A DNA stretch of 64,000 nt, taken from Cellulomonas fimi ATCC 484. GTDB taxonomy: Bacteria > Actinomycetota > Actinomycetes > Actinomycetales > Cellulomonadaceae. Position 1 is the stretch's first letter. Every line of letters begins with the position of its first letter. The translations under genes were made by a program, and so were the position numbers. This document shows positions 1 to 64,000 of this stretch, piece by piece. The stretch is from NCBI RefSeq assembly GCF_000212695.1, contig NC_015514.1:248001-312000 (forward strand), given 5' to 3'. The notes under the pieces were generated by a model, which saw only the letters and a program-made list of their open reading frames with translations, ran no database searches and had not been told where the DNA came from.

Positions 1-579
1 GGGCACGGTCCACCAGGCCGCGTCGAGCGCTGCGGCCTGCACCTCGACGGTGAGCCCGAGCGCGCGCCCGACCGCGTAGAGCCCCAGCCCGGGGATGCCG
101 ATGAGCGCCGCGAGCCCGGCACCGACGCCGAGGTCCCGCCACGGGCGCGTCCCGTCGAGGCCGATGCGGCGTACCGCGGAGCGTCCGTGGGCGGACAGCA
201 GGTAGAGCGCGAGGGCGACGGGGACGAGCGCGAACCCGATCGACAGCAGCTGGTAGGTGAGGTCCAGCCACGGGCGGGGGGAGCGGCTCGGGTTGAGCGT
301 GGCCGTCTGGTCGGCGAGCGCCTGGTCGCGCGTCAGACGGTCGAGGATCGCGACGACGGCGTAGACCCCGGACCGGCCGAGCGACAGGCCGAGCACGATC
401 CAGATCTCGGCGGTCAGGCGGCGGCGCCACGCGCGCTCCGTGCGGGGTGCGGCGTAGAGCGGGTCGGCCGACGCGCTCGCGGTGCTCACGGTGGCGGCTG
501 CCGCGGGCCCGGTGGGGGCCGGGGCGGCCGGGGCGTCGACGGGGTCGGGCGTCGCGTCGCCGGGCGCCGTCCTCGTCAT
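1..579 (-). CDS. CPBP-family intramembrane protease, N-terminal part
   Basis: The gene starts at an ATG and runs off the left edge of the window, so only the first 193 residues are visible. A roughly 45-residue Pro/Ala-rich cytoplasmic lead precedes hydrophobic segments near residues 53-72, 94-112 and 139-155. The stretch AEIWIVLGLSLGRSGVYAVV and the later GRSAVRRIGLDGTRPWRDLG resemble the start of actinobacterial CPBP (CAAX-type) membrane proteases. The catalytic EExxxR and HxxxN motifs would lie beyond the edge and cannot be checked. It diverges from the ABC operon to its right. Confidence 0.6.
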   Translation of the reverse strand, partial: MTRTAPGDATPDPVDAPAAPAPTGPAAAATVSTASASADPLYAAPRTERAWRRRLTAEIWIVLGLSLGRSGVYAVVAILDRLTRDQALADQTATLNPSRSPRPWLDLTYQLLSIGFALVPVALALYLLSAHGRSAVRRIGLDGTRPWRDLGVGAGLAALIGIPGLGLYAVGRALGLTVEVQAAALDAAWWTVP

Positions 580-641
580 GCGGCGAAGCCTAGGCGGCGT
601 CGCTGGGCGTCGGCTGGACAGGCCCTTGTGCGGGACATCCT

Positions 642-657
642 CACAAAGTAGTTTGTG
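642..657. promoter_or_regulatory. Inverted repeat, candidate operator
   Basis: Perfect inverted repeat CACAAA-GTAG-TTTGTG with 6-base arms. It lies between the divergent CPBP gene and the ABC operon, 37 bases before the operon's first ATG. It is AT-rich against a very GC-rich background. The operon encodes its own winged-helix regulator, which is a natural candidate to bind here; that link is inference. Confidence 0.45.
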
Positions 658-693
658 ACGCAAACAAGGTGCCGGGCGACGCAGGGGGCGACG

Positions 694-1491
694 ATGGACG
701 GCCGCGCAGGACCCGACGACGCAGCACGCGACGACGCAGCACGCGACGACGCCCGCAGCGGCGACGCCCGACGTGACGACGCTCGACCCGGCGGCCCCGG
801 CCCGGACGACGCCCGGCGCGGTGGCGCGGCGCGGGACGGCACGGGGCCGCGCCGCACGGCGGCCCCCGACGACGACGGGGGCGACGCCGCACCCGACCTG
901 GCCGCCGCGCTCGCGATCATCGCCGAGGGCCGCCAGCAGGCCCGGGCCGCCTACCCGTCGGGTGCGTTCCTCTTCCTCCTGTGGGGAGCGGTGTGGCTCG
1001 TCGGCTACGGGACCCTGTGGGTCTCGGCGCGCGAGTCCGGTCGGCCCGCCGGCGCGGCGGCCGCGGTCGCGATCGGACTGGGCGTCGCCGGCCTGGTGGG
1101 CACGCTCACGCACATCGCGCGCCGCAGCCGGGGGCTGTCCGGCGCGAGCGCACGCACGGGGGCGCTGTACGGCTGGTCGTGGGCGATCGGCTTCACCGCG
1201 CAGGCGCTGATCGTCACCTCGCTCGCGGAGGCCGGCGCGTCGCCGCAGGTCAGCGCGCTTGCGGGCAACGCGCTCGCGGCCCTGGTCGTCGGCCTGCTCT
1301 ACCTCGCCGCCGGGGCGCTGTGGGACGACGTCCCCATGTTCGCGCTCGGCGCGTGGATCACGCTCGTCGGGGCGGCGAGCGCGCTCGTCGGGATGCCCGG
1401 CACGTACCTCGCGATGGCGCTCGCGGGCGGTGGGGGCATGGTCGCCGTCGGGGCGGTCGAGGCGCTGCGCGAGCGGAGGCGGCGTGCCTGA
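694..1491 (+). CDS. Membrane protein of unknown function, first gene of ABC operon
   Basis: 265 residues. The first 60 or so are low-complexity Asp/Arg/Ala (repeated DDAARDDAARDDAR), followed by about six hydrophobic helices beginning at GAFLFLLWGAVWLVGYGTLW. The ATG at 694 was preferred over a GTG 39 bases upstream because AGGGGGCGACG sits just before it. Its stop overlaps the GTG of the next gene by 8 bases, so it is co-transcribed with the winged-helix regulator and ABC pair. No domain was recognised. Proteins of this layout often accompany MarR/ArsR-like regulators and ABC exporters in actinobacteria; a sensory or accessory role is inferred only from context. Confidence 0.7.
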   Translation: MDGRAGPDDAARDDAARDDARSGDARRDDARPGGPGPDDARRGGAARDGTGPRRTAAPDDDGGDAAPDLAAALAIIAEGRQQARAAYPSGAFLFLLWGAVWLVGYGTLWVSARESGRPAGAAAAVAIGLGVAGLVGTLTHIARRSRGLSGASARTGALYGWSWAIGFTAQALIVTSLAEAGASPQVSALAGNALAALVVGLLYLAAGALWDDVPMFALGAWITLVGAASALVGMPGTYLAMALAGGGGMVAVGAVEALRERRRRA

Positions 1492-1786
1492 CCCCGGGCT
1501 CGACCCCGTGATCCACACCGAGGCCCGCCTGCGCGTCGTCTCGGCGCTGTCCGCGCTCGGGCGCGGCGACCGCATCAGCTTCCCGCGGCTCCAGCAGCTG
1601 CTCGACATGACCGCGGGCAACCTCTCGACCCACCTACGCCGACTCGAGGAGGCGGACTACGTGACCATCACCAAGACCCACGAGGGCCGGACCCCGGCCA
1701 CCTACGTGGAGCTCAGCGACACCGGGCGGGCCGCGCTCGACCGGTACACGCGAGCCCTGCGCGCGCTGCTCGGGGGGCAGCTGTGA
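1484..1786 (+). CDS. Winged-helix transcriptional regulator (MarR/ArsR-like)
   Basis: 100 residues, essentially one winged-helix domain. Residues about 25-75 hold the helix-turn-helix (RISFPRLQQLLDMTAGNLST, then HLRRLEEADYVTITK) and the wing (HEGRTPATYVELSDTG). The GTG start follows GGAGG by 5 bases and overlaps the upstream gene; the stop overlaps the ATPase GTG as GTGA. Such short regulators usually lack a separate ligand domain and control the operon they sit in. The 642-657 inverted repeat is the obvious candidate target. Confidence 0.82.
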   Translation: MPDPGLDPVIHTEARLRVVSALSALGRGDRISFPRLQQLLDMTAGNLSTHLRRLEEADYVTITKTHEGRTPATYVELSDTGRAALDRYTRALRALLGGQL

Positions 1787-2775
1787 CCGCCCCGACGCCG
1801 ACCGGGCCCGTGCTCGACGTCCAGCACGTCACGCGCCGGTTCGGCGCGGTCACGGCGCTCGACGACGTGAGCCTGCGCGTCGAGCACGGCGAGCTCGTCG
1901 GCCTGCTGGGTCCCAACGGTGCCGGCAAGACGACGCTCCTCAGCCTCGTCAGCGGCCTGCGCCGTCCCGACAGCGGCACGGTCCGCCTGTTCGGCGGCGA
2001 CCCGCGTGACGCGTCGTCGCGCATCGGCCTCGGCACCACGCCGCAGGAGACGGGCCTGCCGCCGACGCTCACGGTCGGCGAGGTCGTCGACCTCGTCGCC
2101 GGGCACTACCCGGACCCGATGTCCCGGGCCGAGGTGCTGAGCCGGTTCGGGATGCAGGACCTCGTGAAGCGGCAGACGGGCGGGCTGTCCGGCGGGCAGA
2201 AGCGGCGCCTCGCCGTCGCGCTCGCCCTGGTCGGGCGGCCGCGTCTCGTGCTGCTCGACGAGCCCACCACGGGGCTCGACGTCGAGGCGCGGCACGTCCT
2301 GTGGCAGGCGCTGCGGGACTACCACGCCGACGGCGCGACGGTCGTCCTGACGAGCCACTACCTGGAGGAGGTCGAGGCGCTCGCCGAGCGCGTCGTCGTG
2401 GTCGGTGGCGGGCGGATCCTGGCCGACGACTCGCTCGACGCGGTCGTCGGGCTCGTGGGGCTGCGTCGCGTCCTGCTCACCGTCCCGGCCGCGAGCACGG
2501 TCGACCTGGCCGCGCTGCCGGGTGCGCACGCGGCGCACGCCGACGACCTCGACGGCCGCGCGCGGCGCTGGACGGTCCTCGCCGAGGACGCGGACGTGTT
2601 CGTCCGGTCGCTCGTCGGCGCCGACGTCCCGTTCTCCGGCCTGGAGGTGCGGGGTGCGTCGCTCGAGGAGGCGTTCCTCGCCCTCACGGCCCGCGCCGAC
2701 GACACGGCCGACGCCGCCCCCGCCCCCGCCGCCGTGCACGACCCCGCCCGACTCGCCGAGGAGGCCGTCCGATGA
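1783..2775 (+). CDS. ABC transporter ATP-binding protein
   Basis: 330 residues. Walker A is GPNGAGKT at residues 43-50, the ABC signature LSGGQ at 135-139 and Walker B LVLLDE at 155-160, followed by the D-loop region PTTGLD. The domain is of the CcmA/drug-exporter type with a C-terminal extension of about 120 residues ending in a Pro/Ala-rich tail. It overlaps both the regulator upstream and the permease downstream by 4 bases, so the half-transporter would form with the next gene. The substrate is unknown; this family exports drugs, antibiotics or lipids. Confidence 0.93.
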   Translation: MTAPTPTGPVLDVQHVTRRFGAVTALDDVSLRVEHGELVGLLGPNGAGKTTLLSLVSGLRRPDSGTVRLFGGDPRDASSRIGLGTTPQETGLPPTLTVGEVVDLVAGHYPDPMSRAEVLSRFGMQDLVKRQTGGLSGGQKRRLAVALALVGRPRLVLLDEPTTGLDVEARHVLWQALRDYHADGATVVLTSHYLEEVEALAERVVVVGGGRILADDSLDAVVGLVGLRRVLLTVPAASTVDLAALPGAHAAHADDLDGRARRWTVLAEDADVFVRSLVGADVPFSGLEVRGASLEEAFLALTARADDTADAAPAPAAVHDPARLAEEAVR

Positions 2776-3587
2776 GCACCTCCGCCCCCGCCGCCCCCAC
2801 CGCACCGGGAGGCACCCGCGGGCCGGCCCGCCGCCGGCCGTTCTGGCCGCTCGCGCTGCTGCACGCCCGCCTCGGGTTCCTCGAGACGATCCGCATCCCG
2901 ATCGCGGTGCTCGGCAACCTGCTGTTCCCCGCGCTCGCGCTGCTGTTCTTCGTCGTGCCGCAGCAGGCCGTCGCGCAGGACCCGGGCATCGCCACCGCGG
3001 CCGTGACGCAGCTCGGCACGTTCGCGGTGATGTCGACGTGCCTGTTCTCGTTCGGTGTCGGCGTCGCGGAGGACCGGGCCCTGCCGTTCGACCCGTTCCT
3101 GCGGACGCTGCCCGCGGGCGCCGCGCCGCGCCTGACGGGCCGCGTGCTCAACGGCCTGCTGTGGGCGTACATGGCGCTCGTGCCGCTCGTGCTCGTGGGC
3201 GCGCTGCTCACGGCCGCGTCGGTGTCGTTCGGTCGCGCGCTGCTCGCGGTCGTCGTCGTGCCCGCGGTCGCGGTGCCGTTCCTGCTGCTCGGCGTCGCGA
3301 TCGGGTACCGCCTGTCGGCCAAGGCGGCGATCGCCGTCGTGCAGGCGGTGCTGTTCCCGCTCGCGTTCGCCGGTGGCCTCTTCATGCCGCCCGAGGTGTT
3401 CCCGGGCTGGCTCGACGCCGTCTCGAAGGCGCTGCCGTCGCGGGCCGCCCGGGACCTCGCGATCCAGGCGACGACGGGCTACGAGGCATATGCCCTCGCG
3501 CTGCCGGTGATCCTCGCGTGGACCGCGCTGTTCGCGGTCCTGGCGGTGCTCGCGTACCGCAGCGACGAGGGCCGCCGCTTCCGCTGA
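2772..3587 (+). CDS. ABC-2 type transporter permease
   Basis: 271 residues with six predicted membrane helices starting at IPIAVLGNLLFPALALLFFV. The segment near the C terminus, FAGGLFMPPEVFPGWLDAVSK followed by a final helix, is typical of ABC-2 permeases. The ATG overlaps the ATPase stop. It completes an exporter with the ATPase; the four-gene operon ends at the hairpin at 3623-3656. Confidence 0.88.
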   Translation: MSTSAPAAPTAPGGTRGPARRRPFWPLALLHARLGFLETIRIPIAVLGNLLFPALALLFFVVPQQAVAQDPGIATAAVTQLGTFAVMSTCLFSFGVGVAEDRALPFDPFLRTLPAGAAPRLTGRVLNGLLWAYMALVPLVLVGALLTAASVSFGRALLAVVVVPAVAVPFLLLGVAIGYRLSAKAAIAVVQAVLFPLAFAGGLFMPPEVFPGWLDAVSKALPSRAARDLAIQATTGYEAYALALPVILAWTALFAVLAVLAYRSDEGRRFR

Positions 3588-3622
3588 CCCGCGCGGTCCG
3601 GCGAGCGTTCGCCCCGGCACGA

Positions 3623-3656
3623 CGACGGCCGGCCCCCGGGAGGGGACCGGCCGTCG
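3623..3656. terminator. Bidirectional hairpin terminator
   Basis: CGACGGCCGG pairs with CCGGCCGTCG around a 14-base interior that itself contains CCCC/GGGG. It sits between the convergent ABC permease and copA stops and can serve both. No U-tract is present, as is usual in high-GC actinobacteria. Confidence 0.75.
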
Positions 3657-3666
3657 CCGCGTGCGG

Positions 3667-6276
3667 TCAGCCGAAGGTGCGCAGCCGCAGCGAGTTGCCG
3701 ACCACGAGGACCGACGAGAACGCCATGGCGGCGCCCGCGATCATCGGGTTGAGCAGGCCCAGCGCCGCGAGCGGGATGGCCGCGACGTTGTACGCGAACG
3801 CCCAGAACAGGTTCTGCTGGATGATCCGCAGCGTCCGGCGCGACAGCCGCACCGCCTGGGCCGCGGTCCGCAGGTCACCGCGGACGAGCGTCACGTCCGC
3901 GGCCTCGATCGCCACGTCGGTGCCCGTGCCCATCGCGAGGCCCAGGTCGGCGGCGGCGAGGGCTGCGGCGTCGTTCACGCCGTCGCCGACCATCGCGACG
4001 CGCCGCCCCTGCGACTGCAGCCGCTCGACGACCGCGACCTTGTCCGCGGGCAGCACCTGGGCGACGACGTCCTCCTGCGCGATCCCGACCGACCGGGCCG
4101 CGGCACGCGCCGCGCCGAGGTTGTCCCCGGTCAGCAGCACCGGGCGCAGGCCCAGGTCCCGCAGGTCCGCGACCGCCTGGGCCGACGACGCCTTGACGGG
4201 GTCCCGCAGGACCAGCACCCCGCGCGCGACGCCGTCCCACGCGGCGACGACCGCCGTCGCGCCGTCGTCCTCCGCCGCACGGACCGCCGCCTCGACCGGC
4301 GCGGTCGCCACGCCCTCGTCCCGCAGCCAGCCGAGCCGGCCCACGAGCACGCGACGCGACAGGTCGATGCCGGAGTGGGCGACCCGGACGACCCCGGAGA
4401 CGCCGTGCCCGGCGTGCGCCCGGAAGTCGTGCACCTGGTCGGCACCGATCACGACGCCGTCCGCGCCGACGCGGTCGACGCCGCCCTCGACCCGGTCCAC
4501 GCCGCCCTCGGCGGGGCCGTGCGCGGCGCCCGCGATCGCGTGGGCGACCGGGTGCTCCGCGAGCTGCTCGACCGCCGCGGCCAGCCGCAGCACCTCGGCG
4601 CGGTCCGCACCGTCCACGGGCACGACGTCGACGAGCGCCATGCGGCCCTCGGTGACGGTCCCCGTCTTGTCGAGCACGACGGTGTCGACGCGCCGCGTCT
4701 GCTCGAGGATCTCCGGGCCCTTGATGAGGATGCCGAGCTGCGCGCCGCGGCCGGTCCCGACCAGCAGCGCCGTCGGCGTCGCGAGCCCGAGAGCGCAGGG
4801 GCACGCGATGATGAGCACCGCGACCGCGGCGGTGAACGCGGACTGCACCGACCCGCCCGCGACGAGCCAGCCGACGAGCGTGCCGAGCGCGAGCACCAGG
4901 ACGACGGGTACGAAGACCGCCGAGATGCGGTCCGCGAGCCGCTGCACGGGCGCCTTGCCGGTCTGCGCCGCGGCGACGAGGCGGCCGATCTGCGCGAGCC
5001 GCGTCTCCTCCCCGACGCGCGTCGCGCGCACCACGAGCGCGCCCGAGGTGTTGACCGTCGCACCCGTCACCTCGTCGCCCGGCCCGACGTCGACCGGCAC
5101 GGGCTCGCCCGTGAGCAGCGACGTGTCGAGCGCGCTCGTGCCGGAGACGACCACGCCGTCGGTGGCGACCTTCTCGCCGGGGCGGACCGTGAACTCGTCG
5201 CCCACGGCCAGCCGCCCGACCGGGACGCGCTGCTCGACCTTGCGGCCGTCCGGGCCGGTGACGAGGAGCGCGACGTCCTTCGCGCCGAGGTCGAGCAGCG
5301 CGCGCAGCGCGTCGCCCGCGCGGCGGCGGGAGCGGTGCTCGGCGTACCTGCCGGCGAGCAGGAACGTCGTGACGACGGCCGCGACCTCGAAGTACAGCTC
5401 GGGCATGCCCATCTCGCCGTGGCCGGCGTCGGCCGCGGGCCACAGGGTGGGCGTCATCGTCATGCCGAGCGTGCCCGCGCCGCCGAGGAGCAGCGCCCAC
5501 AGCGACCAGCCGGTCGCCGCGACGATGCCGATCGAGACGAGGGTGTCCATCGTCGACGCGCGGTGCCGGGCCGCCCGGGCGGCCGCCTTGTGGAACGGCC
5601 ACGCCGCCCACGTCGCGACCGGCAGGGCGAGGGCGGCGACGACCCACTGCCAGCCCCGGAACTGCAGGGCGGGGATCATCGAGAGGAGCAGGACGGGCAC
5701 CGTGAGCACGGCCGCGACCCGCAGGCGGCGGCGCAGGTCGGTGCCGCGCGCGTCGGTCGGGGCCGAGGTGTCCTCGTCGGCGTCCATCTCGTGCCCGGGC
5801 GCCATCGTGTGCCCGGACAGCGCGTGCTCGAACGGGTCCATGTCGTGCCCGTGGCCGTCGCCGTGCCCGGCGGGGTGCGTCGTCGCGGCGCCGTGACCGG
5901 CGTGCTCGACGGTCGCGCGCGGGTCCACGTCGTGCGGGCCGGACGCCGGGGCGGCGTGCTGGCCTGCGGCGTGACCACCGTGGCCGGCGCCCGCCACGAC
6001 CTTCTCGGCGCGACGCGCGGTGACGCGCCCGTCGTACCCCGCGCGCCGCACCGCGGCCAGCAGGGCGTCGTCGTCCGCGACGCTGCCGTCGTCGGACGCG
6101 CGCAGCTCGACGTGCGCGGTCTCGAGCGCGAGGTTGACCGTGGCGCTCGCGCCGGGCACCTGGTTGAGGCGCCGCTCGACGCGCGCGACGCACGACGCGC
6201 ACGTCATGCCCTGGACGTCCAGGTCGACGAGGGCGACGGGTGCGCCCGCCGGCTGGTGCTCGTCGTGCGTGCTCAC
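3667..6276 (-). CDS. copA: Copper-exporting P1B-type ATPase
   Basis: 869 residues. An N-terminal heavy-metal domain has GMTCASC (Cys26, Cys29). Residues 99-163 form a linker with 13 His plus Met and Asp, an unusual additional metal-binding segment. Membrane helices follow; the ion-path motif is CPC at 492-494, the phosphorylation site DKTGT at Asp536, the actuator TGE near 389, an HP motif in [12 protein letters not shown], and [10 protein letters not shown] near the end. Start: the GTG lies 8 bases after GGAGG and overlaps the copZ stop. It pumps Cu(I) out of the cytosol. A short GGVDRV duplication sits in the nucleotide-binding domain. It is third in the csoR-copZ-copA operon. Confidence 0.95.
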
Positions 6277-6506
6277 AGCAGGGACCTCCGGGGGGTGACG
6301 GCGTAGCCCGCCTCGGTGACGGCCTCGGCGACCGCGTCGTCGGCGAGCGGGGCGTCGGACGTGACGCGGACGGTGGACGACCCGCCGACGACGAGGTCGA
6401 CGGCGACGTCGGTGACGCCGGGCAGGGCGGTCAGCTCGGTGGTGACGGCGTGCACGCAGTGCCCGCAGGTCATGCCGTCGACGCCGAACGTGGTGGTCTG
6501 GGCCAT
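6273..6506 (-). CDS. copZ: Copper chaperone, heavy-metal-associated domain
   Basis: 77 residues forming a single ferredoxin-like HMA domain with the metal site GMTCGHC near residues 12-18. It delivers Cu(I) to the CopA N-terminal domain or to CsoR. It overlaps the copA GTG by 4 bases and lies 48 bases after csoR. A GAGGAGAG ribosome-binding site precedes its ATG. The length is normal for CopZ. Confidence 0.93.
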
Positions 6507-6528
6507 GGGTCTCTCCTCGGTGGTGGGT

Positions 6529-6548
6529 CCGCCGGCCGCGGCCGGCGG
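6529..6548. other. Perfect 20-base intercistronic palindrome
   Basis: Ten-base arms (CCGCCGGCCG and its complement) between the csoR stop and the copZ start. In RNA this would fold to a strong hairpin about 20 bases before the copZ start codon. It could tune csoR versus copZ/copA message levels by partial termination, processing or stabilisation; the sequence shows only the structure. Confidence 0.55.
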
Positions 6549-6554
6549 GTGGGG

Positions 6555-6836
6555 TCAGCTGCGGACGAGCCGGGCGATCGCGTCGGCCGCCTCGCGGACC
6601 TTGGCGGCGCCGTCCTCGGGGGACTGGCGTGCCGCGTCGACGACGCAGTGGCCGAGGTGGTCCTCGACGAGGCCGATGCTCACGGCCTGCAGCGCCTTGG
6701 TGACGGCGGCGATCTGGGTGAGGACGTCGATGCAGTAGACGTCCTCGTCGACCATGCGGGCGATGCCCCGGACCTGCCCCTCGATGCGGCGCAGGCGCTT
6801 GAGGTAGTCGTCCTTGGCGTCGGTGTAGCCGTGCAC
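6555..6836 (-). CDS. csoR: Copper-sensing repressor, CsoR family
   Basis: 93 residues of four-helix CsoR fold. The family Cys-His-Cys ligands are visible: Cys in [10 protein letters not shown], and His and Cys in [14 protein letters not shown]. The start was set at the GTG of [15 protein letters not shown] because AGGAGG lies 5 bases before it and this is the usual family N terminus; a GTG at 6881 would add 15 residues but lies only 9 bases from the operator. Apo-CsoR represses and Cu(I) releases it. It heads the operon and is probably autoregulated through the site at 6891-6907. Confidence 0.92.
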
Positions 6837-6887
6837 GTCGTCCTCCTGCGTCGCTCCGGTGACGGTGTGGCCGTCGCTCACCCGAAC

Positions 6888-6916
6888 ACCATACCCCCCT
6901 GGGGTATTCCATCGAC
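6888..6916 (-). promoter_or_regulatory. Promoter of csoR-copZ-copA
   Basis: Reading leftwards, GTCGAT (6916-6911) and TATGGT (6893-6888) are 17 bases apart, a plausible -35/-10 pair. The CsoR palindrome fills the spacer, the standard arrangement for metal-released repression. The implied message start near 6880 supports the shorter csoR start. Confidence 0.6.
6891..6907. promoter_or_regulatory. CsoR operator
   Basis: The 17-base palindrome ATACCCCCCTGGGGTAT matches the TACCC...GGGTA form known for CsoR operators. It lies between the proposed -35 and -10 of the csoR operon and about 45 bases upstream of the Rrf2 gene, which it could in principle also affect. Confidence 0.88.
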
Positions 6917-6950
6917 GGGGACCGGGACCGGGACGGGGGAGAATCGGGCC

Positions 6951-7409
6951 ATGCGGGTCTCGGCGAAGGCGGACTATGCGGTGCGGGCGTGCGCGGAGCT
7001 GGCGGCCAGCCCGCACGGCGACCCCGTGCCGTCCGAGGTGCTGGCCGCCGGGCAGGACATCCCGGTGAGCTTCCTCGAGCGGATCCTCGGCGACCTGCGG
7101 CGCGCAGGGATCGTCGCGTCGGTGCGGGGGCGGTCGGGCGGCTACCGGCTCGCGCGGCCGGCGGGGGACGTCACGCTCGCCGAGGTGATCCGGGCCGTCG
7201 ACGGTCCGCTCGTCACGGTGCGCGACGAGCGCCCGCCGAGCCTGACCTACGAGGGGTCCGCCGCGGCGCTGCTCGACGTGTGGGTCGCGCTGCGCACGAA
7301 CGTGCGGCAGGTGCTCGACGTCGTGACGCTCGCGCACCTCGTCGCGGGCGACCTCCCGCCCCAGGTGAAGGCCCTGTCGGAGACCGTGGGGGCCTGGGAC
7401 AACCCCTGA
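6951..7409 (+). CDS. Rrf2-family transcriptional regulator
   Basis: 152 residues. The N terminus [17 protein letters not shown] and the recognition and wing segment [20 protein letters not shown] followed by [12 protein letters not shown] are classic Rrf2. Only one Cys (near residue 15) is present, so the three-Cys cluster of IscR/NsrR is missing and it is not expected to hold an Fe-S cluster. Other cluster-free Rrf2 proteins such as CymR respond to sulfur metabolites. The next gene is a TauE/SafE anion exporter, which makes sulfur-linked control a reasonable inference. Confidence 0.9.
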
Positions 7410-7468
7410 TGCGCGGTCAGCGCGGGTGACCGCATGGCGGGCAGCGGCGTCCACCATGCGGATGGTGC

Positions 7469-7498
7469 TTGTAAGGCGACCAAGGCGGTCGGAATTAT
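7469..7498 (+). promoter_or_regulatory. Candidate promoter and operator of the TauE/SafE gene
   Basis: TTGTAA and AATTAT are 18 bases apart. The spacer holds the inverted repeat CGACC-aaggc-GGTCG (7477-7491), placed where a repressor would block polymerase. A second pair, CCGCATGG (7430-7437) and CCATGCGG (7454-7461), lies just upstream and may be the end hairpin of the Rrf2 message or another binding site. Confidence 0.45.
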
Positions 7499-7540
7499 CG
7501 GCGAAACCACGTCCCGTCCGCACCCACACGAGGTGGTCCC

Positions 7541-8479
7541 GTGCCCGCCCTCATCCTCATGGCCCTCGTCGGCCTCGCCGCGCAGCTCGTCGACGGCAGC
7601 CTCGGCATGGCGTACGGGGTCACGTCCTCGACGCTGCTGCTCGCGATCGGCACCAACCCCGCGGCGGCCTCCGCGACGGTCCACCTCGCCGAGATCGGGA
7701 CGACGCTCGCGTCCGGCGTCTCGCACTGGAAGTTCGGCAACGTCGACTGGAAGGTCGTCCTCAAGGTCGGCGTCCCGGGCGCCGTCGGAGCGTTCCTCGG
7801 CGCCACGGTCCTGTCGAACCTGTCGACCGAGGCCGCCACGCCCGTGATGTCGCTCGTCCTGCTCGCGCTCGGTGCGTACCTGCTCGTGCGCTTCACGCTC
7901 TTCGGGCTGCGCACCGACCGCCAGCACCTGCCGCTGCGCAAGCGGTTCCTCACCCCGCTCGGCCTGGTCGCCGGGTTCGTCGACGCGACCGGTGGCGGCG
8001 GCTGGGGCCCCGTCGGCACCCCGGCGCTGCTCGCGAGCGGGCGCCTCGAGCCGCGCAAGGTCATCGGCTCGATCGACACCTCCGAGTTCCTCGTCGCGCT
8101 CGCCGCGAGCCTCGGCTTCCTGTTCGCGATCGGCTCGCAGGGCGTCAACTTCGCCTGGGTGCTCGCGCTGCTCCTCGGCGGCCTCGTCGCCGCCCCGATC
8201 GCCGCGTGGCTCGTCCGGCACATCCCGCCGCGCATCCTCGGGTCCGCCGTCGGCGGCGTCATCGTCCTCACCAACGTGCGCACCCTGATCCGCAGCGACT
8301 GGGTCGGCCTGAAGAACACGCCCACCGAGGGCCTCACGCTGGCCGCCATCGCCGTCGTCTGGGCCGCCGCCGTCGTGTGGTCGGTGCGGGCGTACCGCGC
8401 CGACCAGGCGGCCGCCCGTGCCGAGAAGGTCGAGTCCACCGGGACCGAGGCGACCGCCGTCGCCGCGACGCCCGCCTGA
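7541..8479 (+). CDS. TauE/SafE family membrane exporter
   Basis: 312 residues with about eight membrane helices. The family hallmark near the N terminus is LAAQLVDGSLGMAYGVTSST, and the second half repeats it as GLVAGFVDATGGGGWGPVGT. These proteins move sulfite, sulfonates or related organic anions across the membrane. The GTG start gives the usual N terminus. It lies 131 bases after the Rrf2 gene, probably under its control, and is closed by a 14-bp hairpin. Confidence 0.9.
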   Translation: MPALILMALVGLAAQLVDGSLGMAYGVTSSTLLLAIGTNPAAASATVHLAEIGTTLASGVSHWKFGNVDWKVVLKVGVPGAVGAFLGATVLSNLSTEAATPVMSLVLLALGAYLLVRFTLFGLRTDRQHLPLRKRFLTPLGLVAGFVDATGGGGWGPVGTPALLASGRLEPRKVIGSIDTSEFLVALAASLGFLFAIGSQGVNFAWVLALLLGGLVAAPIAAWLVRHIPPRILGSAVGGVIVLTNVRTLIRSDWVGLKNTPTEGLTLAAIAVVWAAAVVWSVRAYRADQAAARAEKVESTGTEATAVAATPA

Positions 8480-8503
8480 CGCGCCGTCGCGGTACGACCG
8501 CGC

Positions 8504-8544
8504 GCACCGGACCCCCGTCGCCGCTGGTGGCGGGGGTCCGGTGC
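8504..8544 (+). terminator. Strong hairpin terminator after TauE/SafE gene
   Basis: GCACCGGACCCCCG pairs perfectly with CGGGGGTCCGGTGC (14 bp) around a 13-base loop, 24 bases past the stop. Confidence 0.85.
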
Positions 8545-8683
8545 GTCCGAGGTCGCGGCGCCCGACGCCGCCCGACGCCGGTCTCGCGACCGCGCACGCG
8601 GCGTCTCGCCAGTCGTCCGATATGTCGCATTGACCTCCGGCCTCGGGGATACTGCTCAGCGCACCGAGGAGAGGGCGACACCC

Positions 8684-9034
8684 ATGCGCGACGTGACCGG
8701 CCACCGCGACCACGCGGCGGCGTGGGCGGCCACCACCTACCGGCCGCAGGCCGGCGTCTGGAACGCGCGCACCGAGCCGCCGAGCACCACCGGCACCGTC
8801 CGGGCCGACCCCTTCGCGGCCCTCGGGCACGAGGCCAGCCGGCACGGCACCGCCCCGCACGCGCACGAGCGCGGCCCGTCCCACAGCCTCTGGCCGCACG
8901 CCGACGAGGTCTCCGTGGACGACGAGCGCCGCACCGCCTGGCGGCCGCACGCCGCGACCTGGCGCCCGACCCCGAGCGTCCCGTTCCCGCGTCCGGTCCC
9001 GCCGTCCGAGACCGACCCGACCGGCTGGGCGTGA
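8684..9034 (+). CDS. Hypothetical small protein
   Basis: 116 residues, hydrophilic, rich in His, Trp, Pro and Arg, with no signal or membrane segment. A loose internal repeat is visible: HAAAWAATTYRP near the start and WRPHAATWRP near the end. GAGGAGAGGG precedes the ATG, supporting real translation. No family was recognised. It stands alone and ends 25 bases before the convergent GH6 stop. TTGACC and GATACT lie upstream but only 12 bases apart, so no promoter is claimed. Confidence 0.6.
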   Translation: MRDVTGHRDHAAAWAATTYRPQAGVWNARTEPPSTTGTVRADPFAALGHEASRHGTAPHAHERGPSHSLWPHADEVSVDDERRTAWRPHAATWRPTPSVPFPRPVPPSETDPTGWA

Positions 9035-9059
9035 CCGCGGCCGCCAGAGGCGGAGCGCG

Positions 9060-10901
9060 TCACCAGGACGCGGCCGCGGCCAGTCCCAGCAGGTACTCCT
9101 CCCACAGCTGCCCCGCCGGGGGGCCGCCCCCGCACGTCCCGTCGCTCAGCCCGGGCGTCTTGACCCACAGGTCCGCCACGTGCGGTCCGTCGAGCGTCGC
9201 GCGCGGCGGGCTCCCGAGCGCGCGCCCGGCGGGGTTGCACCAGACCGTGCCGCCCGGGGCGGCGAGCGCACCGTTGCCGTTGCGCGAGGTGTCGACGACG
9301 AACGACGTGCCGCCGAGGAGTGCCGACAGGTACCGGCCGTAGGCGACCTCGTGCTCGGAGCGCTGGAAGTTCGACGTGTTGACCGCGAAACCGGCCGCCT
9401 GGTCGACGCCCGCCGCGCGCAGCCGCAGCGCCATCTCCCGCAGGGCCGCGGTGCCCCAGCCGAAGCTGTTGCTGCTCGCCGCGTCGAGGTACACCTCGGC
9501 CCCGGCGCGGGTCAGGACCGTGACCGCGTGCGCGAGCGTCGCCAGGCGGGCGTCCCGGTCGCCGCAGCGGTCCAGGTGCAGCAGCGCGTCCGGCTCGACC
9601 ACGACCACCGTGCGCGTGCCGACCAGGCCTGCGGCCACGGCGTCGACCCACGCGCGGTACTCCGCCGCGGTCGTGAAGCCGCCCGCGGAGTGGCCGCCGC
9701 AGTCGCGGTCCGGGATCGCGTACGTCACGAGGACGGGTGTGCGCCCCGCGGCCGCCGCGGCCCGGGTGTACGTCCGCACGGACGCCCCCACGGTCGCGGT
9801 CGCGTCCTGCGGACCCAGCCAGCGCGCCGAGCCCTGCGCCGCGACCCTGTTCAGCAGCGCGGCCGCGGAGTCCCGGCCCTGCGCCTGCGCCTCCCGGGCC
9901 GCACGCGCGGCGGGCGACGACGGGTCGGCGTACTGCGGCGCGGCGGACAGCACCGTGCCCGGGACAGGGCCGTCGAGCGTCGTGCCGGACGTCGTCGTGC
10001 CGGCTCGCGTGCCGCCGAGCGGGCTCGACGTCACGGGCGACGGCTCGGGCAGCGGCTCGGGCAGGGGGAGCGTGACGACCGTCGGGACGCGCTCCACGGG
10101 TGCCGCGGGGCTCGACCAGACCGACTCGTGCGTGGCCGCGACCAGGTACGCGCGTCCGTGGTCCTTGACGACGAGCCGGGCCCCGGGCGACGCGGTGCCC
10201 GCCGACCACAGCGGCGTCCCGTCGGCCGCGACCACCTGGAGGTCGCCGGTCGGCGCCACGACCGCGTGGGCACCGGCGCGGGCCGCAGGGCTCCGCCACG
10301 TCACGACGCCGCCGTCCGTCAGGCTCAGCACGCCGTCCGCGCCCATCGTCAGCCGTGCGCTCCCGTCGGGGCTGGTCACCGACTCCCGGGGGAGCAGGAG
10401 GGCACCGGGCAGGAGCCGGTCGGTGCCCGTGGTCCGCAGCGACGCGCCGGGGCCGGCCGCGCTCTTCCACACCACCGAGCCGCCGGTGCTGATCGTGTAG
10501 ACGACCCCGTCGGGCTTGACGACCGTGCGCGCGCCGGGCGAGGTCGCGCCGGTCGTCCACAGCAGGGCGTCCGTGCGGGAGCGGACCTCGAGGGCACCGT
10601 CGTCCCGCTGGACCAGGCGCGCGCCCGGGTGGCCGGTGGTGCCCGTGTGCCACAGCACGCGGTCCGCGAGCCGCAGCGTGACGTCGCCGTCCGCGCCGAC
10701 GGCGAGCCGGTGCTCGCTGCCGGCGGCCTGCAGCGCCGTGCCCGCGACGAGCGAGCCACCCGCGAGCACGCGGTCCGGTGCGGTCGTCGCGGCCGCCGGC
10801 AGCGGCACGGCGACCGACAGGGCGGTCACGAACGCGGCGGCCACCGCCAGGGCGGACGTGAACGCGCGACGGGCGGCCGGGACCGGACCGGGACGGGGCA
10901 T
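9060..10901 (-). CDS. Secreted GH6 cellulase with N-terminal bulb-lectin domains
   Basis: 613 residues. A signal peptide covers about 1-38. Residues 46-149 and 160-268 look like two bulb-type (GNA-like) mannose-binding lectin domains, with repeated HRLAVGADGDVTLRL- and ARLTMGADGVLSLTD-type strands. A Pro-rich linker follows, then a C-terminal GH6 catalytic domain from about 320. GH6 landmarks: TYAIPDRDCGG (Asp400), VVVVEPDALLHLDRC (Asp438, aligning with the catalytic acid), FVVDTSRNGNG, WCNPAGRALG and LWVKTPGLSDGTC. It would hydrolyse beta-1,4-glucan outside the cell. A GGAG site precedes the ATG. No CBM2 is present, unlike most Cellulomonas cellulases; the lectins replace it. Endo or exo action cannot be decided here. 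Confidence 0.9.
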   Translation of the reverse strand: MPRPGPVPAARRAFTSALAVAAAFVTALSVAVPLPAAATTAPDRVLAGGSLVAGTALQAAGSEHRLAVGADGDVTLRLADRVLWHTGTTGHPGARLVQRDDGALEVRSRTDALLWTTGATSPGARTVVKPDGVVYTISTGGSVVWKSAAGPGASLRTTGTDRLLPGALLLPRESVTSPDGSARLTMGADGVLSLTDGGVVTWRSPAARAGAHAVVAPTGDLQVVAADGTPLWSAGTASPGARLVVKDHGRAYLVAATHESVWSSPAAPVERVPTVVTLPLPEPLPEPSPVTSSPLGGTRAGTTTSGTTLDGPVPGTVLSAAPQYADPSSPAARAAREAQAQGRDSAAALLNRVAAQGSARWLGPQDATATVGASVRTYTRAAAAAGRTPVLVTYAIPDRDCGGHSAGGFTTAAEYRAWVDAVAAGLVGTRTVVVVEPDALLHLDRCGDRDARLATLAHAVTVLTRAGAEVYLDAASSNSFGWGTAALREMALRLRAAGVDQAAGFAVNTSNFQRSEHEVAYGRYLSALLGGTSFVVDTSRNGNGALAAPGGTVWCNPAGRALGSPPRATLDGPHVADLWVKTPGLSDGTCGGGPPAGQLWEEYLLGLAAAASW

Positions 10902-11280
10902 GGCGAGGCTCCTGCGAGGGGGGCGGGGTACATGCGTCCGTATCGACGGGGCGAGGGGGATCGTGAGGTGCCGCGCGGGCGACCACCCGGGCGCCGCGTC
11001 GGACGCCGAGCTCCACGCTCGCACGTCGGTGCGGGCCGACGCACCCCGGGGACGCGAGTCGGGTGCCCCGGGCGAGCACCTCCGCGACCGGGTGACGCGG
11101 CTCGCGCGACGCGTGATCCCGCGGATCTGACCCCCGCGACGCCTCAACGCACGGTCCATGCGTCCGAATGGAGGGGCGATGGCGCCGACCCTCCGGCGCC
11201 GTCCCCGGGCGGGGGGCGCACCACGGGGCCTGCGGCCCGACGGGCGACCCCTCCGGGTGACCCGAGCGAGAGGCCGACCC
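10902..11280. other. Divergent control region between GH6 and chemoreceptor
   Basis: 379 bases without a convincing gene. A direct repeat beginning CATGCGTCCG occurs at 10931 and again at 11157, with similar GGGGCGA tails, one copy near each divergent gene. No clear LacI-type cellulase operator (TGGGAGCGCTCCCA type) was found here. Confidence 0.5.
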
Positions 11281-12897
11281 ATGAGCACCACCTCCTCCGC
11301 GCCGCCGCGCCGTACCCACTGGTTCCGCGACCGCGGCATCCAGACCAAGATCCTCGCGACGCTCGCGGTCGCCGGCGTCGTGGTCATGGGCTCCTCGACC
11401 TACGCCGTCATCTCGCTGGAGCAGGCCCGGGCCGACATGGAGACCGTCGCCGGGGTCCAGGAGAAGATCGGCGACGTCCGCTCGCTCGTGCACCAGAACC
11501 AGCTCAAGGGCCGCATGATCGTGGCCCAGATCGCCGCCTCCGACGAGGCCACCGACAAGCAGACGTGGCGCAAGGCGCTCGTCGAGAACGACGCCGAGCT
11601 CAACGGCCAGATCGAGGCCTTCACCGCGACCGAGGCGGGCACCGCCGAGTCCTGGCAGGACTTCCTCGTCCGCTACGACGAGTTCCTCGCGATCCGCGAC
11701 GGGCAGCTCGTGCCGTCGGCCATGCAGGCGGACCTGCACGAGTACGCGCGCGTGCGCGACACCGTCGCCCAGCCCGCGATCGAGGCCTACGTGGCCGACC
11801 TCGACACCGTCGCCGAGGAGATCACCGCGTTCATCACGGACCTGAGCGAGCAGTCCCAGGCCCGCGCCGCCCGGGCCGTCCTCGTGCTCGTCGGCAGCCT
11901 CGTCGCCGCGATCGCCCTCGCGACCGTCCTGACCTGGGTCGTCGTGCGCTCGATCCGCCGCTCCGCGGTCGAGGTCCGCGGCGCCCTGCAGGCCATGGCG
12001 GGCGGCGACTTCACCGTCACGGTGCCCGTCCGGTCCGGCGACGAGATCGGCCAGATGGCGCTCGCCCTCGGCGTCGCCCAGGAGTCGGTGCGCGCGACCC
12101 TCTCCGGCGTCGTCCAGACGGCCGAGACCGTCGCCGCCGCGGCGGAGGAGCTCGCCGCCGCCTCGCAGCAGGTCAGCGCCGCGCAGGAGGAGACCAGCGC
12201 GCAGGCCAACGTCGTCGCCAGCGCCGCCGAGCAGGTGTCCCGCAACGTGCAGTCCGTCGCCGCCGGGTCCGAGCAGATGGGCGCGTCCATCAAGGAGATC
12301 GCGCTCAGCGCGTCCGAGGCCGCGAAGGTCGCCCACCGCGCCACCGAGATGGCCGCCGTCACCAACGACCGGGTCGCCCGCCTCGGCTCGTCCAGCCAGG
12401 AGATCGGCAACGTCGTCAAGGTCATCACGTCGATCGCCGAGCAGACGAACCTGCTCGCGCTCAACGCGACCATCGAGGCAGCCCGCGCGGGCGAGGCCGG
12501 CAAGGGCTTCGCCGTCGTCGCCGGCGAGGTCAAGGAGCTCGCGTCCGAGACCGCCAAGGCGACCGAGGACATCGCGCGGCGCGTCGAGGCGATCCAGGCC
12601 GACACGTCCGGCGCGGTCGAGGCCATCGGCGAGATCGGCACGATCATCGACGCGATCAACGACTACCAGCTGACGATCGCGTCGGCGATCGAGGAGCAGA
12701 CGGCCACGACCAACGAGATGTCGCGCGGCGTGACCGACGCCGCGACCGGCTCCGGCGAGATCGCCGCGAACATCACCGGTGTCGCCACGTCGGCGGCGAC
12801 GAGCTCGCAGGTGCTGTCGCAGGTCGGCACGTCCGTCGACGAGCTCGCCCGGATGTCCGCCGACCTGCGCGGGCGGGTCGCGGCCTTCACGTACTGA
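11281..12897 (+). CDS. Methyl-accepting chemotaxis protein
   Basis: 538 residues. Membrane helix 1 is at about 24-45, and a four-helix-bundle type ligand domain of about 150 residues follows. Helix 2 (about 198-222) leads into a HAMP domain ([25 protein letters not shown]) and then the long signalling coiled coil. The hairpin tip is [20 protein letters not shown], the CheA/CheW contact. It senses an unknown extracellular ligand and implies a motile strain. The ATG begins MSTTSSAPP; no other chemotaxis genes are in the window. Confidence 0.95.
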
Positions 12898-12911
12898 CGC
12901 GCCCGGCTCGA

Positions 12912-12960
12912 CGAACGCCCGGCCCCGGTCGACCTCGCGGTCGCCGGGGCCGGGCGTTCG
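12912..12960. terminator. 17-bp hairpin terminator after chemoreceptor gene
   Basis: CGAACGCCCGGCCCCGG pairs perfectly with its complement at 12944-12960 around a 15-base loop, 14 bases after the stop. It also faces the convergent hemL operon end. Confidence 0.88.
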
Positions 12961-12969
12961 TGCTGGGCC

Positions 12970-13073
12970 GGGCGTTCAGGCTGCGGCTGCGCCGGGGGTT
13001 CGGGTGTGGCTGCGCCAGGCGTCCGGGTGCGGCTGCGCCGGGCGTCCGGGTGCGGCTGCGCCGGGCGTCAGGC
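12970..13073. repeat. Degenerate 23-base tandem repeat, about 4 copies
   Basis: The unit is roughly GGGCGTCCGGGTGCGGCTGC plus GCC. Copies become more alike to the right, and the last runs into the hemL stop codon region. It lies between the chemoreceptor terminator and hemL. It is not obviously coding. Confidence 0.7.
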
Positions 13074-14426
13074 GGGGGGCGTCGCCGCGGCGGCCGCGCG
13101 GGCGGCGTCCGGGAACGCCTGCAGCACGCGGTCGAGCGCGGCGTCGTCGTGCGCGGCCGAGACGAACCACGCCTCGAAAGGCGACGGCGGCGCGTAGACC
13201 CCGGCCTCCAGCAGCGAGCGGTGCAGCGCGGCGTACCGCCACGACTCCGTCGCCTGGACGGCCGCGTAGTCACGGACGCCCTCGTCGGCGGCCGCCGGCC
13301 CGAACATCGCGCTGAACAGGCTCCCTGCCCACTGGACGCTGTGCGGCACACCCTCGGTGGCGAGCGCGCGCGACAGCTCGGTGCGCAGCACGCCCGCGGC
13401 CTGGTCGATCCGCGCGTAGACGGACGAGTCCGCGAGCCGCAGCGTCGCGAGGCCCGCCGCGGTCGCGACCGGGTTCCCCGACAGCGTGCCGGCCTGGTAG
13501 ACGGGCCCGAGCGGCGCGAGCCGGCGCATCACGTCGCGCCGCCCGCCGACCGCGGCGACGGGCAGGCCGCCGCCGATGACCTTGCCGAACGTGTACAGGT
13601 CCGCAGCCCAGCCCTCGCGCAGGCCCTCGAGCCCCCACCAGCCGGAGTAGCCGACCCGGAAGCCCGTGAGCACCTCGTCCTGGATGAGCAGCGCGCCGTG
13701 CTCGACCGTCAGGCGGCGCAGCTCGGCGTTGAAGCCCGGCCCCGGCGGGACGACGCCCATGTTCGCGGGCGCGGCCTCGGTGATGACCGCAGCGATGCGC
13801 TCGCCGTGCGTCGCGAACACCTGCTCGAGCGCCTCGACGTCGTTGTAGGGCACGACGATCGTCTCCGCCGCGACCGCCGCCGAGACGCCGGCCGAGTCGG
13901 GCAGCGCGAGCGTCGCGACGCCCGAGCCCGCGGACGCGAGCAGCGCGTCGACATGGCCGTGGTAGCAGCCCGCGAACTTCACGACCAGGTCCCGGCCGGT
14001 GTGGGCGCGCGCGAGGCGCAGCGCCGTCATCGTCGCCTCGGTGCCCGTCGAGACCAGGCGCACCATCTCGGCGGCCGGCACGCGCGAGCGGATCTCGTCG
14101 ACGAGCTCGACCTCCGCGACCGTCGGGGCGCCGAAGCCCAGACCCCGGGCGGCGGCCGCCTGCACGGCCTCGACGACCTGCGGGTGCGCGTGGCCCAGCA
14201 GCGCCGGGCCCCACGAGCCGACGAGGTCCACGTACTCGCGGCCGTCGACGTCCGTGAGGTACGGGCCGCTGCCGGACGCGACGAACGGCGGCGTGCCGCC
14301 GACCGCGCCGAAGGCCCGCACGGGCGAGTTCACGCCCCCGGGGATCACCGCCTGTGCGCGCGCGAAGGCCTCCGCGCTCGTGCGGCCACCCACGGTCGGC
14401 GCCTCACCGCTGCCGTACCGGCTCAT
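13068..14426 (-). CDS. hemL: Glutamate-1-semialdehyde 2,1-aminomutase
   Basis: 452 residues, class III PLP aminotransferase fold. It converts glutamate-1-semialdehyde to 5-aminolevulinate, the second step of the C5 heme route after HemA. The PLP lysine is in [14 protein letters not shown] (Lys282); YHGHVDALL and [10 protein letters not shown] are further family motifs. The TGA of hemB and the ATG of hemL share one base, so translation is coupled. It is last in the hemC-hemD-hemB-hemL run. Confidence 0.96.
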
Positions 14427-15424
14427 CAGTTCTCCTCCGCCAGCCACCCGGCCAGCTCCGTCGCGAAGTACGTGAGCACGTGATCGGCACCGGCACGCCG
14501 GATGCTGAGCACGGACTCCAGGATCGCCCGTTCGCGCTCGATCCATCCGTGCGCGGCGGCGGCCTCGATCATCGCGTATTCGCCCGACACCTGGTAGGCG
14601 CTGACCGGAACCGTCGACATGGCCGCGACGTCCGCGAGCACGTCGAGGTACGCCAGTGCCGGCTTGACCATGACGACGTCCGCGCCCTCCGCGATGTCGA
14701 GCGCGACCTCGCGCGCCGCCTCCCGGCGGTTCGCGGGGTCCATCTGGTACGTCCGGCGGTCGCCCTCGAGCTGCGACTCGACCGCGTCGCGGAACGGCCC
14801 GTAGAACGCGGACGCGTACTTCGCCGCGTACGCGAGCACCGCGACCTGGTCGTGGCCCGCGTCGTCGAGCGCGTCGCGCACCACGCCGACCTGGCCGTCC
14901 ATCATGCCGCTGAGCCCGACGAGGTGCGCCCCGGCCGCGGCCTGCGCGAGCGCCATCTCCGCGTACCGCACGAGCGTCGCGTCGTTGTCGACGGCCCCCG
15001 TGGGCGTCAGCACGCCGCAGTGCCCGTGGTCGGTGAACTCGTCCAGGCACAGGTCCGCCTGCACGACGAGCGCGTCGCCCGCCTCCGCGACCGCGTCCGC
15101 GATCGCGACGTTGAGGATGCCGTCCGGCGCGGTGGCCTGGGACCCGACCGCGTCGCGGTGCTCCGGGACGGCGAACAGCATGACGCCGCCGAGCCCTGCG
15201 CGGGCCGCGTCGCCCACCGCCTGCCTCAGCGAGTCGCGCGTGTGCTGCAGGACGCCGGGCATGGAGGCGATCGGGCGTGGCTCGTCGAGCCCCTCGCGCA
15301 GGAACAGCGGCAGCACGAGCTGCGCGGGGTGCAGGCGGGTCTCGCTGGTCAGGCGGCGCATCGCGGGCGTGGCGCGCAGCCGGCGCGGGCGGATACGGCC
15401 GGGGCGGGGGGTGGGGGGTGTCAC
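14426..15424 (-). CDS. hemB: 5-aminolevulinate dehydratase (porphobilinogen synthase)
   Basis: 332 residues. It condenses two 5-aminolevulinate molecules to porphobilinogen. The two Schiff-base lysines are visible at Lys202 ([16 protein letters not shown]) and Lys254 ([13 protein letters not shown]). The metal-site region reads [17 protein letters not shown], with Cys and His of the metal-dependent type. The GTG start overlaps the hemD stop as GTGA; an internal Met at 22 is an alternative. Confidence 0.95.
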
Positions 15425-16395
15425 GCGTCCTCCTCGGGGGCGACGTCGGCGTGCGAGGTGGTGCCCCGCGGGGCGGGGGCGGTGCGGGGGTCCGGGCCGG
15501 GAGGCGTCGCGTCCTCGGGCTCCGGCGAGGTCGAGGCGGCCGGCGGCTGCTCGGCTGCGGCGACGGCAGCGGCGAGCGCCGCGACGAGACCCGTCATCGT
15601 CTGCTCGGCGGCGACCCCGGCGAGCGGGAGGTCGAGCCGTGCGGCCTCCGCGGCCGTCGTCGGGCCGATCGCGACGAGCAGCGTCCCGGCAGGCGGGCGG
15701 CCGAGCTGGGCCAGGAGCTCGCGCACCGTGCTCGCCGACGTGAGCAGGGCCGCGTCGATCGACCCGCCGGCCCACGCGGCGCGCACGTCGGCCGCCGGCG
15801 GGTCGGCCGGGACCGTCCGGTAGGCGACGACGTCGTCCACCTGCCAGCCACGGGCGCGCAGCCCGTCGGCGAGCGTCGGTGCGGCGAGGTCGCCGCGGGG
15901 GAAGAGCACGCGCGTCGACGCGGGGTCGCGCGCGGCGTCGGGAGCGCCCGTGCGGGTCGCGGTGGGTGCCGCGGGCCAGGCGGCGACGAGCGCGCGCGCC
16001 GTCGACTCCCCGCGCGGGACGAGCGACGGCGGGACGCCCGCCTCGCGCAGCGCGCGGGCGGTGCCGGGGCCGACCGCCGCGACCTGCACGCCGGCGTCGG
16101 CGACGAGTCCCGCGAGCGTGCGGCCCGCGCGCGCGGCCCGCTCCTCCAGCACGGGCACCGCGGCCTGGCTCGTCAGCACGAGCCAGCGGTACCAGCCGGC
16201 GCCGAGCGCGAGCAGGACGTCGTCGAGGGCACCCGGGTCCTCCGGGGGCACCGTCTGCACGAGCGGCACGACGACCGCTTCGGCACCGGCGGCGGCGAGC
16301 GCGACGGCGGCCGGGCTCACGCCCGCAGCGGGACGCGGGACGAGGACGCGCCGTCCCGCGAGCGGCGGCGTGGACGGCACGTCCGTGGCGCTCAC
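15421..16395 (-). CDS. hemD: Uroporphyrinogen-III synthase
   Basis: 324 residues. Two Rossmann-like halves are seen from [12 protein letters not shown] and [12 protein letters not shown] to [16 protein letters not shown] and [12 protein letters not shown]. It closes hydroxymethylbilane to uroporphyrinogen III with inversion of ring D. A C-terminal disordered tail of about 45 residues, rich in Pro, Ala, Thr and Glu, exceeds the family norm. It overlaps hemC and hemB by 4 bases each. Confidence 0.92.
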
Positions 16396-17372
16396 CGCGA
16401 CGCGCCCAGGTCGGCGAGGTCGGCGGCGCCGTCCGCGAGGAGCGCGTCGGCGAGGTCGGTGCCGAGCGCGCGGGCGGCGACCACGTCCTGCGCGGCCGTG
16501 CCGGGCAGCGCGGTGCGGGCCCGACGGCGCAGCGACGCCGTGCCGTCCGTGCGGACGACGACCGCGTCGAGCGTGAGCGTGCCGTCGGCGTCGAGCGTGG
16601 CGAGCGTGCCGACGGGTGCCGCGCAGCCCGCCTCGAGCCGGGCGAGCAGCGCACGCTCGGCGAGCACCGCGAGCCGCGTGGGCCGGTCGTCGAGCGCCGC
16701 CAGCGCGGCGTGCAGGGGGCCGGCGAGGTCGGTCGTGAGCCCGGCCGCGCGGGTCTCGACCGCGAGGGCGCCCTGACCGGGTGCGGGCAGCATGACGTCG
16801 GGACCGAAGAGCTCGGTGACGGCTTCCAGCCGACCGATCCGAGCGAGCCCGGCCCGCGCCAGGACGACCGCGTCGAGGTCGCCCGGGCCGGTCGGCGAGC
16901 CCGCGACGCGCCCGAGCCGCGTGTCGACGTTGCCGCGGATGTCGACGACGTCGAGGTCGGGCCGGGCGGCGAGGAGCTGCGCGGCGCGGCGCGGCGACCC
17001 GGTGCCGACGCGCGCACCCCGGGGCAGGTCGGCGAGCGTCAGACCGTCCCGGGCGCACAGGGCGTCCCGCGGGTCCTCGCGCGGCGGCACCGCGGCGAGC
17101 ACGAGGCCCGGGGCGTCGGCCGTCGGGAGGTCCTTGAGCGAGTGGACCGCGACGTCGCACCGGCCGTCGAGCAGCGCGTCGCGCAGCGCGGTGACGAACA
17201 CGCCCGCGCCGCCGAGGCTCGCGAGCGAGCCGGTGAGCCGGTCGCCGTCCGTGCGGACGCGCACGGTCTCGATCGCGAGGCCGCCGTGGGCGGCGAGGGC
17301 GTCGGCGACGTGTCCCGTCTGGGTGAGCGCGAGGGTGCTCGCACGCGTGCCGATCCGGACCTGCTGGGGCAT
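16392..17372 (-). CDS. hemC: Hydroxymethylbilane synthase (porphobilinogen deaminase)
   Basis: 326 residues. It polymerises four porphobilinogens using a dipyrromethane cofactor on the Cys of [10 protein letters not shown] (Cys250). The N terminus [20 protein letters not shown], the catalytic loop VHSLKDLPT and [12 protein letters not shown] are family signatures. It is the first gene of the hemCDBL operon. The 370-base region upstream carries two GACA...TGTC repeats and an iron-box-like palindrome. Confidence 0.96.
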
Positions 17373-17459
17373 GCCGCCCAGTGTCCATCGCCCGGCGGCC
17401 CGGTGTCGAAGCGGGGAGCAGGTCCGCCGGAATGCGGACGCGCGGCCTGTGACCCGGAC

Positions 17460-17474
17460 CTGACAGCCTGTCAG
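17460..17474. promoter_or_regulatory. hem inverted repeat 1
   Basis: CTGACAG-C-CTGTCAG, 7-base perfect arms. Upstream of hemC. It shares the core TGACA-N3-TGTCA with the site at 17532 and resembles the hemE/hemA site at 20386. Confidence 0.6.
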
Positions 17475-17531
17475 AAAATACCGGCGCGGACGCGTCGAGA
17501 AATGCCGCCGGTCACATTTCCGTGCGGGTCG

Positions 17532-17545
17532 CGACAGGTTGTCAG
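17532..17545. promoter_or_regulatory. hem inverted repeat 2
   Basis: CGACA-GGT-TGTCAG, a weaker copy 72 bases from repeat 1. Both are followed on the plus strand by an A-run and then CCGG, so the copies extend beyond the palindrome. Confidence 0.5.
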
Positions 17546-17565
17546 AAAAAATGCCGGAGAAATGT

Positions 17566-17577
17566 GAGGCATACCTC
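17566..17577. promoter_or_regulatory. Iron-box-like palindrome
   Basis: GAGGCATACCTC resembles the AGGCTAACCT core of DtxR/IdeR iron boxes, but only 4-base arms are perfect. Iron control of heme genes by DtxR-type regulators is known in actinobacteria; this site is suggestive only. Confidence 0.35.
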
Positions 17578-17746
17578 GGTGAGGTCCGCCGCCGCCGTCC
17601 GTGGCGGTCACCGGACGAAGGGGCCGCGCGGTGGCGCGCGCCGTGACTCGCCCCACGCGCGACGACCGCCGCGGTCCCGTCGCCCGGTCGGACGAGCGAG
17701 CGCGCAGCGTCCTGCGCCGCCCGCACGACGGCCCCGCGTCGCCGCG

Positions 17747-19300
17747 TCAGACGAGCGAGCGCGCCGCGTCCCTCGCCTGCGGCACGACCGCCGCGATCCC
17801 GTTGCCCGCCACCCACGCGCCGCACACCGCGACGCCGGGCAGCGTCGACGCCGCCGCCCGCAGCGCGGCCACGGCCTCCTGGTGCGCCGCGCTCGGGCGG
17901 GGGAGGGCCTGCGTCCAGCGCACGACGGCGTGCCCCCGGACCGCGGAGGCGGGCAGCGGGACACCCAGCAGGACGGAGGCGTCCCGACGCGCGAGCTCGA
18001 CCAGCTCCGCGCGGTCCGACGGCACCGCGTCCTCCTCGCCGGCGCGGCCGTACGACAGCCGGACCACGTGGCGGCCGTCGCCCGCCGCGGCCGCGAGCCA
18101 CGGCCACTTGGCGGTGCCGTGCGTGAGTGCCTTCGCCGTGACGTCGTGGGCCTCCCGCGCCACGAGCACACCCGTGCCGCGCGGGGCCGCGTCGAGCGCG
18201 CTCGCGTCGACGACCAGCGTGACGAGCGTGACCGCCGCCCCGGGGTCGAGTGCGAACGAGCCGGGCTCGGCGACCAGCGGCGCGAGCAGGTCGGCCGCGA
18301 CGGGGGCGGCCACGACCAGCCGCGGCGTGCGCAGCGTCTCCTCACCCACGACCACCTCGTAGGCGGCCGCGGTGCCGCCCTCGTCGGTCGTCCGGGGCGT
18401 CCCCTCGCCGGCCGGCGTGAGGTCGTCCTCGTCGGTCGTGCGCGGCGACGCCTCGTCCGCGACGGGGTCGGAGGCGTCGACGGCGCCGCTCGCGTCGGTG
18501 GCTCCCGGGAGTGCGGTCGTGCGGGCGGGGGCGGCCGAGGCCCGGCGCACCGAGGTCACCACGCTGCGTGTGCGGACCTCCCCGCCGTGCGCCTCGACGT
18601 CCGCGACCAGGGCGCCGACGAGGACGTGCAGCCCGCCGTCGAGCCCCTGCACCGCCGAGCCCGCCGGGGCCGTCGCGCGCAGCGACCGCACGGCCCGCGC
18701 GAGCGACCCCCGCGCACCCTCGAGAGCCGCCGGAAGCCCGGGCGCGACAGCACCCACCGGGAGGTCGTCGGGGTCGGCCGCGTGCACGCCGCCCACGACC
18801 GGGCGCACGAGCCGGTCGAGCACGCGTGCGCCCATCCGTGCCCGCACCAGCGCGCCGAGCGTGGGTGCCCCCGCACGGGTGGGCAGCACCAGGTCGAGCG
18901 AGGCGCGCAGCGACCCCACCAGGCCGATCGTGCGGCGCACGTCGCGGCTCCACGGCTGCGACGGGATGCCGAGCAGGCCCGTGCGGGGCAGCGGCCCGTC
19001 GCCGGACGGCAGGTGCACCCACGAGCCGTGCGGGGCCGGCAGTCGCACCCGGTCGGTGAGCCCGAGCTCGTCGAGGTACGCCGACACGACACCCCCGCGC
19101 GTCGCGAACGACTCCGCACCGGCGTCGAGCCGCAGCCCCGCGACGGTGTGCCCGCGGACGGCGCCCCCGGGCGCGTCACGGCCCTCCAGGACGACGACCC
19201 GCAGGCCCGCGTGGGCCAGCTCGCGGGCCGCGACGAGTCCGGCCACGCCGCCCCCGACGACGACGGCGTCCCAGCGGCTGCTCACGTCGGCGCGTTCCAC
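17747..19300 (-). CDS. hemY: Protoporphyrinogen/coproporphyrinogen oxidase, HemY type
   Basis: 517 residues, FAD amine-oxidase fold. The dinucleotide motif is VVVGGGVAGLVAARELA near the N terminus, and the C-terminal FAD segment is GVAVCGAWVAGNGIAAVV. In actinobacteria HemY (CgoX) oxidises coproporphyrinogen III in the coproporphyrin route. An Asp/Thr/Ala-rich insert of about 50 residues near residue 260-310, with two PRTTDE repeats, interrupts the substrate domain. The start is uncertain: GTG at 19300 or 19285, neither with a strong binding site. It follows hemE by 8 bases. Confidence 0.92.
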   Translation of the reverse strand: MERADVSSRWDAVVVGGGVAGLVAARELAHAGLRVVVLEGRDAPGGAVRGHTVAGLRLDAGAESFATRGGVVSAYLDELGLTDRVRLPAPHGSWVHLPSGDGPLPRTGLLGIPSQPWSRDVRRTIGLVGSLRASLDLVLPTRAGAPTLGALVRARMGARVLDRLVRPVVGGVHAADPDDLPVGAVAPGLPAALEGARGSLARAVRSLRATAPAGSAVQGLDGGLHVLVGALVADVEAHGGEVRTRSVVTSVRRASAAPARTTALPGATDASGAVDASDPVADEASPRTTDEDDLTPAGEGTPRTTDEGGTAAAYEVVVGEETLRTPRLVVAAPVAADLLAPLVAEPGSFALDPGAAVTLVTLVVDASALDAAPRGTGVLVAREAHDVTAKALTHGTAKWPWLAAAAGDGRHVVRLSYGRAGEEDAVPSDRAELVELARRDASVLLGVPLPASAVRGHAVVRWTQALPRPSAAHQEAVAALRAAASTLPGVAVCGAWVAGNGIAAVVPQARDAARSLV

Positions 19301-19308
19301 GGGCGTCG

Positions 19309-20373
19309 TCAGAGGGAGTGGACCAGGGTGACGACCCGCGTCAGGACGTCGGGGTCCGTCTCCGGCGGGACGCCGTGGCCGAGGTTCACCACGTGCGCGG
19401 GCGCCTGCGCACCGCGAGCGACGACGTCCCGGACGTGCGCCTCGAGCACGGGCCACGGGGCGGCGAGCAGCGCCGGGTCGATGTTGCCCTGCAGCGGCGT
19501 GGTGCCGCCGAGCCGGCGGTTCGCCTCGTCCAGCGGGAGCCGGTAGTCGACCCCGACCACGTCGGCGCCGACGTCGCGCATCGCGGCGAGCAGCTCGCTC
19601 GTCCCGGTGCCGAAGTGCACCTTGCGCACGTCGAGGTCGGCGACCGCGGCAAGCGCGCGCGCCGACGCGGGAGCGACGTGCGCGGTGTAGTCCGCGAGGC
19701 CGAGCGAGCCCGCCCACGAGTCGAAGAGCTGCGTCGCGCTGGCACCCGCGAGCACCTGTGCGCGCAGGAACGCGCCCGTCACGTCGGCCGCCCACTGCGT
19801 CAGCGCGGTCCACGTCTGCGGGTCCGCGTGCATGAGCGTCCGCGCGGCGAGGTGGTCGCGCGACGGGCCGCCCTCGACCAGGTAGGCGGCGAGCGTGAAC
19901 GGCGCGCCGGCGAAGCCGATGAGCGGTGTGCTGCCGAGCTGCGCGACGGTCGCGGCGACGCCCTCGCTGACCGGCGCGAGCCGCTCCGGCGTCAGCGGGC
20001 CCAGGTCGCGCAGGCGGGCGACGTCGTCCGCGGTGCGCACCGGCGCGCCCATGACCGGGCCGACGCCCGGCTTGATCTCCACGTCGACGCCCGCGAGCCG
20101 CAGCGGCACCACGATGTCGGAGAAGAAGATCGCCGCGTCCACGTCGTGCCGGCGCACCGGCTGCAGCGTGATCTCGCTCGCCATGCCCGGGTCCAGGCAC
20201 GCGTCGAGCATCCGCGTCCCGGCGCGCAGCGCCCGGTACTCGGGCAGGGATCGGCCGGCCTGGCGCATGAACCAGACGGGGCGGCGCGAGGGGCGCTCGC
20301 CGGAATACGCGCGCACGAGCGGCGAATTCGCGGTGCGGCCGTCGACGAGCGGATGTGTGACGGGAAGAGGCAC
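19309..20373 (-). CDS. hemE: Uroporphyrinogen decarboxylase
   Basis: 354 residues. It removes four carboxyls from uroporphyrinogen III to give coproporphyrinogen III. The signature PVWFMRQAGRSLPEYR lies near the N terminus, with FSDIVVPLRLAG and GFAGAPFTLAAYLVEGG following. The GTG start gives the usual length. It is divergent from hemA across only 45 bases, which contain a 16-base palindrome. Confidence 0.96.
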   Translation of the reverse strand: MPLPVTHPLVDGRTANSPLVRAYSGERPSRRPVWFMRQAGRSLPEYRALRAGTRMLDACLDPGMASEITLQPVRRHDVDAAIFFSDIVVPLRLAGVDVEIKPGVGPVMGAPVRTADDVARLRDLGPLTPERLAPVSEGVAATVAQLGSTPLIGFAGAPFTLAAYLVEGGPSRDHLAARTLMHADPQTWTALTQWAADVTGAFLRAQVLAGASATQLFDSWAGSLGLADYTAHVAPASARALAAVADLDVRKVHFGTGTSELLAAMRDVGADVVGVDYRLPLDEANRRLGGTTPLQGNIDPALLAAPWPVLEAHVRDVVARGAQAPAHVVNLGHGVPPETDPDVLTRVVTLVHSL

Positions 20374-20385
20374 CTGTCGATTGTG

Positions 20386-20401
20386 CCCGACAAATGTCGG
20401 G
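20386..20401. promoter_or_regulatory. hem inverted repeat 3, hemE/hemA divergent operator
   Basis: CCCGACA-AA-TGTCGGG with 7-base perfect arms, centred in the 45-base gap between the divergent hemE and hemA starts. A protein bound here would affect both genes. The GACA...TGTC core matches the two sites before hemC, with an N2 instead of N3 spacer. Confidence 0.65.
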
Positions 20402-20418
20402 ATGATTCAATCGGGACC

Positions 20419-21687
20419 GTGGTGCTGCTGTCCCTGGTCGCCAGTCACCACGACCTCGACCTCACCGTGCTGGAGCGTCTCTCGTCGGACGTGCACGCCG
20501 TGGGTCGCGAGCTCGTGCGGGCGTCCACCCCCGTCACCGGTGCCGTCGTGCTCGCGACGTGCAACCGGTTCGAGCTGTACCTGGAGGTCGGTGACGCCGA
20601 CCAGACGCCCGCGGCCCTCGCGGCCGCGTCGCAGGCCGTCGCGGCCCGCTCGGGGTACGCCGCCGACGAGGTCCTCACGCACCTGCGCCCCCTGACGGGA
20701 CCCGCCGCGGGCGAGCACCTGTTCGCCGTCGCGTCCGGGCTGGAGTCGATGGTCGTCGGCGAGCGGGAGATCGCGGGACAGGTCCGCCGCGCCCTGACGA
20801 CCGCTCGGCGCGACGGCACGACGACGTCCGCTCTGGAGTCGCTGTTCCAGGCGGCGTCCCGCGTGTCGCGCGCGGTCGAGTCGGAGACCGGCCTCGGGTC
20901 CGCCGGGCGCTCGGTGGTCGGCGTCGCCCTCGACATCGCCGAGCGCGGGCTGCCGCCGTGGCCGGACGTGAGCTGCGTGCTCGTCGGGACCGGCTCGTAC
21001 GCCGGGGCTTCGCTCGCGGCGCTCAAGGCCCGTGGCTGCGCCGACGTCCGGGTCTACTCGCCGAGCGGCCGCGCCGGCCAGTTCGCTGCGGCGCGCGGTG
21101 TCCGTGCCCTGCCCGCCGGGGCCGACCTCGCCGCGGAGCTCGCGGGCGTCGACCTCGTCGTCGCGTGCAGCGGCGCCGCCGGCGCGGTGCTGCAGGTCGA
21201 CGCGCTCGCACAGGCCCGCTCCGGCCGGGACGCTCGACCGCTCACCGTCGTCGACCTGGCCCTGCGGCACGACGTGGACCCGGGCGTGCGGCACCTGCCC
21301 GGCGTCCGTCTCGTCAGCCTGCACACCGTCGCCGAGCACGCGCCGGCCGAGCACGCCGCCGTCGAGTCGGCGCGGCGCATCGTCGTGGAGGCGGCCGACG
21401 CCTACGAGGCGGACCAGCGCGTGCGCGAGTGGAACCCCGCGGTCGTGGCCCAGCGCACGCGCGTGCTGGGTGGCCTGGAGGAGGCGCTCGCCGCCCTGCC
21501 CGAGGGTGCGCGGGACGAGCGCGGCGAGCGCGCGCTGCGCCGTCGCACGCGTGCGCTCCTGCACGGTCCGACGGTCCGGGCACGCGAGGCGGCGCGCGCG
21601 GGTGACGCCGCCACGTACGGCGCGGCCCTGGCCGAGCTCGCCGCGATCTCCGTGCCGGACGTGCCGACGCCCGCGTCGGTGGGCTGA
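20419..21687 (+). CDS. hemA: Glutamyl-tRNA reductase
   Basis: 422 residues. It reduces Glu-tRNA to glutamate-1-semialdehyde, the committed step. The catalytic Cys is in ATCNRFELY (Cys48); ASGLESMVVGEREIAGQVRRA is the family signature, followed by an NADP-binding Rossmann domain (LVGTGSYAGASLAALKARG) and a C-terminal helical dimer domain. Start: the first of two GTGs in VVLLSLVASHHDLDL. It is transcribed away from hemE and ends at the 15-bp hairpin. Confidence 0.95.
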   Translation: MVLLSLVASHHDLDLTVLERLSSDVHAVGRELVRASTPVTGAVVLATCNRFELYLEVGDADQTPAALAAASQAVAARSGYAADEVLTHLRPLTGPAAGEHLFAVASGLESMVVGEREIAGQVRRALTTARRDGTTTSALESLFQAASRVSRAVESETGLGSAGRSVVGVALDIAERGLPPWPDVSCVLVGTGSYAGASLAALKARGCADVRVYSPSGRAGQFAAARGVRALPAGADLAAELAGVDLVVACSGAAGAVLQVDALAQARSGRDARPLTVVDLALRHDVDPGVRHLPGVRLVSLHTVAEHAPAEHAAVESARRIVVEAADAYEADQRVREWNPAVVAQRTRVLGGLEEALAALPEGARDERGERALRRRTRALLHGPTVRAREAARAGDAATYGAALAELAAISVPDVPTPASVG

Positions 21688-21723
21688 GCCGCCGGTCGCC
21701 GGGCGACCGGGGCCGGACATGAT

Positions 21724-21766
21724 GCGTGCCGGGCCTGGACGGGGGGGAGGGCCAGGCCCGGCACGC
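21724..21766. terminator. Bidirectional hairpin after hemA
   Basis: GCGTGCCGGGCCTGG pairs with CCAGGCCCGGCACGC (15 bp) around a 13-base loop, between the convergent hemA and 21814-22683 genes. Confidence 0.88.
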
Positions 21767-21813
21767 GTCCGGGAGGGATCACGGCGTCGTCGACGCGTCC
21801 CTGGTCTGTGTCG

Positions 21814-22683
21814 TCAGTAGGCCACCGTGTGCCGCTGCGCGGCCGGGCCGGGGGCCCAGGTGTGGGGGACGACCTGGTTGGTCTGGATGTCGGTGAGCTC
21901 GGCGGCGTAGACGATGCCCTCGTACACGCCGGCCTCGATGCGCTCGAGGTGGAGCCGCTCGGCGCGCTCGATGTCGTCGCCGAGGTGGGAGATGCGGGCG
22001 ACGACGTAGCGCTGCGCGTCCTGCCACTGGTCGACGACACGCACGGACAGGCCGTTCCAGCGGGCGGTGAGGTCGAGCTCGAACAGCTCGGTCACGTCCT
22101 CACGGGCCACCCGGCGGTACCAGCGGCCCGACGGTGCCTGCTGGAAGCCGGTCTCGGCGAGCGGGGGGTTGGCGAGCGCCAGCACGACGGTGTGGCCCCC
22201 GTCGACGACGTCCGCCTCGAGGTACGCGCCGTGCCACTTGGCGACGGGGCCGACGCACCGCGAGAGCGAGGCGGGGGCGGGCCGGTGCGCGCCGAGCTGC
22301 GTGACGGTCCAGCCGGTGCCGACGTCGCCGTAGCGCGCGAGGAGCGTCGCGGTGCCGTCGTCGTAGACCCGCACGAGCTCCGCGCCCGGGGGGATGCGGG
22401 AGTGGCGGAGCCACCACAGCGGGAGGATGTAGCCGGGGACGTCGCGGTACTGCAGCTGCGGCGAGGACTCGAACCGCAGGATGTCGATGGAGCGGTCCCA
22501 GGGGCTGAACGGCGACCCCTCGTACCCGAGCCCGTGGACCTCGAAGAGCTGCGCCGGGGTGGTCGCGAACGCGACGTCCTCGGCCCGCACCACGTAGCCG
22601 GCCACACGGTCGTGCCCCGCGGTCAGGATCGCGCGGGTGAGCGCTGGCGTGATCGCCTTCTGCATCAGGGTCACGGTGGGCAT
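21814..22683 (-). CDS. Hypothetical protein, unrecognised family
   Basis: 289 residues, soluble, with no signal peptide or membrane helix. It is rich in Trp, Tyr, Val and Leu, for example GYILPLWWLRHSRIPPGAEL and DVGTGWTVTQLGAHRP, suggesting a compact beta-rich fold. The ATG of MPTVTLMQKAITPAL was chosen; only a weak GGCAAGG precedes it. The gene stands alone behind an elaborate control region with three palindromes, one LacI-type. No function is proposed. Confidence 0.7.
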   Translation of the reverse strand: MPTVTLMQKAITPALTRAILTAGHDRVAGYVVRAEDVAFATTPAQLFEVHGLGYEGSPFSPWDRSIDILRFESSPQLQYRDVPGYILPLWWLRHSRIPPGAELVRVYDDGTATLLARYGDVGTGWTVTQLGAHRPAPASLSRCVGPVAKWHGAYLEADVVDGGHTVVLALANPPLAETGFQQAPSGRWYRRVAREDVTELFELDLTARWNGLSVRVVDQWQDAQRYVVARISHLGDDIERAERLHLERIEAGVYEGIVYAAELTDIQTNQVVPHTWAPGPAAQRHTVAY

Positions 22684-22731
22684 CCTTGCCGAGGAGGGAG
22701 GAATCGGAGGAACCAGACGGATCGGTGCACG

Positions 22732-22761
22732 ATTGTGCAGCCGTTCACGGGCACCTGTCCA
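22732..22761 (-). promoter_or_regulatory. Candidate promoter of 21814-22683
   Basis: Reading leftwards, TGGACA (22761-22756) and CACAAT (22737-22732) are 18 bases apart, about 50 bases before the proposed ATG. Confidence 0.45.
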
Positions 22762-22804
22762 GGTCGGTTCACCCATTGGTGTAACTCTGCAGGTCAGCGG
22801 TGGT

Positions 22805-22816
22805 GGGAACGTTCCC
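22805..22816. promoter_or_regulatory. LacI-type palindromic operator candidate
   Basis: Perfect palindrome GGGAACGTTCCC. With its flanking T and G it differs from the CelR/CebR operator form TGGGAGCGCTCCCA mainly in the bases beside the central CG, a position that varies between LacI-family regulators. It lies about 45 bases upstream of the proposed -35. Confidence 0.5.
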
Positions 22817-22834
22817 GGTCGAAGCGGTTCGACC
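22817..22834. promoter_or_regulatory. Inverted repeat abutting the LacI-type site
   Basis: GGTCGAA-GCGG-TTCGACC, 7-base arms, directly adjoining the previous palindrome. Confidence 0.4.
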
Positions 22835-22862
22835 ACATGAGAACGGGATGAGAATGTGTCGA

Positions 22863-22882
22863 ATCGATGCGAACGCATCGAT
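22863..22882. promoter_or_regulatory. 20-base inverted repeat
   Basis: ATCGATGCG-AA-CGCATCGAT with 9-base arms. It is too AT-balanced and short-looped to look like a terminator, so an operator is more likely. Confidence 0.45.
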
Positions 22883-22953
22883 CGGGCGACGGAGTCGCCG
22901 CGCGCAGCTGTCCGGACCGTGCTAGGGCGACGGTCGCGACCCAACGGTCGCCC

Positions 22954-22976
22954 TCCCGCGGCGGGCCGCCGCGGGA
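22954..22976 (-). terminator. Terminator of purB
   Basis: TCCCGCGGCGG pairs with CCGCCGCGGGA around a single central base (in practice a loop of a few bases), 18 bases past the purB stop. Confidence 0.7.
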
Positions 22977-22993
22977 CCTAGGTCCGGGGTGCG

Positions 22994-24451
22994 TCAGCGG
23001 TCGAGGTACGCCACCAGGTCGGCTGCCAGGCCCGTGTAGCCCGCCGGTGTGAGGGCCTGCAGGCGCTCCTCCACGTCCGCCGGGAGGCCCAGTCCCGCGA
23101 CGAACTCGCGCATGTCGTCGGCCGTCAGCCGGCGCCCGCGCGTGAGCTCCTTGAGCCGCTCGTACGGGTTCTCCATGCCCGTCACGCCCGCCACCGACGC
23201 CGCCCGCATCGCCGACTGCACGGGCTCCCCGAGGACCTCCCAGTTCTCGTCGAGCTCGCGCTCGAGCAGGGCGACGTCGACGTCCAGCGCCTTCAGCCCG
23301 CGGCGCACGTTGTCGATCGCGAGGAGCGAGTGGCCGAACGCCGGGCCGATGTTGCGCTGCGTCGTCGAGTCGGTGAGGTCGCGCTGCAGGCGGCTCGTCA
23401 CGAGAGTCGCCGACAACGTGTCGAGCAGCGCGCACGACAGCTCGAGGTTCGCCTCGGCGTTCTCGAACCGGATGGGGTTGACCTTGTGCGGCATGGTCGA
23501 CGAGCCCGTCGCGCCCGCCACGGGGATCTGGATGAACACCCCGCGCGAGATGTAGGTCCACACGTCGGTCGCGAGGTTGTGCAGCACGCGGTTGAAGCGC
23601 GCCACGTCGGCGTACAGCTCCGCCTGCCAGTCGTGCGACTCGATCTGCGTGGTCAGCGGGTTCCACGTCAGGCCCAGGTGCTCGACGAACGTCCGGCTCA
23701 CGACCGGCCAGTCCGCACCCGGGACCGCGACGACGTGCGCGCCGAACGTGCCCGTCGCGCCGTTGATCTTGCCGAGGAACTCGTCGCCCGCGACGCGCCG
23801 CAGCTGGCGGCGCAGCCGGTGCGCGAGGACCGCGAGCTCCTTGCCGAGCGTCGTCGGCGTCGCGGGCTGGCCGTGCGTCAGCGCGAGCAGGGGCTGGTCC
23901 TTGTGCTCGTGCGCGAGCGCGGCCACCTCGTCCGTCAGGGCCGTCGCGGCGGGGAGCCACACGTCCTGCACCGCACCGCGCACCATGAGCGCGTACGACA
24001 GGTTGTTGACGTCCTCGCTCGTGCACCCGAAGTGCACGAGCTCCGAGACGTGCGGCAGGACCGTGCCGGGCCCGAGCGCGGCCGGCGCGTCGGCGAGCCG
24101 CTTCTTGAGGAAGTACTCGACGGCCTTCACGTCGTGCACGGTCGTGCGCTCGATCTCCGCGAGCTCGGCGACCTCCGCCGCGCCGAACGTCGCGACGACG
24201 TCGCGCAGGTACTGCTCCTCCGCCGCCGAGAGCGTCGGGGCGCCCGGCACCACGCCGTGCTGCGCGAGGTGGATCAGCCACTCGACCTCGACGTGCACCC
24301 GCTCGCGGTTGAGCGCCGCCTCCGACAGGTGGTCGACCAGCGGCGCGACCGCCGCGCGGTACCGGCCGTCGAGCGGGCCGAGGGCGATCGACGGCGTCAC
24401 GTCGGCCAGACGGACGCGCGCGAGGGGGGCGGAGGCGTCGGGGGAGGACAT
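22994..24451 (-). CDS. purB: Adenylosuccinate lyase
   Basis: 485 residues of the fumarase/aspartase superfamily. It cleaves SAICAR and adenylosuccinate in purine synthesis. Visible landmarks are LGPLDGRYRAAVAPLVDHLS at the N terminus, HFGCTSEDVNN, LTHGQPATPTTLGKE, and the signature loop GSSTMPHKVNP with the catalytic serine. The length matches the long bacterial (E. coli type) class. Start choice among three nearby ATGs (24463, 24460, 24451) is uncertain. It stands as a single gene. Confidence 0.95.
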   Translation of the reverse strand: MSSPDASAPLARVRLADVTPSIALGPLDGRYRAAVAPLVDHLSEAALNRERVHVEVEWLIHLAQHGVVPGAPTLSAAEEQYLRDVVATFGAAEVAELAEIERTTVHDVKAVEYFLKKRLADAPAALGPGTVLPHVSELVHFGCTSEDVNNLSYALMVRGAVQDVWLPAATALTDEVAALAHEHKDQPLLALTHGQPATPTTLGKELAVLAHRLRRQLRRVAGDEFLGKINGATGTFGAHVVAVPGADWPVVSRTFVEHLGLTWNPLTTQIESHDWQAELYADVARFNRVLHNLATDVWTYISRGVFIQIPVAGATGSSTMPHKVNPIRFENAEANLELSCALLDTLSATLVTSRLQRDLTDSTTQRNIGPAFGHSLLAIDNVRRGLKALDVDVALLERELDENWEVLGEPVQSAMRAASVAGVTGMENPYERLKELTRGRRLTADDMREFVAGLGLPADVEERLQALTPAGYTGLAADLVAYLDR

Positions 24452-24519
24452 GCCGGCCATCATCCCAGAGGGGTCCGGGGCGGTGGGGCCGCCGTCCACA
24501 CGCTGCGCGGGGCGCTGCG

Positions 24520-24801
24520 TCAGGCCGCGGGCGGGACGCTCGGGGTGCGGTGGCGGCGGGCGCGGACGAGGCTCGTGACGGCGTGCAGCGCGACGGCCGC
24601 CCAGACGACGTTGGTGACGACCGACGGCCAGACCCCGCTGCTCGCCGCGACCGCGCCGAGCATGAGCCCGCTGACGACGTTCGCGGCCTGGTAGCGGCCC
24701 GACGTCGGTGACCAGCGGCCGCGCGTGACGAGGATGTAGGCGGTCAGGCACAGGGCCGCGCCGACCCAGCCGAGCGCGGTGACGACGACGGACACGGGCA
24801 T
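24520..24801 (-). CDS. Small membrane protein, CBU_0592-like
   Basis: 93 residues with about three membrane helices (VVVTALGWVGAALCLTAYIL; QAANVVSGLMLGAVAASSGV; PSVVTNVVWAAVALHAVTSL) and an Arg-rich tail. The YQAANVVSG...WPSVVTNVVWA pattern fits the CBU_0592-type family found in many bacteria with unknown role. It diverges from the LysR gene across 129 bases. Confidence 0.72.
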   Translation of the reverse strand: MPVSVVVTALGWVGAALCLTAYILVTRGRWSPTSGRYQAANVVSGLMLGAVAASSGVWPSVVTNVVWAAVALHAVTSLVRARRHRTPSVPPAA

Positions 24802-24908
24802 GCTCCAGGCAGGCGGAAGAAGGTGAGGGGGCCGTCGTCGCCGGGATGCCGAGCACGTGCGGTGCGACCAGTGTGGCGTCGCCGGGGGTTCAGCACAATC
24901 GAAGTCGA

Positions 24909-24925
24909 CTAAGCCAGGGGTTTAG
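24909..24925. promoter_or_regulatory. Candidate LysR-type binding site
   Basis: CTAAgccaggggtTTAG, an AT-tipped inverted repeat 6 bases before the LysR ATG. It is compatible with autoregulation, or control of the divergent small membrane gene. Confidence 0.4.
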
Positions 24926-24930
24926 CAGCG

Positions 24931-25851
24931 ATGAACTACGATCGCCGCGTGGCCACCGACCCCCGCCGTCTCGCCGTCCTCCTCGCGGTGCACCGGGCCG
25001 GAGGCGTCCTCGCGGCCGCCGACCTGCTCCGCGTCACGCCCTCCGCCGTGTCCCAGCAGATCACCCGTCTGGAGGCCGAGGAGGGCGTCGCCGTGCTCGA
25101 CCGCGGCCCTCGCGGCGCGACCCTGACGGCCGCCGGCCGCATCCTCGCCGACGCCGCCGAGCGCATCGAGGGCGAGCTCGTCGAGGCGCGCAAGGCGCTC
25201 GCGGCGCTCGGGGGCGAGCTGTCGGGGCGCGTCGTCGTCGTCGGCTTCCAGACCGCGATCCGGGCCGTCGTCACGCCTGCGCTCGCCGGGCTCGCGGCAC
25301 GTCACCCCGGCGTCGAGGTCGTCGTCGAGGAGCGGGACCCCGACGACGCGCTGCGCCGGCTGCGGGGAGGCGACGCGGACGTCGTGCTGCTCGAGCGTGA
25401 CGAGGACTCCGACCCCCACACCCCCCGCGGGCACCGCGACGTCGTCCTGCTCGAGGAGCCGTGGCGCCTGGTCCTGCCCGCCGCCGTGCCCGTTCCCGGG
25501 CGGCTCGCCGACCTCGCGTCCGCGACGTGGCTCGAGTCGGAGCCGGGCACCGCCGCGGCGCGGGCGCTCGGACGCGTCGCGGCCCTCGTCGGCCCGCTCG
25601 CGACGCGGCACGTGTACTACGACTTCGACGTCGCGCTCGCGCTCGTCGCCGCAGGTCAGGGCGTCGGGATGCTGCCCGCGCTCGCGCTGCAGGGGGAGCT
25701 CCCCGACGCGGTCACCGTCGCGACCGTGCCGGGCCTCGGGTCGCGCCGCCTCGTCGTCCGGCACCGCGCCACCCGCCACGAGCCACGGCCCGCGGTCGCA
25801 GCCGTGGTCGACGAGCTCCTCACGGTCGCCGGCGGTCTGGACCTCGCCTAG
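24931..25851 (+). CDS. LysR-family transcriptional regulator
   Basis: 306 residues. The N-terminal helix-turn-helix is RRLAVLLAVHRAGGVLAAAD, LLRVTPSAVSQQITRLEAEE. A periplasmic-binding-type effector domain follows, starting at LSGRVVVVGFQTAIRAVVTP. The ATG at 24931 is used; a GTG 18 bases on is an alternative. Its effector is unknown. Its stop overlaps the convergent EamA transporter stop by 4 bases. Confidence 0.92.
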   Translation: MNYDRRVATDPRRLAVLLAVHRAGGVLAAADLLRVTPSAVSQQITRLEAEEGVAVLDRGPRGATLTAAGRILADAAERIEGELVEARKALAALGGELSGRVVVVGFQTAIRAVVTPALAGLAARHPGVEVVVEERDPDDALRRLRGGDADVVLLERDEDSDPHTPRGHRDVVLLEEPWRLVLPAAVPVPGRLADLASATWLESEPGTAAARALGRVAALVGPLATRHVYYDFDVALALVAAGQGVGMLPALALQGELPDAVTVATVPGLGSRRLVVRHRATRHEPRPAVAAVVDELLTVAGGLDLA

Positions 25852-26804
25852 GGCGCCACGGTGTCCGGCAGCACCAGGGCGTCGACGGGGCGACGGCGGG
25901 CCGTCTCCGCGAGCACCACCCCGGCGAGCACGACCGCGCCGCCGACCAGCTGCACGGGCGTCATCGCCTCGCCGAGGAACAGCCACGCGGACGCCGACGC
26001 CGCCACCGGCTCGACCATGCCGAGGAGCCCCGCACGCGCCGGACCCAGCGACCGGATGCCGACGAGGAACAGCAGGTACGGCACGACCGTGCCGAGCACG
26101 ACGATCCACACGACGAGCGCCCACAGCGGCGGCGTCGTCCCGCCCGGGACGCCGACGGGCTCGGTGAGCGTGCCGAACGGGTACGTCCACACCGGCTGCA
26201 GCACGACCCAGAACAGGGCGGCGAACGCCATGGTCCAGGCGTGCGTCGAGAGCGGGTCGCGGCTCGACAGCATCCGGTCCCCGAGGAGGTAGTACGCCGC
26301 GAGCGAGACCGCGGCGCCGGCAGCCGCGAGCAGGCCGAGCAGGTCGAGCACGACGCCTTCGCCCACCTGCGCCACGAGCGCCAGACCACCGAGGCACGCC
26401 GCCAGCGCCCACCAGACGCGCGCGTGCACGGCCTCGCGCAGCACGAACCGTGCCCACAGCGCGACCAGCAGGGGCGCGGTGTACTCGACGAGCAGCGCGA
26501 TGCCGACCGGCAGCCGCGAGATCGCGGTCAGGTACAGCCACTGCACGAGCGCGACCCCGACGACGCCGAGCACGGCCAGCGACCACAGCTCGTGGCGGTC
26601 CCGCAGGCGTAGCCGCCGCGCGCCGACCAGGAGGACGGCCGCGACGAGCACGACCGCGGAGCCGACGCAGCGGACCTCCACGAGGCGTGTGGGGGACAGC
26701 CCCGCCTGCATCGCGAGCTTCGCGACCGTGCCGTTGACCGCGAACAGCAGGGAGCCCACGACGACGGCGAGGACGCCGAGCGGCGCGGGCAGGCGGTGCG
26801 GCAC
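25848..26804 (-). CDS. EamA/DMT-superfamily transporter (RhtA-like)
   Basis: 318 residues with ten hydrophobic helices in two EamA repeats; the second begins near ALFWVVLQPVWTYPFG. Motifs VQWLYLTAISRLPVGIALLVEYTAPL and LVGIRSLGPARAGLLGMVEP match the RhtA/YddG-like exporters of amino acids or metabolites. GTG start. It is convergent with LysR, which may or may not regulate it. Confidence 0.88.
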   Translation of the reverse strand: MPHRLPAPLGVLAVVVGSLLFAVNGTVAKLAMQAGLSPTRLVEVRCVGSAVVLVAAVLLVGARRLRLRDRHELWSLAVLGVVGVALVQWLYLTAISRLPVGIALLVEYTAPLLVALWARFVLREAVHARVWWALAACLGGLALVAQVGEGVVLDLLGLLAAAGAAVSLAAYYLLGDRMLSSRDPLSTHAWTMAFAALFWVVLQPVWTYPFGTLTEPVGVPGGTTPPLWALVVWIVVLGTVVPYLLFLVGIRSLGPARAGLLGMVEPVAASASAWLFLGEAMTPVQLVGGAVVLAGVVLAETARRRPVDALVLPDTVAP

Positions 26805-26951
26805 GTCCGCACGCTAGCCCGCGGCACCTGCTGCGGCGCGGTGTGGATCCGTGCCCGCGAGCCGTCCACAGCCCCGATCTCGTGCGCGGCGCTCCACCGG
26901 TGCTGGCCCCGCGCGTCGGACCTGCCCCGGTGCCGCCCTAGCGTCCGGCGC

Positions 26952-27194
26952 ATGGTCAGCGAGATCGCACGGAACCTGGGGCGGGCCCGCGACGAGGTCG
27001 TGGAGGCGCGGCACCTCGTCGCCGTCGCGCGCCGGGTCGAGTGGCGCTCGCCGACCGTCGCGCGCTACCTCGGTGCGCTCGACGCGCTGGACGCCCGCCT
27101 CGCGCACGCGGTCGAGCAGGTCGACGTCGCGCAGACGGCCGCCGCTGCGGCGGACGAGGCCGCGCACCGGGCGTCCGTGGGGGTGCTCGGATGA
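26952..27194 (+). CDS. Small helical protein upstream of alpha/beta hydrolase
   Basis: 80 residues, almost entirely predicted helix, Ala/Arg/Val-rich with heptad-like spacing (LGRARDEVVEARHLVAVARR, then LDALDARLAHAVEQVDVAQT). Its stop overlaps the hydrolase ATG. Size and helicity recall WXG100-like or excreted helical hairpin proteins, but there is no WxG motif, so that family is not claimed. It is probably a partner of the downstream hydrolase. Confidence 0.65.
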   Translation: MVSEIARNLGRARDEVVEARHLVAVARRVEWRSPTVARYLGALDALDARLAHAVEQVDVAQTAAAAADEAAHRASVGVLG

Positions 27195-28741
27195 CGTCGC
27201 CCCCGGTCACGATCGTCGGCGGGGGCCGCCCCGACGTCGTCGACCTCGAGGACCTGCGCCGCGCCGCCCGGCTGCTGGCGCACGTCGCCGCCCACCTCCA
27301 CGCGGCCGACCGCGCGCTCGTCCTCGCGGCCGGTGCGGCGCAGCCCGGTCTCGCGACCCAGGAGGGGCGCGTCGCCGCACGCGCGGTCGCCGGGGCGCGG
27401 CACGGCCGGACCGCGCCGGCCCGGCTGGCTGCGGAGGCGCGTGACCTGACCGACCGCCTGGAGCGCGCGATCCTCGCCTACGGGGACGCCGAGTCGGGCG
27501 CCCACCGCGCGCTGCGGGGCGTCGTCGTGCTCGACGGCGCCCTGCGCTCGCTCGCTCCCGGCGCCACGCTCGCACGCGTGCTGCTCGGGGGCTCCGTCGT
27601 CGTGGGGGCCGGTGCGGCGGCCGCCGGCGCGACCTGGCACGGCATGGTCCTCGCCGCACCCTTCGGGCGGGCCGACGACGTGCTGCGCGCGCAGCGCGAC
27701 CTCCTCGCACGCCGCGTCCCGGCGCTCGTCGCCCGCGGGCTCGCCGACGGTCGCACCGAGCTCGCCGTCGTCGCGCTCGCGACAGGGATCCTCGGGCCGG
27801 GAGGGCTGGTCGTCCCGGCGCGGGACCGGGTGCGGCTCCTCGCGCGCGGGCTCGTGCGCTTCCTGCCCGAGCCCGGGCCCACGGTCGTGGTCTCCCGGCC
27901 CGGCGCCCCCCAGCTCCCCGTGCCGCGCGACACCGCCGGGGCGATCGCGGCGGTGGCGCTCACCTACGACGACGGCTCGGCGACGGGCCTGCGCGGGACG
28001 CCCGAGGCGACGATCACGGTCCAGCGACTCACCCACCCCGACGGCACGGTCGCGTGGCTGGTCGCCGTGCCGGGGACGCAGAGGGCGGGGTTCGCGGAGG
28101 ACGCCCCGACCGACAACGGCACCAACCCGCGGCTCGTCGGAGGGCTCCCCGACGACATGTCGACCGCCGTCCTCGAGGCCATGCACCTCGCCGGGATCGC
28201 CGCCGACGAGCCCGTGATGCTCGTCGGCCACAGCCAGGGCGGCATGGTGGCGATGTCGGTCGCGTCGCTGGCCGCCGGCACGTACGCGGTCGCGGCGGTC
28301 GCCACCGCCGGCTCGCCCGACCCCACCGTGCGGCCGCTGCCCCCGTCGGTGCAGGTCGTGCACCTGCGGGACCCCGCGGACCCGCTGCACCAGGTGGACG
28401 GGTCGCCCGACCGCGTGGCGACGAACGTCCGGGTGGTCCGCGGATCGGTGGAGCGGCTGGACGGGCTTCCGGTGCGGACGCCGGCCGAGGCGCACGGCGT
28501 CGGCCGGTACGTGCGGCTGGCGGAGCACCTGGACGCGGTCGGAGACGACCCGCAGGTGCGCGCCTACTCCGCCGCCGTCGCCTCGGTCCTGGGCCCCGAG
28601 GGCACGACGGCCACGACGCGGCAGTTCGTGGCGACCCGGGACCCGGCCGTCGTGGCGCTCGACCCGGCCACGGGGCTGCCGCGACCGGACCGGCTCTCGC
28701 CCGTGGGCGGCCCGGTCCCTCCCCGCACGGGGCGACCGTGA
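27191..28741 (+). CDS. Alpha/beta hydrolase with N-terminal helical region
   Basis: 516 residues. The first 130 or so are Ala-rich helices. A hydrophobic segment at about 135-152 (RVLLGGSVVVGAGAAAAGAT) precedes a lipase-like C-terminal domain with nucleophile elbow VGHSQGGMVA near residue 341 and FAEDAPTDNGTNPRLVG before it. A His near the end (QVDGSPDR...AEAHGVGRY) may complete the triad. The layout resembles secretion-linked actinobacterial hydrolases. Translation is coupled to the 80-residue gene before it. Confidence 0.75.
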   Translation: MTSPPVTIVGGGRPDVVDLEDLRRAARLLAHVAAHLHAADRALVLAAGAAQPGLATQEGRVAARAVAGARHGRTAPARLAAEARDLTDRLERAILAYGDAESGAHRALRGVVVLDGALRSLAPGATLARVLLGGSVVVGAGAAAAGATWHGMVLAAPFGRADDVLRAQRDLLARRVPALVARGLADGRTELAVVALATGILGPGGLVVPARDRVRLLARGLVRFLPEPGPTVVVSRPGAPQLPVPRDTAGAIAAVALTYDDGSATGLRGTPEATITVQRLTHPDGTVAWLVAVPGTQRAGFAEDAPTDNGTNPRLVGGLPDDMSTAVLEAMHLAGIAADEPVMLVGHSQGGMVAMSVASLAAGTYAVAAVATAGSPDPTVRPLPPSVQVVHLRDPADPLHQVDGSPDRVATNVRVVRGSVERLDGLPVRTPAEAHGVGRYVRLAEHLDAVGDDPQVRAYSAAVASVLGPEGTTATTRQFVATRDPAVVALDPATGLPRPDRLSPVGGPVPPRTGRP

Positions 28742-28760
28742 GGCGCGGCGCGTCGAGCGG

Positions 28761-29144
28761 TCAGTCGCGGCGACCGTCCGGCAGCAGGACGGACAGCACG
28801 AACGACACGACCGAGATGATGAGCCCGCCCAGGACGGCCGTGCCGAAGTTGTCGATCCGCAGGCCCCAGCTGGTCTGCTCCGTGATCCACGCCGTGAGCA
28901 TGAGCATCAGGGCGTTCACGACCAGCGTGAACAGGCCCAGCGTGAGGATGTACAGGGGGATCGACAGGAACGAGACGATCGGCTTCACGATCGCGTTGAC
29001 GATCCCGAAGACGAGAGCGATGAGCAGGATGATGCCGACCTGCTCGACGTTGGTGTCCGCGCCCACGATCGTCAGGCCGGACAGGACGAGGGTCGCGAAC
29101 CAGATCGCGACGCCGTTGATCAGCACCCGCACCACGAACGACAT
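28761..29144 (-). CDS. Four-helix membrane protein, phage holin superfamily IV type
   Basis: 127 residues with four membrane helices. NAIVKPIVSFLSIPLYILTL followed by GLFTLVVNALMLMLTAW is the hallmark of the widespread holin-family-4-like bacterial membrane proteins. Despite the name, there is no phage context. The ATG of MSFVVRVLINGVAIW was chosen. Role unknown. Confidence 0.85.
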   Translation of the reverse strand: MSFVVRVLINGVAIWFATLVLSGLTIVGADTNVEQVGIILLIALVFGIVNAIVKPIVSFLSIPLYILTLGLFTLVVNALMLMLTAWITEQTSWGLRIDNFGTAVLGGLIISVVSFVLSVLLPDGRRD

Positions 29145-29202
29145 GCGTCGATCCTGCCACCGGGAGGGTCCCGACCGGGGCAGAACGGTCACACGCGCGG
29201 CG

Positions 29203-30270
29203 TCAGCGGCGCGACCAGTCCGCCGTCACCTCGAGGAGCAGGTCGGTCGCCTCCGGCTCGCCGACGCTCACGCGCACGCCGTCACCGGCGAACGGCCGCA
29301 CGAGCACACCCGCGTGCGTGCACCGCTCGGCGAACGCCGTCGCGTGGTCGCCGAGCGGGAGCCACACGAAGTTCGCCTGCGAGTCGGGGACGGTCCAGCC
29401 CTGGCGCCGCAGCCCGTCGAGCATGCGCGAGCGCTCGGTGACGATCGACCCGACGCGTCGCAGCAGCTCGTCGCGGGCCCGCAGCGACGCGAGCGCGGCG
29501 AGCTGCGCGACGTGCGAGACGCCGAACGGGGTCGAGGCCGCACGGATCCCGGCGGCCAGGCGCGGGCGCGCGACGGCGTACCCGACACGCAGCCCGGCGA
29601 GCCCGTACGCCTTCGAGAAGGTCCGCAGCAGGACGACGTTGGCGTTGTCGGCGAACGCGGCGAGCCCGTCGGCCGCCTCCTCGTCCCGGACGAACTCCAC
29701 GTAGGCCTCGTCGAGGACCACGAGCACGTCGGACGGCACCGACGCGAGGAACCGCGCGAGCTCGTCGGCGCGCACCGCCGGCCCCGTCGGGTTGTTGGGG
29801 GTGCACACCAGGACGGCCCGCGTGCGCGACGTGACCGCCTTGGCCATGGCCTCCAGGTCGAGGCGGCCGTCGGCGCCCACCGGCACACGCACGCCCTCCG
29901 CGCCCGCGAGGGTCACCGCGATGGGGTACGCCTCGAACGACCGCCACGGCAGGACGACCTCGTCACCCGCCTCGCACACGGCGGTCAGCACGTGGCCGAG
30001 GACCGCGACGGAGCCGCAGCCCGCCACGACGCTCTCCGGCGCGACGCCCAGGGACGCCGCGATCGCCTCGACCAGCTCGGTCGCGTACATGTCCGGGTAC
30101 CGGTTGACGTCGACCGCCGCGTCGGCGATCGCGGCCACGACCGACGGCAGCGGGGGGTACGGGTTCTCGTTCGACGACAGCTTGAACGCCGCGGCGCCGA
30201 CGGGGACGCGCGCGCCCGGCACGTACGGCGGCAGGTCGGCGAGGGCCTTGCGGAGGGGGACGCGGCTCAC
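29203..30270 (-). CDS. HisC-like class I/II aminotransferase (putative phenylalanine aminotransferase)
   Basis: 355 residues. N-terminal LSSNENPYPPLPSVVAAI and RYPDMYATELVEAIA, the Asp-Tyr region VVLDEAYVEFV and the PLP lysine in LRTFSKAYGLAGLRVGYAV define the HisC/Pat group. No other his genes are near, which favours the Pat-type paralogue over the histidine-pathway enzyme, but sequence alone does not decide. GTG start. Confidence 0.88.
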   Translation of the reverse strand: MSRVPLRKALADLPPYVPGARVPVGAAAFKLSSNENPYPPLPSVVAAIADAAVDVNRYPDMYATELVEAIAASLGVAPESVVAGCGSVAVLGHVLTAVCEAGDEVVLPWRSFEAYPIAVTLAGAEGVRVPVGADGRLDLEAMAKAVTSRTRAVLVCTPNNPTGPAVRADELARFLASVPSDVLVVLDEAYVEFVRDEEAADGLAAFADNANVVLLRTFSKAYGLAGLRVGYAVARPRLAAGIRAASTPFGVSHVAQLAALASLRARDELLRRVGSIVTERSRMLDGLRRQGWTVPDSQANFVWLPLGDHATAFAERCTHAGVLVRPFAGDGVRVSVGEPEATDLLLEVTADWSRR

Positions 30271-30332
30271 CGCCCCAGCATGCCACCGCCCACCCGGGAC
30301 CCCGCGGACCGGGGTCCGGCGACGGCGATGCC

Positions 30333-30378
30333 CGGGGTGGGGGCGGGGCGCGTGGAGGAACGCCCCGACCCCACCCCG
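30333..30378 (-). terminator. Terminator of 30402-30902
   Basis: An 18-bp GC stem (CGGGGTGGGG...CGGGGCG against its complement, one mismatch) with a 10-base loop, about 24 bases past the stop. Confidence 0.75.
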
Positions 30379-30401
30379 CGGCGTGGTCCGGCGGGTCGGC
30401 G

Positions 30402-30902
30402 TCAGGCCGTGGCGACCGCGCGGTGCCCGAAGGCGGCGCGGGTGCGCGCGCGGAGGTCGGCTGCGGACGGCAGCGGCGCACGGTCCCTGAGGTGCGAACG
30501 GACCTCGAGGAGGTTGGCCACGTCGCCGGCGCCCGGTCCGTCGTCGGCGGACCCGTGCTCCGACCAGAGGTCGCGCGCGTCGTCGGCGGTGTGGGAGCGG
30601 CGGTCGGCGCCACGATCGTCGGCGCGATCGCCGGTGCCGGTGCCGCTGCCCGTGTCCGCGTCCGTGCCGGCGGCTCGGGCGAGGGCGCCGTCGCCGTGCG
30701 TCACCGTGACGCCCAGCGCCGTGAGGAACGCGGTCGCGCGGTGCACCGTCAGGGCGCGCTCGCCCAGCCCGAGCCGTTCCAGGGCGAGGCGCACGTCGCG
30801 CTCGTCGACGAGGTGCGGCCGTGCGTCGTCGGGCCGCGCCGCGTGCCGCTGCTCGTCCGCCCGGTGTCTGGCCAGGTCCGTCGTCATGTCGTCGTCGCGC
30901 AT
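30402..30902 (-). CDS. Hypothetical hydrophilic protein
   Basis: 166 residues, rich in Asp, Arg, Ala and His with no signal or membrane segment. A central low-complexity stretch (DTGSGTGTGDRADDRGADRR) separates two short helical parts. GGAAGGGG precedes the ATG; a second ATG follows five codons later. It is divergent from the 2-oxoacid dehydrogenase operon, so it might be affected by the CTACG operator. No family recognised. Confidence 0.55.
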   Translation of the reverse strand: MRDDDMTTDLARHRADEQRHAARPDDARPHLVDERDVRLALERLGLGERALTVHRATAFLTALGVTVTHGDGALARAAGTDADTGSGTGTGDRADDRGADRRSHTADDARDLWSEHGSADDGPGAGDVANLLEVRSHLRDRAPLPSAADLRARTRAAFGHRAVATA

Positions 30903-31068
30903 CGTCGGGCCCCTTCCCGCGGTGGCGCTCACCGCCCTGCCTTCCCCATCGGCAGCGGCCGCGGTGAACTGGGGGATGCGGGCGGCTGAATTCCGGCGGG
31001 CCGCCCGGCACGCGCTGTAGGGACCCCACAACGCGTCCGGATCAGCCTTGTGCGTCGGGGTCCCGCGC

Positions 31069-31103
31069 AACCTACGCAGGCGTAGCCTACGCTGACGTAG
31101 GTT
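31069..31103. promoter_or_regulatory. Multi-site CTACG operator upstream of E1-E2 operon
   Basis: Two inverted repeats stand side by side, CTACGC-AG-GCGTAG and CCTACG-CTGA-CGTAGG, and the whole block begins AACCTACG and ends CGTAGGTT. The four CTACG/CGTAG half-sites suggest cooperative binding by a TetR- or Lrp-like regulator. It lies 65 bases before the E1-alpha start. Confidence 0.65.
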
Positions 31104-31168
31104 CGAGGCACCGACCCGGACTGCCCCGACCCGGAGCGGCCCCCGCCGCCGGCGTGAAGGAGAACCGC

Positions 31169-32311
31169 GTGAGCCAGACCGGCCCGCTGACCGACGACGG
31201 TCTCGTCCAGCTGCTGACTCCCACCGGCGAGCGCACACCCCATCCCGAGCTCGACGCCCGGGTCGCCCACCTCGACGCGGACGCGCTGCGCGCGATGTAC
31301 CGCGACATGGTGCTCGTGCGCCGGTTCGACACCGAGGCGACCTCGCTGCAGCGCCAGGGCGAGCTCGCGCTGTTCGCGCAGAGCCTCGGCCAGGAGGCCG
31401 CCCAGATCGGCTCCGCGCACGCCATGACGGCCCGCGACCACGTCTTCCCGAGCTACCGGGAGCACGGCGTCGCGCACGCCCGCGGCGTCGACATGGCCGA
31501 CGTCCTGCGCCTGTTCCGCGGCGTCGACCACGGCGGCTGGGACCCGGTCGCGCACGGCTTCCACCTGTACACGCTGGTCATCGGCTCGCACACCCTGCAC
31601 GCGACGGGCTACGCGATGGGCCTGCAGCGCGACGGGCTCGTCGGCACGGGCGACGCCGAGCGCGACTCGGCGGTCGTCGTCTACTTCGGCGACGGTGCGA
31701 CGGCCCAGGGCGACGTCAACGAGGCGCTCGTCTTCGCCGCCGTCAACAACGCGCCCGTCGTCTTCTTCTGCCAGAACAACCAGTGGGCGATCTCCGAGCC
31801 GACCACCAAGCAGGCGCGGGTCCCGCTCGCAGACCGCGGTCCCGGTTTCGGCGTCCCGTCGGTGCGCGTCGACGGCAACGACGTGCTCGCGACCTACGCG
31901 GTGACGCAGTGGGCGCTCGAGCGGGCCCGCTCCGGCGGCGGACCGACGTTCGTCGAGGCGTTCACGTACCGGATGGGCGCGCACACCACCTCCGACGACC
32001 CGACCCGCTACCGGTCGAGCGCGGAGGAGGAGTACTGGCGCCGCCGCGACCCGATCGACCGGCTCCGCCTCCACCTCGAGCAGGTCGGCGAGCTTCCCGC
32101 CGAGTTCGTCGCGCAGGTCGCCGACGACGCGGACAGGCTGGGGGAGAGGATCCGCACCGAGGTGCGCGCGATGGGACGCCCGTCGCCCGCCTCGATGTTC
32201 GACCACGTCTACGCCACGCCGCACTCCGTCGTCGACGCGGAGCGCGCCTGGTTCGAGCGGTACGAGGCGTCGTTCGACGCCGGCAGCACGTCCGAGGGGA
32301 GCCACCGGTGA
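31169..32311 (+). CDS. 2-oxoacid dehydrogenase E1 component, alpha subunit
   Basis: 380 residues. It decarboxylates a 2-oxoacid (branched-chain or pyruvate) with thiamine diphosphate. The TPP/Mg motif is GDGATAQGDVNEALVFAAVNN, and the active-site region PSYREHGVAHARG is seen upstream. GTG at 31169 follows AAGGAG by 5 bases. Its stop overlaps the beta-subunit GTG. Homologues are called BkdA or PdhA; specificity cannot be read off. Confidence 0.93.
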   Translation: MSQTGPLTDDGLVQLLTPTGERTPHPELDARVAHLDADALRAMYRDMVLVRRFDTEATSLQRQGELALFAQSLGQEAAQIGSAHAMTARDHVFPSYREHGVAHARGVDMADVLRLFRGVDHGGWDPVAHGFHLYTLVIGSHTLHATGYAMGLQRDGLVGTGDAERDSAVVVYFGDGATAQGDVNEALVFAAVNNAPVVFFCQNNQWAISEPTTKQARVPLADRGPGFGVPSVRVDGNDVLATYAVTQWALERARSGGGPTFVEAFTYRMGAHTTSDDPTRYRSSAEEEYWRRRDPIDRLRLHLEQVGELPAEFVAQVADDADRLGERIRTEVRAMGRPSPASMFDHVYATPHSVVDAERAWFERYEASFDAGSTSEGSHR

Positions 32312-33345
32312 GCACGAGCACCCAGACCCGCCCGACCGACCCCGCCGGCGGCGGCACGAGCGGCACGCAGCGCCTGACGTTCGCCAAGGCGATCAACCTC
32401 GGCCTGCGCCGCGCCCTCGAGAGCGACCCCAAGGTCCTGCTCATGGGCGAGGACATCGGCAGGCTCGGCGGCGTCTTCCGCGTGACGGACGGGCTGCAGA
32501 AGGACTTCGGCGAGGACCGCGTCGTCGACACCCCGCTCGCAGAGTCCGGCATCGTCGGCACCGCGATCGGGCTCGCGCTGCGCGGCTACCGGCCCGTGTG
32601 CGAGATCCAGTTCGACGGGTTCATCTTCCCGGCGTACGACCAGATCACGACGCAGCTGTCGAAGATGCACTACCGCTCGAAGGGCCGCCTCACGCTGCCC
32701 GTCGTCATCCGCGTCCCGTACGGCGGCGGGATCGGCGCGGTGGAGCACCACAGCGAGTCGCCCGAGGTGCTGTTCGCCCACACCGCCGGCCTGCGCGTCG
32801 TCAGCCCGTCCAGCCCCGTCGAGGCCTACCGGATGATCCAGCAGGCCGTCGCGTCGCCGGACCCGGTGCTGTTCTTCGAGCCCAAGGGCCGGTACTGGGA
32901 GAAGGGCGACGTCGACCTCGACGCCGCCCCCGACGGCCCGCTGCTCGACAAGGCGCGCATCGTCCGCCCGGGCACCGACGTCACCCTCGTCGCGCACGGC
33001 CCCACCGTGCAGACCGCGCTCAAGGCCGCCGAGACCGCCGCGGCCGAGGGCACGAGCATCGAGGTCGTCGACCTGCGCGCCCTGTCGCCGCTCGACACGG
33101 CCACCGTCGCCGAGTCCGTGCGGCGCACCGGCCGGTGCGTCGTCGTGCACGAGGCGCCCGTGCTGTACGGCACCGGCGCCGAGGTCGCGGCCCGCATCAC
33201 CGAGGAGTGCTTCTACCACCTGCAGTCCCCGGTGCTCCGCGTCGGCGGGTTCCACGCCCCCTACCCGGTGGCGAAGATCGAGCACGACTACCTGCCCGGC
33301 CTCGACCGGGTCCTGGACGCCGTCGAGCGCGCACTCGCGTTCTGA
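32308..33345 (+). CDS. 2-oxoacid dehydrogenase E1 component, beta subunit
   Basis: 345 residues. It pairs with E1 alpha in an alpha2-beta2 heterotetramer. Motifs are VLLMGEDIGRLGGVFRVTDG, DTPLAESGIVGTAIGLALRG, and PYGGGIGAVEHHSESPE for cofactor and substrate contacts. A 20-residue Thr/Gly lead precedes the conserved start (LTFAKAINLGLRRALESDP). Overlaps E1 alpha by 4 bases. Confidence 0.93.
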   Translation: MSTSTQTRPTDPAGGGTSGTQRLTFAKAINLGLRRALESDPKVLLMGEDIGRLGGVFRVTDGLQKDFGEDRVVDTPLAESGIVGTAIGLALRGYRPVCEIQFDGFIFPAYDQITTQLSKMHYRSKGRLTLPVVIRVPYGGGIGAVEHHSESPEVLFAHTAGLRVVSPSSPVEAYRMIQQAVASPDPVLFFEPKGRYWEKGDVDLDAAPDGPLLDKARIVRPGTDVTLVAHGPTVQTALKAAETAAAEGTSIEVVDLRALSPLDTATVAESVRRTGRCVVVHEAPVLYGTGAEVAARITEECFYHLQSPVLRVGGFHAPYPVAKIEHDYLPGLDRVLDAVERALAF

Positions 33346-33437
33346 CGGCCCGCCCGCGCCGCCTCGCCACCACCCACGACGAGGCGGCGCGGGCCTCGAC
33401 CACGACAGCCCTGCCCCGGTCCGAGGAGGATCCGCAC

Positions 33438-35045
33438 GTGCCGACGTACCAGCAGTTCCCGCTCCCCGACGCCGGGGAGGGCCTCACCGAGGCCGAGATC
33501 GTCGCGTGGCACGTGGCGGTCGGGGACGCCGTCGAGGTGAACCAGACGATCGTCGAGATCGAGACCGCGAAGTCGCTCGTCGACCTGCCGAGCCCGTGGA
33601 CGGGCGTCGTCACGGCGATCCTCGTCGAGCCCGGCCAGACGGTCGACGTGGGCACGCCGATCATCGAGATCGACACCGACCCGACCGGCACACCCGCGCC
33701 CGCGCCGGCGCACGGCGGCGCGATCGAGCACGGGCACCGCGGCGGTGGCGACCGGCACAGCGGCGTCGAGCCGGGCGGTGCGGACGAGGTCGCGGCGGTA
33801 CGGGACCAGGCGCTCTCCGCCGACCACACGTCGCAGCGCGCCGCCGCCGGGCTCGGCGGGACGCACCCGCAGCGTGCCGCGGCGGGGCTGCACGTGCCCG
33901 CCGCGAGCGCCGCGGCCGGTGGCACGACCCCGGCCGCGGGGAACGCCGCAGGGGAGGCGCGCGAGGCGGTGCTCGTCGGGTACGGGCTCGCCGACCCGTC
34001 CGGCTCGCGCCGGGCACGCGCCACCGCGGCTCCGGCCGACGCGGCACCGGCCGACGCGGCTCCGTCCGCGACCCCAGCCGCGGCGGGGCCGCACGTGCCC
34101 GCCGTCGCGCGCCCGGCCACGCCGACCCCTCCCGCCCGACGGCACGCCCTCGCCAAGCCTCCGGTCCGCAAGCTCGCGCGCGAGCTCGGCGTCGACCTCG
34201 ACTCCGTCGACCCGACCGGGCCCGGCGGGATCGTCACGCGTGAGGACGTCCTCGCCCGCGCCGCCCAGGCGGAGGCCCGCACGCTCGCGACGTACCCCGG
34301 CGACGACCAGCCGTGGCTCGCCTCCGGCGCGGTGTCGAACGACGGCCGCCAGACCCGCGTCCCCGTGAAGTCCGTGCGCAAGCGGACCGCCGAGGCCATG
34401 GTGACCAGCGCGTTCACGGCGCCGCACGTCACCGTCTTCCAGACCGTCGACGTGACGCGCACCATGCGGCTCGTCGAACGGCTGCGCGGTGACCGCGAGT
34501 TCGCCGACGTGCGGGTCACGCCCCTGCTGATCGCCGCGAAGGCCCTCATGCTGGCCGTGCGCCGCCACCCCGAGATCAACGCGTCGTGGGACGAGGCCGC
34601 GCAGGAGATCGTCTACAAGCACTACATCAACCTCGGCATCGCCGCCGCGACCCCCCGCGGGCTCGTCGTGCCGAACGTCAAGGACGCCCACCGGCTCGAC
34701 CTGCTCGACCTGGCCCGCGCTCTCGGGGACCTCACCGCGACCGCGCGCGCCGGCCGCACGTCGCCGACGGACATGTCCGACGGCACGATCACCATCACCA
34801 ACGTCGGCGTCTTCGGCATCGACACGGGCACCCCGATCCTCAACCCGGGTGAGGCCGCGATCCTCGCGTTCGGCGCGATCCGCGAGCAGCCGTGGGTCCA
34901 CAAGGGCAAGGTCAAGCCGCGGCACGTCACGCAGCTCGCCCTGAGCTTCGACCACCGGCTCGTCGACGGCGAGCTGGGCGCCCGGGTCCTGGCCGACGTC
35001 GCCGCCGTCCTGGCCGACCCGGCGCAGGGACTGGTCTGGGGCTGA
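33438..35045 (+). CDS. 2-oxoacid dehydrogenase E2, dihydrolipoyl acyltransferase
   Basis: 535 residues. One lipoyl domain at about 2-80 carries the lipoylated lysine in EIETAKSLVDLP (Lys45). A long Ala/Pro/His-rich linker (about 85-235, with ADAAPADAAPS repeats) leads to an E3-binding domain (VRKLARELGVDLDSVDPTGP) and a C-terminal catalytic domain with the HxxxDG motif in SFDHRLVDGELG. GAGGAGGA lies 8 bases before the GTG. No E3 gene follows, so a lipoamide dehydrogenase must be encoded elsewhere. Confidence 0.95.
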   Translation: MPTYQQFPLPDAGEGLTEAEIVAWHVAVGDAVEVNQTIVEIETAKSLVDLPSPWTGVVTAILVEPGQTVDVGTPIIEIDTDPTGTPAPAPAHGGAIEHGHRGGGDRHSGVEPGGADEVAAVRDQALSADHTSQRAAAGLGGTHPQRAAAGLHVPAASAAAGGTTPAAGNAAGEAREAVLVGYGLADPSGSRRARATAAPADAAPADAAPSATPAAAGPHVPAVARPATPTPPARRHALAKPPVRKLARELGVDLDSVDPTGPGGIVTREDVLARAAQAEARTLATYPGDDQPWLASGAVSNDGRQTRVPVKSVRKRTAEAMVTSAFTAPHVTVFQTVDVTRTMRLVERLRGDREFADVRVTPLLIAAKALMLAVRRHPEINASWDEAAQEIVYKHYINLGIAAATPRGLVVPNVKDAHRLDLLDLARALGDLTATARAGRTSPTDMSDGTITITNVGVFGIDTGTPILNPGEAAILAFGAIREQPWVHKGKVKPRHVTQLALSFDHRLVDGELGARVLADVAAVLADPAQGLVWG

Positions 35046-35092
35046 CGGCAGCGGACGAGACGGCCGAGCGGCTGCGGGAGGAGACCCGCCGC

Positions 35093-35135
35093 AGCCGGGT
35101 GCTGCTGGACGCGCTCGCCCCCGCAGCACCCGGCT
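35093..35135. terminator. Bidirectional hairpin terminator
   Basis: AGCCGGGTGCTGC pairs with GCAGCACCCGGCT (13 bp, 17-base loop) between the E2 stop and the convergent membrane protein gene. Confidence 0.82.
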
Positions 35136-35144
35136 GACGCGCGG

Positions 35145-35597
35145 TCAGGCGGCGGTCGGGACGGACGTGCCCGGCGCGGCGGCCACGAGCCGGCGCTCGA
35201 CGAGGATCGTGACGACACCCAGCACGATCGCGAGCGCCTCGGTGATCGCGGACACCCACTCGGGCGTCCCCTCCCAGCGGGAGTGCACCCCGAACAGCCC
35301 GGCGGGCGACGTGGCGACGACGAACGCGCCGAGGGTCGCGACGCCGAAGCCGATCGCACCGAGCAGCGGCCACACCGAGCGCCACACGAGCAGCAGGACG
35401 CCGAGGACGAGGCCGCCGACGCCGTTGAGCAGGAACGCCGGACCGACCACGTCGACGTTCTTCATGCCGTCGTTCCACAGCTGCAGGTGCACGACGGCGG
35501 ACGTCACGACGCACGCGGCCAGCACGACGCGCAGCAGCAGCGCGACCGGCCGACGGGACGAGGCGGAGCGGGCGGGGCCCGCGGTGGCGGCGGTCAT
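35145..35597 (-). CDS. Small four-helix membrane protein
   Basis: 150 residues with four membrane helices (VALLLRVVLAACVVTSAVVH; GPAFLLNGVGGLVLGVLLLV; WPLLGAIGFGVATLGAFVVA; ITEALAIVLGVVTILVERRL). It starts 5 bases after the Rieske stop, so the two are probably one transcript. Function unknown; a membrane partner of the Rieske lipoprotein is possible. Confidence 0.75.
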   Translation of the reverse strand: MTAATAGPARSASSRRPVALLLRVVLAACVVTSAVVHLQLWNDGMKNVDVVGPAFLLNGVGGLVLGVLLLVWRSVWPLLGAIGFGVATLGAFVVATSPAGLFGVHSRWEGTPEWVSAITEALAIVLGVVTILVERRLVAAAPGTSVPTAA

Positions 35598-35602
35598 CCC
35601 CG

Positions 35603-36127
35603 TCAGGCCTTCCCCAGGAGCACGGCGCCGTCGGCGACGTGCACGTCGACCGTCGGCAGGGGCTCGGGCGCCGGGCCGGACACGTTCTTGCCGGTCAGGT
35701 CGAACACCGAGCCGTGGCACGGGCAGCTGAGCTCCTCGCCGTCCGGCACGACGGCGCAGCCCTGGTGGGTGCACACCGCGGACAGCCCGACGACCGTCCC
35801 CGCCTCGGGCTGGACGAGCAGGAGCTTGTTGCCGTCGGCGTCGGTGACGGCGAGCGCACCGCCGACGGGCACGTCGGCGAGCTGCGCGAGCGAGCCGTCG
35901 GCCGCCGGCGCCTGCGAGCCGTCACCGCCGGCGCCGTCACCCTCCGCGGCGCCGTCGGAGGAGCACGCGGCGGCGAGGCTCACCGCGGCGACGCCCACGG
36001 TGACGAGACCGGCGCGCTGCAGGACCTGCCGGCGGTCGAGGCAGCCGCCGCAGCCGTGCCCGGCGTGCGGGTCGGCCTGCGCGTCGGCGAGGGGGGTGGC
36101 GGGGGACTCCTGGATCGTCTGCGGCAT
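35603..36127 (-). CDS. Exported Rieske [2Fe-2S] lipoprotein
   Basis: 174 residues. A Tat-like signal (DRRQVLQRAGLVTVGVAAVS) ends in a lipobox LAAAC (Cys55). The Rieske cluster boxes are CTHQGC (ligands Cys119, His121) and CPCHGS (ligands Cys135, His138), with Cys124 and Cys137 placed for the usual disulfide. It would hold a high-potential cluster on the outer face of the membrane. The N terminus also has HAGHGCGGC before the twin Arg, unusual for a signal region and perhaps metal-binding. It is not part of a bc1 operon. Confidence 0.9.
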   Translation of the reverse strand: MPQTIQESPATPLADAQADPHAGHGCGGCLDRRQVLQRAGLVTVGVAAVSLAAACSSDGAAEGDGAGGDGSQAPAADGSLAQLADVPVGGALAVTDADGNKLLLVQPEAGTVVGLSAVCTHQGCAVVPDGEELSCPCHGSVFDLTGKNVSGPAPEPLPTVDVHVADGAVLLGKA

Positions 36128-36220
36128 CGCGGCCTCCGGTGCTGGGCTCCGTCGTGTCACCGGTCACACGGTGGCACGCGCCGTCGGGTTCACCCAGCCG
36201 GCGACTTTCTGGACCCCCGG

Positions 36221-38041
36221 TCAGCGCGGCGGCTCGTCGACGCGCCGCGCGGCGTCGGCGTCGGCCACGACCGCCGTGACCCCACCGACCGCGGTGACGC
36301 CCGCGGGGGTGGCAGGGGGAGCGTCGTCCGTGCCGCTGCGCGTCGCCGCGGCGGCGGTGGCGCCAGCGGCGTCGGCGTCGGCGTCCTCCGCGAGGCGGCC
36401 CTGGATGCCCGACACGTCGCGCAGCGGGAGCTCGGGCAGCAGGACGGTGAGGACGACGCCGAGGACCATGATGCCCGCGGCGACGAGGAGCACGAGGTCG
36501 ACGGACTCGGCGAACCCCTCGAGGAACGGTCGCGCGAGGCGCGGGTCGAGCGCGCCGATGAACGAGGAGTCGTCGAGCGACGGCAGCGTGCCGTCGCCGG
36601 ACAGCGCCCCGACGACGGCGGCGTTCGCGGGGTCGGCCAGCAGCGCGCGGTCGGACAGCGCCGCGCGCAGGTCGGGCGACGTCGCGAGCCGCTCGAACGC
36701 GTCGCGGATGGCGCCGCCGACCGTCGAGAAGAGCAGCGACAGGAACACAGCCGTGCCGAGCGTGCCGCCCATCTGGCGGAAGAACAGCGACGACGACGTG
36801 GCGACCCCCATGTCGCGCACGGGCACCGCGTTCTGCACCGCGAGGACCAGCGGCTGCATCGTGAGACCCAGCCCGAGGCCGAAGACGACGGACGACGTGA
36901 AGATCTGCGCGAACGGCGTCTCGACACCGAACCGCGAGAACAGCAGCGCGCCGATCACCATGAGGATCGTCCCGAGGACGGGGAAGATCTTGTACCGGCC
37001 TGTGCGGGACGTCGTCTGACCGGCGACGACCGAGCCCGTCATGATCCCGACGGTGAACGGGATGAGCGTCAGCCCGGCCTCCGTCGGCGTCTGGCCCCGC
37101 ACGATCTGCAGGTACAGCGGCAGCGTCGCGAGGCCTCCGAACATGCCGAGGCCGATGACGGTGTTCGCGGCCGCCCCGACGCTGAACGTCCGGTTGCGGA
37201 ACAGGTGCAGCGGCAGGATCGCGTCCCCCTGCGCGCGCCTCTCGGCGAGCCAGAACAGCACGAGCCCGACCAGCCCGGTGAGGTAGCACGCGACGGCCTG
37301 CCCGGACGTCCAGCCCCACGAGCGGCCCTGCTCGGCGACCACGAGGAGCGGCACGAGCGCGACGACGAGCGCGAGCGCGCCCGGCCAGTCGATCCGGTGC
37401 TCGACGCGGCGCAGCGGCGGCAGGTGCAGCACGCGCCAGATGACGACGAACGCGAGGATCCCGATCGGCACGTTGACGAGGAACACCCATCGCCAGCCCG
37501 CCACCCCGAGGATCTCGTCCGCACCCGCGAAGAAGCCGCCGATGACGGGCCCGAGGACGGACGACGTGCCGAACACCGCGAGGAAGTACGCCTGATACCG
37601 GGCGCGCTCGCGGGGCGCGACGAGGTCGCCGAGGATCGTGATCGCCAGCGCCATGAGCCCGCCCGCGCCCAGGCCCTGGACGCCGCGGTACAGCGCGAGC
37701 TGGTACATCGAGTCGGCTGTGCCGGACAGCAGCGAGCCGACGACGAAGAGCGCGATCGCGAGCAGGTAGAACGGCTTGCGGCCGTAGACGTCGGAGAGCT
37801 TGCCGTACAGGGGCGTCGTGATCGTCGCCGTGAGCAGGTACGCCGTCGTCACCCACGCCTGCAGCGACAGCCCGTGCAGGTCGTCCCCGATGGTGCGGAT
37901 CGACGTCGCGACGATCGTCTGGTCGAGGGCGGCGAGGAACATCCCGAGCATGAGCCCGCCGAGGATCGTGCGGATCTCCCGGTGCGTGGGCGGCTGGAAC
38001 GTCGCGTCGGCGGGGGCGGGCGCGGTGCGGGCGGACGACAT
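36221..38041 (-). CDS. MFS drug exporter, DHA2 (14-helix) family
   Basis: 606 residues, about 14 membrane helices. Motif A is YGKLSDVYGRKPFYLLAI; motif C-like ALYRGVQGLGAGGLMALAIT and the N-terminal MLGMFLAALDQTIVATSIRT motif are typical of EmrB/QacA exporters. A large extracellular loop near 440-505 and an acidic C-terminal tail are present. GAGAGG precedes the ATG. It exports toxic compounds with proton exchange; substrate unknown. Confidence 0.93.
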   Translation of the reverse strand: MSSARTAPAPADATFQPPTHREIRTILGGLMLGMFLAALDQTIVATSIRTIGDDLHGLSLQAWVTTAYLLTATITTPLYGKLSDVYGRKPFYLLAIALFVVGSLLSGTADSMYQLALYRGVQGLGAGGLMALAITILGDLVAPRERARYQAYFLAVFGTSSVLGPVIGGFFAGADEILGVAGWRWVFLVNVPIGILAFVVIWRVLHLPPLRRVEHRIDWPGALALVVALVPLLVVAEQGRSWGWTSGQAVACYLTGLVGLVLFWLAERRAQGDAILPLHLFRNRTFSVGAAANTVIGLGMFGGLATLPLYLQIVRGQTPTEAGLTLIPFTVGIMTGSVVAGQTTSRTGRYKIFPVLGTILMVIGALLFSRFGVETPFAQIFTSSVVFGLGLGLTMQPLVLAVQNAVPVRDMGVATSSSLFFRQMGGTLGTAVFLSLLFSTVGGAIRDAFERLATSPDLRAALSDRALLADPANAAVVGALSGDGTLPSLDDSSFIGALDPRLARPFLEGFAESVDLVLLVAAGIMVLGVVLTVLLPELPLRDVSGIQGRLAEDADADAAGATAAAATRSGTDDAPPATPAGVTAVGGVTAVVADADAARRVDEPPR

Positions 38042-38305
38042 CGGTGCCTCTCGGTGGGGGACGAGCCACGACGAGCCACGGGCGAGGAGGTGCGGTGCCC
38101 GACGCGGCACGACCGGCCCGGCTCCGTCGCAACACCGTGGCGTCTACAGGTGTTCCCGGTCACACCCGTCTCACCGCCCGACCCGCTGCGGCGCGCGGCC
38201 GCACGTGGCCCGCACGTGGCCCGCGCGTGGCCGGTCGTGGCCGGTCGTGACGGTCGTGGCCGTCGTCACGTCGCGGACGTGCCGGGGCGACGGGTGAGGT
38301 GGGAG

Positions 38306-39136
38306 ATGCTGGACGACATGCCTCGTACCGCCCGCCGTCCCGGCCCGCGCCCGCACGGGCACCACGCGCCGGCAGCCGCCCGTGTGCCGAGCCCGACCAC
38401 GCCGCCGTCGGCCGGTGCGCACCGCCCGGGCAGCGCCCGGCGTGCGGCGGCCGGGCTGCTCGTGACGCTCGTGCTCGCGGCGCTCGCCCTCGTCGGTGCC
38501 CCGGCCGCGCAGGCGCACAACGTGCTGCGCTCGACGGACCCCGCCGACGGCACGACGCTCCCGTTCGCCCCCGACCGCGTCGTCCTGACGTTCGACGCCG
38601 CAGCGACGGCGCTCGGCACGGAGGTCGTCGTGACCGCCGCCGACGGCCGGGTGGTGAGCAGCGGCGCCCCGACGCTCGCCGACGCCACCGTCACGCAGCC
38701 CCTGGCCGGCGAGCTGCCCGCCGGCGCGTACACCGTGCTGTGGCGCGTCACGTCCGTCGACGGCCACCCCGTCGAGGGGGCGTTCGGCTTCGTCGCGACC
38801 GCGGCGACCGTCGCCGGGACCGGCGGGGCGCCCGTGCCGACGCCGACGCCCACGCCGACCGCGACCGCCGCCGCGACACCGGCCCCCACCGCCACGGCCG
38901 GCGAGGACGCCGCGTCGCCGGTCCCGACGGCCACGACCGGCCCGACGGAGGACCCGCAGGGGTCCGCGGTCGCCGGGCCGCTGCTCGTCGGCATCGGCGG
39001 AGCGCTGGTCCTCGCCGGTGGCGTCGCCGCCGGGTACCTGCTGCGGCGCCGTCCCGCCGACGGCACGCCCACGCCGACCGCGGGCGGTGCGGACGGTCCG
39101 CCCGACGGCCGCGGTCCCGAGGGCCCGACCGACTGA
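38306..39136 (+). CDS. CopC-domain copper-binding membrane-anchored protein
   Basis: 276 residues (272 from the ATG at 38318). After an unusually long Pro/Arg/His-rich lead, a signal helix (LLVTLVLAALALVGAPAAQA) precedes mature HNVLRSTDPADGTTLP, the CopC/YobA start with His as the copper ligand. The beta-domain ends VDGHPVEGAFGFVA. A Thr/Pro-rich stalk and a C-terminal helix (GPLLVGIGGALVLAGGVAAG) anchor it outside the cell. It is followed 23 bases later by the CopD-CtaG fusion. Confidence 0.9.
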   Translation: MLDDMPRTARRPGPRPHGHHAPAAARVPSPTTPPSAGAHRPGSARRAAAGLLVTLVLAALALVGAPAAQAHNVLRSTDPADGTTLPFAPDRVVLTFDAAATALGTEVVVTAADGRVVSSGAPTLADATVTQPLAGELPAGAYTVLWRVTSVDGHPVEGAFGFVATAATVAGTGGAPVPTPTPTPTATAAATPAPTATAGEDAASPVPTATTGPTEDPQGSAVAGPLLVGIGGALVLAGGVAAGYLLRRRPADGTPTPTAGGADGPPDGRGPEGPTD

Positions 39137-39159
39137 CGCGGGCGACCTAGGCTGGAGCG

Positions 39160-41391
39160 ATGAGCAGCACCCCGGTGCGCGGCGGCGCGCGGACACCCGG
39201 CGCGCCGGGACCGTCCGACGCGTCGCCGCGTCCCGACGGGGTCGTCCCCGCCCCCGGTGAGGACGGCGCGGACGGCCGCCGGGCCGGGCGCCCCGTCGCG
39301 ACCCGGGTGGCGGTCCTCCTGGCCGCCGCGCTCGTCTGCGTCGTCGCGGGCATCGCCTTCACGGGAGCCGTCGCGCCGCGGCTCGTCGCCGACCCGGGTG
39401 CGGCCGTGCGGTGGGGCCTGCCCGTCGCGACGACGGTGAGCGAGCTCGCGGGGGCGGTGGCCCTCGGTGCGCTGTTCCTCGCGGTGTGCGTTCTGCCACG
39501 CCGGGTGCCGGCCGCCGTGGGGGCGGCGCGCGTTCCGGCTCCCGGCACCCCGCACGCCGACGGTCGCGCCTACCCGCGCAGCCTCCTCGTCGCCGCGTGG
39601 GCCGCCGGCGCATGGACGCTGGCCTCGCTCGCGCACCTCGTCGTCACCTACGCGAACGTCGCCGGCCGCGCCGTCGGCAGCGCGCAGTTCGGCCAGGAGC
39701 TGGGCGTGTTCGTCACCGAGATCGAGCTCGGTCGCACCCTGCTCCTCGTCACCACCGCCGCAGCCGTCGTCACGGTGCTGTCGCTCGTCGTCGCCACGCC
39801 CACCGGGGCCGCCTGGACGGCCGTCGTCGTGCTCGTCGCCCTCTACCAGCAGGCGCAGCTCGGGCACGCCGCCGGAGCGTCGGGCCACGACCTCGCGACC
39901 TCCTCGATGGTCGTGCACCTCGTCGGGGCGGCGATCTGGGTGGGGGCGCTCGCGGCGCTCGCCGTGCTCGTCCGGTGGGTCGGCACCGACCTGTCCGCGT
40001 CCGTCGCGCGGTACTCCGTCGTCGCCGGCTGGTGCCTCGTCGCGGTCGCCGGCTCCGGGCTGGTCAACGGGCTGCTCCGCACGGCCGGCTGGTCGGACCT
40101 CACCACGTCCTACGGCGTCCTGCTGCTCGTCAAGGTCGCGCTGCTCGGCGCCCTCGGCCTGCTGGGCCTCGCGCACCGGCGCGCCGTCATCCCGCGTCTG
40201 GCCGGCGGTGCGTCCGGCACGTCGTCGACGGCGGGGGGCCTGTTCTGGCGGCTCGTGCTCGTCGAGCTCGCGGTGATGGGGGCGGTGTCCGGCGTCGCCG
40301 TCGCGCTCGGCGCCACCGCGCCGCCCGTGCCCGAGGAGCCGCCCGCCGACCCGTCGCCCGCCTACCGCCTGACCGGGCACCCCCTCCCGCCCGAGCCCAC
40401 GACGCTGCGCTGGCTCACCGAGTGGCGCTGGGACCTGCTGCTCGCGGGCGCCGCCCTCGCCGGGCTCGTCGTCTACTGGCGGTGGGTGCTGCGGCTGCGG
40501 CGTCGCGGCGACTCCTGGCCGTGGCTGCGCACCGCGTCGTGGACCGTCGGGCTGCTCCTCTTCGCGTGGACGACGTCCGGGGCGCCCGCCCTGTACGGGC
40601 ACGTGCTGTTCAGCGCGCACATGATCCAGCACATGGTCCTGGCGATGGTCGTGCCGATCTTCATCGCCCTGTCCGCGCCCGTGACCCTCGCGCTGCGCGC
40701 CCTGCCGGTCCGGTCGACCCGGCTGCGGGACGACGCCTCCCGCGGCCCGCGCGAGTGGATCCTCGTGCTGGTCCACAGCCGCGTGGGGTCGTTCCTCGCG
40801 CACCCGCTCGTCGCCGCCGTGAACTTCGCCGGCTCGATGGTGCTCTTCTACTACACCGGCCTGTTCGAGTGGTCGCTGCGCTCCCCGGTGGGCCACCTCG
40901 CGATGGTCGTGCACTTCAGCGCCGCCGGGTACCTGTTCGTCAACAGCCTCGTCGGCGTCGACCCCGGCCCCACACGGCTCGCGTACCCGCAGCGGCTCCT
41001 CACCCTGTTCGCCACGATGGCGTTCCACGCGTTCTTCGGGGTCGCGCTGGTGTCCGGGGAGACGCTGCTCGTCGCCGACTGGTTCGGGCTCATGGGCCGT
41101 CCGTGGGGACCGAGCGCGCTCGCGGACCAGCAGGTCGGCGGGGCGATCACGTGGGGCATCGGCGAGATCCCGACGCTCGCCCTGGCCATCGGCGTGGGCT
41201 ACGCCTGGGCGCGTGACGACGAGCGGACCGCGCGCCGCCGCGACCGCCGGGTGGACCGCGAGGGGGACGTCGAGCTCGACGAGTACAACGCGATGCTGTC
41301 GGGCCTGGCGGCCCGCGACGGCGGCCGTCCCGCCGGACCGGCCCCCCAGACCGGCCCGGCCGGTCCGCCGGCCGACGCGTCGTCGGACTGA
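39160..41391 (+). CDS. CopD-CtaG fusion, copper import/cytochrome oxidase assembly membrane protein
   Basis: 743 residues. The first half is a CopD-type domain with about eight helices (HAAGASGHDLATSSMVVHLV, SGLVNGLL). The second is a CtaG-type caa3 oxidase assembly domain (SAHMIQHMVLAMVVPIFIAL, FYYTGLFEWSL, AFHAFFGVAL). Both halves carry conserved His and Met ligands. With CopC it should take copper across the membrane and pass it to cytochrome oxidase. The CopC-CopD/CtaG arrangement is common in actinobacteria. Confidence 0.92.
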   Translation: MSSTPVRGGARTPGAPGPSDASPRPDGVVPAPGEDGADGRRAGRPVATRVAVLLAAALVCVVAGIAFTGAVAPRLVADPGAAVRWGLPVATTVSELAGAVALGALFLAVCVLPRRVPAAVGAARVPAPGTPHADGRAYPRSLLVAAWAAGAWTLASLAHLVVTYANVAGRAVGSAQFGQELGVFVTEIELGRTLLLVTTAAAVVTVLSLVVATPTGAAWTAVVVLVALYQQAQLGHAAGASGHDLATSSMVVHLVGAAIWVGALAALAVLVRWVGTDLSASVARYSVVAGWCLVAVAGSGLVNGLLRTAGWSDLTTSYGVLLLVKVALLGALGLLGLAHRRAVIPRLAGGASGTSSTAGGLFWRLVLVELAVMGAVSGVAVALGATAPPVPEEPPADPSPAYRLTGHPLPPEPTTLRWLTEWRWDLLLAGAALAGLVVYWRWVLRLRRRGDSWPWLRTASWTVGLLLFAWTTSGAPALYGHVLFSAHMIQHMVLAMVVPIFIALSAPVTLALRALPVRSTRLRDDASRGPREWILVLVHSRVGSFLAHPLVAAVNFAGSMVLFYYTGLFEWSLRSPVGHLAMVVHFSAAGYLFVNSLVGVDPGPTRLAYPQRLLTLFATMAFHAFFGVALVSGETLLVADWFGLMGRPWGPSALADQQVGGAITWGIGEIPTLALAIGVGYAWARDDERTARRRDRRVDREGDVELDEYNAMLSGLAARDGGRPAGPAPQTGPAGPPADASSD

Positions 41392-41427
41392 CACGGCCCG
41401 ACCCGCACTCCCGCACGGCCCGGCAAC

Positions 41428-41471
41428 GTTCGTCGCGCGTTCACCGGGCGCTCACCGGGCGTCGGTTCGTC
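41428..41471 (+). promoter_or_regulatory. PHO box, four 11-base direct repeat units
   Basis: Successive 11-mers GTTCGTCGCGC, GTTCACCGGGC, GCTCACCGGGC and GTCGGTTCGTC. The two central units match the GTTCACC 11-base direct repeats bound by PhoP in Streptomyces. The last unit is off-register. It lies 62 bases before the PhoX-type phosphatase ATG. Confidence 0.75.
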
Positions 41472-41532
41472 GGGATCCTCCGGGTTGTTGGCTGTCGTGC
41501 GCCCCCGCCCCCGCCGCACCCGAGAGGCCCCG

Positions 41533-43665
41533 ATGACGACCACCGACGACCGTCCCGGACCCGCACGTCCCGCGACACCCACGACGCCCGCCGCTCCCGC
41601 GCCCGCCCGCCGCGCGCTGCTGCCGTTCCTGCCCATGGCCGGCCACACGGCGGGCAAGCGGTCGCCCGTCACGTGCCACCTCAAGTGCGGCGACGCGTGC
41701 GCGCAGCCCGCGCCGAACTCCTCCGGCAACCCGTACTTCCGCGACGTCGTCGAGACCGCGCTGAGCCGCCGGGCGGTGCTCGCGGGCGCGCTCGTCGCTG
41801 GTGCCGCCGTGGCGATCGCCCCGGTCGTCGGGGACGCGCTCCCCGCGGCCGCGCACGACCGCGGCCGTCCCTCGGGGCGTCTCGGGTTCCGCGCGATCGC
41901 GCCCGTCCCCGCGGCGACCGACGCGTTCGTCGTGCCCGAGGGCTACCAGTGGCGGCCGCTCGTGCGCTGGGGCGACCCGCTGCTGTCTCCGGCGGACACG
42001 TTCGACCCCGCGACGCTCACGCCCGAGGTCGCCGAGCGGCTGTTCGGCTACAACTGCGACTACGTCGACATCCTCGAGGACCCGGACGGCCGCACGGGCG
42101 TGCTCGTCGTGAACCACGAGTACACCAACGAGGGGATCATGTTCCCGCCGGCCGCCACGCCCGAGGAGCTGGACCGGCAGCGTCGCGTCGCCATGGCGTC
42201 GCACGGCCTGTCCGTCGTCGGGCTGCACCGCCGTCGCAAGGGCACGCCGTGGGAGTACCGCGTCGGCGCGCGCGTGAACCGTCGGATCACCGCCACGACG
42301 CCGTTCGCCGTCGACGGCCCCGCCGCGGGCTCCGCGCTGCTGCGCACCGTCGCGGACCCGACGGGCACGACGGTCCTCGGCACGCTCAACAACTGCGCGG
42401 GCGGGACGACCCCGTGGGGCACCGTGCTGTCGGGCGAGGAGAACGTCAACCAGTACTTCCGCACCGCCGGCACGAGCCCCGCCGACAAGCGGTACGGCTT
42501 CGCGGACAAGGCGACGACGCGCGGCTGGGAGGCGGTCGACCCGCGGTTCGACGCGCGCACGCCCGGCTACGAGAACGAGCCGAACCGCTTCGGGTGGGTC
42601 GTCGAGATCGACCCGCAGGACCCGACCGCGCCGCCCGTCAAGCACACCGCCCTCGGCCGGTTCAAGCACGAGGGCGCGAACGTCATCGTCGGCCGGTCCG
42701 GCCATGTGGCCGCGTACATGGGCGACGACGAGCGGTTCGACTACCTGTACAAGTTCGTCTCGAAGGACCGCTACCGCGCCGGCGCCCGGCACCGGGCCCG
42801 CAACAAGCAGCTGCTGTCCGCGGGGAACCTGTACGTTGCCCGCTTCCGCGGCGACTCGCCCGTCGAGGAGATCACGGGCACCGGCGCACTGCCGTCCGAC
42901 GGCGCGTTCGACGGCACCGGCGAGTGGGTGCCGCTCGTCCTGGACGGCGTCAGCCAGGTCCCCGGCTTCACGACCGAGGAGGTCCTCGTCCACACCCGCC
43001 TCGCGGCGGACGCGGTGGGCGCGACGAAGATGGACCGCCCCGAGGACGTCGAGCCGAACCCCGTGACGGGCCGCGTGTACGTCGCGTGCACCAACAACTC
43101 GGACCGGGGTGCCGCGAACAAGGAGGGCGCGACCGAGCCGAACCCCCGCGTGGCGAACCGCAACGGCCACGTCGTCGAGATCACCGAGTCGGGGAACGAC
43201 CCGCGCTCGACGACCTTCGGCTGGAGCATCCTGCTGCTGTGCGGCGACCCCGCGACCACGACCGGGACGTACTTCGCGGGCTTCCCGCCCGAGAAGGTGT
43301 CGCCGATCTCCTGCCCCGACAACGTCGCGTTCGACTCGTCGGGCAACCTGTGGATCTCGACCGACGGCCAGCCGGGCTCGATCGGCTACTGCGACGGCCT
43401 GTTCAAGGTGCCGCTCGAGGGCCGCGAGCGTGGCCGCGTCCAGCAGTTCCTGTCCGTGCCGCGCGGCGCGGAGACGTGCGGGCCGGTGATCCGCGACCGC
43501 GACGAGATGGTCTACGTCGCCGTCCAGCACCCGGGCGAGGACGGCTCGTGGGCCGCCCAGCAGTCGTTCTTCCCGGACTACGTGGCCCCCGGCACCCTGT
43601 CGGCGGGCCTCTGGGGTGGCCCCCGCCCCTCGGTGGTCCAGGTCTACCGGACGCCCCGTTCGTAG
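41533..43665 (+). CDS. phoX: PhoX-family alkaline phosphatase, Tat-exported
   Basis: 710 residues. It releases phosphate from phosphomonoesters outside the cell using Ca and Fe. The Tat signal is internal (LSRRAVLAGALVAGAAVAIA, near residue 76), a long pre-signal lead typical of this group (MAGHTAGKRSPVTCHLKCGD). Family segments include VLVVNHEYTNEG, TPWGTVLSGEENVNQYF, GRFKHEGANVIV and CPDNVAFDSSGNLWISTDG. The PHO box upstream predicts induction by phosphate starvation. Confidence 0.92.
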   Translation: MTTTDDRPGPARPATPTTPAAPAPARRALLPFLPMAGHTAGKRSPVTCHLKCGDACAQPAPNSSGNPYFRDVVETALSRRAVLAGALVAGAAVAIAPVVGDALPAAAHDRGRPSGRLGFRAIAPVPAATDAFVVPEGYQWRPLVRWGDPLLSPADTFDPATLTPEVAERLFGYNCDYVDILEDPDGRTGVLVVNHEYTNEGIMFPPAATPEELDRQRRVAMASHGLSVVGLHRRRKGTPWEYRVGARVNRRITATTPFAVDGPAAGSALLRTVADPTGTTVLGTLNNCAGGTTPWGTVLSGEENVNQYFRTAGTSPADKRYGFADKATTRGWEAVDPRFDARTPGYENEPNRFGWVVEIDPQDPTAPPVKHTALGRFKHEGANVIVGRSGHVAAYMGDDERFDYLYKFVSKDRYRAGARHRARNKQLLSAGNLYVARFRGDSPVEEITGTGALPSDGAFDGTGEWVPLVLDGVSQVPGFTTEEVLVHTRLAADAVGATKMDRPEDVEPNPVTGRVYVACTNNSDRGAANKEGATEPNPRVANRNGHVVEITESGNDPRSTTFGWSILLLCGDPATTTGTYFAGFPPEKVSPISCPDNVAFDSSGNLWISTDGQPGSIGYCDGLFKVPLEGRERGRVQQFLSVPRGAETCGPVIRDRDEMVYVAVQHPGEDGSWAAQQSFFPDYVAPGTLSAGLWGGPRPSVVQVYRTPRS

Positions 43666-43674
43666 CCGGGACCC

Positions 43675-43734
43675 GTTGACACCGACCTGGTTGTCGTTCT
43701 GCGACCCGAGAACGACAACCAGGTCGGTGTCGAC
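43675..43734. repeat. 60-base palindromic repeat, left copy
   Basis: Contains a perfect 22-bp inverted repeat (43678-43699 against 43710-43731) with a 10-base centre. The arm includes GACACCGACCTGG and TTGTCGTTC. It starts 10 bases after the phoX stop, so it could also end that transcript. It is related to the copy at 44824-44883 (44 of 60 positions identical, ungapped). Confidence 0.88.
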
Positions 43735-43835
43735 CGTCGATCGCGAGCCGTCCACGAGGACGTCTCCGCGATGCGGCGTCCACAGGGCGTCGGTCGGGAG
43801 TCCTCGGTGGGGCCGGCCGCCGGTGTCGTGGGCGG

Positions 43836-44828
43836 ATGCGCCCGCCGTTCGTCGTCCCCCGTGACCTCCTCGTGCTCGCCTCCCGGCAGGGCGGTCTCGT
43901 CTCCACCGCCCAGGCGGACCGCGCGGGGGTCGACGGTCGCCGACGGGCGACGCTCGTCCGCGCCGGCACGTGGGTGCGCGTCACCCGTGGTGTGTACGAC
44001 GCCGGCACGGTCATGGTCGTCGACCCTGACGAGCGCCGCCGCCGAGCCGCTTGGCTCGGCATGCTCGCGTACGGCCCGGACGCGGTCGCCGTCGGGGCCT
44101 GCGCCCTTGCCCTCCACGGTGTCGCCGGGCTCCCGCCGGTGATCACCCCGCAGGTCGCGCTGCCGGGTGGACGGCACGCACCCGGACGGGGCGGCATCGC
44201 TGTGCGGTGCTACGGGCAGACGGTGCCGTTCGCGTCCGGTCGGTACGGCGCGGGCCGGGTCGCCGCGCTCCCGGCTGCACTCGTGCAGGCGGTGCCGGAG
44301 CTGCCGGTGCGCCACGGTGTCGCGGTCCTGGACGACGTCCTGCGTCGAGGCCTCCTGTCGCCGCAGGCGGTGGCGGCGGTGCGACGCTCGACGGGTCGGC
44401 GGCGCGGCGTGCGCAGGGTCCGCCCGGTCTGGGACCTCGTGGATCCCCGGGCCGAGTCGCCGCTGGAGTCGTTCGCGCGTCTGGACTGCGTCATGGCCGG
44501 CCTTGCGCCGGACGAGCTGCAGGTCGTCATCAGGTCGTCCGACTCCGGGCGCGTGCTCGGGCGCGGCGACCTCGGGTGGGACCTCGGCGGCGGTCGGTGG
44601 CTCATCGCCGAGATCGACGGCCGTGCGGTCCACGAGGCACCCGCTGCGCTGCTGCAGGACAGGCGCCGGCAGAACGCGCTCCTCGGGACGGGGCGCGTCG
44701 AGATGCTGCGGTTCACGGCTGCGGACCTCGGACCCTCGGGTGGGCTCGTCGCGACGGTCCGCGCACACCTGCAGGCCCGCGGCCGCGACCTCCGGCCCCC
44801 ACCGTCCCTCGCCCCACGGACCGGTTGA
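43836..44828 (+). CDS. AbiEi/DUF559-type nuclease-like protein, repeat-flanked
   Basis: 330 residues. The N-terminal 60 or so form a winged-helix AbiEi-antitoxin-like domain (ASRQGGLVSTAQADRAGVDG, VRAGTWVRVTRGVYDAG). The C terminus looks like a Vsr/DUF559 nuclease fold: Glu207 and Glu211 in ESPLESFARL, Asp245 in RGDLGWDL, Glu259 and Asp261 in LIAEIDGRAVH, and the helix DRRRQNAL (276-282). The gene is bracketed by two related 60-base palindromic repeats, and its stop codon lies inside the right copy. Similar single genes are scattered in actinobacterial genomes; the activity is unproven. No cognate AbiEii toxin is next to it. Confidence 0.8.
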   Translation: MRPPFVVPRDLLVLASRQGGLVSTAQADRAGVDGRRRATLVRAGTWVRVTRGVYDAGTVMVVDPDERRRRAAWLGMLAYGPDAVAVGACALALHGVAGLPPVITPQVALPGGRHAPGRGGIAVRCYGQTVPFASGRYGAGRVAALPAALVQAVPELPVRHGVAVLDDVLRRGLLSPQAVAAVRRSTGRRRGVRRVRPVWDLVDPRAESPLESFARLDCVMAGLAPDELQVVIRSSDSGRVLGRGDLGWDLGGGRWLIAEIDGRAVHEAPAALLQDRRRQNALLGTGRVEMLRFTAADLGPSGGLVATVRAHLQARGRDLRPPPSLAPRTG

Positions 44829-44883
44829 CACCGGGCTGGTTGTCGTTCTGCCGGTCGTCGGCGTCCCCAGGATCGGTGTCGAC
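44824..44883. repeat. 60-base palindromic repeat, right copy
   Basis: Begins GTTGACACCG and ends CGGTGTCGAC exactly as the left copy does, and keeps CTGGTTGTCGTTCTGC, but the inner right arm has diverged so the long stem is lost. The TGA of the nuclease-like gene is in its first bases. Confidence 0.82.
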
Positions 44884-44929
44884 GGCGTGAGCGGGCGAGG
44901 CATGGGCGGGGGCGTGATAGGACGGGGCC

Positions 44930-47092
44930 GTGAGCGAGACGCGCGACGAGACGGCCGGCACGAGCAGCACGAGCACCGGGGACGGGTCGGCAGGGCCTGA
45001 CGGGGCCGGGGCGGCAGGGACCGCGTTCCACGACCTCGACGCGTACGTGGCGCTGCCGCGGCTGTCCGGGCTGGTGCTCTCGCCCGACGGGACGCGGCTC
45101 GTGACGGCCGTCTCGACGCTCGACCCCAAGCGCACGCGCTACGTGACGGCGCTGTGGGAGGTCGACCCCGAGGGACGCAAGCCCGCCCGGCGGCTCACGC
45201 GGAGCGCGAAGGGCGAGGCGAGCGCGGCGTTCACCGCGGCGGGCGACGTGCTGTTCACCAGCGCACGGCCCGACCCGGACGCGAAGGACGCGGACGACGA
45301 GCCGGTGCCGGCGCTGTGGCTCCTGCCGGCGGACGGTCCGGAGGCCCGGGTCGTGGCGGACCGGGCGGCGGGACTGGGCGGCGTGCGGGTCGCGAAGGAC
45401 GCGCCGGTGGTGCTCGTGTCGTCGGACGTGCTGCCGTCGGCGAAGGACGCCGAGACGGACGAGCGCCTGCGCAAGGCGCGCAAGGAGAAGAAGGTCGCGG
45501 CGATCCTGCACGACGCGTACCCGGTCCGGTACTGGGACCACGACCTGGGCCCGGAGTCCCCGCACCTGTTCACGGCGGACCTGGGCGCGGACGTCGTGAC
45601 GCCGCTCGCGGGCACGGCGGACCCGCGGCTCGAGCTGCGGGACGCGACGCCGGACGCGCGCTCGGCGCTCGTCGAGCAGGGCGCGGCGATCTCGCCCGAC
45701 GGCACGACGCTCGTGACGGGGTGGACGGTGCCGCGCGCGCGGGGCGACCAGCGCAGCGTGCTCGTCGCGGTCGACGTGGCGACGGGGGAGCGGCGCACGC
45801 TCGTCGAGGACGAGGGGGCGGACCTGTGGGGCCCGGTCGTCTCGCCCGACGGCCGGTGGGTCGCGTTCGGACGGGAGACGGTGTCGACGCCCTTCGAGGC
45901 GCCGCGGCTGTCGCTGCAGGTCGTCCCGCTCGCGGGCGGCGAGCCGCGGACCCTCGGCGAGGGCTGGGACCGCTGGCCGCACGACCCGGTCTGGCTGCCG
46001 GGTTCGGACGGGCTGCTGGTGCTGGCGGACGACGAGGGGCGCGGCCCGGTGTTCCGCGTCGACCTGGCGTCGGGCGAGGTGACGCGGGTGACGTCGGACG
46101 ACGCGGTGTTCACGGACGTCCAGGTGAGCCCGGACGGCCGGACGGCGTACGCGCTGCGGTCGTCGTACGAGGCGCCTGCGCACCCGGTGCGGATCGACCT
46201 GGCGCGCGCGACGGAGACGGGGGAGCCGGTCGCGGCGACCGCGCTGGTCTCCCCGGCGGCGACGCCGAAGTTTCCGGGGCGGCTCACGGAGGTCGAGACG
46301 ACGGTGGCCGACGGTCGGCGGGTGCGGGCGTGGCTCGCGCTGCCCGACGGCGCGTCGGGCACGGACCCGGCACCCCTGCTGCTGTGGATCCACGGCGGCC
46401 CGCTCGGCTCGTGGAACACGTGGTCGTGGCGCTGGAACCCGTGGCTGCTGGTCGCGCAGGGCTATGCGGTGCTCCTGCCGGACCCGGCGCTGTCGACGGG
46501 GTACGGGCAGGACTTCGTGCAGGCGGGCTGGGGTGCGTGGGGGGCGGCGCCGTTCACGGACCTCATGGCGGTCACGGACGTGGCGGAGGCACGCCCCGAC
46601 GTGGACGCGACGCGCACGGCGGCGATGGGCGGCTCGTTCGGCGGGTACATGGCGAACTGGGTCGCTGGCCACACGGACCGGTTCCGCGCGGTCGTCACGC
46701 ACGCGAGCCTGTGGGCGCTCGACCAGTTCGGCCCGACGACGGACGCGGCGTACTACTGGCAGCGCGAGATGACGCAGGAGATGGCGCTCGAGAACTCGCC
46801 GCACCGGTTCGTCGAGAAGATCGTCACGCCGATGCTCGTGGTGCACGGCGACAAGGACTACCGGGTGCCGATCGGCGAGGGCCTGCGCCTCTGGTACGAG
46901 CTCGTGTCGCGGTCGGGGCTGCCGGCGGACGACGAGGGCCGCACGCCGCACCGGTTCCTGTACTTCCCGGACGAGAACCACTGGGTCCTGACGCCGCAGC
47001 ACGCGATCGTCTGGTACCAGGTGGTGCAGGCGTTCCTCGCGGAGCACGTGCTGGGCCGGTCGGACGTCACGTACCCGGAGGTGCTGGGCTGA
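44930..47092 (+). CDS. S9-family prolyl oligopeptidase-type peptidase
   Basis: 720 residues. The N-terminal beta-propeller contains repeated SPDGT/SPDGR blades (for example VLSPDGTRLVTAVS, ISPDGTTLVTGW). The C-terminal alpha/beta hydrolase domain has the nucleophile in MGGSFGGYMANW (Ser569), Asp in HGDKDYRVP and His in DENHWV. No signal peptide, so it acts in the cytosol on short peptides. GTG start, immediately after the repeat. Confidence 0.93.
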   Translation: MSETRDETAGTSSTSTGDGSAGPDGAGAAGTAFHDLDAYVALPRLSGLVLSPDGTRLVTAVSTLDPKRTRYVTALWEVDPEGRKPARRLTRSAKGEASAAFTAAGDVLFTSARPDPDAKDADDEPVPALWLLPADGPEARVVADRAAGLGGVRVAKDAPVVLVSSDVLPSAKDAETDERLRKARKEKKVAAILHDAYPVRYWDHDLGPESPHLFTADLGADVVTPLAGTADPRLELRDATPDARSALVEQGAAISPDGTTLVTGWTVPRARGDQRSVLVAVDVATGERRTLVEDEGADLWGPVVSPDGRWVAFGRETVSTPFEAPRLSLQVVPLAGGEPRTLGEGWDRWPHDPVWLPGSDGLLVLADDEGRGPVFRVDLASGEVTRVTSDDAVFTDVQVSPDGRTAYALRSSYEAPAHPVRIDLARATETGEPVAATALVSPAATPKFPGRLTEVETTVADGRRVRAWLALPDGASGTDPAPLLLWIHGGPLGSWNTWSWRWNPWLLVAQGYAVLLPDPALSTGYGQDFVQAGWGAWGAAPFTDLMAVTDVAEARPDVDATRTAAMGGSFGGYMANWVAGHTDRFRAVVTHASLWALDQFGPTTDAAYYWQREMTQEMALENSPHRFVEKIVTPMLVVHGDKDYRVPIGEGLRLWYELVSRSGLPADDEGRTPHRFLYFPDENHWVLTPQHAIVWYQVVQAFLAEHVLGRSDVTYPEVLG

Positions 47093-47196
47093 GGCCGGGT
47101 TCACCCGCTTCGAGATGCGGGCGTCCACTACTCCCGGAAGACTCCTAAGTCAATAGCCGAGCGCCCCTCTGTTCGGCGAGACGGAAGGAGCCACGC

Positions 47197-47535
47197 ATGG
47201 GTATCGGAGGCGGCATCGCCCTGATCGTCATCGGCGCGATCCTCGCGTTCGGCGTCCGGGACAGCATCGACGCCATCGACCTGACGATGATCGGGTACAT
47301 CTGCATCGGCGCGGGCGTGCTCGCGCTCATCCTGGCGCTCGTCATCAACGCCCAGCGCAGCAACACGACGCACCGCCAGGTCGTCGACCAGCGCACCGTC
47401 GGCACCGTCCAGGCCGCCCCGGCCCCGCAGGCGACGACCCCGGCCGTGCAGGCCCCGGCCGCTCCCGTGCAGCAGACGCCGGTGCAGCCCGTCCAGCAGA
47501 CCCCGCCGCAGACCCCGCCCCCGAGCGGCTACTGA
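47197..47535 (+). CDS. DUF6458-type small membrane protein
   Basis: 112 residues. MGIGGGIALIVIGAILAFGV and GYICIGAGVLALILALVINA are two membrane helices in the pattern of the actinobacterial DUF6458 family. The C-terminal half is a Pro/Gln/Ala-rich tail with PVQQTP repeats. GGAAGGAG precedes the ATG. Function unknown. Confidence 0.85.
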   Translation: MGIGGGIALIVIGAILAFGVRDSIDAIDLTMIGYICIGAGVLALILALVINAQRSNTTHRQVVDQRTVGTVQAAPAPQATTPAVQAPAAPVQQTPVQPVQQTPPQTPPPSGY

Positions 47536-47590
47536 GGCACCGGTCCTGATCGAGCTCCGCCGCGTCTGACGCACGGACGCCGACCGGCTC

Positions 47591-47627
47591 CGACGCCCCG
47601 ACGACCACGACGGTCGCCGGGGCGTCG
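47591..47627. terminator. Hairpin terminator between convergent genes
   Basis: CGACGCCCCG pairs with CGGGGCGTCG, extended inward by CGACC/GGTCG. It lies between the DUF6458 and alpha/beta hydrolase stops. Confidence 0.7.
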
Positions 47628-47649
47628 CCGTCGGCGCGCCCGTGGCCCG

Positions 47650-48369
47650 TCAGGCGCGGGCGGCGTCCACGAGGACGGCGGCCAGGTCGCCCGGGCGGGA
47701 GAACATCGGCCAGTGCCCCGTCGGCAGGTCGACGTAGGTGACGTCGTAGCGGCCGAGCTCGGTGTGCAGCGGCGGCCCTCCGTCGACCATCGTCCGCAGC
47801 ACCTCGGAGGGCAGGCTCGTGCACACGGCCGTCACGGGGACGTCGAACCGGCGCGGGTCGGAGACGTGCACGGCGCCGCGCGCGACGCCACCGGGGTGCG
47901 GCACGGCCCGGGCGCGGAACCGGGCGAGGCCGTCGGCGTCGATGCCGTCGAGGCTCGAGCCGGCCGCGGCGAGCTCCTCCCACGACGGCAGCGGGATCCC
48001 GGGGGCGTCGGCGGGCAGGTCGAGGGCCAGGACGGCGCCGTCCTCGAGGGGGCCGCTGTCGACGTAGACGGCCCGCCGGACCCGGTCCGGACGCCGGTCG
48101 ACGGCCTCGCCGACGACGGCCCCGCCGCCGGAGTGCCCGACGAGCACGACGTCGCCGTCGAGCGCGTCGACGACGTCGGTGACGGCGCGCACGTGGTCGG
48201 CGCGCGTGACGGCCGCGGGGTCGGTGCCCCGGTCGTCGGGGTCGAGCCCCGGGAGGGTGACGGGGTGCGGCTCGACGCCGGCCGCGCGCAGGGCGGGGAC
48301 GACGTCGTCCCAGGCCCACCCGCCGAGCCAGAAGCCGGGGACGAGGACGAGCTGTGTTCGCGTGGTCAT
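47650..48369 (-). CDS. Alpha/beta hydrolase (EstC/salicylate-esterase-like)
   Basis: 239 residues. N-terminal LVLVPGFWLGGWAWDDVVPAL carries the oxyanion His-less form of the HGxW motif. The nucleophile is in LVGHSGGGAVVGEAV (Ser near 98), and the catalytic His is in LPTGHWPMFSRP. It is divergent from a WYL-type regulator, with a TGTCACC operator between them. Substrate unknown, probably a small ester or amide. Confidence 0.88.
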   Translation of the reverse strand: MTTRTQLVLVPGFWLGGWAWDDVVPALRAAGVEPHPVTLPGLDPDDRGTDPAAVTRADHVRAVTDVVDALDGDVVLVGHSGGGAVVGEAVDRRPDRVRRAVYVDSGPLEDGAVLALDLPADAPGIPLPSWEELAAAGSSLDGIDADGLARFRARAVPHPGGVARGAVHVSDPRRFDVPVTAVCTSLPSEVLRTMVDGGPPLHTELGRYDVTYVDLPTGHWPMFSRPGDLAAVLVDAARA

Positions 48370-48391
48370 GGCAGCAGCGTCGCGCACCCCT

Positions 48392-48422
48392 GGTGACACC
48401 CCCCTGTCACCGTCGTGTCACC
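48392..48422. promoter_or_regulatory. TGTCACC operator, three half-sites
   Basis: GGTGACA-N6-TGTCACC, with a further TGTCACC exactly 11 bases after the second half-site. It occupies the 81-base gap between the divergent hydrolase and regulator genes and can control both. Confidence 0.62.
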
Positions 48423-48450
48423 ATCATGGCGAGGAGACCAGGGAGGACGC

Positions 48451-49365
48451 GTGAACCGGACCGACCGCCTGTACGCCCTCGCGGAGGAGCTGCGCCGCGT
48501 CGGGCCGCGGGGCACCACGAGCACGCGCCTCGCCGCCCTGTTCGAGGTCACGACGCGCACCGTCAAGCGCGACGTGAGCGCGCTGCAGCAGGCGGGCGTG
48601 CCCGTCGTGGCGCAGCCCGGGCCGGGTGGCGGGTACGTCCTGACGGGCGCGACGCTGCCGCCCGTCGCGCTCACGCCCGCGCAGGCCGTGGCGCTGGCGC
48701 TCGCGGTCGACGCCCTGCCGCCCGGCAGCCCGTTCGCCGTCGACGCCCGCACGGCCCGCGACAAGGTGCTCGACGCCCTGCCGCCCGCCGACCGCGCCCG
48801 CGCCTCCGACCTCGCGTCCCGCGTCTGGACGCGGTCACCTCTGACCGGCGCGCCCGCACCCGCACCGGCAGCCGGCCACCTGGCGGAGAGGGCACGACCC
48901 GCGTCGGGCCCGCCCCCGTCCGAGCTGCCCGCGTCCGACCCGTCCGGGTCCGACGTGCCCGCGTGGGACCGGCCCGCGTCCGACGTTCCCGCGTCCGACC
49001 GGCCCGCACCCGACCGGCCCGCGTCGGACGGGCCCGCGTCGGACGGGCCCGCGTCCGACCTGCCCACGCCGGCCGTGCTGCGGGCCGTCGAGGACGCCCT
49101 GGCGCGTCGTCGCGTCCTCGCGATCCGCTACGTCGACGGCCGCGGCGACGCGTCGGAGCGCCGGGTCGAGCCGATGGTCCTCGCGCGCATGTCCGGCCGC
49201 TGGTACCTCGCGGCGTGGTGCCGGACGCGCCGCGACGTGCGGTGGTTCCGGCTCGACCGCGTGCGCCGCGCCGACGTCACCCCGGAAGTGCACGAGCCGC
49301 GGCCGGTCGCCGACGTCGGGACGCCCCCGGACGACGCGCACCCCGTCGGGCGTCTCGACGTGTGA
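48451..49365 (+). CDS. HTH/WYL-domain transcriptional regulator with repeat insert
   Basis: 304 residues. An N-terminal DeoR/HTH_11 domain (MNRTDRLYALAEELRRVGPR, then STRLAALFEVTTRTVKRDVS) and a C-terminal WYL-like domain (RRVLAIRYVDGRGDASERRV, VEPMVLARMSGRWYLAAWCR) are the YafY family layout. Residues about 155-205 are a PASD-type five-residue repeat encoded by a 15-base unit, separating the domains. GGGAGG precedes the GTG. WYL domains sense ligands; the divergent hydrolase is the likely target. Confidence 0.9.
   Translation: MNRTDRLYALAEELRRVGPRGTTSTRLAALFEVTTRTVKRDVSALQQAGVPVVAQPGPGGGYVLTGATLPPVALTPAQAVALALAVDALPPGSPFAVDARTARDKVLDALPPADRARASDLASRVWTRSPLTGAPAPAPAAGHLAERARPASGPPPSELPASDPSGSDVPAWDRPASDVPASDRPAPDRPASDGPASDGPASDLPTPAVLRAVEDALARRRVLAIRYVDGRGDASERRVEPMVLARMSGRWYLAAWCRTRRDVRWFRLDRVRRADVTPEVHEPRPVADVGTPPDDAHPVGRLDV
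48918..49068 (+). repeat. 15-base coding tandem repeat in the WYL regulator
   Basis: About ten imperfect copies of a unit like CCCGCGTCCGACGGG, encoding P-A-S-D-x. Copy number could vary by replication slippage without changing frame. Confidence 0.75.
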
Positions 49366-49459
49366 CCTCCCCCCACGGACCGGCGGCGGGTGTCGGCGGC
49401 GCACGGCAGACTGTGCGCGACGTCGGGGACGGACCCGGCGGCGGTCGGCAGGGGGGTCG

Positions 49460-50518
49460 ATGGGATCGATGGACGAGCGCGAGGCCCGCGAGGTCAAGGC
49501 GCAGGTCAGGGACTTCGTGCGGGAGCTCGCGCAGCGCCAGGTGCAGGCGTCGGACGTGCACGGCGAGCCGACCCCGACGATGTCGCTCGGGCTCGCGCCG
49601 CTGCCGGGCGGCGGCTACGGCGTCGCGGTCCGCTACCGGCTGGGCGTCCCGCGCGTGCGCAGCATCGCGCGCAAGGTCGCGGAGCAGGTGGGCCCGACCG
49701 CGGACGTGCGCCGCACGGGCCGCATCCGGACGCTGCCGACGCCCGCCCCGGCGAGCGGCGTCGCGGGGCACGCGGCCCGCCTCGGCGACGACCCGTCGAA
49801 GGTGCGTCCTCGTCCGCCCGTCGCGACGGCGCGGGCCGCGGGGGAGACGGGCCGTGTCCGGCCGCTGCGGCCGGGCGTGTCGATCGCGCACGCGGAGGTC
49901 TCGGCGGGGACGCTCGGGGCCTTCGTCGTGGTCGAGGGCCGCACGCACGCGCTGTCGAACTACCACGTGCTGTCAGGCACGCCCGCGGCCCGCCCGGGCG
50001 ACCCGACGCTGCAGCCCGGACCCGCCGACGGCGGCGCGTACCCGGAGGACCGGGTCGGTGCGCTCGCGGCGCGGGTCGACCTCGAGCCGGAGGGTCGTGC
50101 GACGGTCGACTGCGCGGTCGCGCTCCTCGACGACCAGGAGGTCGACCTGCACTACCCGGTCGGGCTGGTCGCGACGACGGCGGAGGCGCTGGGCGGCGAG
50201 GCGGTGTCGAAGATCGGCCGCACGACGGCCGTGACGCACGGCCGGGTCACGGCGATCGAGCTCGATGACGTCGTGGTCGGCTACGGGGAGGAGCTGGGGG
50301 AGATCGCGTTCGACGGGCAGATCGAGGTCGAGTCGACGGGCCGGTCGGCGTTCTCGCGCGGCGGCGACTCGGGGTCTCTCGTGTACCGCGAGGACGGCGT
50401 CGCGCTGGGACTGCTCTTTGCGGGTTCCGAGACCGGGGGCGAGAATGGGACCGGGTTGACCTACCTCAACCCGATCGATGCCGTCCTCGACGCCCTCGGC
50501 GCCACGCTCGCCGGTTGA
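49460..50518 (+). CDS. Cytoplasmic trypsin-like serine protease with alpha/beta N-domain
   Basis: 352 residues, no signal peptide. The chymotrypsin-fold triad is visible: His169 in ALSNYHVLSG, Asp217 in TVDCAVALLD and Ser304 in SRGGDSGSLV. Before it, residues about 5-90 make a helix plus strand domain containing MSLGLAPLPGGGYGVAVRYR. That domain resembles the whole of the 71-residue protein encoded 47 bases downstream. A Pro/Arg linker joins the halves. Nal1-like bacterial proteases share the GTLGAFVVVEGR...SNYHVL pattern. Substrate unknown; intracellular regulatory cleavage is likely. Confidence 0.82.
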   Translation: MGSMDEREAREVKAQVRDFVRELAQRQVQASDVHGEPTPTMSLGLAPLPGGGYGVAVRYRLGVPRVRSIARKVAEQVGPTADVRRTGRIRTLPTPAPASGVAGHAARLGDDPSKVRPRPPVATARAAGETGRVRPLRPGVSIAHAEVSAGTLGAFVVVEGRTHALSNYHVLSGTPAARPGDPTLQPGPADGGAYPEDRVGALAARVDLEPEGRATVDCAVALLDDQEVDLHYPVGLVATTAEALGGEAVSKIGRTTAVTHGRVTAIELDDVVVGYGEELGEIAFDGQIEVESTGRSAFSRGGDSGSLVYREDGVALGLLFAGSETGGENGTGLTYLNPIDAVLDALGATLAG

Positions 50519-50565
50519 CCCGCCGGTGAGGGGCCCGGCCGCGCGGGCGGCGGGAAGCGGGCAGC

Positions 50566-50781
50566 ATGGCGGACCTCTCGCAGGCACGCGCGGCCAAGGA
50601 GCGGCTGCGCGCGGACCTGGCCGGGCGACCCGAGGTACGGGGGATCGGCATCGCGCCGGACGGCGACGGCTACCAGGTGCAGGTGAACGTGTCCCGGCGG
50701 ACAGCGGCGACGCTGCCGCGCGCGGTGGACGGCGTGAACGTCCGCGTCCGGGTCGTCGGGGCGGTCAGCGCGCGCGCCTGA
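50566..50781 (+). CDS. Small protein resembling the N-domain of the adjacent protease
   Basis: 71 residues. A helix (SQARAAKERLRADLAGRP) precedes strands GIGIAPDGDGYQVQVNV and VNVRVRVVGAVSA. These line up with the protease segments AQVRDFVRELAQ, LGLAPLPGGGYGVAVRY and ADVRRTGRIRTL. It follows the protease by 47 bases on the same strand. It may be a free copy of the domain that inhibits, activates or recruits substrates for the protease. Confidence 0.68.
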   Translation: MADLSQARAAKERLRADLAGRPEVRGIGIAPDGDGYQVQVNVSRRTAATLPRAVDGVNVRVRVVGAVSARA

Positions 50782-51034
50782 GACGCGACACGCCGAGGCG
50801 TCCCGGCGGCGTCGGAGCGGCCGGCGACGGCTCGCTCGAGCGGTTCCGCGCAGCCGGTCCGGTCCCGGCACGGGCCCCCCGCCGTGACCTGGTGCGTCAC
50901 CCGTCCGGCGGAGCACGATCGGGGCGTTTGGGGAGCCACCGGACCCGATCCGGGCCGGCGGCGGCACGGCGCAGGGGTGATCTCATCCACCTCTCATGCC
51001 CTCGGCTGTCCGGACACCTGTCCGAGGGACGATG

Positions 51035-52480
51035 ATGGGGCGCGTGACGCGCCGGGGCACCGCCGAGGGGACCCGCAGGGACCACCGGTCCGCTGCGGCG
51101 CTCGTCGGTGTCCGCGGTCTGGCCACCGCAGCGCACCGTCTGGACCACTGCCGCACGGTCGACGACGTCGTCGAGGTGGTCGCCGCGGTGGGCGTCGAGG
51201 TCCTCGGCGCGACGGTCGTCGCGGTGTGCCGCATCGAGCAGGACACGGCCCGGGTGCTCGCCGCCGAGCCGGTCCCGTCCGACCCGCGGCTGCGCTGGCG
51301 CAGCCGCGCGTCCTACCGTGCCGACGACCGCCCCGCGCTGCGCATGCTCATCCGGGAGCGCGCGAGCTGGGTCGCGCACGCCGTCGACGTCACGGGCCGC
51401 CCGGTCACGGCGGACGACGCCGGTGCGGGCGACGCGGTCGAGATCGCCTCGCTGCGGGACATCGACGGTGCGTCGGGGCTGGCGTCGCCGATCGTCGTCA
51501 ACGGCACCGTCTGGGGCCAGGTGTACGCGATGCGCCGGGTCGGGCAGCCGCTGTTCGCGGTCGACGACGTCGCGCACGCGGAGGTGCTGGCCGCGCTCGC
51601 GGGTGGCGCGGTCGCGCGCGTCGACCTGGAGGCCCAGGTGCGGCACCTCGTCGCGGACGACCCGCTGACGGGGCTCGCGAACCGCCGGGTCGCGGACTCG
51701 GCCGCGGAGGCCGCGCTGGAGTCCGGCGAGGAGACGTGCATCGTCATGTGCGACGTCGACGGCCTCAAGCGGGTCAACGACGACCTCGGCCACGACACGG
51801 GCGACGACCTCCTGCGTTCCGTCGCGGACGTGCTGCGGCGCGCCGCGGACGCGCTGCCGGGGGCGGTGGCGGCGCGTATCGGCGGCGACGAGTTCTGCCT
51901 CGTGACCGTGGGCCGGCGGCGGGCCGAGGGCGCCGAGGTCGTCGCCGCGACGGTCGCCGAGTTCCCGCTGCCGCACGGCGCCGCGATCTCGTACGGCATC
52001 GCGACGACGGCCGTGACGGGCTCGGTCTCGGCGCGGCACCTGTTCCGGCAGGCGGACATGGCGCAGTACCGCGCCAAGCGAGCCCGGGCGCGCGCGCTGC
52101 GGGCCGCGGCGCCGACCACCGCGGACCCGGCGGTGACGGCCGAGCGGGTCGTCGTGGCGGGCTCGGCGGCGATCGTCGCGGCGCAGTCCGGCATCGTGCC
52201 GCGCCTGTGCGCGCTCGCGGCCGCCGCGACCGAGACGCTCGGCGGGGCCGGCTGGGCGGTGCTCATGCGGCGGCCCGGGGACGCACCCGAGTCGCGGCCG
52301 TCGGCGGTCGCGCGGGGCGGGGCGCCGATCGACGCGACCGCCGCGGAGTCGTCGACGACGGTGGTCGAGCACGGACCGTGGGTCGTCGAGATCGGCGTCT
52401 CGGCGACGGCGGCGACCGGCGAGGTCGTCGACACGTCGCTCGACGCGCTCGTCGCGGTGGCGGTGCTGGGCGCGTCCTGA
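51035..52480 (+). CDS. GAF-GGDEF protein, putative diguanylate cyclase
   Basis: 481 residues. A GAF domain (about 30-195) leads to a GGDEF domain with ADDPLTGLANRR at its start and the active site RIGGDEFCLV. The RxxD inhibitory site five residues upstream is absent (ALPGAVAA instead), so no product inhibition at that site is expected. A second GAF-like region of about 130 residues follows. It would make cyclic di-GMP in response to a small ligand. The ATG at 51035 lies 6 bases after GAGGG; an ATG at 50996 would add 13 residues. Confidence 0.88.
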   Translation: MGRVTRRGTAEGTRRDHRSAAALVGVRGLATAAHRLDHCRTVDDVVEVVAAVGVEVLGATVVAVCRIEQDTARVLAAEPVPSDPRLRWRSRASYRADDRPALRMLIRERASWVAHAVDVTGRPVTADDAGAGDAVEIASLRDIDGASGLASPIVVNGTVWGQVYAMRRVGQPLFAVDDVAHAEVLAALAGGAVARVDLEAQVRHLVADDPLTGLANRRVADSAAEAALESGEETCIVMCDVDGLKRVNDDLGHDTGDDLLRSVADVLRRAADALPGAVAARIGGDEFCLVTVGRRRAEGAEVVAATVAEFPLPHGAAISYGIATTAVTGSVSARHLFRQADMAQYRAKRARARALRAAAPTTADPAVTAERVVVAGSAAIVAAQSGIVPRLCALAAAATETLGGAGWAVLMRRPGDAPESRPSAVARGGAPIDATAAESSTTVVEHGPWVVEIGVSATAATGEVVDTSLDALVAVAVLGAS

Positions 52481-52531
52481 CGGCGCTGCCCGGCTCGGCC
52501 CGAACGCAGCACCCGCCGGTGCGCGTGCGCG

Positions 52532-54451
52532 TCAGCCGTGCAGCGGCAGGGTCAGCGTGGCCGGGGCGCCGTCGACGACGCGGACGGGGACGCCCCAGTC
52601 CTGCGCGTTGAGGTGGCACGCCGGGTACTCGACGGCCGGGTCGGCGTCGCAGCTCGCGGCGTGCGCGGTGACGTGCAGGACGCCCTCGCCGACGGCCGGG
52701 TCGAGACGCAGTGTGCGCGTGAGCGGCACGTCGTCGCCCGCGCCGTCGAGCAGCAGCCCGGGCGGCGTCGAGGACACCTGCAGGCGGGTCGACGGCCCGT
52801 ACCGGTCGTCGTACTTCTGCCCGGCGGCGGGCGTGAACACGACGTCGAGGCGTACCTCCCCGGCGGCGAGGTCGGTCACGGGTCGCTGCGTGCGGTGCGC
52901 GCCGCCGTCGACGACCTGGCCGGCGCCGGCGGGCAGCGTGACGCGCGTGATCCGGTGGGCGGCGGACTCGACGACGAGCACGTCGAGCGCGCCCGACGAC
53001 CCGGCGCCGTCGCGCGCGACGACGACCAGCCCGCTCGGCTCGGCCAGGTCCGACGCGACGGTCGTGACCTCCCCGGCGCCGGCGGGCTCGTCGGCGGCGG
53101 GCGGGACGTACCGGCGGACGGCGCCGTTGTAGGTGTCGGCGACGAGCACGGACCCGTCCGGCAGGGCCGCGACGCCGAGCGGGTGCTGCATGCGGGCCTC
53201 GTCGGCGCGCCCGTCGCGGTGCCCGAAGTCGAACAGTCCCTCGCCGACGGCGGTGCCGACCGTCCCGTCGGCGGGGTCGAGCCAGCGCAGGGCGGACGTC
53301 TCGGAGTCGGCGACCCACACGCGCCCGTCGGGGCCGACGGACAGCCCGGAGGGCTGCGCGAACCAGGCGCCCTCGCCCGGACCGTCGAGCAGGCCCTCGT
53401 TCATGGTGCCGGCGACGTGCCGGACGTCGGTGCCGTCGAACGTCCACAGCGTGTGGTTGCCGGCCATGGCGACGACGAACGCGCCGAGCACGGGCGACCA
53501 GGCGACGTCCCACGGCGACGAGAGCCGCACGTCGCGCGCGGGGCCGTCGTACCCGGCGCCGGTCCCGCCGCCGCGCACGTTGTCGGCCGCGCCGACCATG
53601 AGCTGCTCTCCCGTGCCGGCGACCGTCGTCACCGACCCGTCGGACAGCCGCACGCCGCGCAGCGCGTGGTTGACGGTGTCCGCGACGAGCACGTCGTACC
53701 CGAGGGTCGCGCGCAGGCCGTCGGGGACGAGGGCGAGCCCGTTGGGCTCGCTGAAGCGTGCCTCGTCGGGCCCGCCGTCGACGAACCCGCGCTCGCCCGA
53801 GCCGATGCGCCGGACGAGCGTCTCGCCGTCGGCGGCGAGCTCCGCGAGCCCGTGGTGCCCGGCGTCGGCGACGAGGAGCGTCCCGCCCGGCAGCGCGACC
53901 GCCTTCGCGGGGAAGCGCAACGTCCCGGCGACGGGTGCGGGCGGCACGTAGGGCCCGTGGCCGCGGTGCAGCGTGCCCTTCGCGTCGTGCTCCGCGACGA
54001 GGTCGCGGACCAGCACCTCGAGGTTGTGCCGGTGGCCCTCGCCGGCCATCTGCGCGACGACGTACCCCTCGGGGTCGATGACGACGAGCGTCGGCCACGC
54101 GCGCGCGGTGTACGCGGACCACGTGACGAGCTGCGGGTCGTCGAGGACGGGGTGGTGCACCTCGTACCGCTCGACGGCGGCGGCGAGCGCGACCGGGTCG
54201 GCCTCGTGCACGAACTTCGGGGAGTGCACGCCGACGACGACGAGGACGTCGCGGTGCTGCTCCTCGAGCTCGCGCAGCTCGTCGAGGACGTGCAGGCAGT
54301 TGACGCAGCAGAAGGTCCAGAAGTCGAGCACGACGACCTTGCCGCGCAGGTCTGCGAGCGTGACGTCCTTGCCGCCGGTGTTGAGCCACCCCCGCCCGAC
54401 GAGCTCGGAGGCGCGGACGCGGGGCAGGCGGACGGTGTTCTGCTCGTGCAC
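52532..54451 (-). CDS. Thioredoxin-NHL repeat protein (NHLRC2-like)
   Basis: 639 residues. An N-terminal thioredoxin-like domain has LDFWTFCCVNCLHVLDEL (redox pair Cys49 and Cys52). A beta-propeller of NHL repeats follows (ADAGHHGLAELAADG, VADTVNHALRGVRLSDG, VADSETSALRWLDPADG, VADTYNGAVRRYVPP), and a final beta-domain of about 130 residues ends the chain. No signal peptide, so it is cytosolic. Start uncertain: GTG at 54451 or TTG at 54463. Role unknown in bacteria; redox scaffolding is a reasonable guess. Confidence 0.88.
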   Translation of the reverse strand: MHEQNTVRLPRVRASELVGRGWLNTGGKDVTLADLRGKVVVLDFWTFCCVNCLHVLDELRELEEQHRDVLVVVGVHSPKFVHEADPVALAAAVERYEVHHPVLDDPQLVTWSAYTARAWPTLVVIDPEGYVVAQMAGEGHRHNLEVLVRDLVAEHDAKGTLHRGHGPYVPPAPVAGTLRFPAKAVALPGGTLLVADAGHHGLAELAADGETLVRRIGSGERGFVDGGPDEARFSEPNGLALVPDGLRATLGYDVLVADTVNHALRGVRLSDGSVTTVAGTGEQLMVGAADNVRGGGTGAGYDGPARDVRLSSPWDVAWSPVLGAFVVAMAGNHTLWTFDGTDVRHVAGTMNEGLLDGPGEGAWFAQPSGLSVGPDGRVWVADSETSALRWLDPADGTVGTAVGEGLFDFGHRDGRADEARMQHPLGVAALPDGSVLVADTYNGAVRRYVPPAADEPAGAGEVTTVASDLAEPSGLVVVARDGAGSSGALDVLVVESAAHRITRVTLPAGAGQVVDGGAHRTQRPVTDLAAGEVRLDVVFTPAAGQKYDDRYGPSTRLQVSSTPPGLLLDGAGDDVPLTRTLRLDPAVGEGVLHVTAHAASCDADPAVEYPACHLNAQDWGVPVRVVDGAPATLTLPLHG

Positions 54452-54556
54452 GCCCCTAGTCAACAGGACGCGGCGGGGAGCCCGGACCGCCCGGCTCCCG
54501 CCCGCGGCCGTGCGGGCAGCACCCTCCGGGTCGGTGCACCCCGGCGGTCGGACGCG

Positions 54557-54601
54557 GGACGCCCGCCGTCCGGCCGGTGAGGGCCGGGCCGGCGGGCGTC
54601 C
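54557..54601. terminator. Hairpin terminator near LPMO gene end
   Basis: GGACGCCCGCC pairs with GGCGGGCGTCC (11 bp), with CCGGCC/GGCCGG extending the stem. It lies 33 bases past the LPMO stop on the minus strand. Confidence 0.75.
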
Positions 54602-54634
54602 GGATGGTGCGTCGTGCTGCGTCGTGCGTGGTCG

Positions 54635-55702
54635 TCAGTGCGTGCCGCAGGAGACGGCGGTGACGCCCTGGCCGTTGCCGCTGCCGATGAAGCCGGCGGT
54701 CGCGGTGCCGCCCGCGGCCAGCTTGCTGTTCCAGTCGACGCTGGTCAGCGTGTTGGCGGCGGACAGCGTGCTGCTCCACGCCTGCTGGACGGTGGTCCCG
54801 CCGATGCTCGTGTGCCAGCCCGTGATGGCGCTCGCACCGGCGGTGACGGTCACCTCGCCGACGAACCCGGAGCCCCACGAGTTCACGACCTTCACGGTCG
54901 CGGTGCAGCCGCCCGTGCCGTGCGTGGGCGTCGTCGTCGGGGTGGGCGTGACGGTGGGCGTGACGGTCGGCGTCGGCGTCACCGTCGGCGTGGGCGTGAC
55001 CGTGGGCGTGACGGTGGGCGTCGGCGTCGGGGTGGTGGTCGTGCCGCCGACGTTGATGTCGGAGCACAGGTAGTACGGCTGGTCGAGGTGGCTGGCCTGC
55101 CAGATCGTGAACAGCACCGCACGGCCGCTGCGGCCCGTCAGGTCCACGTCGGTCTGGTAGAGCCCGGTCGTGCCGTAGCGGCCGGTCTCCTTCAGGAGCG
55201 TGATGTCGTCCCAGCCGAGCGCCTCCTTCGTCGGGTCGAAGCCCGGCTTGGAGACGTAGATCCGCAGGTAGTCGGCGCCGTGCTTCGCGCCGTCGGTGAG
55301 CGTGAGCGTGAACTTCTCAGGGACGGCCTTCGCGGTCCACGGCCCCGGGGTGTCGAGGTAGTCGTAGCGCGGCGAGAACGTGCGGCCGCCGGAGCAGAGC
55401 TGCCCGTCGGGGATCACGGCCTCGTGCCGGCCGCCGACGTTCTCGCGGTACAGGCCGTTCCAGTTCCACATGGCGTTCGGGTCGTGCTGGAAGGCGCCCC
55501 AGCACATGGGGTCGAGCGTCGCCATCTGGGGGTTGAGGTGGTCCGAGCCCCAACGTTCCCAGCAGCTGTAGTTGCGGGTGGGTGGGTCGGTGACGGAGCC
55601 GTGGGCGGAGGCAGGGGTGGACGCGACGACGGCGGCGCCGATCGCCACGGCGACGGCTGCGAGCGCGGCCAGGAGGGTGCGCGGTCTTGCACGGACGGAC
55701 AT
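54635..55702 (-). CDS. Secreted AA10 lytic polysaccharide monooxygenase with CBM2
   Basis: 355 residues. The signal peptide ends ASA, leaving mature His34 (HGSVTDPPTRNYSC), the first ligand of the copper histidine brace. The AA10 domain runs to about 216 and includes FQHDPNAMWNWNGLYREN and PYYLCSDINVGG. A Thr-Pro-Val linker (about 218-258) joins a C-terminal CBM2 with CTATVKVVNSWGSGF and ITGWHTSIGGT, plus the closing Cys. It cleaves crystalline cellulose or chitin oxidatively; CBM2 points to cellulose. GAGAGGAGAA precedes the ATG. Confidence 0.95.
   Translation of the reverse strand: MSVRARPRTLLAALAAVAVAIGAAVVASTPASAHGSVTDPPTRNYSCWERWGSDHLNPQMATLDPMCWGAFQHDPNAMWNWNGLYRENVGGRHEAVIPDGQLCSGGRTFSPRYDYLDTPGPWTAKAVPEKFTLTLTDGAKHGADYLRIYVSKPGFDPTKEALGWDDITLLKETGRYGTTGLYQTDVDLTGRSGRAVLFTIWQASHLDQPYYLCSDINVGGTTTTPTPTPTVTPTVTPTPTVTPTPTVTPTVTPTPTTTPTHGTGGCTATVKVVNSWGSGFVGEVTVTAGASAITGWHTSIGGTTVQQAWSSTLSAANTLTSVDWNSKLAAGGTATAGFIGSGNGQGVTAVSCGTH
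54926..55040 (-). repeat. Thr-Pro-Val linker tandem repeat in LPMO
   Basis: Repeats of a 6-base GTGACG/GTGGGC-type pattern encode alternating TVTPT units. Typical of glycosylated flexible linkers between catalytic and binding domains. Confidence 0.8.
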
Positions 55703-55840
55703 GCGGTTCTCCTCTCGATGCGGGACGGCCCCCGTGAGCGCGTCCCGGCACCGGCCTCGCTGCCGTCGCGCCGAGGTCGCGTCCCCTGGGCCTCCACCCT
55801 GGGGACGCGCGCGCGCGACGGCCACCGTCTGAAGCGATTC

Positions 55841-55858
55841 GTGTCGCGGTTTCGACAC
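55841..55858. promoter_or_regulatory. Inverted repeat between LPMO and patatin genes
   Basis: GTGTCG-N6-CGACAC with a further CCGTGTC half-site 4 bases on. It lies 138 bases upstream of the LPMO start and 69 bases before the patatin start. Confidence 0.42.
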
Positions 55859-55927
55859 ACCGTGTCAGCATCCGGTGGCCCGCCGGGTCGTCGGGCCGGA
55901 CCCCGGGCGCTGTGCCACGATCCGCTC

Positions 55928-56749
55928 ATGACGGTCGGCTTCGTCCTCGGAGGCGGCGGCGTGCGCGGTGCCGTGCAGGTCGGGATGCTGCAGGCGCTGT
56001 TCGAGGCCGGCGTGCGGCCCGACACGGTCGTCGGCACGTCGATCGGGGCGATCAACGGCGCGGCCGTCGCCGCCGACCCGTCGTCGTCCGTCGTCGACCG
56101 GCTCGTCGAGGCGTGGGCGTCGCCGACCGCGGCCGCCGTCTACGGGGACTCCTGGCCACGCCAGCTGCGCCGGCTCGCCCGCTCGCGCACCCATCTCAAC
56201 GACCCGGCGCCGCTGCGGGCCCTGCTGGAGGACATGCTGGGGGCCGACCGCACGTTCGAGGACCTCACGGTCCCGCTCGCGGTCGCGGCGGCGAGCATCG
56301 AGCGGACGGCCGAGCGGTGGTTCGACAGCGGGCCGCTCATCCCCGCGGTCCTGGCGTCGTCGTCCGTGCCGGGGGTGCTGCCGCCGACCCGGATCGGCGA
56401 CGAGCACTTCGTCGACGGCGGGATCGTCAACTCGATCCCGCTGGGTGAGGCCGTCGAGCGCGGTGCGACGACGGTGTACGTGCTGCAGGTCGGCCGGATC
56501 GAGGAGGCGGTCATGGCACCGGAGAAGCCGAGCGACGTCGCGCGGGTCAGCTTCGAGATCGCGCGACGGCACCGCTTCACGCGCGAGATCGAGCGCGTCC
56601 CGACGGGCGTCGACGTGCACGTCCTGCCCAGCGGCGGGCCCGCCCCGGGCGACGAGAGGCTGGGCTCGTACCGCCGGATGGACGTGACGCGGCGCCGGAT
56701 CGACGCGGCCTACGCGGCCACGCGCGACTACCTCGCGGACCTGCCGTGA
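55928..56749 (+). CDS. Patatin-like phospholipase
   Basis: 273 residues. The oxyanion-hole glycines are LGGGGVRGAVQVG, the nucleophile is in VGTSIGAING (Ser38), and the dyad Asp is in FVDGGIVNSIPL (Asp163). It is a bacterial RssA-type cytoplasmic lipase. Its stop overlaps the acyltransferase GTG as GTGA, so hydrolysis and re-acylation of lipids may be linked. Confidence 0.93.
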   Translation: MTVGFVLGGGGVRGAVQVGMLQALFEAGVRPDTVVGTSIGAINGAAVAADPSSSVVDRLVEAWASPTAAAVYGDSWPRQLRRLARSRTHLNDPAPLRALLEDMLGADRTFEDLTVPLAVAAASIERTAERWFDSGPLIPAVLASSSVPGVLPPTRIGDEHFVDGGIVNSIPLGEAVERGATTVYVLQVGRIEEAVMAPEKPSDVARVSFEIARRHRFTREIERVPTGVDVHVLPSGGPAPGDERLGSYRRMDVTRRRIDAAYAATRDYLADLP

Positions 56750-57798
56750 CCTGGCGGCTGCCCCCGCGGTGGGTGCGCCGCGTGCTCCTCGCCCCCGCGA
56801 TCGTGCTGCTCGCCGTCGTGCTGGTCCCCACCAGCGCGTTCCTCGTGCTGCTCGCCCTCGGCGCGGTGACGTGGGCGCTGCCCGGCCGGCTGCGCGTGCC
56901 GCGTGCGCTGTGGATGGCGAGCTTCTACGTCCTGTGGGACGCGGCGTGCCTCGTCGCGCTGCTCGGCCTGTGGATCGGGTCGGGCTTCGGCTGGGCGATC
57001 CACCGGCCCGCGTTCGAGCGGGCGCACTACCGGCTCGCGCGGCACATGCTCCAGCTCCTGTTCTGGCAGGTCCGGTGGACGTTGCGGCTCCGCATCGACG
57101 TCGTCGACGCCGACCTGGGGACCGTGCTCACGGGCACGCCCGTCGTCGTGGCCAGCCGGCACGCCGGGCCGGGCGACTCGTTCATCCTCGTGCACGCGCT
57201 GCTCAACTGGTTCGACCGCGAGCCGCGGATCGTCCTCAAGGACACCCTGCAGTGGGACCCCGCGATCGACGTGCTGCTCAACCGTCTGCCGACGCAGTTC
57301 GTCACGCCGCGCAAGGCTCGTCGCGAGGGCGCCCCCAGCCAGGCCGCAGCGGTCGGGGACCTCGCCGAGGGGCTGGGCCCGCGCGGCGCGCTGCTGATCT
57401 TCCCCGAGGGCGGCAACTTCACGCCCCGGCGTCGGGCGGCCCGCATCGCCGCGCTGCGCCGCGACGGGCGTGCGGCGCTCGCGGTGCAGGCGGAGCAGAT
57501 GACGAACGTCATGGCGCCGCACGCCGGCGGGATCCTGTCCGCGCTCGACGAGGCCCCCGGCGCGGGTGTCGTCTTCGTGGGGCACACCGGCCTGGACCGG
57601 CTCGTCACCGTGCACGACATCTGGCGCGAGCTGCCCATGGACAAGCGCATCGTCATGAAGGGGTGGACCGTCGCGCCCGCCGACGTGCCGCGCGACCGTG
57701 ACGCCGCGGAGGCCTGGCTGTTCGCGTCGTGGCGCCGCATCGACGAGTGGATCGAGGAGCACGAGCCCCCGGAGGTGCCCGTCGCCCCGGCGGCCTGA
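56746..57798 (+). CDS. PlsC-like lysophospholipid acyltransferase
   Basis: 350 residues. Two or three N-terminal membrane helices (VLLAPAIVLLAVVLVPTSAF; WMASFYVLWDAACLVALLGL) precede the acyltransferase motifs: SRHAGPGDSFILVH (the HX4D-like catalytic block) and IFPEGGNFTPRRR (the FPEG block). It moves acyl groups to a lyso-lipid at the membrane. Translation is coupled with the patatin gene. Confidence 0.88.
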   Translation: MTWRLPPRWVRRVLLAPAIVLLAVVLVPTSAFLVLLALGAVTWALPGRLRVPRALWMASFYVLWDAACLVALLGLWIGSGFGWAIHRPAFERAHYRLARHMLQLLFWQVRWTLRLRIDVVDADLGTVLTGTPVVVASRHAGPGDSFILVHALLNWFDREPRIVLKDTLQWDPAIDVLLNRLPTQFVTPRKARREGAPSQAAAVGDLAEGLGPRGALLIFPEGGNFTPRRRAARIAALRRDGRAALAVQAEQMTNVMAPHAGGILSALDEAPGAGVVFVGHTGLDRLVTVHDIWRELPMDKRIVMKGWTVAPADVPRDRDAAEAWLFASWRRIDEWIEEHEPPEVPVAPAA

Positions 57799-57831
57799 GG
57801 CCGCCCGCCGCCCGACGGCGCCGCGGACGGG

Positions 57832-59232
57832 TCAGACGGCGTCGAGGACGTAGATGCGGGGGTGGTGCCCCTTGGCGAAGACGCGCAGCGTCTGCCGGAC
57901 CGACCAGAGGCCGGCGGCGTCGCGCAGGCACCGCTCCATGACCTTGACCTCGTGCGTGACGACGACGCACCGCGCGTGCGGGGACGCGGCCGCGCGGGCC
58001 GCCCGCAGGACGGCGGCGTGCAGGTCCGCCGCGTGCGCGTGCGCGCCGTGCAGGCCGCTCCACGGCGGGTCGACGAGGACCAGGTCGAACCGCTCGTCGC
58101 CCGCGAGGGCGGAGGGGAGCGGGGCGAGGGCGTCCGCGGCGGCGACCGTCGCGCGCACGCGGGCCGCCGCGAGGTTGGCCCGGGCCGCGTCGAGCGCCGC
58201 CGGGGCGGTGTCGACGCCGACCGCGGCAGCCGCCGGGCCCGCGAGCAGCCGCTCGACGAGCAGCGTCCCCGAGCCGCACATGAGGTTGAGCACGCGCTCC
58301 TCGGGCCGGACCTCTGCGAGGCGCACCATCGCCGCCGCGATCGTCGCGTTGAGCGCCCCCGGGTAGTCGGCGACGCGCCACGTGCGCGCCGACAGGGGGC
58401 GCGGGCCGATCCGGACGAGCACGTCCCAGCCGGGGTCGGCGTCGGCGCCCGTCCCCCCGTGGCCGGCGCGTCCCGCCCCGCCGCCGGTCCGCCCGCCGTC
58501 GCCACGGCCGTCGCCCGCGCGCGGGCTGCCGCGGCGCACGCGCACGACCAGCTCGCCGTCCTCGGGGTCGTGCCGCAGGCCGGTCGCCTCGTGCAGGAGC
58601 TCCGCGAGGCGGCGGAAGACGGTCGAGTCGCTGCCCGCGGCCTCGAACCGGAACGTCGAGGAGCCCGCGACCCGCAGGGAGGCGTAGACCGCGTCGACGA
58701 TGCGCGCGAGGTGGTCGCCGCTGGTCAGCGACCGGGGCCTCGGGACGTCGAAGTGCAGCGCGACGTACGCGGCGACCGCGGTCCGCAGGCGCAGCACGTC
58801 GGCGAGCGGGCCGTCGACGCGGACGGCGAGCGCGTCGGCGCGGCCCGGGACGTCCACGGGTGCGCGGCGCGGGCCGAGGACGTCGACGACCTCGTCGTGC
58901 AGGACATCCCGCAGGCCGTCGAGGTAGGTGAGCTCGACGAGCGTCCCGGTCGGCCGGGCCGTGCGCGCGGGGCGGGCTGCGTCGCGCACGTGGCGACGGT
59001 CGTCGCGCCGCTTGCCCCCGTCGCGCGGTGCGTCGCCGCGTCGCGCTCCGCCGTCGCGCGGTGCGTCGCCGCGTCGTGCGCCGCCGTCGCGCGGTGCGTC
59101 GCCGCGTCGTGCGCCGCCGTCACGCGGTGCGTCGCCGCGTCGTGCGCCGCCGTCCCGGTGCCGGTCGTCGCGCCCCGGGCTACCGCCCGGGTTCCGTGCT
59201 CCCTTCCCGTGCCCGGCGCCGCCGCGCGGCAT
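57832..59232 (-). CDS. RNA methyltransferase (UPF0020/THUMP type) with repeat tail
   Basis: 466 residues. An Arg/Gly/Asp-rich N-terminal tail of about 80 residues contains four copies of the 11-residue unit DGGARRGDAPR. A THUMP-like domain (to about 290) and a Rossmann methyltransferase domain follow, with SAM motif LNLMCGSGTLLVERLLAG and the catalytic DPPW in LVLVDPPWSG. It probably modifies guanine in tRNA or rRNA. The charged tail would strengthen RNA binding. It shares one base with the upstream TetR stop. Confidence 0.88.
   Translation of the reverse strand: MPRGGAGHGKGARNPGGSPGRDDRHRDGGARRGDAPRDGGARRGDAPRDGGARRGDAPRDGGARRGDAPRDGGKRRDDRRHVRDAARPARTARPTGTLVELTYLDGLRDVLHDEVVDVLGPRRAPVDVPGRADALAVRVDGPLADVLRLRTAVAAYVALHFDVPRPRSLTSGDHLARIVDAVYASLRVAGSSTFRFEAAGSDSTVFRRLAELLHEATGLRHDPEDGELVVRVRRGSPRAGDGRGDGGRTGGGAGRAGHGGTGADADPGWDVLVRIGPRPLSARTWRVADYPGALNATIAAAMVRLAEVRPEERVLNLMCGSGTLLVERLLAGPAAAAVGVDTAPAALDAARANLAAARVRATVAAADALAPLPSALAGDERFDLVLVDPPWSGLHGAHAHAADLHAAVLRAARAAASPHARCVVVTHEVKVMERCLRDAAGLWSVRQTLRVFAKGHHPRIYVLDAV
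59018..59152 (-). repeat. 33-base coding tandem repeat, about 4 copies
   Basis: Near-identical 33-base units starting near 59025, 59058, 59091 and 59124 encode DGGARRGDAPR in the methyltransferase tail. In-frame copy changes by slippage would alter tail length only. Confidence 0.88.
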
Positions 59233-59837
59233 CAGGCGGGGACGGGCGTGAGTGCGCCGACGGCGCGCAGCACGAAGGTCTCGGTCTGCTCGATGGCGCG
59301 CTCGCGGTCGGCCCCCGCCTCGGGCACCCCGCGCCCGGACAGGCACGCGTTGACGAGCGGCACGGTCGTGTCGAGGTCCTGCTCGGGGAAGACGCCCGCC
59401 TCGAGCCCGGCCGCGAGGATGCGGCGCAGGATCTGCTCGACGAGGACGACGTGCTCGCGCACGCGCTGCTGGGCGCCGCGGGACAGGACGGACCGCAGCT
59501 CCGGCCCGGGGGCGACGTGGTAGACGCGCTTGAGGTTCGCCTGCTGCCGGACGTAGGTGCGCAGCTGCTCGACGGGGTCGTCGATGTCGTCGAGCGAGCG
59601 CTGCAGCGTCGCGGTGTACTGCTCGGTCTCGTGCGTGATGAACCCGAGGAGCAGCGACTCCTTGTCGGGGAAGTGGTTGTAGACGGCGGTGCGTCCGACG
59701 CCCGCGGCCTGCGCGATCTCGGCGAGCGTGATGGCGTCGAAGCCGCGCTCGGCCATGAGGGCGGACAGCGCGGCGAAGAGCTTGCTGCGCGTCTGCTCGC
59801 GGTGCTCGTGCAGCGACCCGCCGATGATCTTGGGCAT
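59232..59837 (-). CDS. TetR-family transcriptional regulator
   Basis: 201 residues. The N-terminal helix-turn-helix is ITLAEIAQAAGVGRTAVYNH followed by FPDKESLLLGFI. The C-terminal domain is an all-helix ligand and dimer domain. The ATG of MPKIIGGSLHEHREQTR was chosen. The stop shares one base with the methyltransferase ATG. A palindrome at 59841-59861 lies directly before its start, indicating autoregulation. Confidence 0.92.
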   Translation of the reverse strand: MPKIIGGSLHEHREQTRSKLFAALSALMAERGFDAITLAEIAQAAGVGRTAVYNHFPDKESLLLGFITHETEQYTATLQRSLDDIDDPVEQLRTYVRQQANLKRVYHVAPGPELRSVLSRGAQQRVREHVVLVEQILRRILAAGLEAGVFPEQDLDTTVPLVNACLSGRGVPEAGADRERAIEQTETFVLRAVGALTPVPA

Positions 59838-59840
59838 GGT

Positions 59841-59861
59841 GACATCATCGCACGTGGTGTC
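59841..59861. promoter_or_regulatory. Candidate TetR operator
   Basis: GACATCA-N7-TGGTGTC, 7-base arms with one mismatch, four bases upstream of the regulator ATG. Size and spacing fit a TetR dimer. Confidence 0.55.
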
Positions 59862-59903
59862 AGAAAAGCGGACCACGGGTCCGCCGGCCGGTCAGCACCC
59901 GCG

Positions 59904-61967
59904 TCAGCGGCCCCCGCGCGGCCGTGCGAACACCCCGCCCACGAACCCCAGGACCGCCCCCAGCAGGATGATCGGCACGCCCGTCGTCACCACCGCCCGG
60001 TCGATCGCCGACTGCTCGACGACGAGCGCCGCGACCGCGAGGAGCGCGATGAGGATCGCCGCCCCGCGGATCAGCCGCCCGCCCGAGCCGTTGAGGCCCA
60101 TGAGCATCACGAGCGCCAGCACGGCGACCAGCAGCGTCGACGCGATCGCCGCCGCCAGGCCCACGGCCTGCGTGTCGCCGCCCGCCGCCGCCTCCACGAC
60201 GAGCTCCAGGTCGACGACCTCGCCGGCCGTCCACGGCAGCACGGCGCCCGCGATCACGGCGATCGCGCCGAGCCAGACGAGCCACCGCTTGACCACGGGC
60301 CGCCAGTCGCGGGCCGTCTGCGTGAACGTCGCCTGCGCCTCGACGGACCGTGTCCCGTCCGTCGCGACCACGCGCACGCCGCGCGACGCCGTGGTGCCGC
60401 CGTCGGGCAGCGGGGAGTCCACCCGCAGCTGGACGCGTCCGACCTGACCCGCGGGCACCGACACCCGGTCCTGCGAGAACGCGAGCCGGGCACGGCCCAT
60501 CTCGTCGGCCGCCGAGAGCTGCACCTGCAACGGGGACGCCCCGGCGCGGTTGTCGACGTCGACCGTGTACGTCCCGGTCCGGGCCGCGGTCGTGAGCGTC
60601 GCGGGGTGCACCTGGAGCCGCGCCGTCGTGATCGGCGACGCCGACGCCGTGACGTCGATCAGCCCCGGGGACTCGACCTCGCGCTCGCCGTCCGTGACGA
60701 CCACCGAGAAGGGCCGGGACGCCGACGTGCCGGGAGCGGGCGGTGCCGTGCGGGCGAGCGCGTGCACCCGCATCGCCTTGCCGCCGGGGACGACGAACTG
60801 CGCGTGCCCGAACGAGAACGCGACGAGCCGCTGCGGGTCCCGGCCCGCGAGCTCGACCGCGACCGCCTCGCTCGCGGCGCGGTTGTCGACGATCACGTCG
60901 AACGCGACCGCCTGGTCGCCCTCCGCGCGCAGGTGGCTCGGCTCCATCCGGACCGTGAAGGGCTCGGGCGCGACCTCGGGCGACGTCCGCTGCACGACCG
61001 TGACCGCGGCCGACACGGGGCCGTCCTCGTCCGACCCCTCGACCGTGAGCTGCCGGGTGGCCTCGCGGCCGGGCGCCGGCGCGGGCGCCGTGAACCGCAC
61101 GCGCACGTCGACCGCCTCGCCGGCCGGGACGTCGACCGACGGCGGCACCACGTCCGCGCGCACGACGTCCTCCGCGTCCTGCACGGCCAGCCGGTAGTGC
61201 CGCGGGAAGTTCGCCGCACGGTTGTCGAGCGTCACCGTGAACGTGCCCTCGGTCGCGTCCTGGAGCTGCAGCAGGTGCGGGCGGGCGGTCGCTGTCGGCG
61301 GTGGGCCGTACCGCGGCACCGTGACCTGGACGGCGACGGGCGCGGCCTTCGACGGGTCGAGGGACGAGCGCACGAGCAGCGGCACCGTGACCGTCTGGGC
61401 GGCGACCATGGTGCCGGCGCGCTGCGCGAGCGTCACCGTGACGGTGCGCGCCTCACCCGGCATGAGGTTCGCGTCGTCGTGCGTGAGGTCGAGCCACGGC
61501 GGCGGCGCCTGCGCGTGCACGACGATGCCGTCGACGACCGGAGAGGCGTTCTTCAGCGAGAGCGTGAACGTCCCCGGGCTGCCCGGTCCGACCACCACGG
61601 CCGCCGCGTCCGGCGACACGACCGGGACCTCGGCGCGCTCCTCGGGACGCGGCTCCGTCGTCGCGGTCGCACCGCCGGTCGCCGCCGGACCCGTCGTCGC
61701 GCCCGCTGCCGCCGCAGCGGCGCCTGCCGACGCGCCACCCGTCGTCGCGCCGCCGCCCGGACCGGCCGCCGACGTCCCCGTGACCACGGGACCGGTCGCG
61801 CCGGGCACGCCCGATCCCGGCGTCGACGCCGGACCCGACCCGGGCGCCGTCGTGCCGCCGGGCGGCCCGTGCTCGCCGTCCCAGCCGAAGTACGTGTCGC
61901 ACGTCCGGCAGAACTCCGCCGTCGGCGGGTTCGCCGTCCCGCACACCTCGCAGATGCGCTCGGCCAC
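59904..61967 (-). CDS. Zinc-ribbon, multi beta-domain, multi-helix membrane protein
   Basis: 687 residues. An N-terminal zinc ribbon (CEVCG...FCRTC) is followed by an Ala/Gly/Thr linker with VVTG and AAAAG runs. Four or five COG1470-type beta-sandwich repeats come next (GTFTLSLKNASPVVDGIVVH, GTFTVTLDNRAANFPRHYRL, GTYTVDVDNRAGASPLQVQL and similar), then an RDWRPVVKRW junction and four or five membrane helices at the C terminus. GTG at 61967 follows GGGGG. No signal peptide is visible, so the repeats are probably cytosolic. Function unknown. Confidence 0.75.
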   Translation of the reverse strand: MAERICEVCGTANPPTAEFCRTCDTYFGWDGEHGPPGGTTAPGSGPASTPGSGVPGATGPVVTGTSAAGPGGGATTGGASAGAAAAAAGATTGPAATGGATATTEPRPEERAEVPVVSPDAAAVVVGPGSPGTFTLSLKNASPVVDGIVVHAQAPPPWLDLTHDDANLMPGEARTVTVTLAQRAGTMVAAQTVTVPLLVRSSLDPSKAAPVAVQVTVPRYGPPPTATARPHLLQLQDATEGTFTVTLDNRAANFPRHYRLAVQDAEDVVRADVVPPSVDVPAGEAVDVRVRFTAPAPAPGREATRQLTVEGSDEDGPVSAAVTVVQRTSPEVAPEPFTVRMEPSHLRAEGDQAVAFDVIVDNRAASEAVAVELAGRDPQRLVAFSFGHAQFVVPGGKAMRVHALARTAPPAPGTSASRPFSVVVTDGEREVESPGLIDVTASASPITTARLQVHPATLTTAARTGTYTVDVDNRAGASPLQVQLSAADEMGRARLAFSQDRVSVPAGQVGRVQLRVDSPLPDGGTTASRGVRVVATDGTRSVEAQATFTQTARDWRPVVKRWLVWLGAIAVIAGAVLPWTAGEVVDLELVVEAAAGGDTQAVGLAAAIASTLLVAVLALVMLMGLNGSGGRLIRGAAILIALLAVAALVVEQSAIDRAVVTTGVPIILLGAVLGFVGGVFARPRGGR

Positions 61968-62277
61968 AGTCGTCCCCCTCGACACTCGTCAGGCTAGTCA
62001 CGTCCGGTGCCGACGGCTCCGCGGGCTGCGCGATAGGGCACGGCATGCTGCCCGGGCGTCCCTGTGCCGGACGTCATCCCCGGACGCGGTACCGCGTCCC
62101 CGCCACCCGCCGACGGCCGTCGCCGACGCGCCCCCCGCAGGGAAGGTGCACGGGGCGGCGCGCCACGTACACGCCGACCCGGACGCGTGGGGAGACGGCC
62201 GCGCGCGCAGAACGGACGATTCGTACACTCGGAGGTCAGGCCGAGGGGTGCTCGACGCAGTGGTCGAGGGGAGTGTC
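61968..62277. other. Control region between divergent genes
   Basis: 310 bases, no gene seen. It holds the perfect 18-base palindrome at 62082-62099. A TACACT (62224-62229) might be a -10, but no partner -35 was found. Confidence 0.5.
62082..62099. promoter_or_regulatory. Perfect 18-base palindrome
   Basis: GGACGCGGTACCGCGTCC. It lies between divergent promoters, so an operator is more likely than a terminator. The adjacent GAF/winged-helix regulator is a candidate binder. Confidence 0.5.
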
Positions 62278-63558
62278 ATGCCGCACCACGACACCGTGCG
62301 CACGGCCCACGAGCGCTTCGTGACCACGGGGCAGCTCGCGGGGGCGCACGTCCGCCGCCTCGTCGCGGACTCGTGGCGCCGCAGCGCCCGCAGCGGCGTC
62401 GACCCGGAGGTCCCCGCGCCGCCCGTCGACATGACGGGCCGCGCGCTCACGTCGTACCGGCGCGCGCACCCGCTGGCCGTCGCGATGCCGGTCGTGCGGG
62501 ACCTGCTCGTGCGGCCCGGCGCCGACGCGGGCTGGGTCACGGCGCTCGCGGACGACACGGGTCGACTGCTGTGGGTCGAGGGGGACCGGGACGTGCGGCG
62601 GCGGGTCGAGGGCGTCGGGTTCGTCGAGGGGGCGGTGTGGCGCGAGGACTGCGCGGGCACGAACGCCCCGGGCACCGCGCTCGCGACGCAGCGGCCCGTC
62701 CAGGTGGTCGGCACCGAGCACTACGCGCGCCCCGTGCAGCCGTGGAACTGCGCGGCGGCCCCGGTGCGAGGGCCGTCCGGTCAGGTGCTCGGGGTGCTCG
62801 ACGTGACCGGCGGGCCCGTCGTCGCGGGCGCGGTCGTGATGTCGCTGGTCCGGGCGACGGTCGCGGCCGTCGAGGCGGAGCTCGCGCGTCTCGCGCCGCC
62901 CGTGCTCCAGGTGCCGTCGGACCGGCTCGTCACCGCCCTGACCGGCGCCGGCGGTCGCGTGGCCGGCGGGCGGCTGCGCGTCCTCGGCCCCGACGTCCCG
63001 ACGCTGCACCTCGGCGGCCGCGACGTGCGGCTGTCGCTGCGGCACGCCGAGATCCTCCTGCTGCTCGCCCAGCACCCGACCGGGCTGACGGGCGACGAGC
63101 TCGCCGTGCAGCTCAGCGACCACGCCCTGTCCGACGTCACCGTCCGCGCCGAGGTGTCCCGGCTGCGCCGCGTCGTCGGCCCGCTCCTGTCCCAGTCCCG
63201 CCCCTACCGGCTGACCGCGCCCCTGCGCACCGACGTCGACACCGTCCGGAGCCTGCTCGAGGTCGGCGACGTCGCTGCGGCCCTGTCGAACCACCCCGGC
63301 GTCGTCCTGCCCCGCTCCACCTCCCCGGGCGTCGAGCGCATCCGTGACGACCTGCGCGCCGACCTGCGTGCCGCCGTGCTCGCCAGCCCCGAGCCGGGTG
63401 CGGTGTCCCGGTGGGTGTCATCCGACGACGGTGCCGACGACTGGCAGGCGTGGCAGCGCCTCACGGTGCTCGCCCCGCGGGGCACGCCCGCCCACGTGCA
63501 GGCCCGCGGCCGCCTCGACCTCCTCGCGCGCCGCCTCGCGGCACCCCGCGCCGGCTGA
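62278..63558 (+). CDS. GAF-domain winged-helix regulator (AcoR-sensor-like)
   Basis: 426 residues. Residues about 1-220 match the sensor half of AcoR-type regulators: RLVADSWRRSARSGVDP, WVEGDRDVRRRVEGVGFVEG and WREDCAGTNAPGTALATQRP. In place of a sigma-54 ATPase there is an OmpR/SARP-like winged helix (RLSLRHAEILLLLAQHPTGL, VTVRAEVSRLRRVVG). Relatives usually sit beside aldehyde dehydrogenase genes; none is present here within the window. GAGGGGAG precedes the ATG. Confidence 0.85.
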   Translation: MPHHDTVRTAHERFVTTGQLAGAHVRRLVADSWRRSARSGVDPEVPAPPVDMTGRALTSYRRAHPLAVAMPVVRDLLVRPGADAGWVTALADDTGRLLWVEGDRDVRRRVEGVGFVEGAVWREDCAGTNAPGTALATQRPVQVVGTEHYARPVQPWNCAAAPVRGPSGQVLGVLDVTGGPVVAGAVVMSLVRATVAAVEAELARLAPPVLQVPSDRLVTALTGAGGRVAGGRLRVLGPDVPTLHLGGRDVRLSLRHAEILLLLAQHPTGLTGDELAVQLSDHALSDVTVRAEVSRLRRVVGPLLSQSRPYRLTAPLRTDVDTVRSLLEVGDVAAALSNHPGVVLPRSTSPGVERIRDDLRADLRAAVLASPEPGAVSRWVSSDDGADDWQAWQRLTVLAPRGTPAHVQARGRLDLLARRLAAPRAG

Positions 63559-63599
63559 CCGCCCGAGCGTGCTGCGACCACGCCGGGTTCGCCCGGGGA

Positions 63600-63737
63600 T
63601 CAGTCGGCGACGACCGCGTCGGGCAGCAGGGCCGCGAACGGCCAGGGCGTGATGTCGAGGTGGTGGCGGTGCACCAGCGCGCGCGTGTACGCCTCGTCGA
63701 CGGGCAGCGCGTACCGGTTGGCGGCGAGACGGTGCAT
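63600..63737 (-). CDS. 45-codon ORF coupled to ridA
   Basis: The ATG shares one base with the ridA stop (TGATG). The product reads MHRLAANRYALPVDEAYTRA and then LVHRHHLDITPWPFAALLPD before a short end. Amino-acid use looks like real protein, and the same frame stays open a short way upstream (RREVVDAV). It could be a tiny coupled gene, the tail of a longer gene now truncated, or the true C terminus after a frameshift in ridA. No family recognised. Confidence 0.45.
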   Translation of the reverse strand: MHRLAANRYALPVDEAYTRALVHRHHLDITPWPFAALLPDAVVAD

Positions 63738-64000
63738 CACGGCGTCGACGACCTCGCGGCGACGGCCTCGATCTCCACGCGAGCGCCGAGCGGGAGCCCC
63801 GCGACCGCGACCGTGGTGCGTGCCGGGAACGGATCCGTGAACGCCTCGGCGTAGGCCGCGTTCATGGCCGCGAAGTCGTCCATGGACACCAGGTAGACGG
63901 TGGTCTTCACCACGTCGTCGAGGCTCCCGCCCGCCGCGCGGAGCACCTCCTGCAGGTTCGCCAGCACGCGCCGCGTCTGGACGGCGACGTCGCCGTCGAC
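63737..64000 (-). CDS. RidA-family (YjgF/YER057c/UK114) protein, C-terminal part
   Basis: 87 residues visible; the gene enters from the right edge. LANLQEVLRAAGGSLDDVVK, TTVYLVSMDDFAAMNAAYAE, then FPARTTVAVAGLPLGARVEIEAVA are the standard RidA C-terminal half, including the conserved Arg in PARTTV. RidA proteins hydrolyse reactive enamine/imine intermediates. The start lies outside the window. Confidence 0.92.
   Translation of the reverse strand, partial: VDGDVAVQTRRVLANLQEVLRAAGGSLDDVVKTTVYLVSMDDFAAMNAAYAEAFTDPFPARTTVAVAGLPLGARVEIEAVAARSSTP

Follow-up and report, generated by a model that had tools for sequence, protein, structure and literature searches.

Our analysis showed that, in Cellulomonas fimi ATCC 484 and in most of the relatives examined, a predicted nuclease gene is bracketed by two copies of a long palindromic element, and that this association holds across the family. 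Gene and palindromes probably form a matched nuclease-repeat system, REPtron-like and with an unrelated enzyme, in which the nuclease would act on its own palindrome. The window, by which we mean the whole stretch of 64,000 nucleotides analysed (positions 248,001 to 312,000 of contig NC_015514.1), contains the following features:

41485..43665, + strand: upstream neighbour, PhoX family protein (context, outside the unit)
43675..43734, no strand assigned: left palindromic element, with a 23-bp uninterrupted stem, 26-nt arms and an 8-nt loop
43836..44828, + strand: predicted AbiEi-EDxHD/Vsr-type nuclease gene, 330 aa
43842..44444, + strand: AbiEi-like DNA-binding module, residues 3-203
44454..44786, + strand: Vsr / I-Bth0305I-like nuclease domain, residues 207-317
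44466 (E211), 44568 (D245), 44610 (E259), 44616 (D261), 44631 (H266) and 44658 (D275): nuclease residues
44824..44883, no strand assigned: right element copy, degenerate, containing the nuclease stop codon (44826-44828)
44930..47092, + strand: downstream neighbour, S9 (prolyl oligopeptidase) family peptidase (context)

The left element starts 10 nt past the end of the PhoX stop codon and ends 101 nt 5' of the nuclease gene. Its 26-nt arms are 96% complementary around the 8-nt loop, and beyond the uninterrupted stem there is one mismatch followed by two more outer pairs; the preliminary description had rightly seen a perfect stem here, but gave its length as 22 bp rather than 23. A recount agreed with its two direct 60-base copies, which are identical at 44 of 60 positions and have the same 10-base ends, and the right copy has indeed lost the stem: of 30 symmetric positions 26 pair in the left element but 14 in the right one, within which the TGA of the gene falls. 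The best ungapped 60-mer match from flank to flank was 44, compared with 32-36 in eight 3-mer-block shuffles. When as many as 3 mismatches were tolerated, the 16-nt core ACCTGGTTGTCGTTCT matched four times in the window against 0.15 expected, and one of these matches (42440-42455, 3 mismatches) lies outside both elements. The nuclease gene itself (43836-44828) is single copy in the C. fimi genome. An Rfam search over 43400-45100 gave two matches at E<=1, both well under their gathering scores, and thus supported no RNA family. The main points of the earlier observation hold overall, but it understated the case, as the bracketing extends across the family.

We examined bracketing in 80 named loci (the best 80 of 184) from Cellulomonas, Oerskovia, Cellulosimicrobium, Isoptericola, Promicromonospora and others by local alignment of the 400 nt before each gene with the 400 nt after it, using a score of at least 40 as the threshold. 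The flanks matched in 57 of the 80 loci, leaving 23 below the threshold, and in 0 of 77 when the windows were shifted by 1.2 kb. Among other predicted genes in the same loci only 3 of 166 passed, two of them with near-identical coordinates in L106 and L111, which corresponds to a Fisher p of 4e-33 for 80 loci that are not independent of one another. Random pairs of different loci passed in 20 of 300 cases, as expected among closely related loci. Distant paralogues, with 29-44% identity to the best genus relative, passed in 17 of 20 cases, three of them marginally (40-44). An earlier hairpin score, computed on 18-nt outer arms, discriminated poorly (it was also passed by 33 of 174 control windows), and the comparison of left and right flanks was used instead. 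The shared segment is clearly self-complementary in 44 of the 57 matching loci and not clearly so in the other 13 (18 of 74 with the genus set added); in some of these loci only one arm was aligned, and several of the alignments include, or are lengthened by, GC-rich low-complexity sequence. In the 57 loci, the left element ends at a median of 121 nt 5' of the gene start, and the right element begins at a median of 11 nt before the end of the stop codon. Some ends are composite: in five Oerskovia and Cellulosimicrobium loci (L101, L116, L117, L122, and L165) a full palindrome is accompanied by an inner half-site about 12 nt away, and these ends are inverted on the two sides of the gene, resembling terminal inverted repeats. 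In the distant paralogues L254, L255, L268, and L270 the arms are repeated, with several forward and reverse half-sites, and the elements reach about 70 nt or more.

The sequence of the palindrome follows that of the protein. The 57 matching loci fall into 37 repeat clusters, with a score of at least 44 counting as a palindrome match between clusters. A palindrome was common to 11 of 12 locus pairs at 80% protein identity or more, 22 of 29 at 70-80%, 11 of 67 at 60-70%, 2 of 121 at 55-60% and 0 of 1367 below 55% (Spearman 0.36). Species relatedness contributes to this trend, but it does not explain the concerted change seen at the junction between the CtaG or PhoX gene and the S9 peptidase gene. 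There, 20 loci carry the gene in the same orientation as in the window and 10 of them have matched sides, but only 1 of the 45 pairs among these 10 shares a palindrome, which indicates that the two flanking copies evolve in concert while their location stays the same. A search of 81 genus genomes for the exact core of the window palindrome (11-N16,36-11) found it in the window's own genome only; this had at first suggested a species-specific oddity, an idea that was dropped because other species have palindromes of their own.

At the same junction the gene is found in both orientations. It is forward in the 20 loci mentioned above, and reversed with both neighbours confirmed in six (L114, L119, L122, L132, L140, and L165) and with S9 alone confirmed in two more (L108 and L125). 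Between the CtaG and S9 peptidase genes, the units of these six loci lie opposite to those of L091-L107, L116, and L117 in related species. Within Cellulosimicrobium, L116 and L117 have the gene forward and L114, L122, L132, L140, and L165 have it reversed; by eye, one palindrome remains beside the CtaG stop and the other ahead of the S9 promoter region in either case, and the DNA outside them is collinear. Inverted pairs were found in four more contexts, namely the ten-locus L110 group, L104/L138 versus L123, L112 versus L144, and L136 versus L148/L154. Altogether, the 80 loci occupy 31 genomic contexts if either orientation is allowed, or 36 if reversed units are counted as different places. 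The gene was thus either flipped between its palindromes or entered symmetric sites either way round, and the presence of both orientations at one site speaks for recombination there. Ordinary homologous recombination between inverted repeats, without any enzyme, could also cause such inversions.

The palindromes are not confined to the gene. In C. fimi, palindromes with the same arms occur at five places in all, three of them solo (137954, 942455, and 3814004); the solo copies are intergenic, with one overlapping a stop codon by 2 nt. The L136 palindrome was found in six Promicromonospora genomes in at least 86, at least 80, 78, 56, 16, and 3 rows, counting both strands and scoring the best 40 of 77 and the best 40 of 75 candidates in the first two genomes. 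In the first of these, overlap with predicted genes stays at or below 20 nt in all 34 instances (28 distinct) taken from the best matches listed, and 18 of the 34, or 16 of the 28 distinct, lie between convergent genes, according to a crude GC3 gene prediction that failed on one or both sides of two instances. Two Cellulomonas palindromes searched against 81 genomes, with the best 11 candidates per genome scored, gave matches in 16 (E<=0.01) and 11 (E<=1e-4) genomes, with high copy numbers of each in a handful of them; in G024, G041, and G080 the gene is bracketed by the second. All eight genomes with at least four rows of the first palindrome contain a nuclease gene (E below 1e-93). However, G024, G041, and G042 contain the first palindrome type without having it beside their gene at the shared site, and G040 contains the second type although only the close gene, and no distant paralogue, was matched there; these cases count against a strict one-to-one rule of enzyme and repeat. 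The preliminary description had said that repeats lying away from the gene, or at sites lacking it, would speak against its reading. Such copies do occur in part, including in some genomes where a matching gene was not found, but copies away from the gene are how REPs behave, and they leave the bracketing unexplained.

The geometry of the element is fixed. All 27 distinct Promicromonospora copies have a gap of 16, the same length, near-constant arms and a variable 8-nt centre, in a pattern with nine inner arm bases fixed and gaps of 14-22 allowed, so that the arms of these best matches are partly preselected. In the 49 of 57 loci that were centred, positions 8-28 nt out from the centre pair at 0.73-0.97 and those within 7 nt at 0.40-0.61, a contrast partly built in by centring, which maximised pairing at 9-28 nt and kept well-paired loci only; at 31-32 nt pairing drops to 0.53-0.54. 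Two copies in the window's genome retain an exact 12-N26-12. A search of viral contigs for one exact core pattern gave 0 matches. Beside Promicromonospora palindromes (L240, around 4447 and 11903) there are also intergenic tandem repeats of the GGCAGACTGCCGA type that vary between species.

At orthologous intergenic places in Promicromonospora the palindromes are present in some cases and absent in others. Of three sites in L243, the palindrome at the first is present only in G081 of five genomes, that at the second in G081, G082, and G083 of five, and that at the third is absent from G083, the sole alignable genome of three compared; the sites of L240 likewise differ in its presence and absence. 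No insertion with clean boundaries was seen at the orthologous Promicromonospora sites, where other intergenic DNA differs along with the palindrome. Comparing L243:7355-7830 with L304 (G084), we observed that the palindrome is replaced by an array of repeats of the GCCGCAAGTTG and GTTCGGCACGCCGATTCACGTTCAACC types, which is perhaps another palindrome family. Of 30 S9 loci examined, 20 have the gene and 10 do not, and in three of these 10 CtaG lies directly 5' of S9. One of the gene-less CtaG-S9 sites (L177, in G060) has a solo hairpin and a half-site that by eye resemble the palindrome of L270, a distant paralogue, and look like the relic of one palindrome family; at L178 the hairpin, of 40-46 nt, is of another kind, and L200 has an ordinary GC hairpin.

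To describe the protein, we drew on several profile libraries. Pfam called AbiEi_4 on the window protein but not DUF559, which matched 3 of 30 genus sequences, while REase_MTES_1575 matched 9 of 30; the AbiEi part of the earlier AbiEi/DUF559 label is thus borne out, and the DUF559 part is not for this protein. The AbiEi models of the PADLOC library match the N-terminal (AbiEi) part only, NCBIfam placed the nuclease in no family at E<=0.1, and a sequence-profile search of the PDB with the nuclease gave 0 matches at E<=1. The closest nuclease fold to the nuclease domain is that of a homing endonuclease of the I-Bth0305I type. The protein is an AbiEi-type DNA-binding module joined to a predicted nuclease domain of the Vsr/I-Bth0305I (EDxHD) type, with a putative EDxHD motif at E211-D245-H266-D275. 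The site residues that had been named beforehand are conserved, as Glu211, Asp245, Glu259, and Asp261 are invariant across 77 sequences and Glu207 nearly so. With dN/dS at 0.14-0.34 in 39 of 40 pairs, the nuclease gene is under purifying selection. Two of the nuclease genes examined, those of L140 and L266, have an in-frame stop, so inactive copies exist.

Bracketing, co-divergence, both orientations, extragenic dispersal, fixed length, a conserved active site, purifying selection, and searches that found no HUH enzyme are the observations behind the matched nuclease-repeat reading; from them we infer dimer binding, cutting, copying by repair and any benefit to the host. The protein would probably bind its palindrome, of about 58 bp, in dimeric form, with the arms conferring specificity at a fixed spacing, the AbiEi modules on the outer arms and the nuclease domains over the centre, where the sequence is free. 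Such a placement would fit the fixed geometry, the 11-N27-11 site of AbiEi and the I-Bth0305I target of nearly 60 bp. Nicking or cutting at the centre may then be followed by recombination or repair with another copy, which could flip the gene between its two palindromes, homogenise the bracketing copies so that they change together, and occasionally seed copies at other extragenic places, where their hairpins can act as terminators. Counting against this reading are the lack of any clean insertion, the 23 of 80 loci below the threshold, the 13 of 57 matching loci whose shared segment is not clearly self-complementary, the GC-rich sequence in several flank matches, the genomes with dispersed palindromes of a type that does not flank their gene, the possibility that ordinary recombination caused the inversions, and the degenerate right copy in the window.

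An alternative is that the AbiEi module represses its own gene through the upstream palindrome, with the downstream copy terminating transcription and the dispersed copies serving as decoys or a regulon. The position of the elements relative to the gene start and stop suits this idea, and AbiEi is described as an autorepressor that binds a similarly spaced palindrome upstream of its operon (PMC3985639). Nevertheless, a 3' copy and a conserved nuclease active site are both superfluous for autorepression, and a promoter is not expected between convergent genes, where 16 of the 28 distinct dispersed copies inspected lie, so we regard it as rather unlikely. Much less probable is the simpler view that the hairpins are plain terminators, alike through shared ancestry or gene conversion and unlinked to the protein. 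Copies do occur at 3' ends and between convergent genes, and orthologous sites lacking the gene (L200 and L178) also have hairpins, but matching flanks are rare at neighbouring genes, a fixed length with a free centre is unlike generic terminators, and the palindrome sequence tracks the protein.

The inversions support the nuclease-repeat reading and homing alike. As a homing element, the nuclease would cut solo palindromes and the unit would be copied in by repair, either way round because the target is symmetric, leaving the bracketing palindromes as a split target. The closest fold, the two orientations at one site, the gene-less sites at the same junction and the spread of the 80 loci over 31 contexts (either orientation) all agree with this, but homing would be expected to fill the three solo palindromes of the C. 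fimi genome, in which the gene is single copy, and we consider it improbable. The preliminary description had also raised a role in defence, with the palindromes marking self DNA or serving as bait and the nuclease attacking DNA that lacks them. The PADLOC AbiEi matches point in this direction but are confined to the AbiEi part of the protein, no toxin partner adjoins the window gene, the plasmid and phage collections gave no match at E<=1e-8 and the neighbourhoods are many, which makes defence the faintest of prospects.

The matched nuclease-repeat system shares several traits with the REPtrons of REP/RAYT: a chromosomal nuclease gene is flanked by palindromes that are also dispersed between genes, and different copies of the gene pair with different classes of repeat. 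RAYTs are described as HUH enzymes acting on single-stranded REPs tagged with GTAG (PMC3733652, PMC8266576), and REPs as 20-40 bp long (PMC3733652). Here the enzyme is instead of the AbiEi and Vsr-fold type and the element is longer. The HUH transposase family Y1_Tnp (PF01797) was found in 0 of 6 genomes, with a control search positive in 5 of 14, and GTAG/CTAC is absent from both window elements with their 10-nt flanks and from the Promicromonospora majority sequence. The REP/RAYT-style unit proposed beforehand is therefore apt for the bracketing (57/80 versus 3/166) and the REP-like scatter but not for the enzyme; the system is REPtron-like, not a REPtron, since the enzyme and, where checked, the GTAG tag differ. 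The plasmid and phage collections contained no protein relative of the AbiEi-Vsr nuclease at E<=1e-8, which agrees with tnpA_REP, whose behaviour is described as housekeeping-like (PMC8266576), and fits a chromosomal and domesticated protein. An insertion sequence or transposon differs in being multicopy, whereas the nuclease gene is single copy in its own genome.

Likeness to other known systems is partial. The published 11-N27-11 site belongs to an AbiEi that we take to be the Streptococcus agalactiae protein. AbiEi is reported to bind this palindrome (PMC3985639), to which the 12-N26-12 copies of the window's genome can be compared. The AbiEi fold is shared with the AbiE type IV toxin-antitoxin system, but the window neighbours are PhoX and an S9 peptidase, with no AbiEii partner, and the extra nuclease domain, the second palindrome 3' of the gene and the dispersed copies are all differences from the AbiEi antitoxin. 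The catalytic fold is shared with I-Bth0305I, whose dimer acts on a target of nearly 60 bp according to a review (PMC3943268); the DNA-binding part here is instead an AbiEi module, and the presumed target is palindromic and lies on both sides of the gene. Compared with Vsr and DUF559 Vsr-like nucleases such as Caulobacter VsrA, the domain here is fused to AbiEi and linked to palindromes, and neither of the two window neighbours is a methyltransferase. Among the literature matches listed, we found no paper tying DUF559, AbiEi or Vsr-like nucleases to dispersed palindromes.

Few small repeats of bacterial chromosomes are as well known as REPs. Their mechanism of spread is described as still poorly understood (PMC8266576). 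We tentatively suggest, as a broader possibility than the matched system itself, that the Actinomycetota harbour a class of AbiEi-EDxHD nucleases, each cutting its own family of palindromes of about 58 bp at the free centre and recombining or copying them by repair, so that genes flip and repeat families are born, homogenised and replaced together with their enzyme. This would be a second, independent invention of a REP-like system, based on a restriction-fold rather than an HUH enzyme. If true, a second system with the same architecture and an unrelated enzyme would show that such an arrangement is not limited to a single origin. Proteins that now carry the names "AbiEi antitoxin domain", "DUF559" or "hypothetical" would gain a suggested function, and some of them may be misfiled as toxin-antitoxin or defence genes. 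The loci also offer a testable set: dozens of enzyme-palindrome couples occurring in nature, whose candidate recognition sequences are long and distinct.
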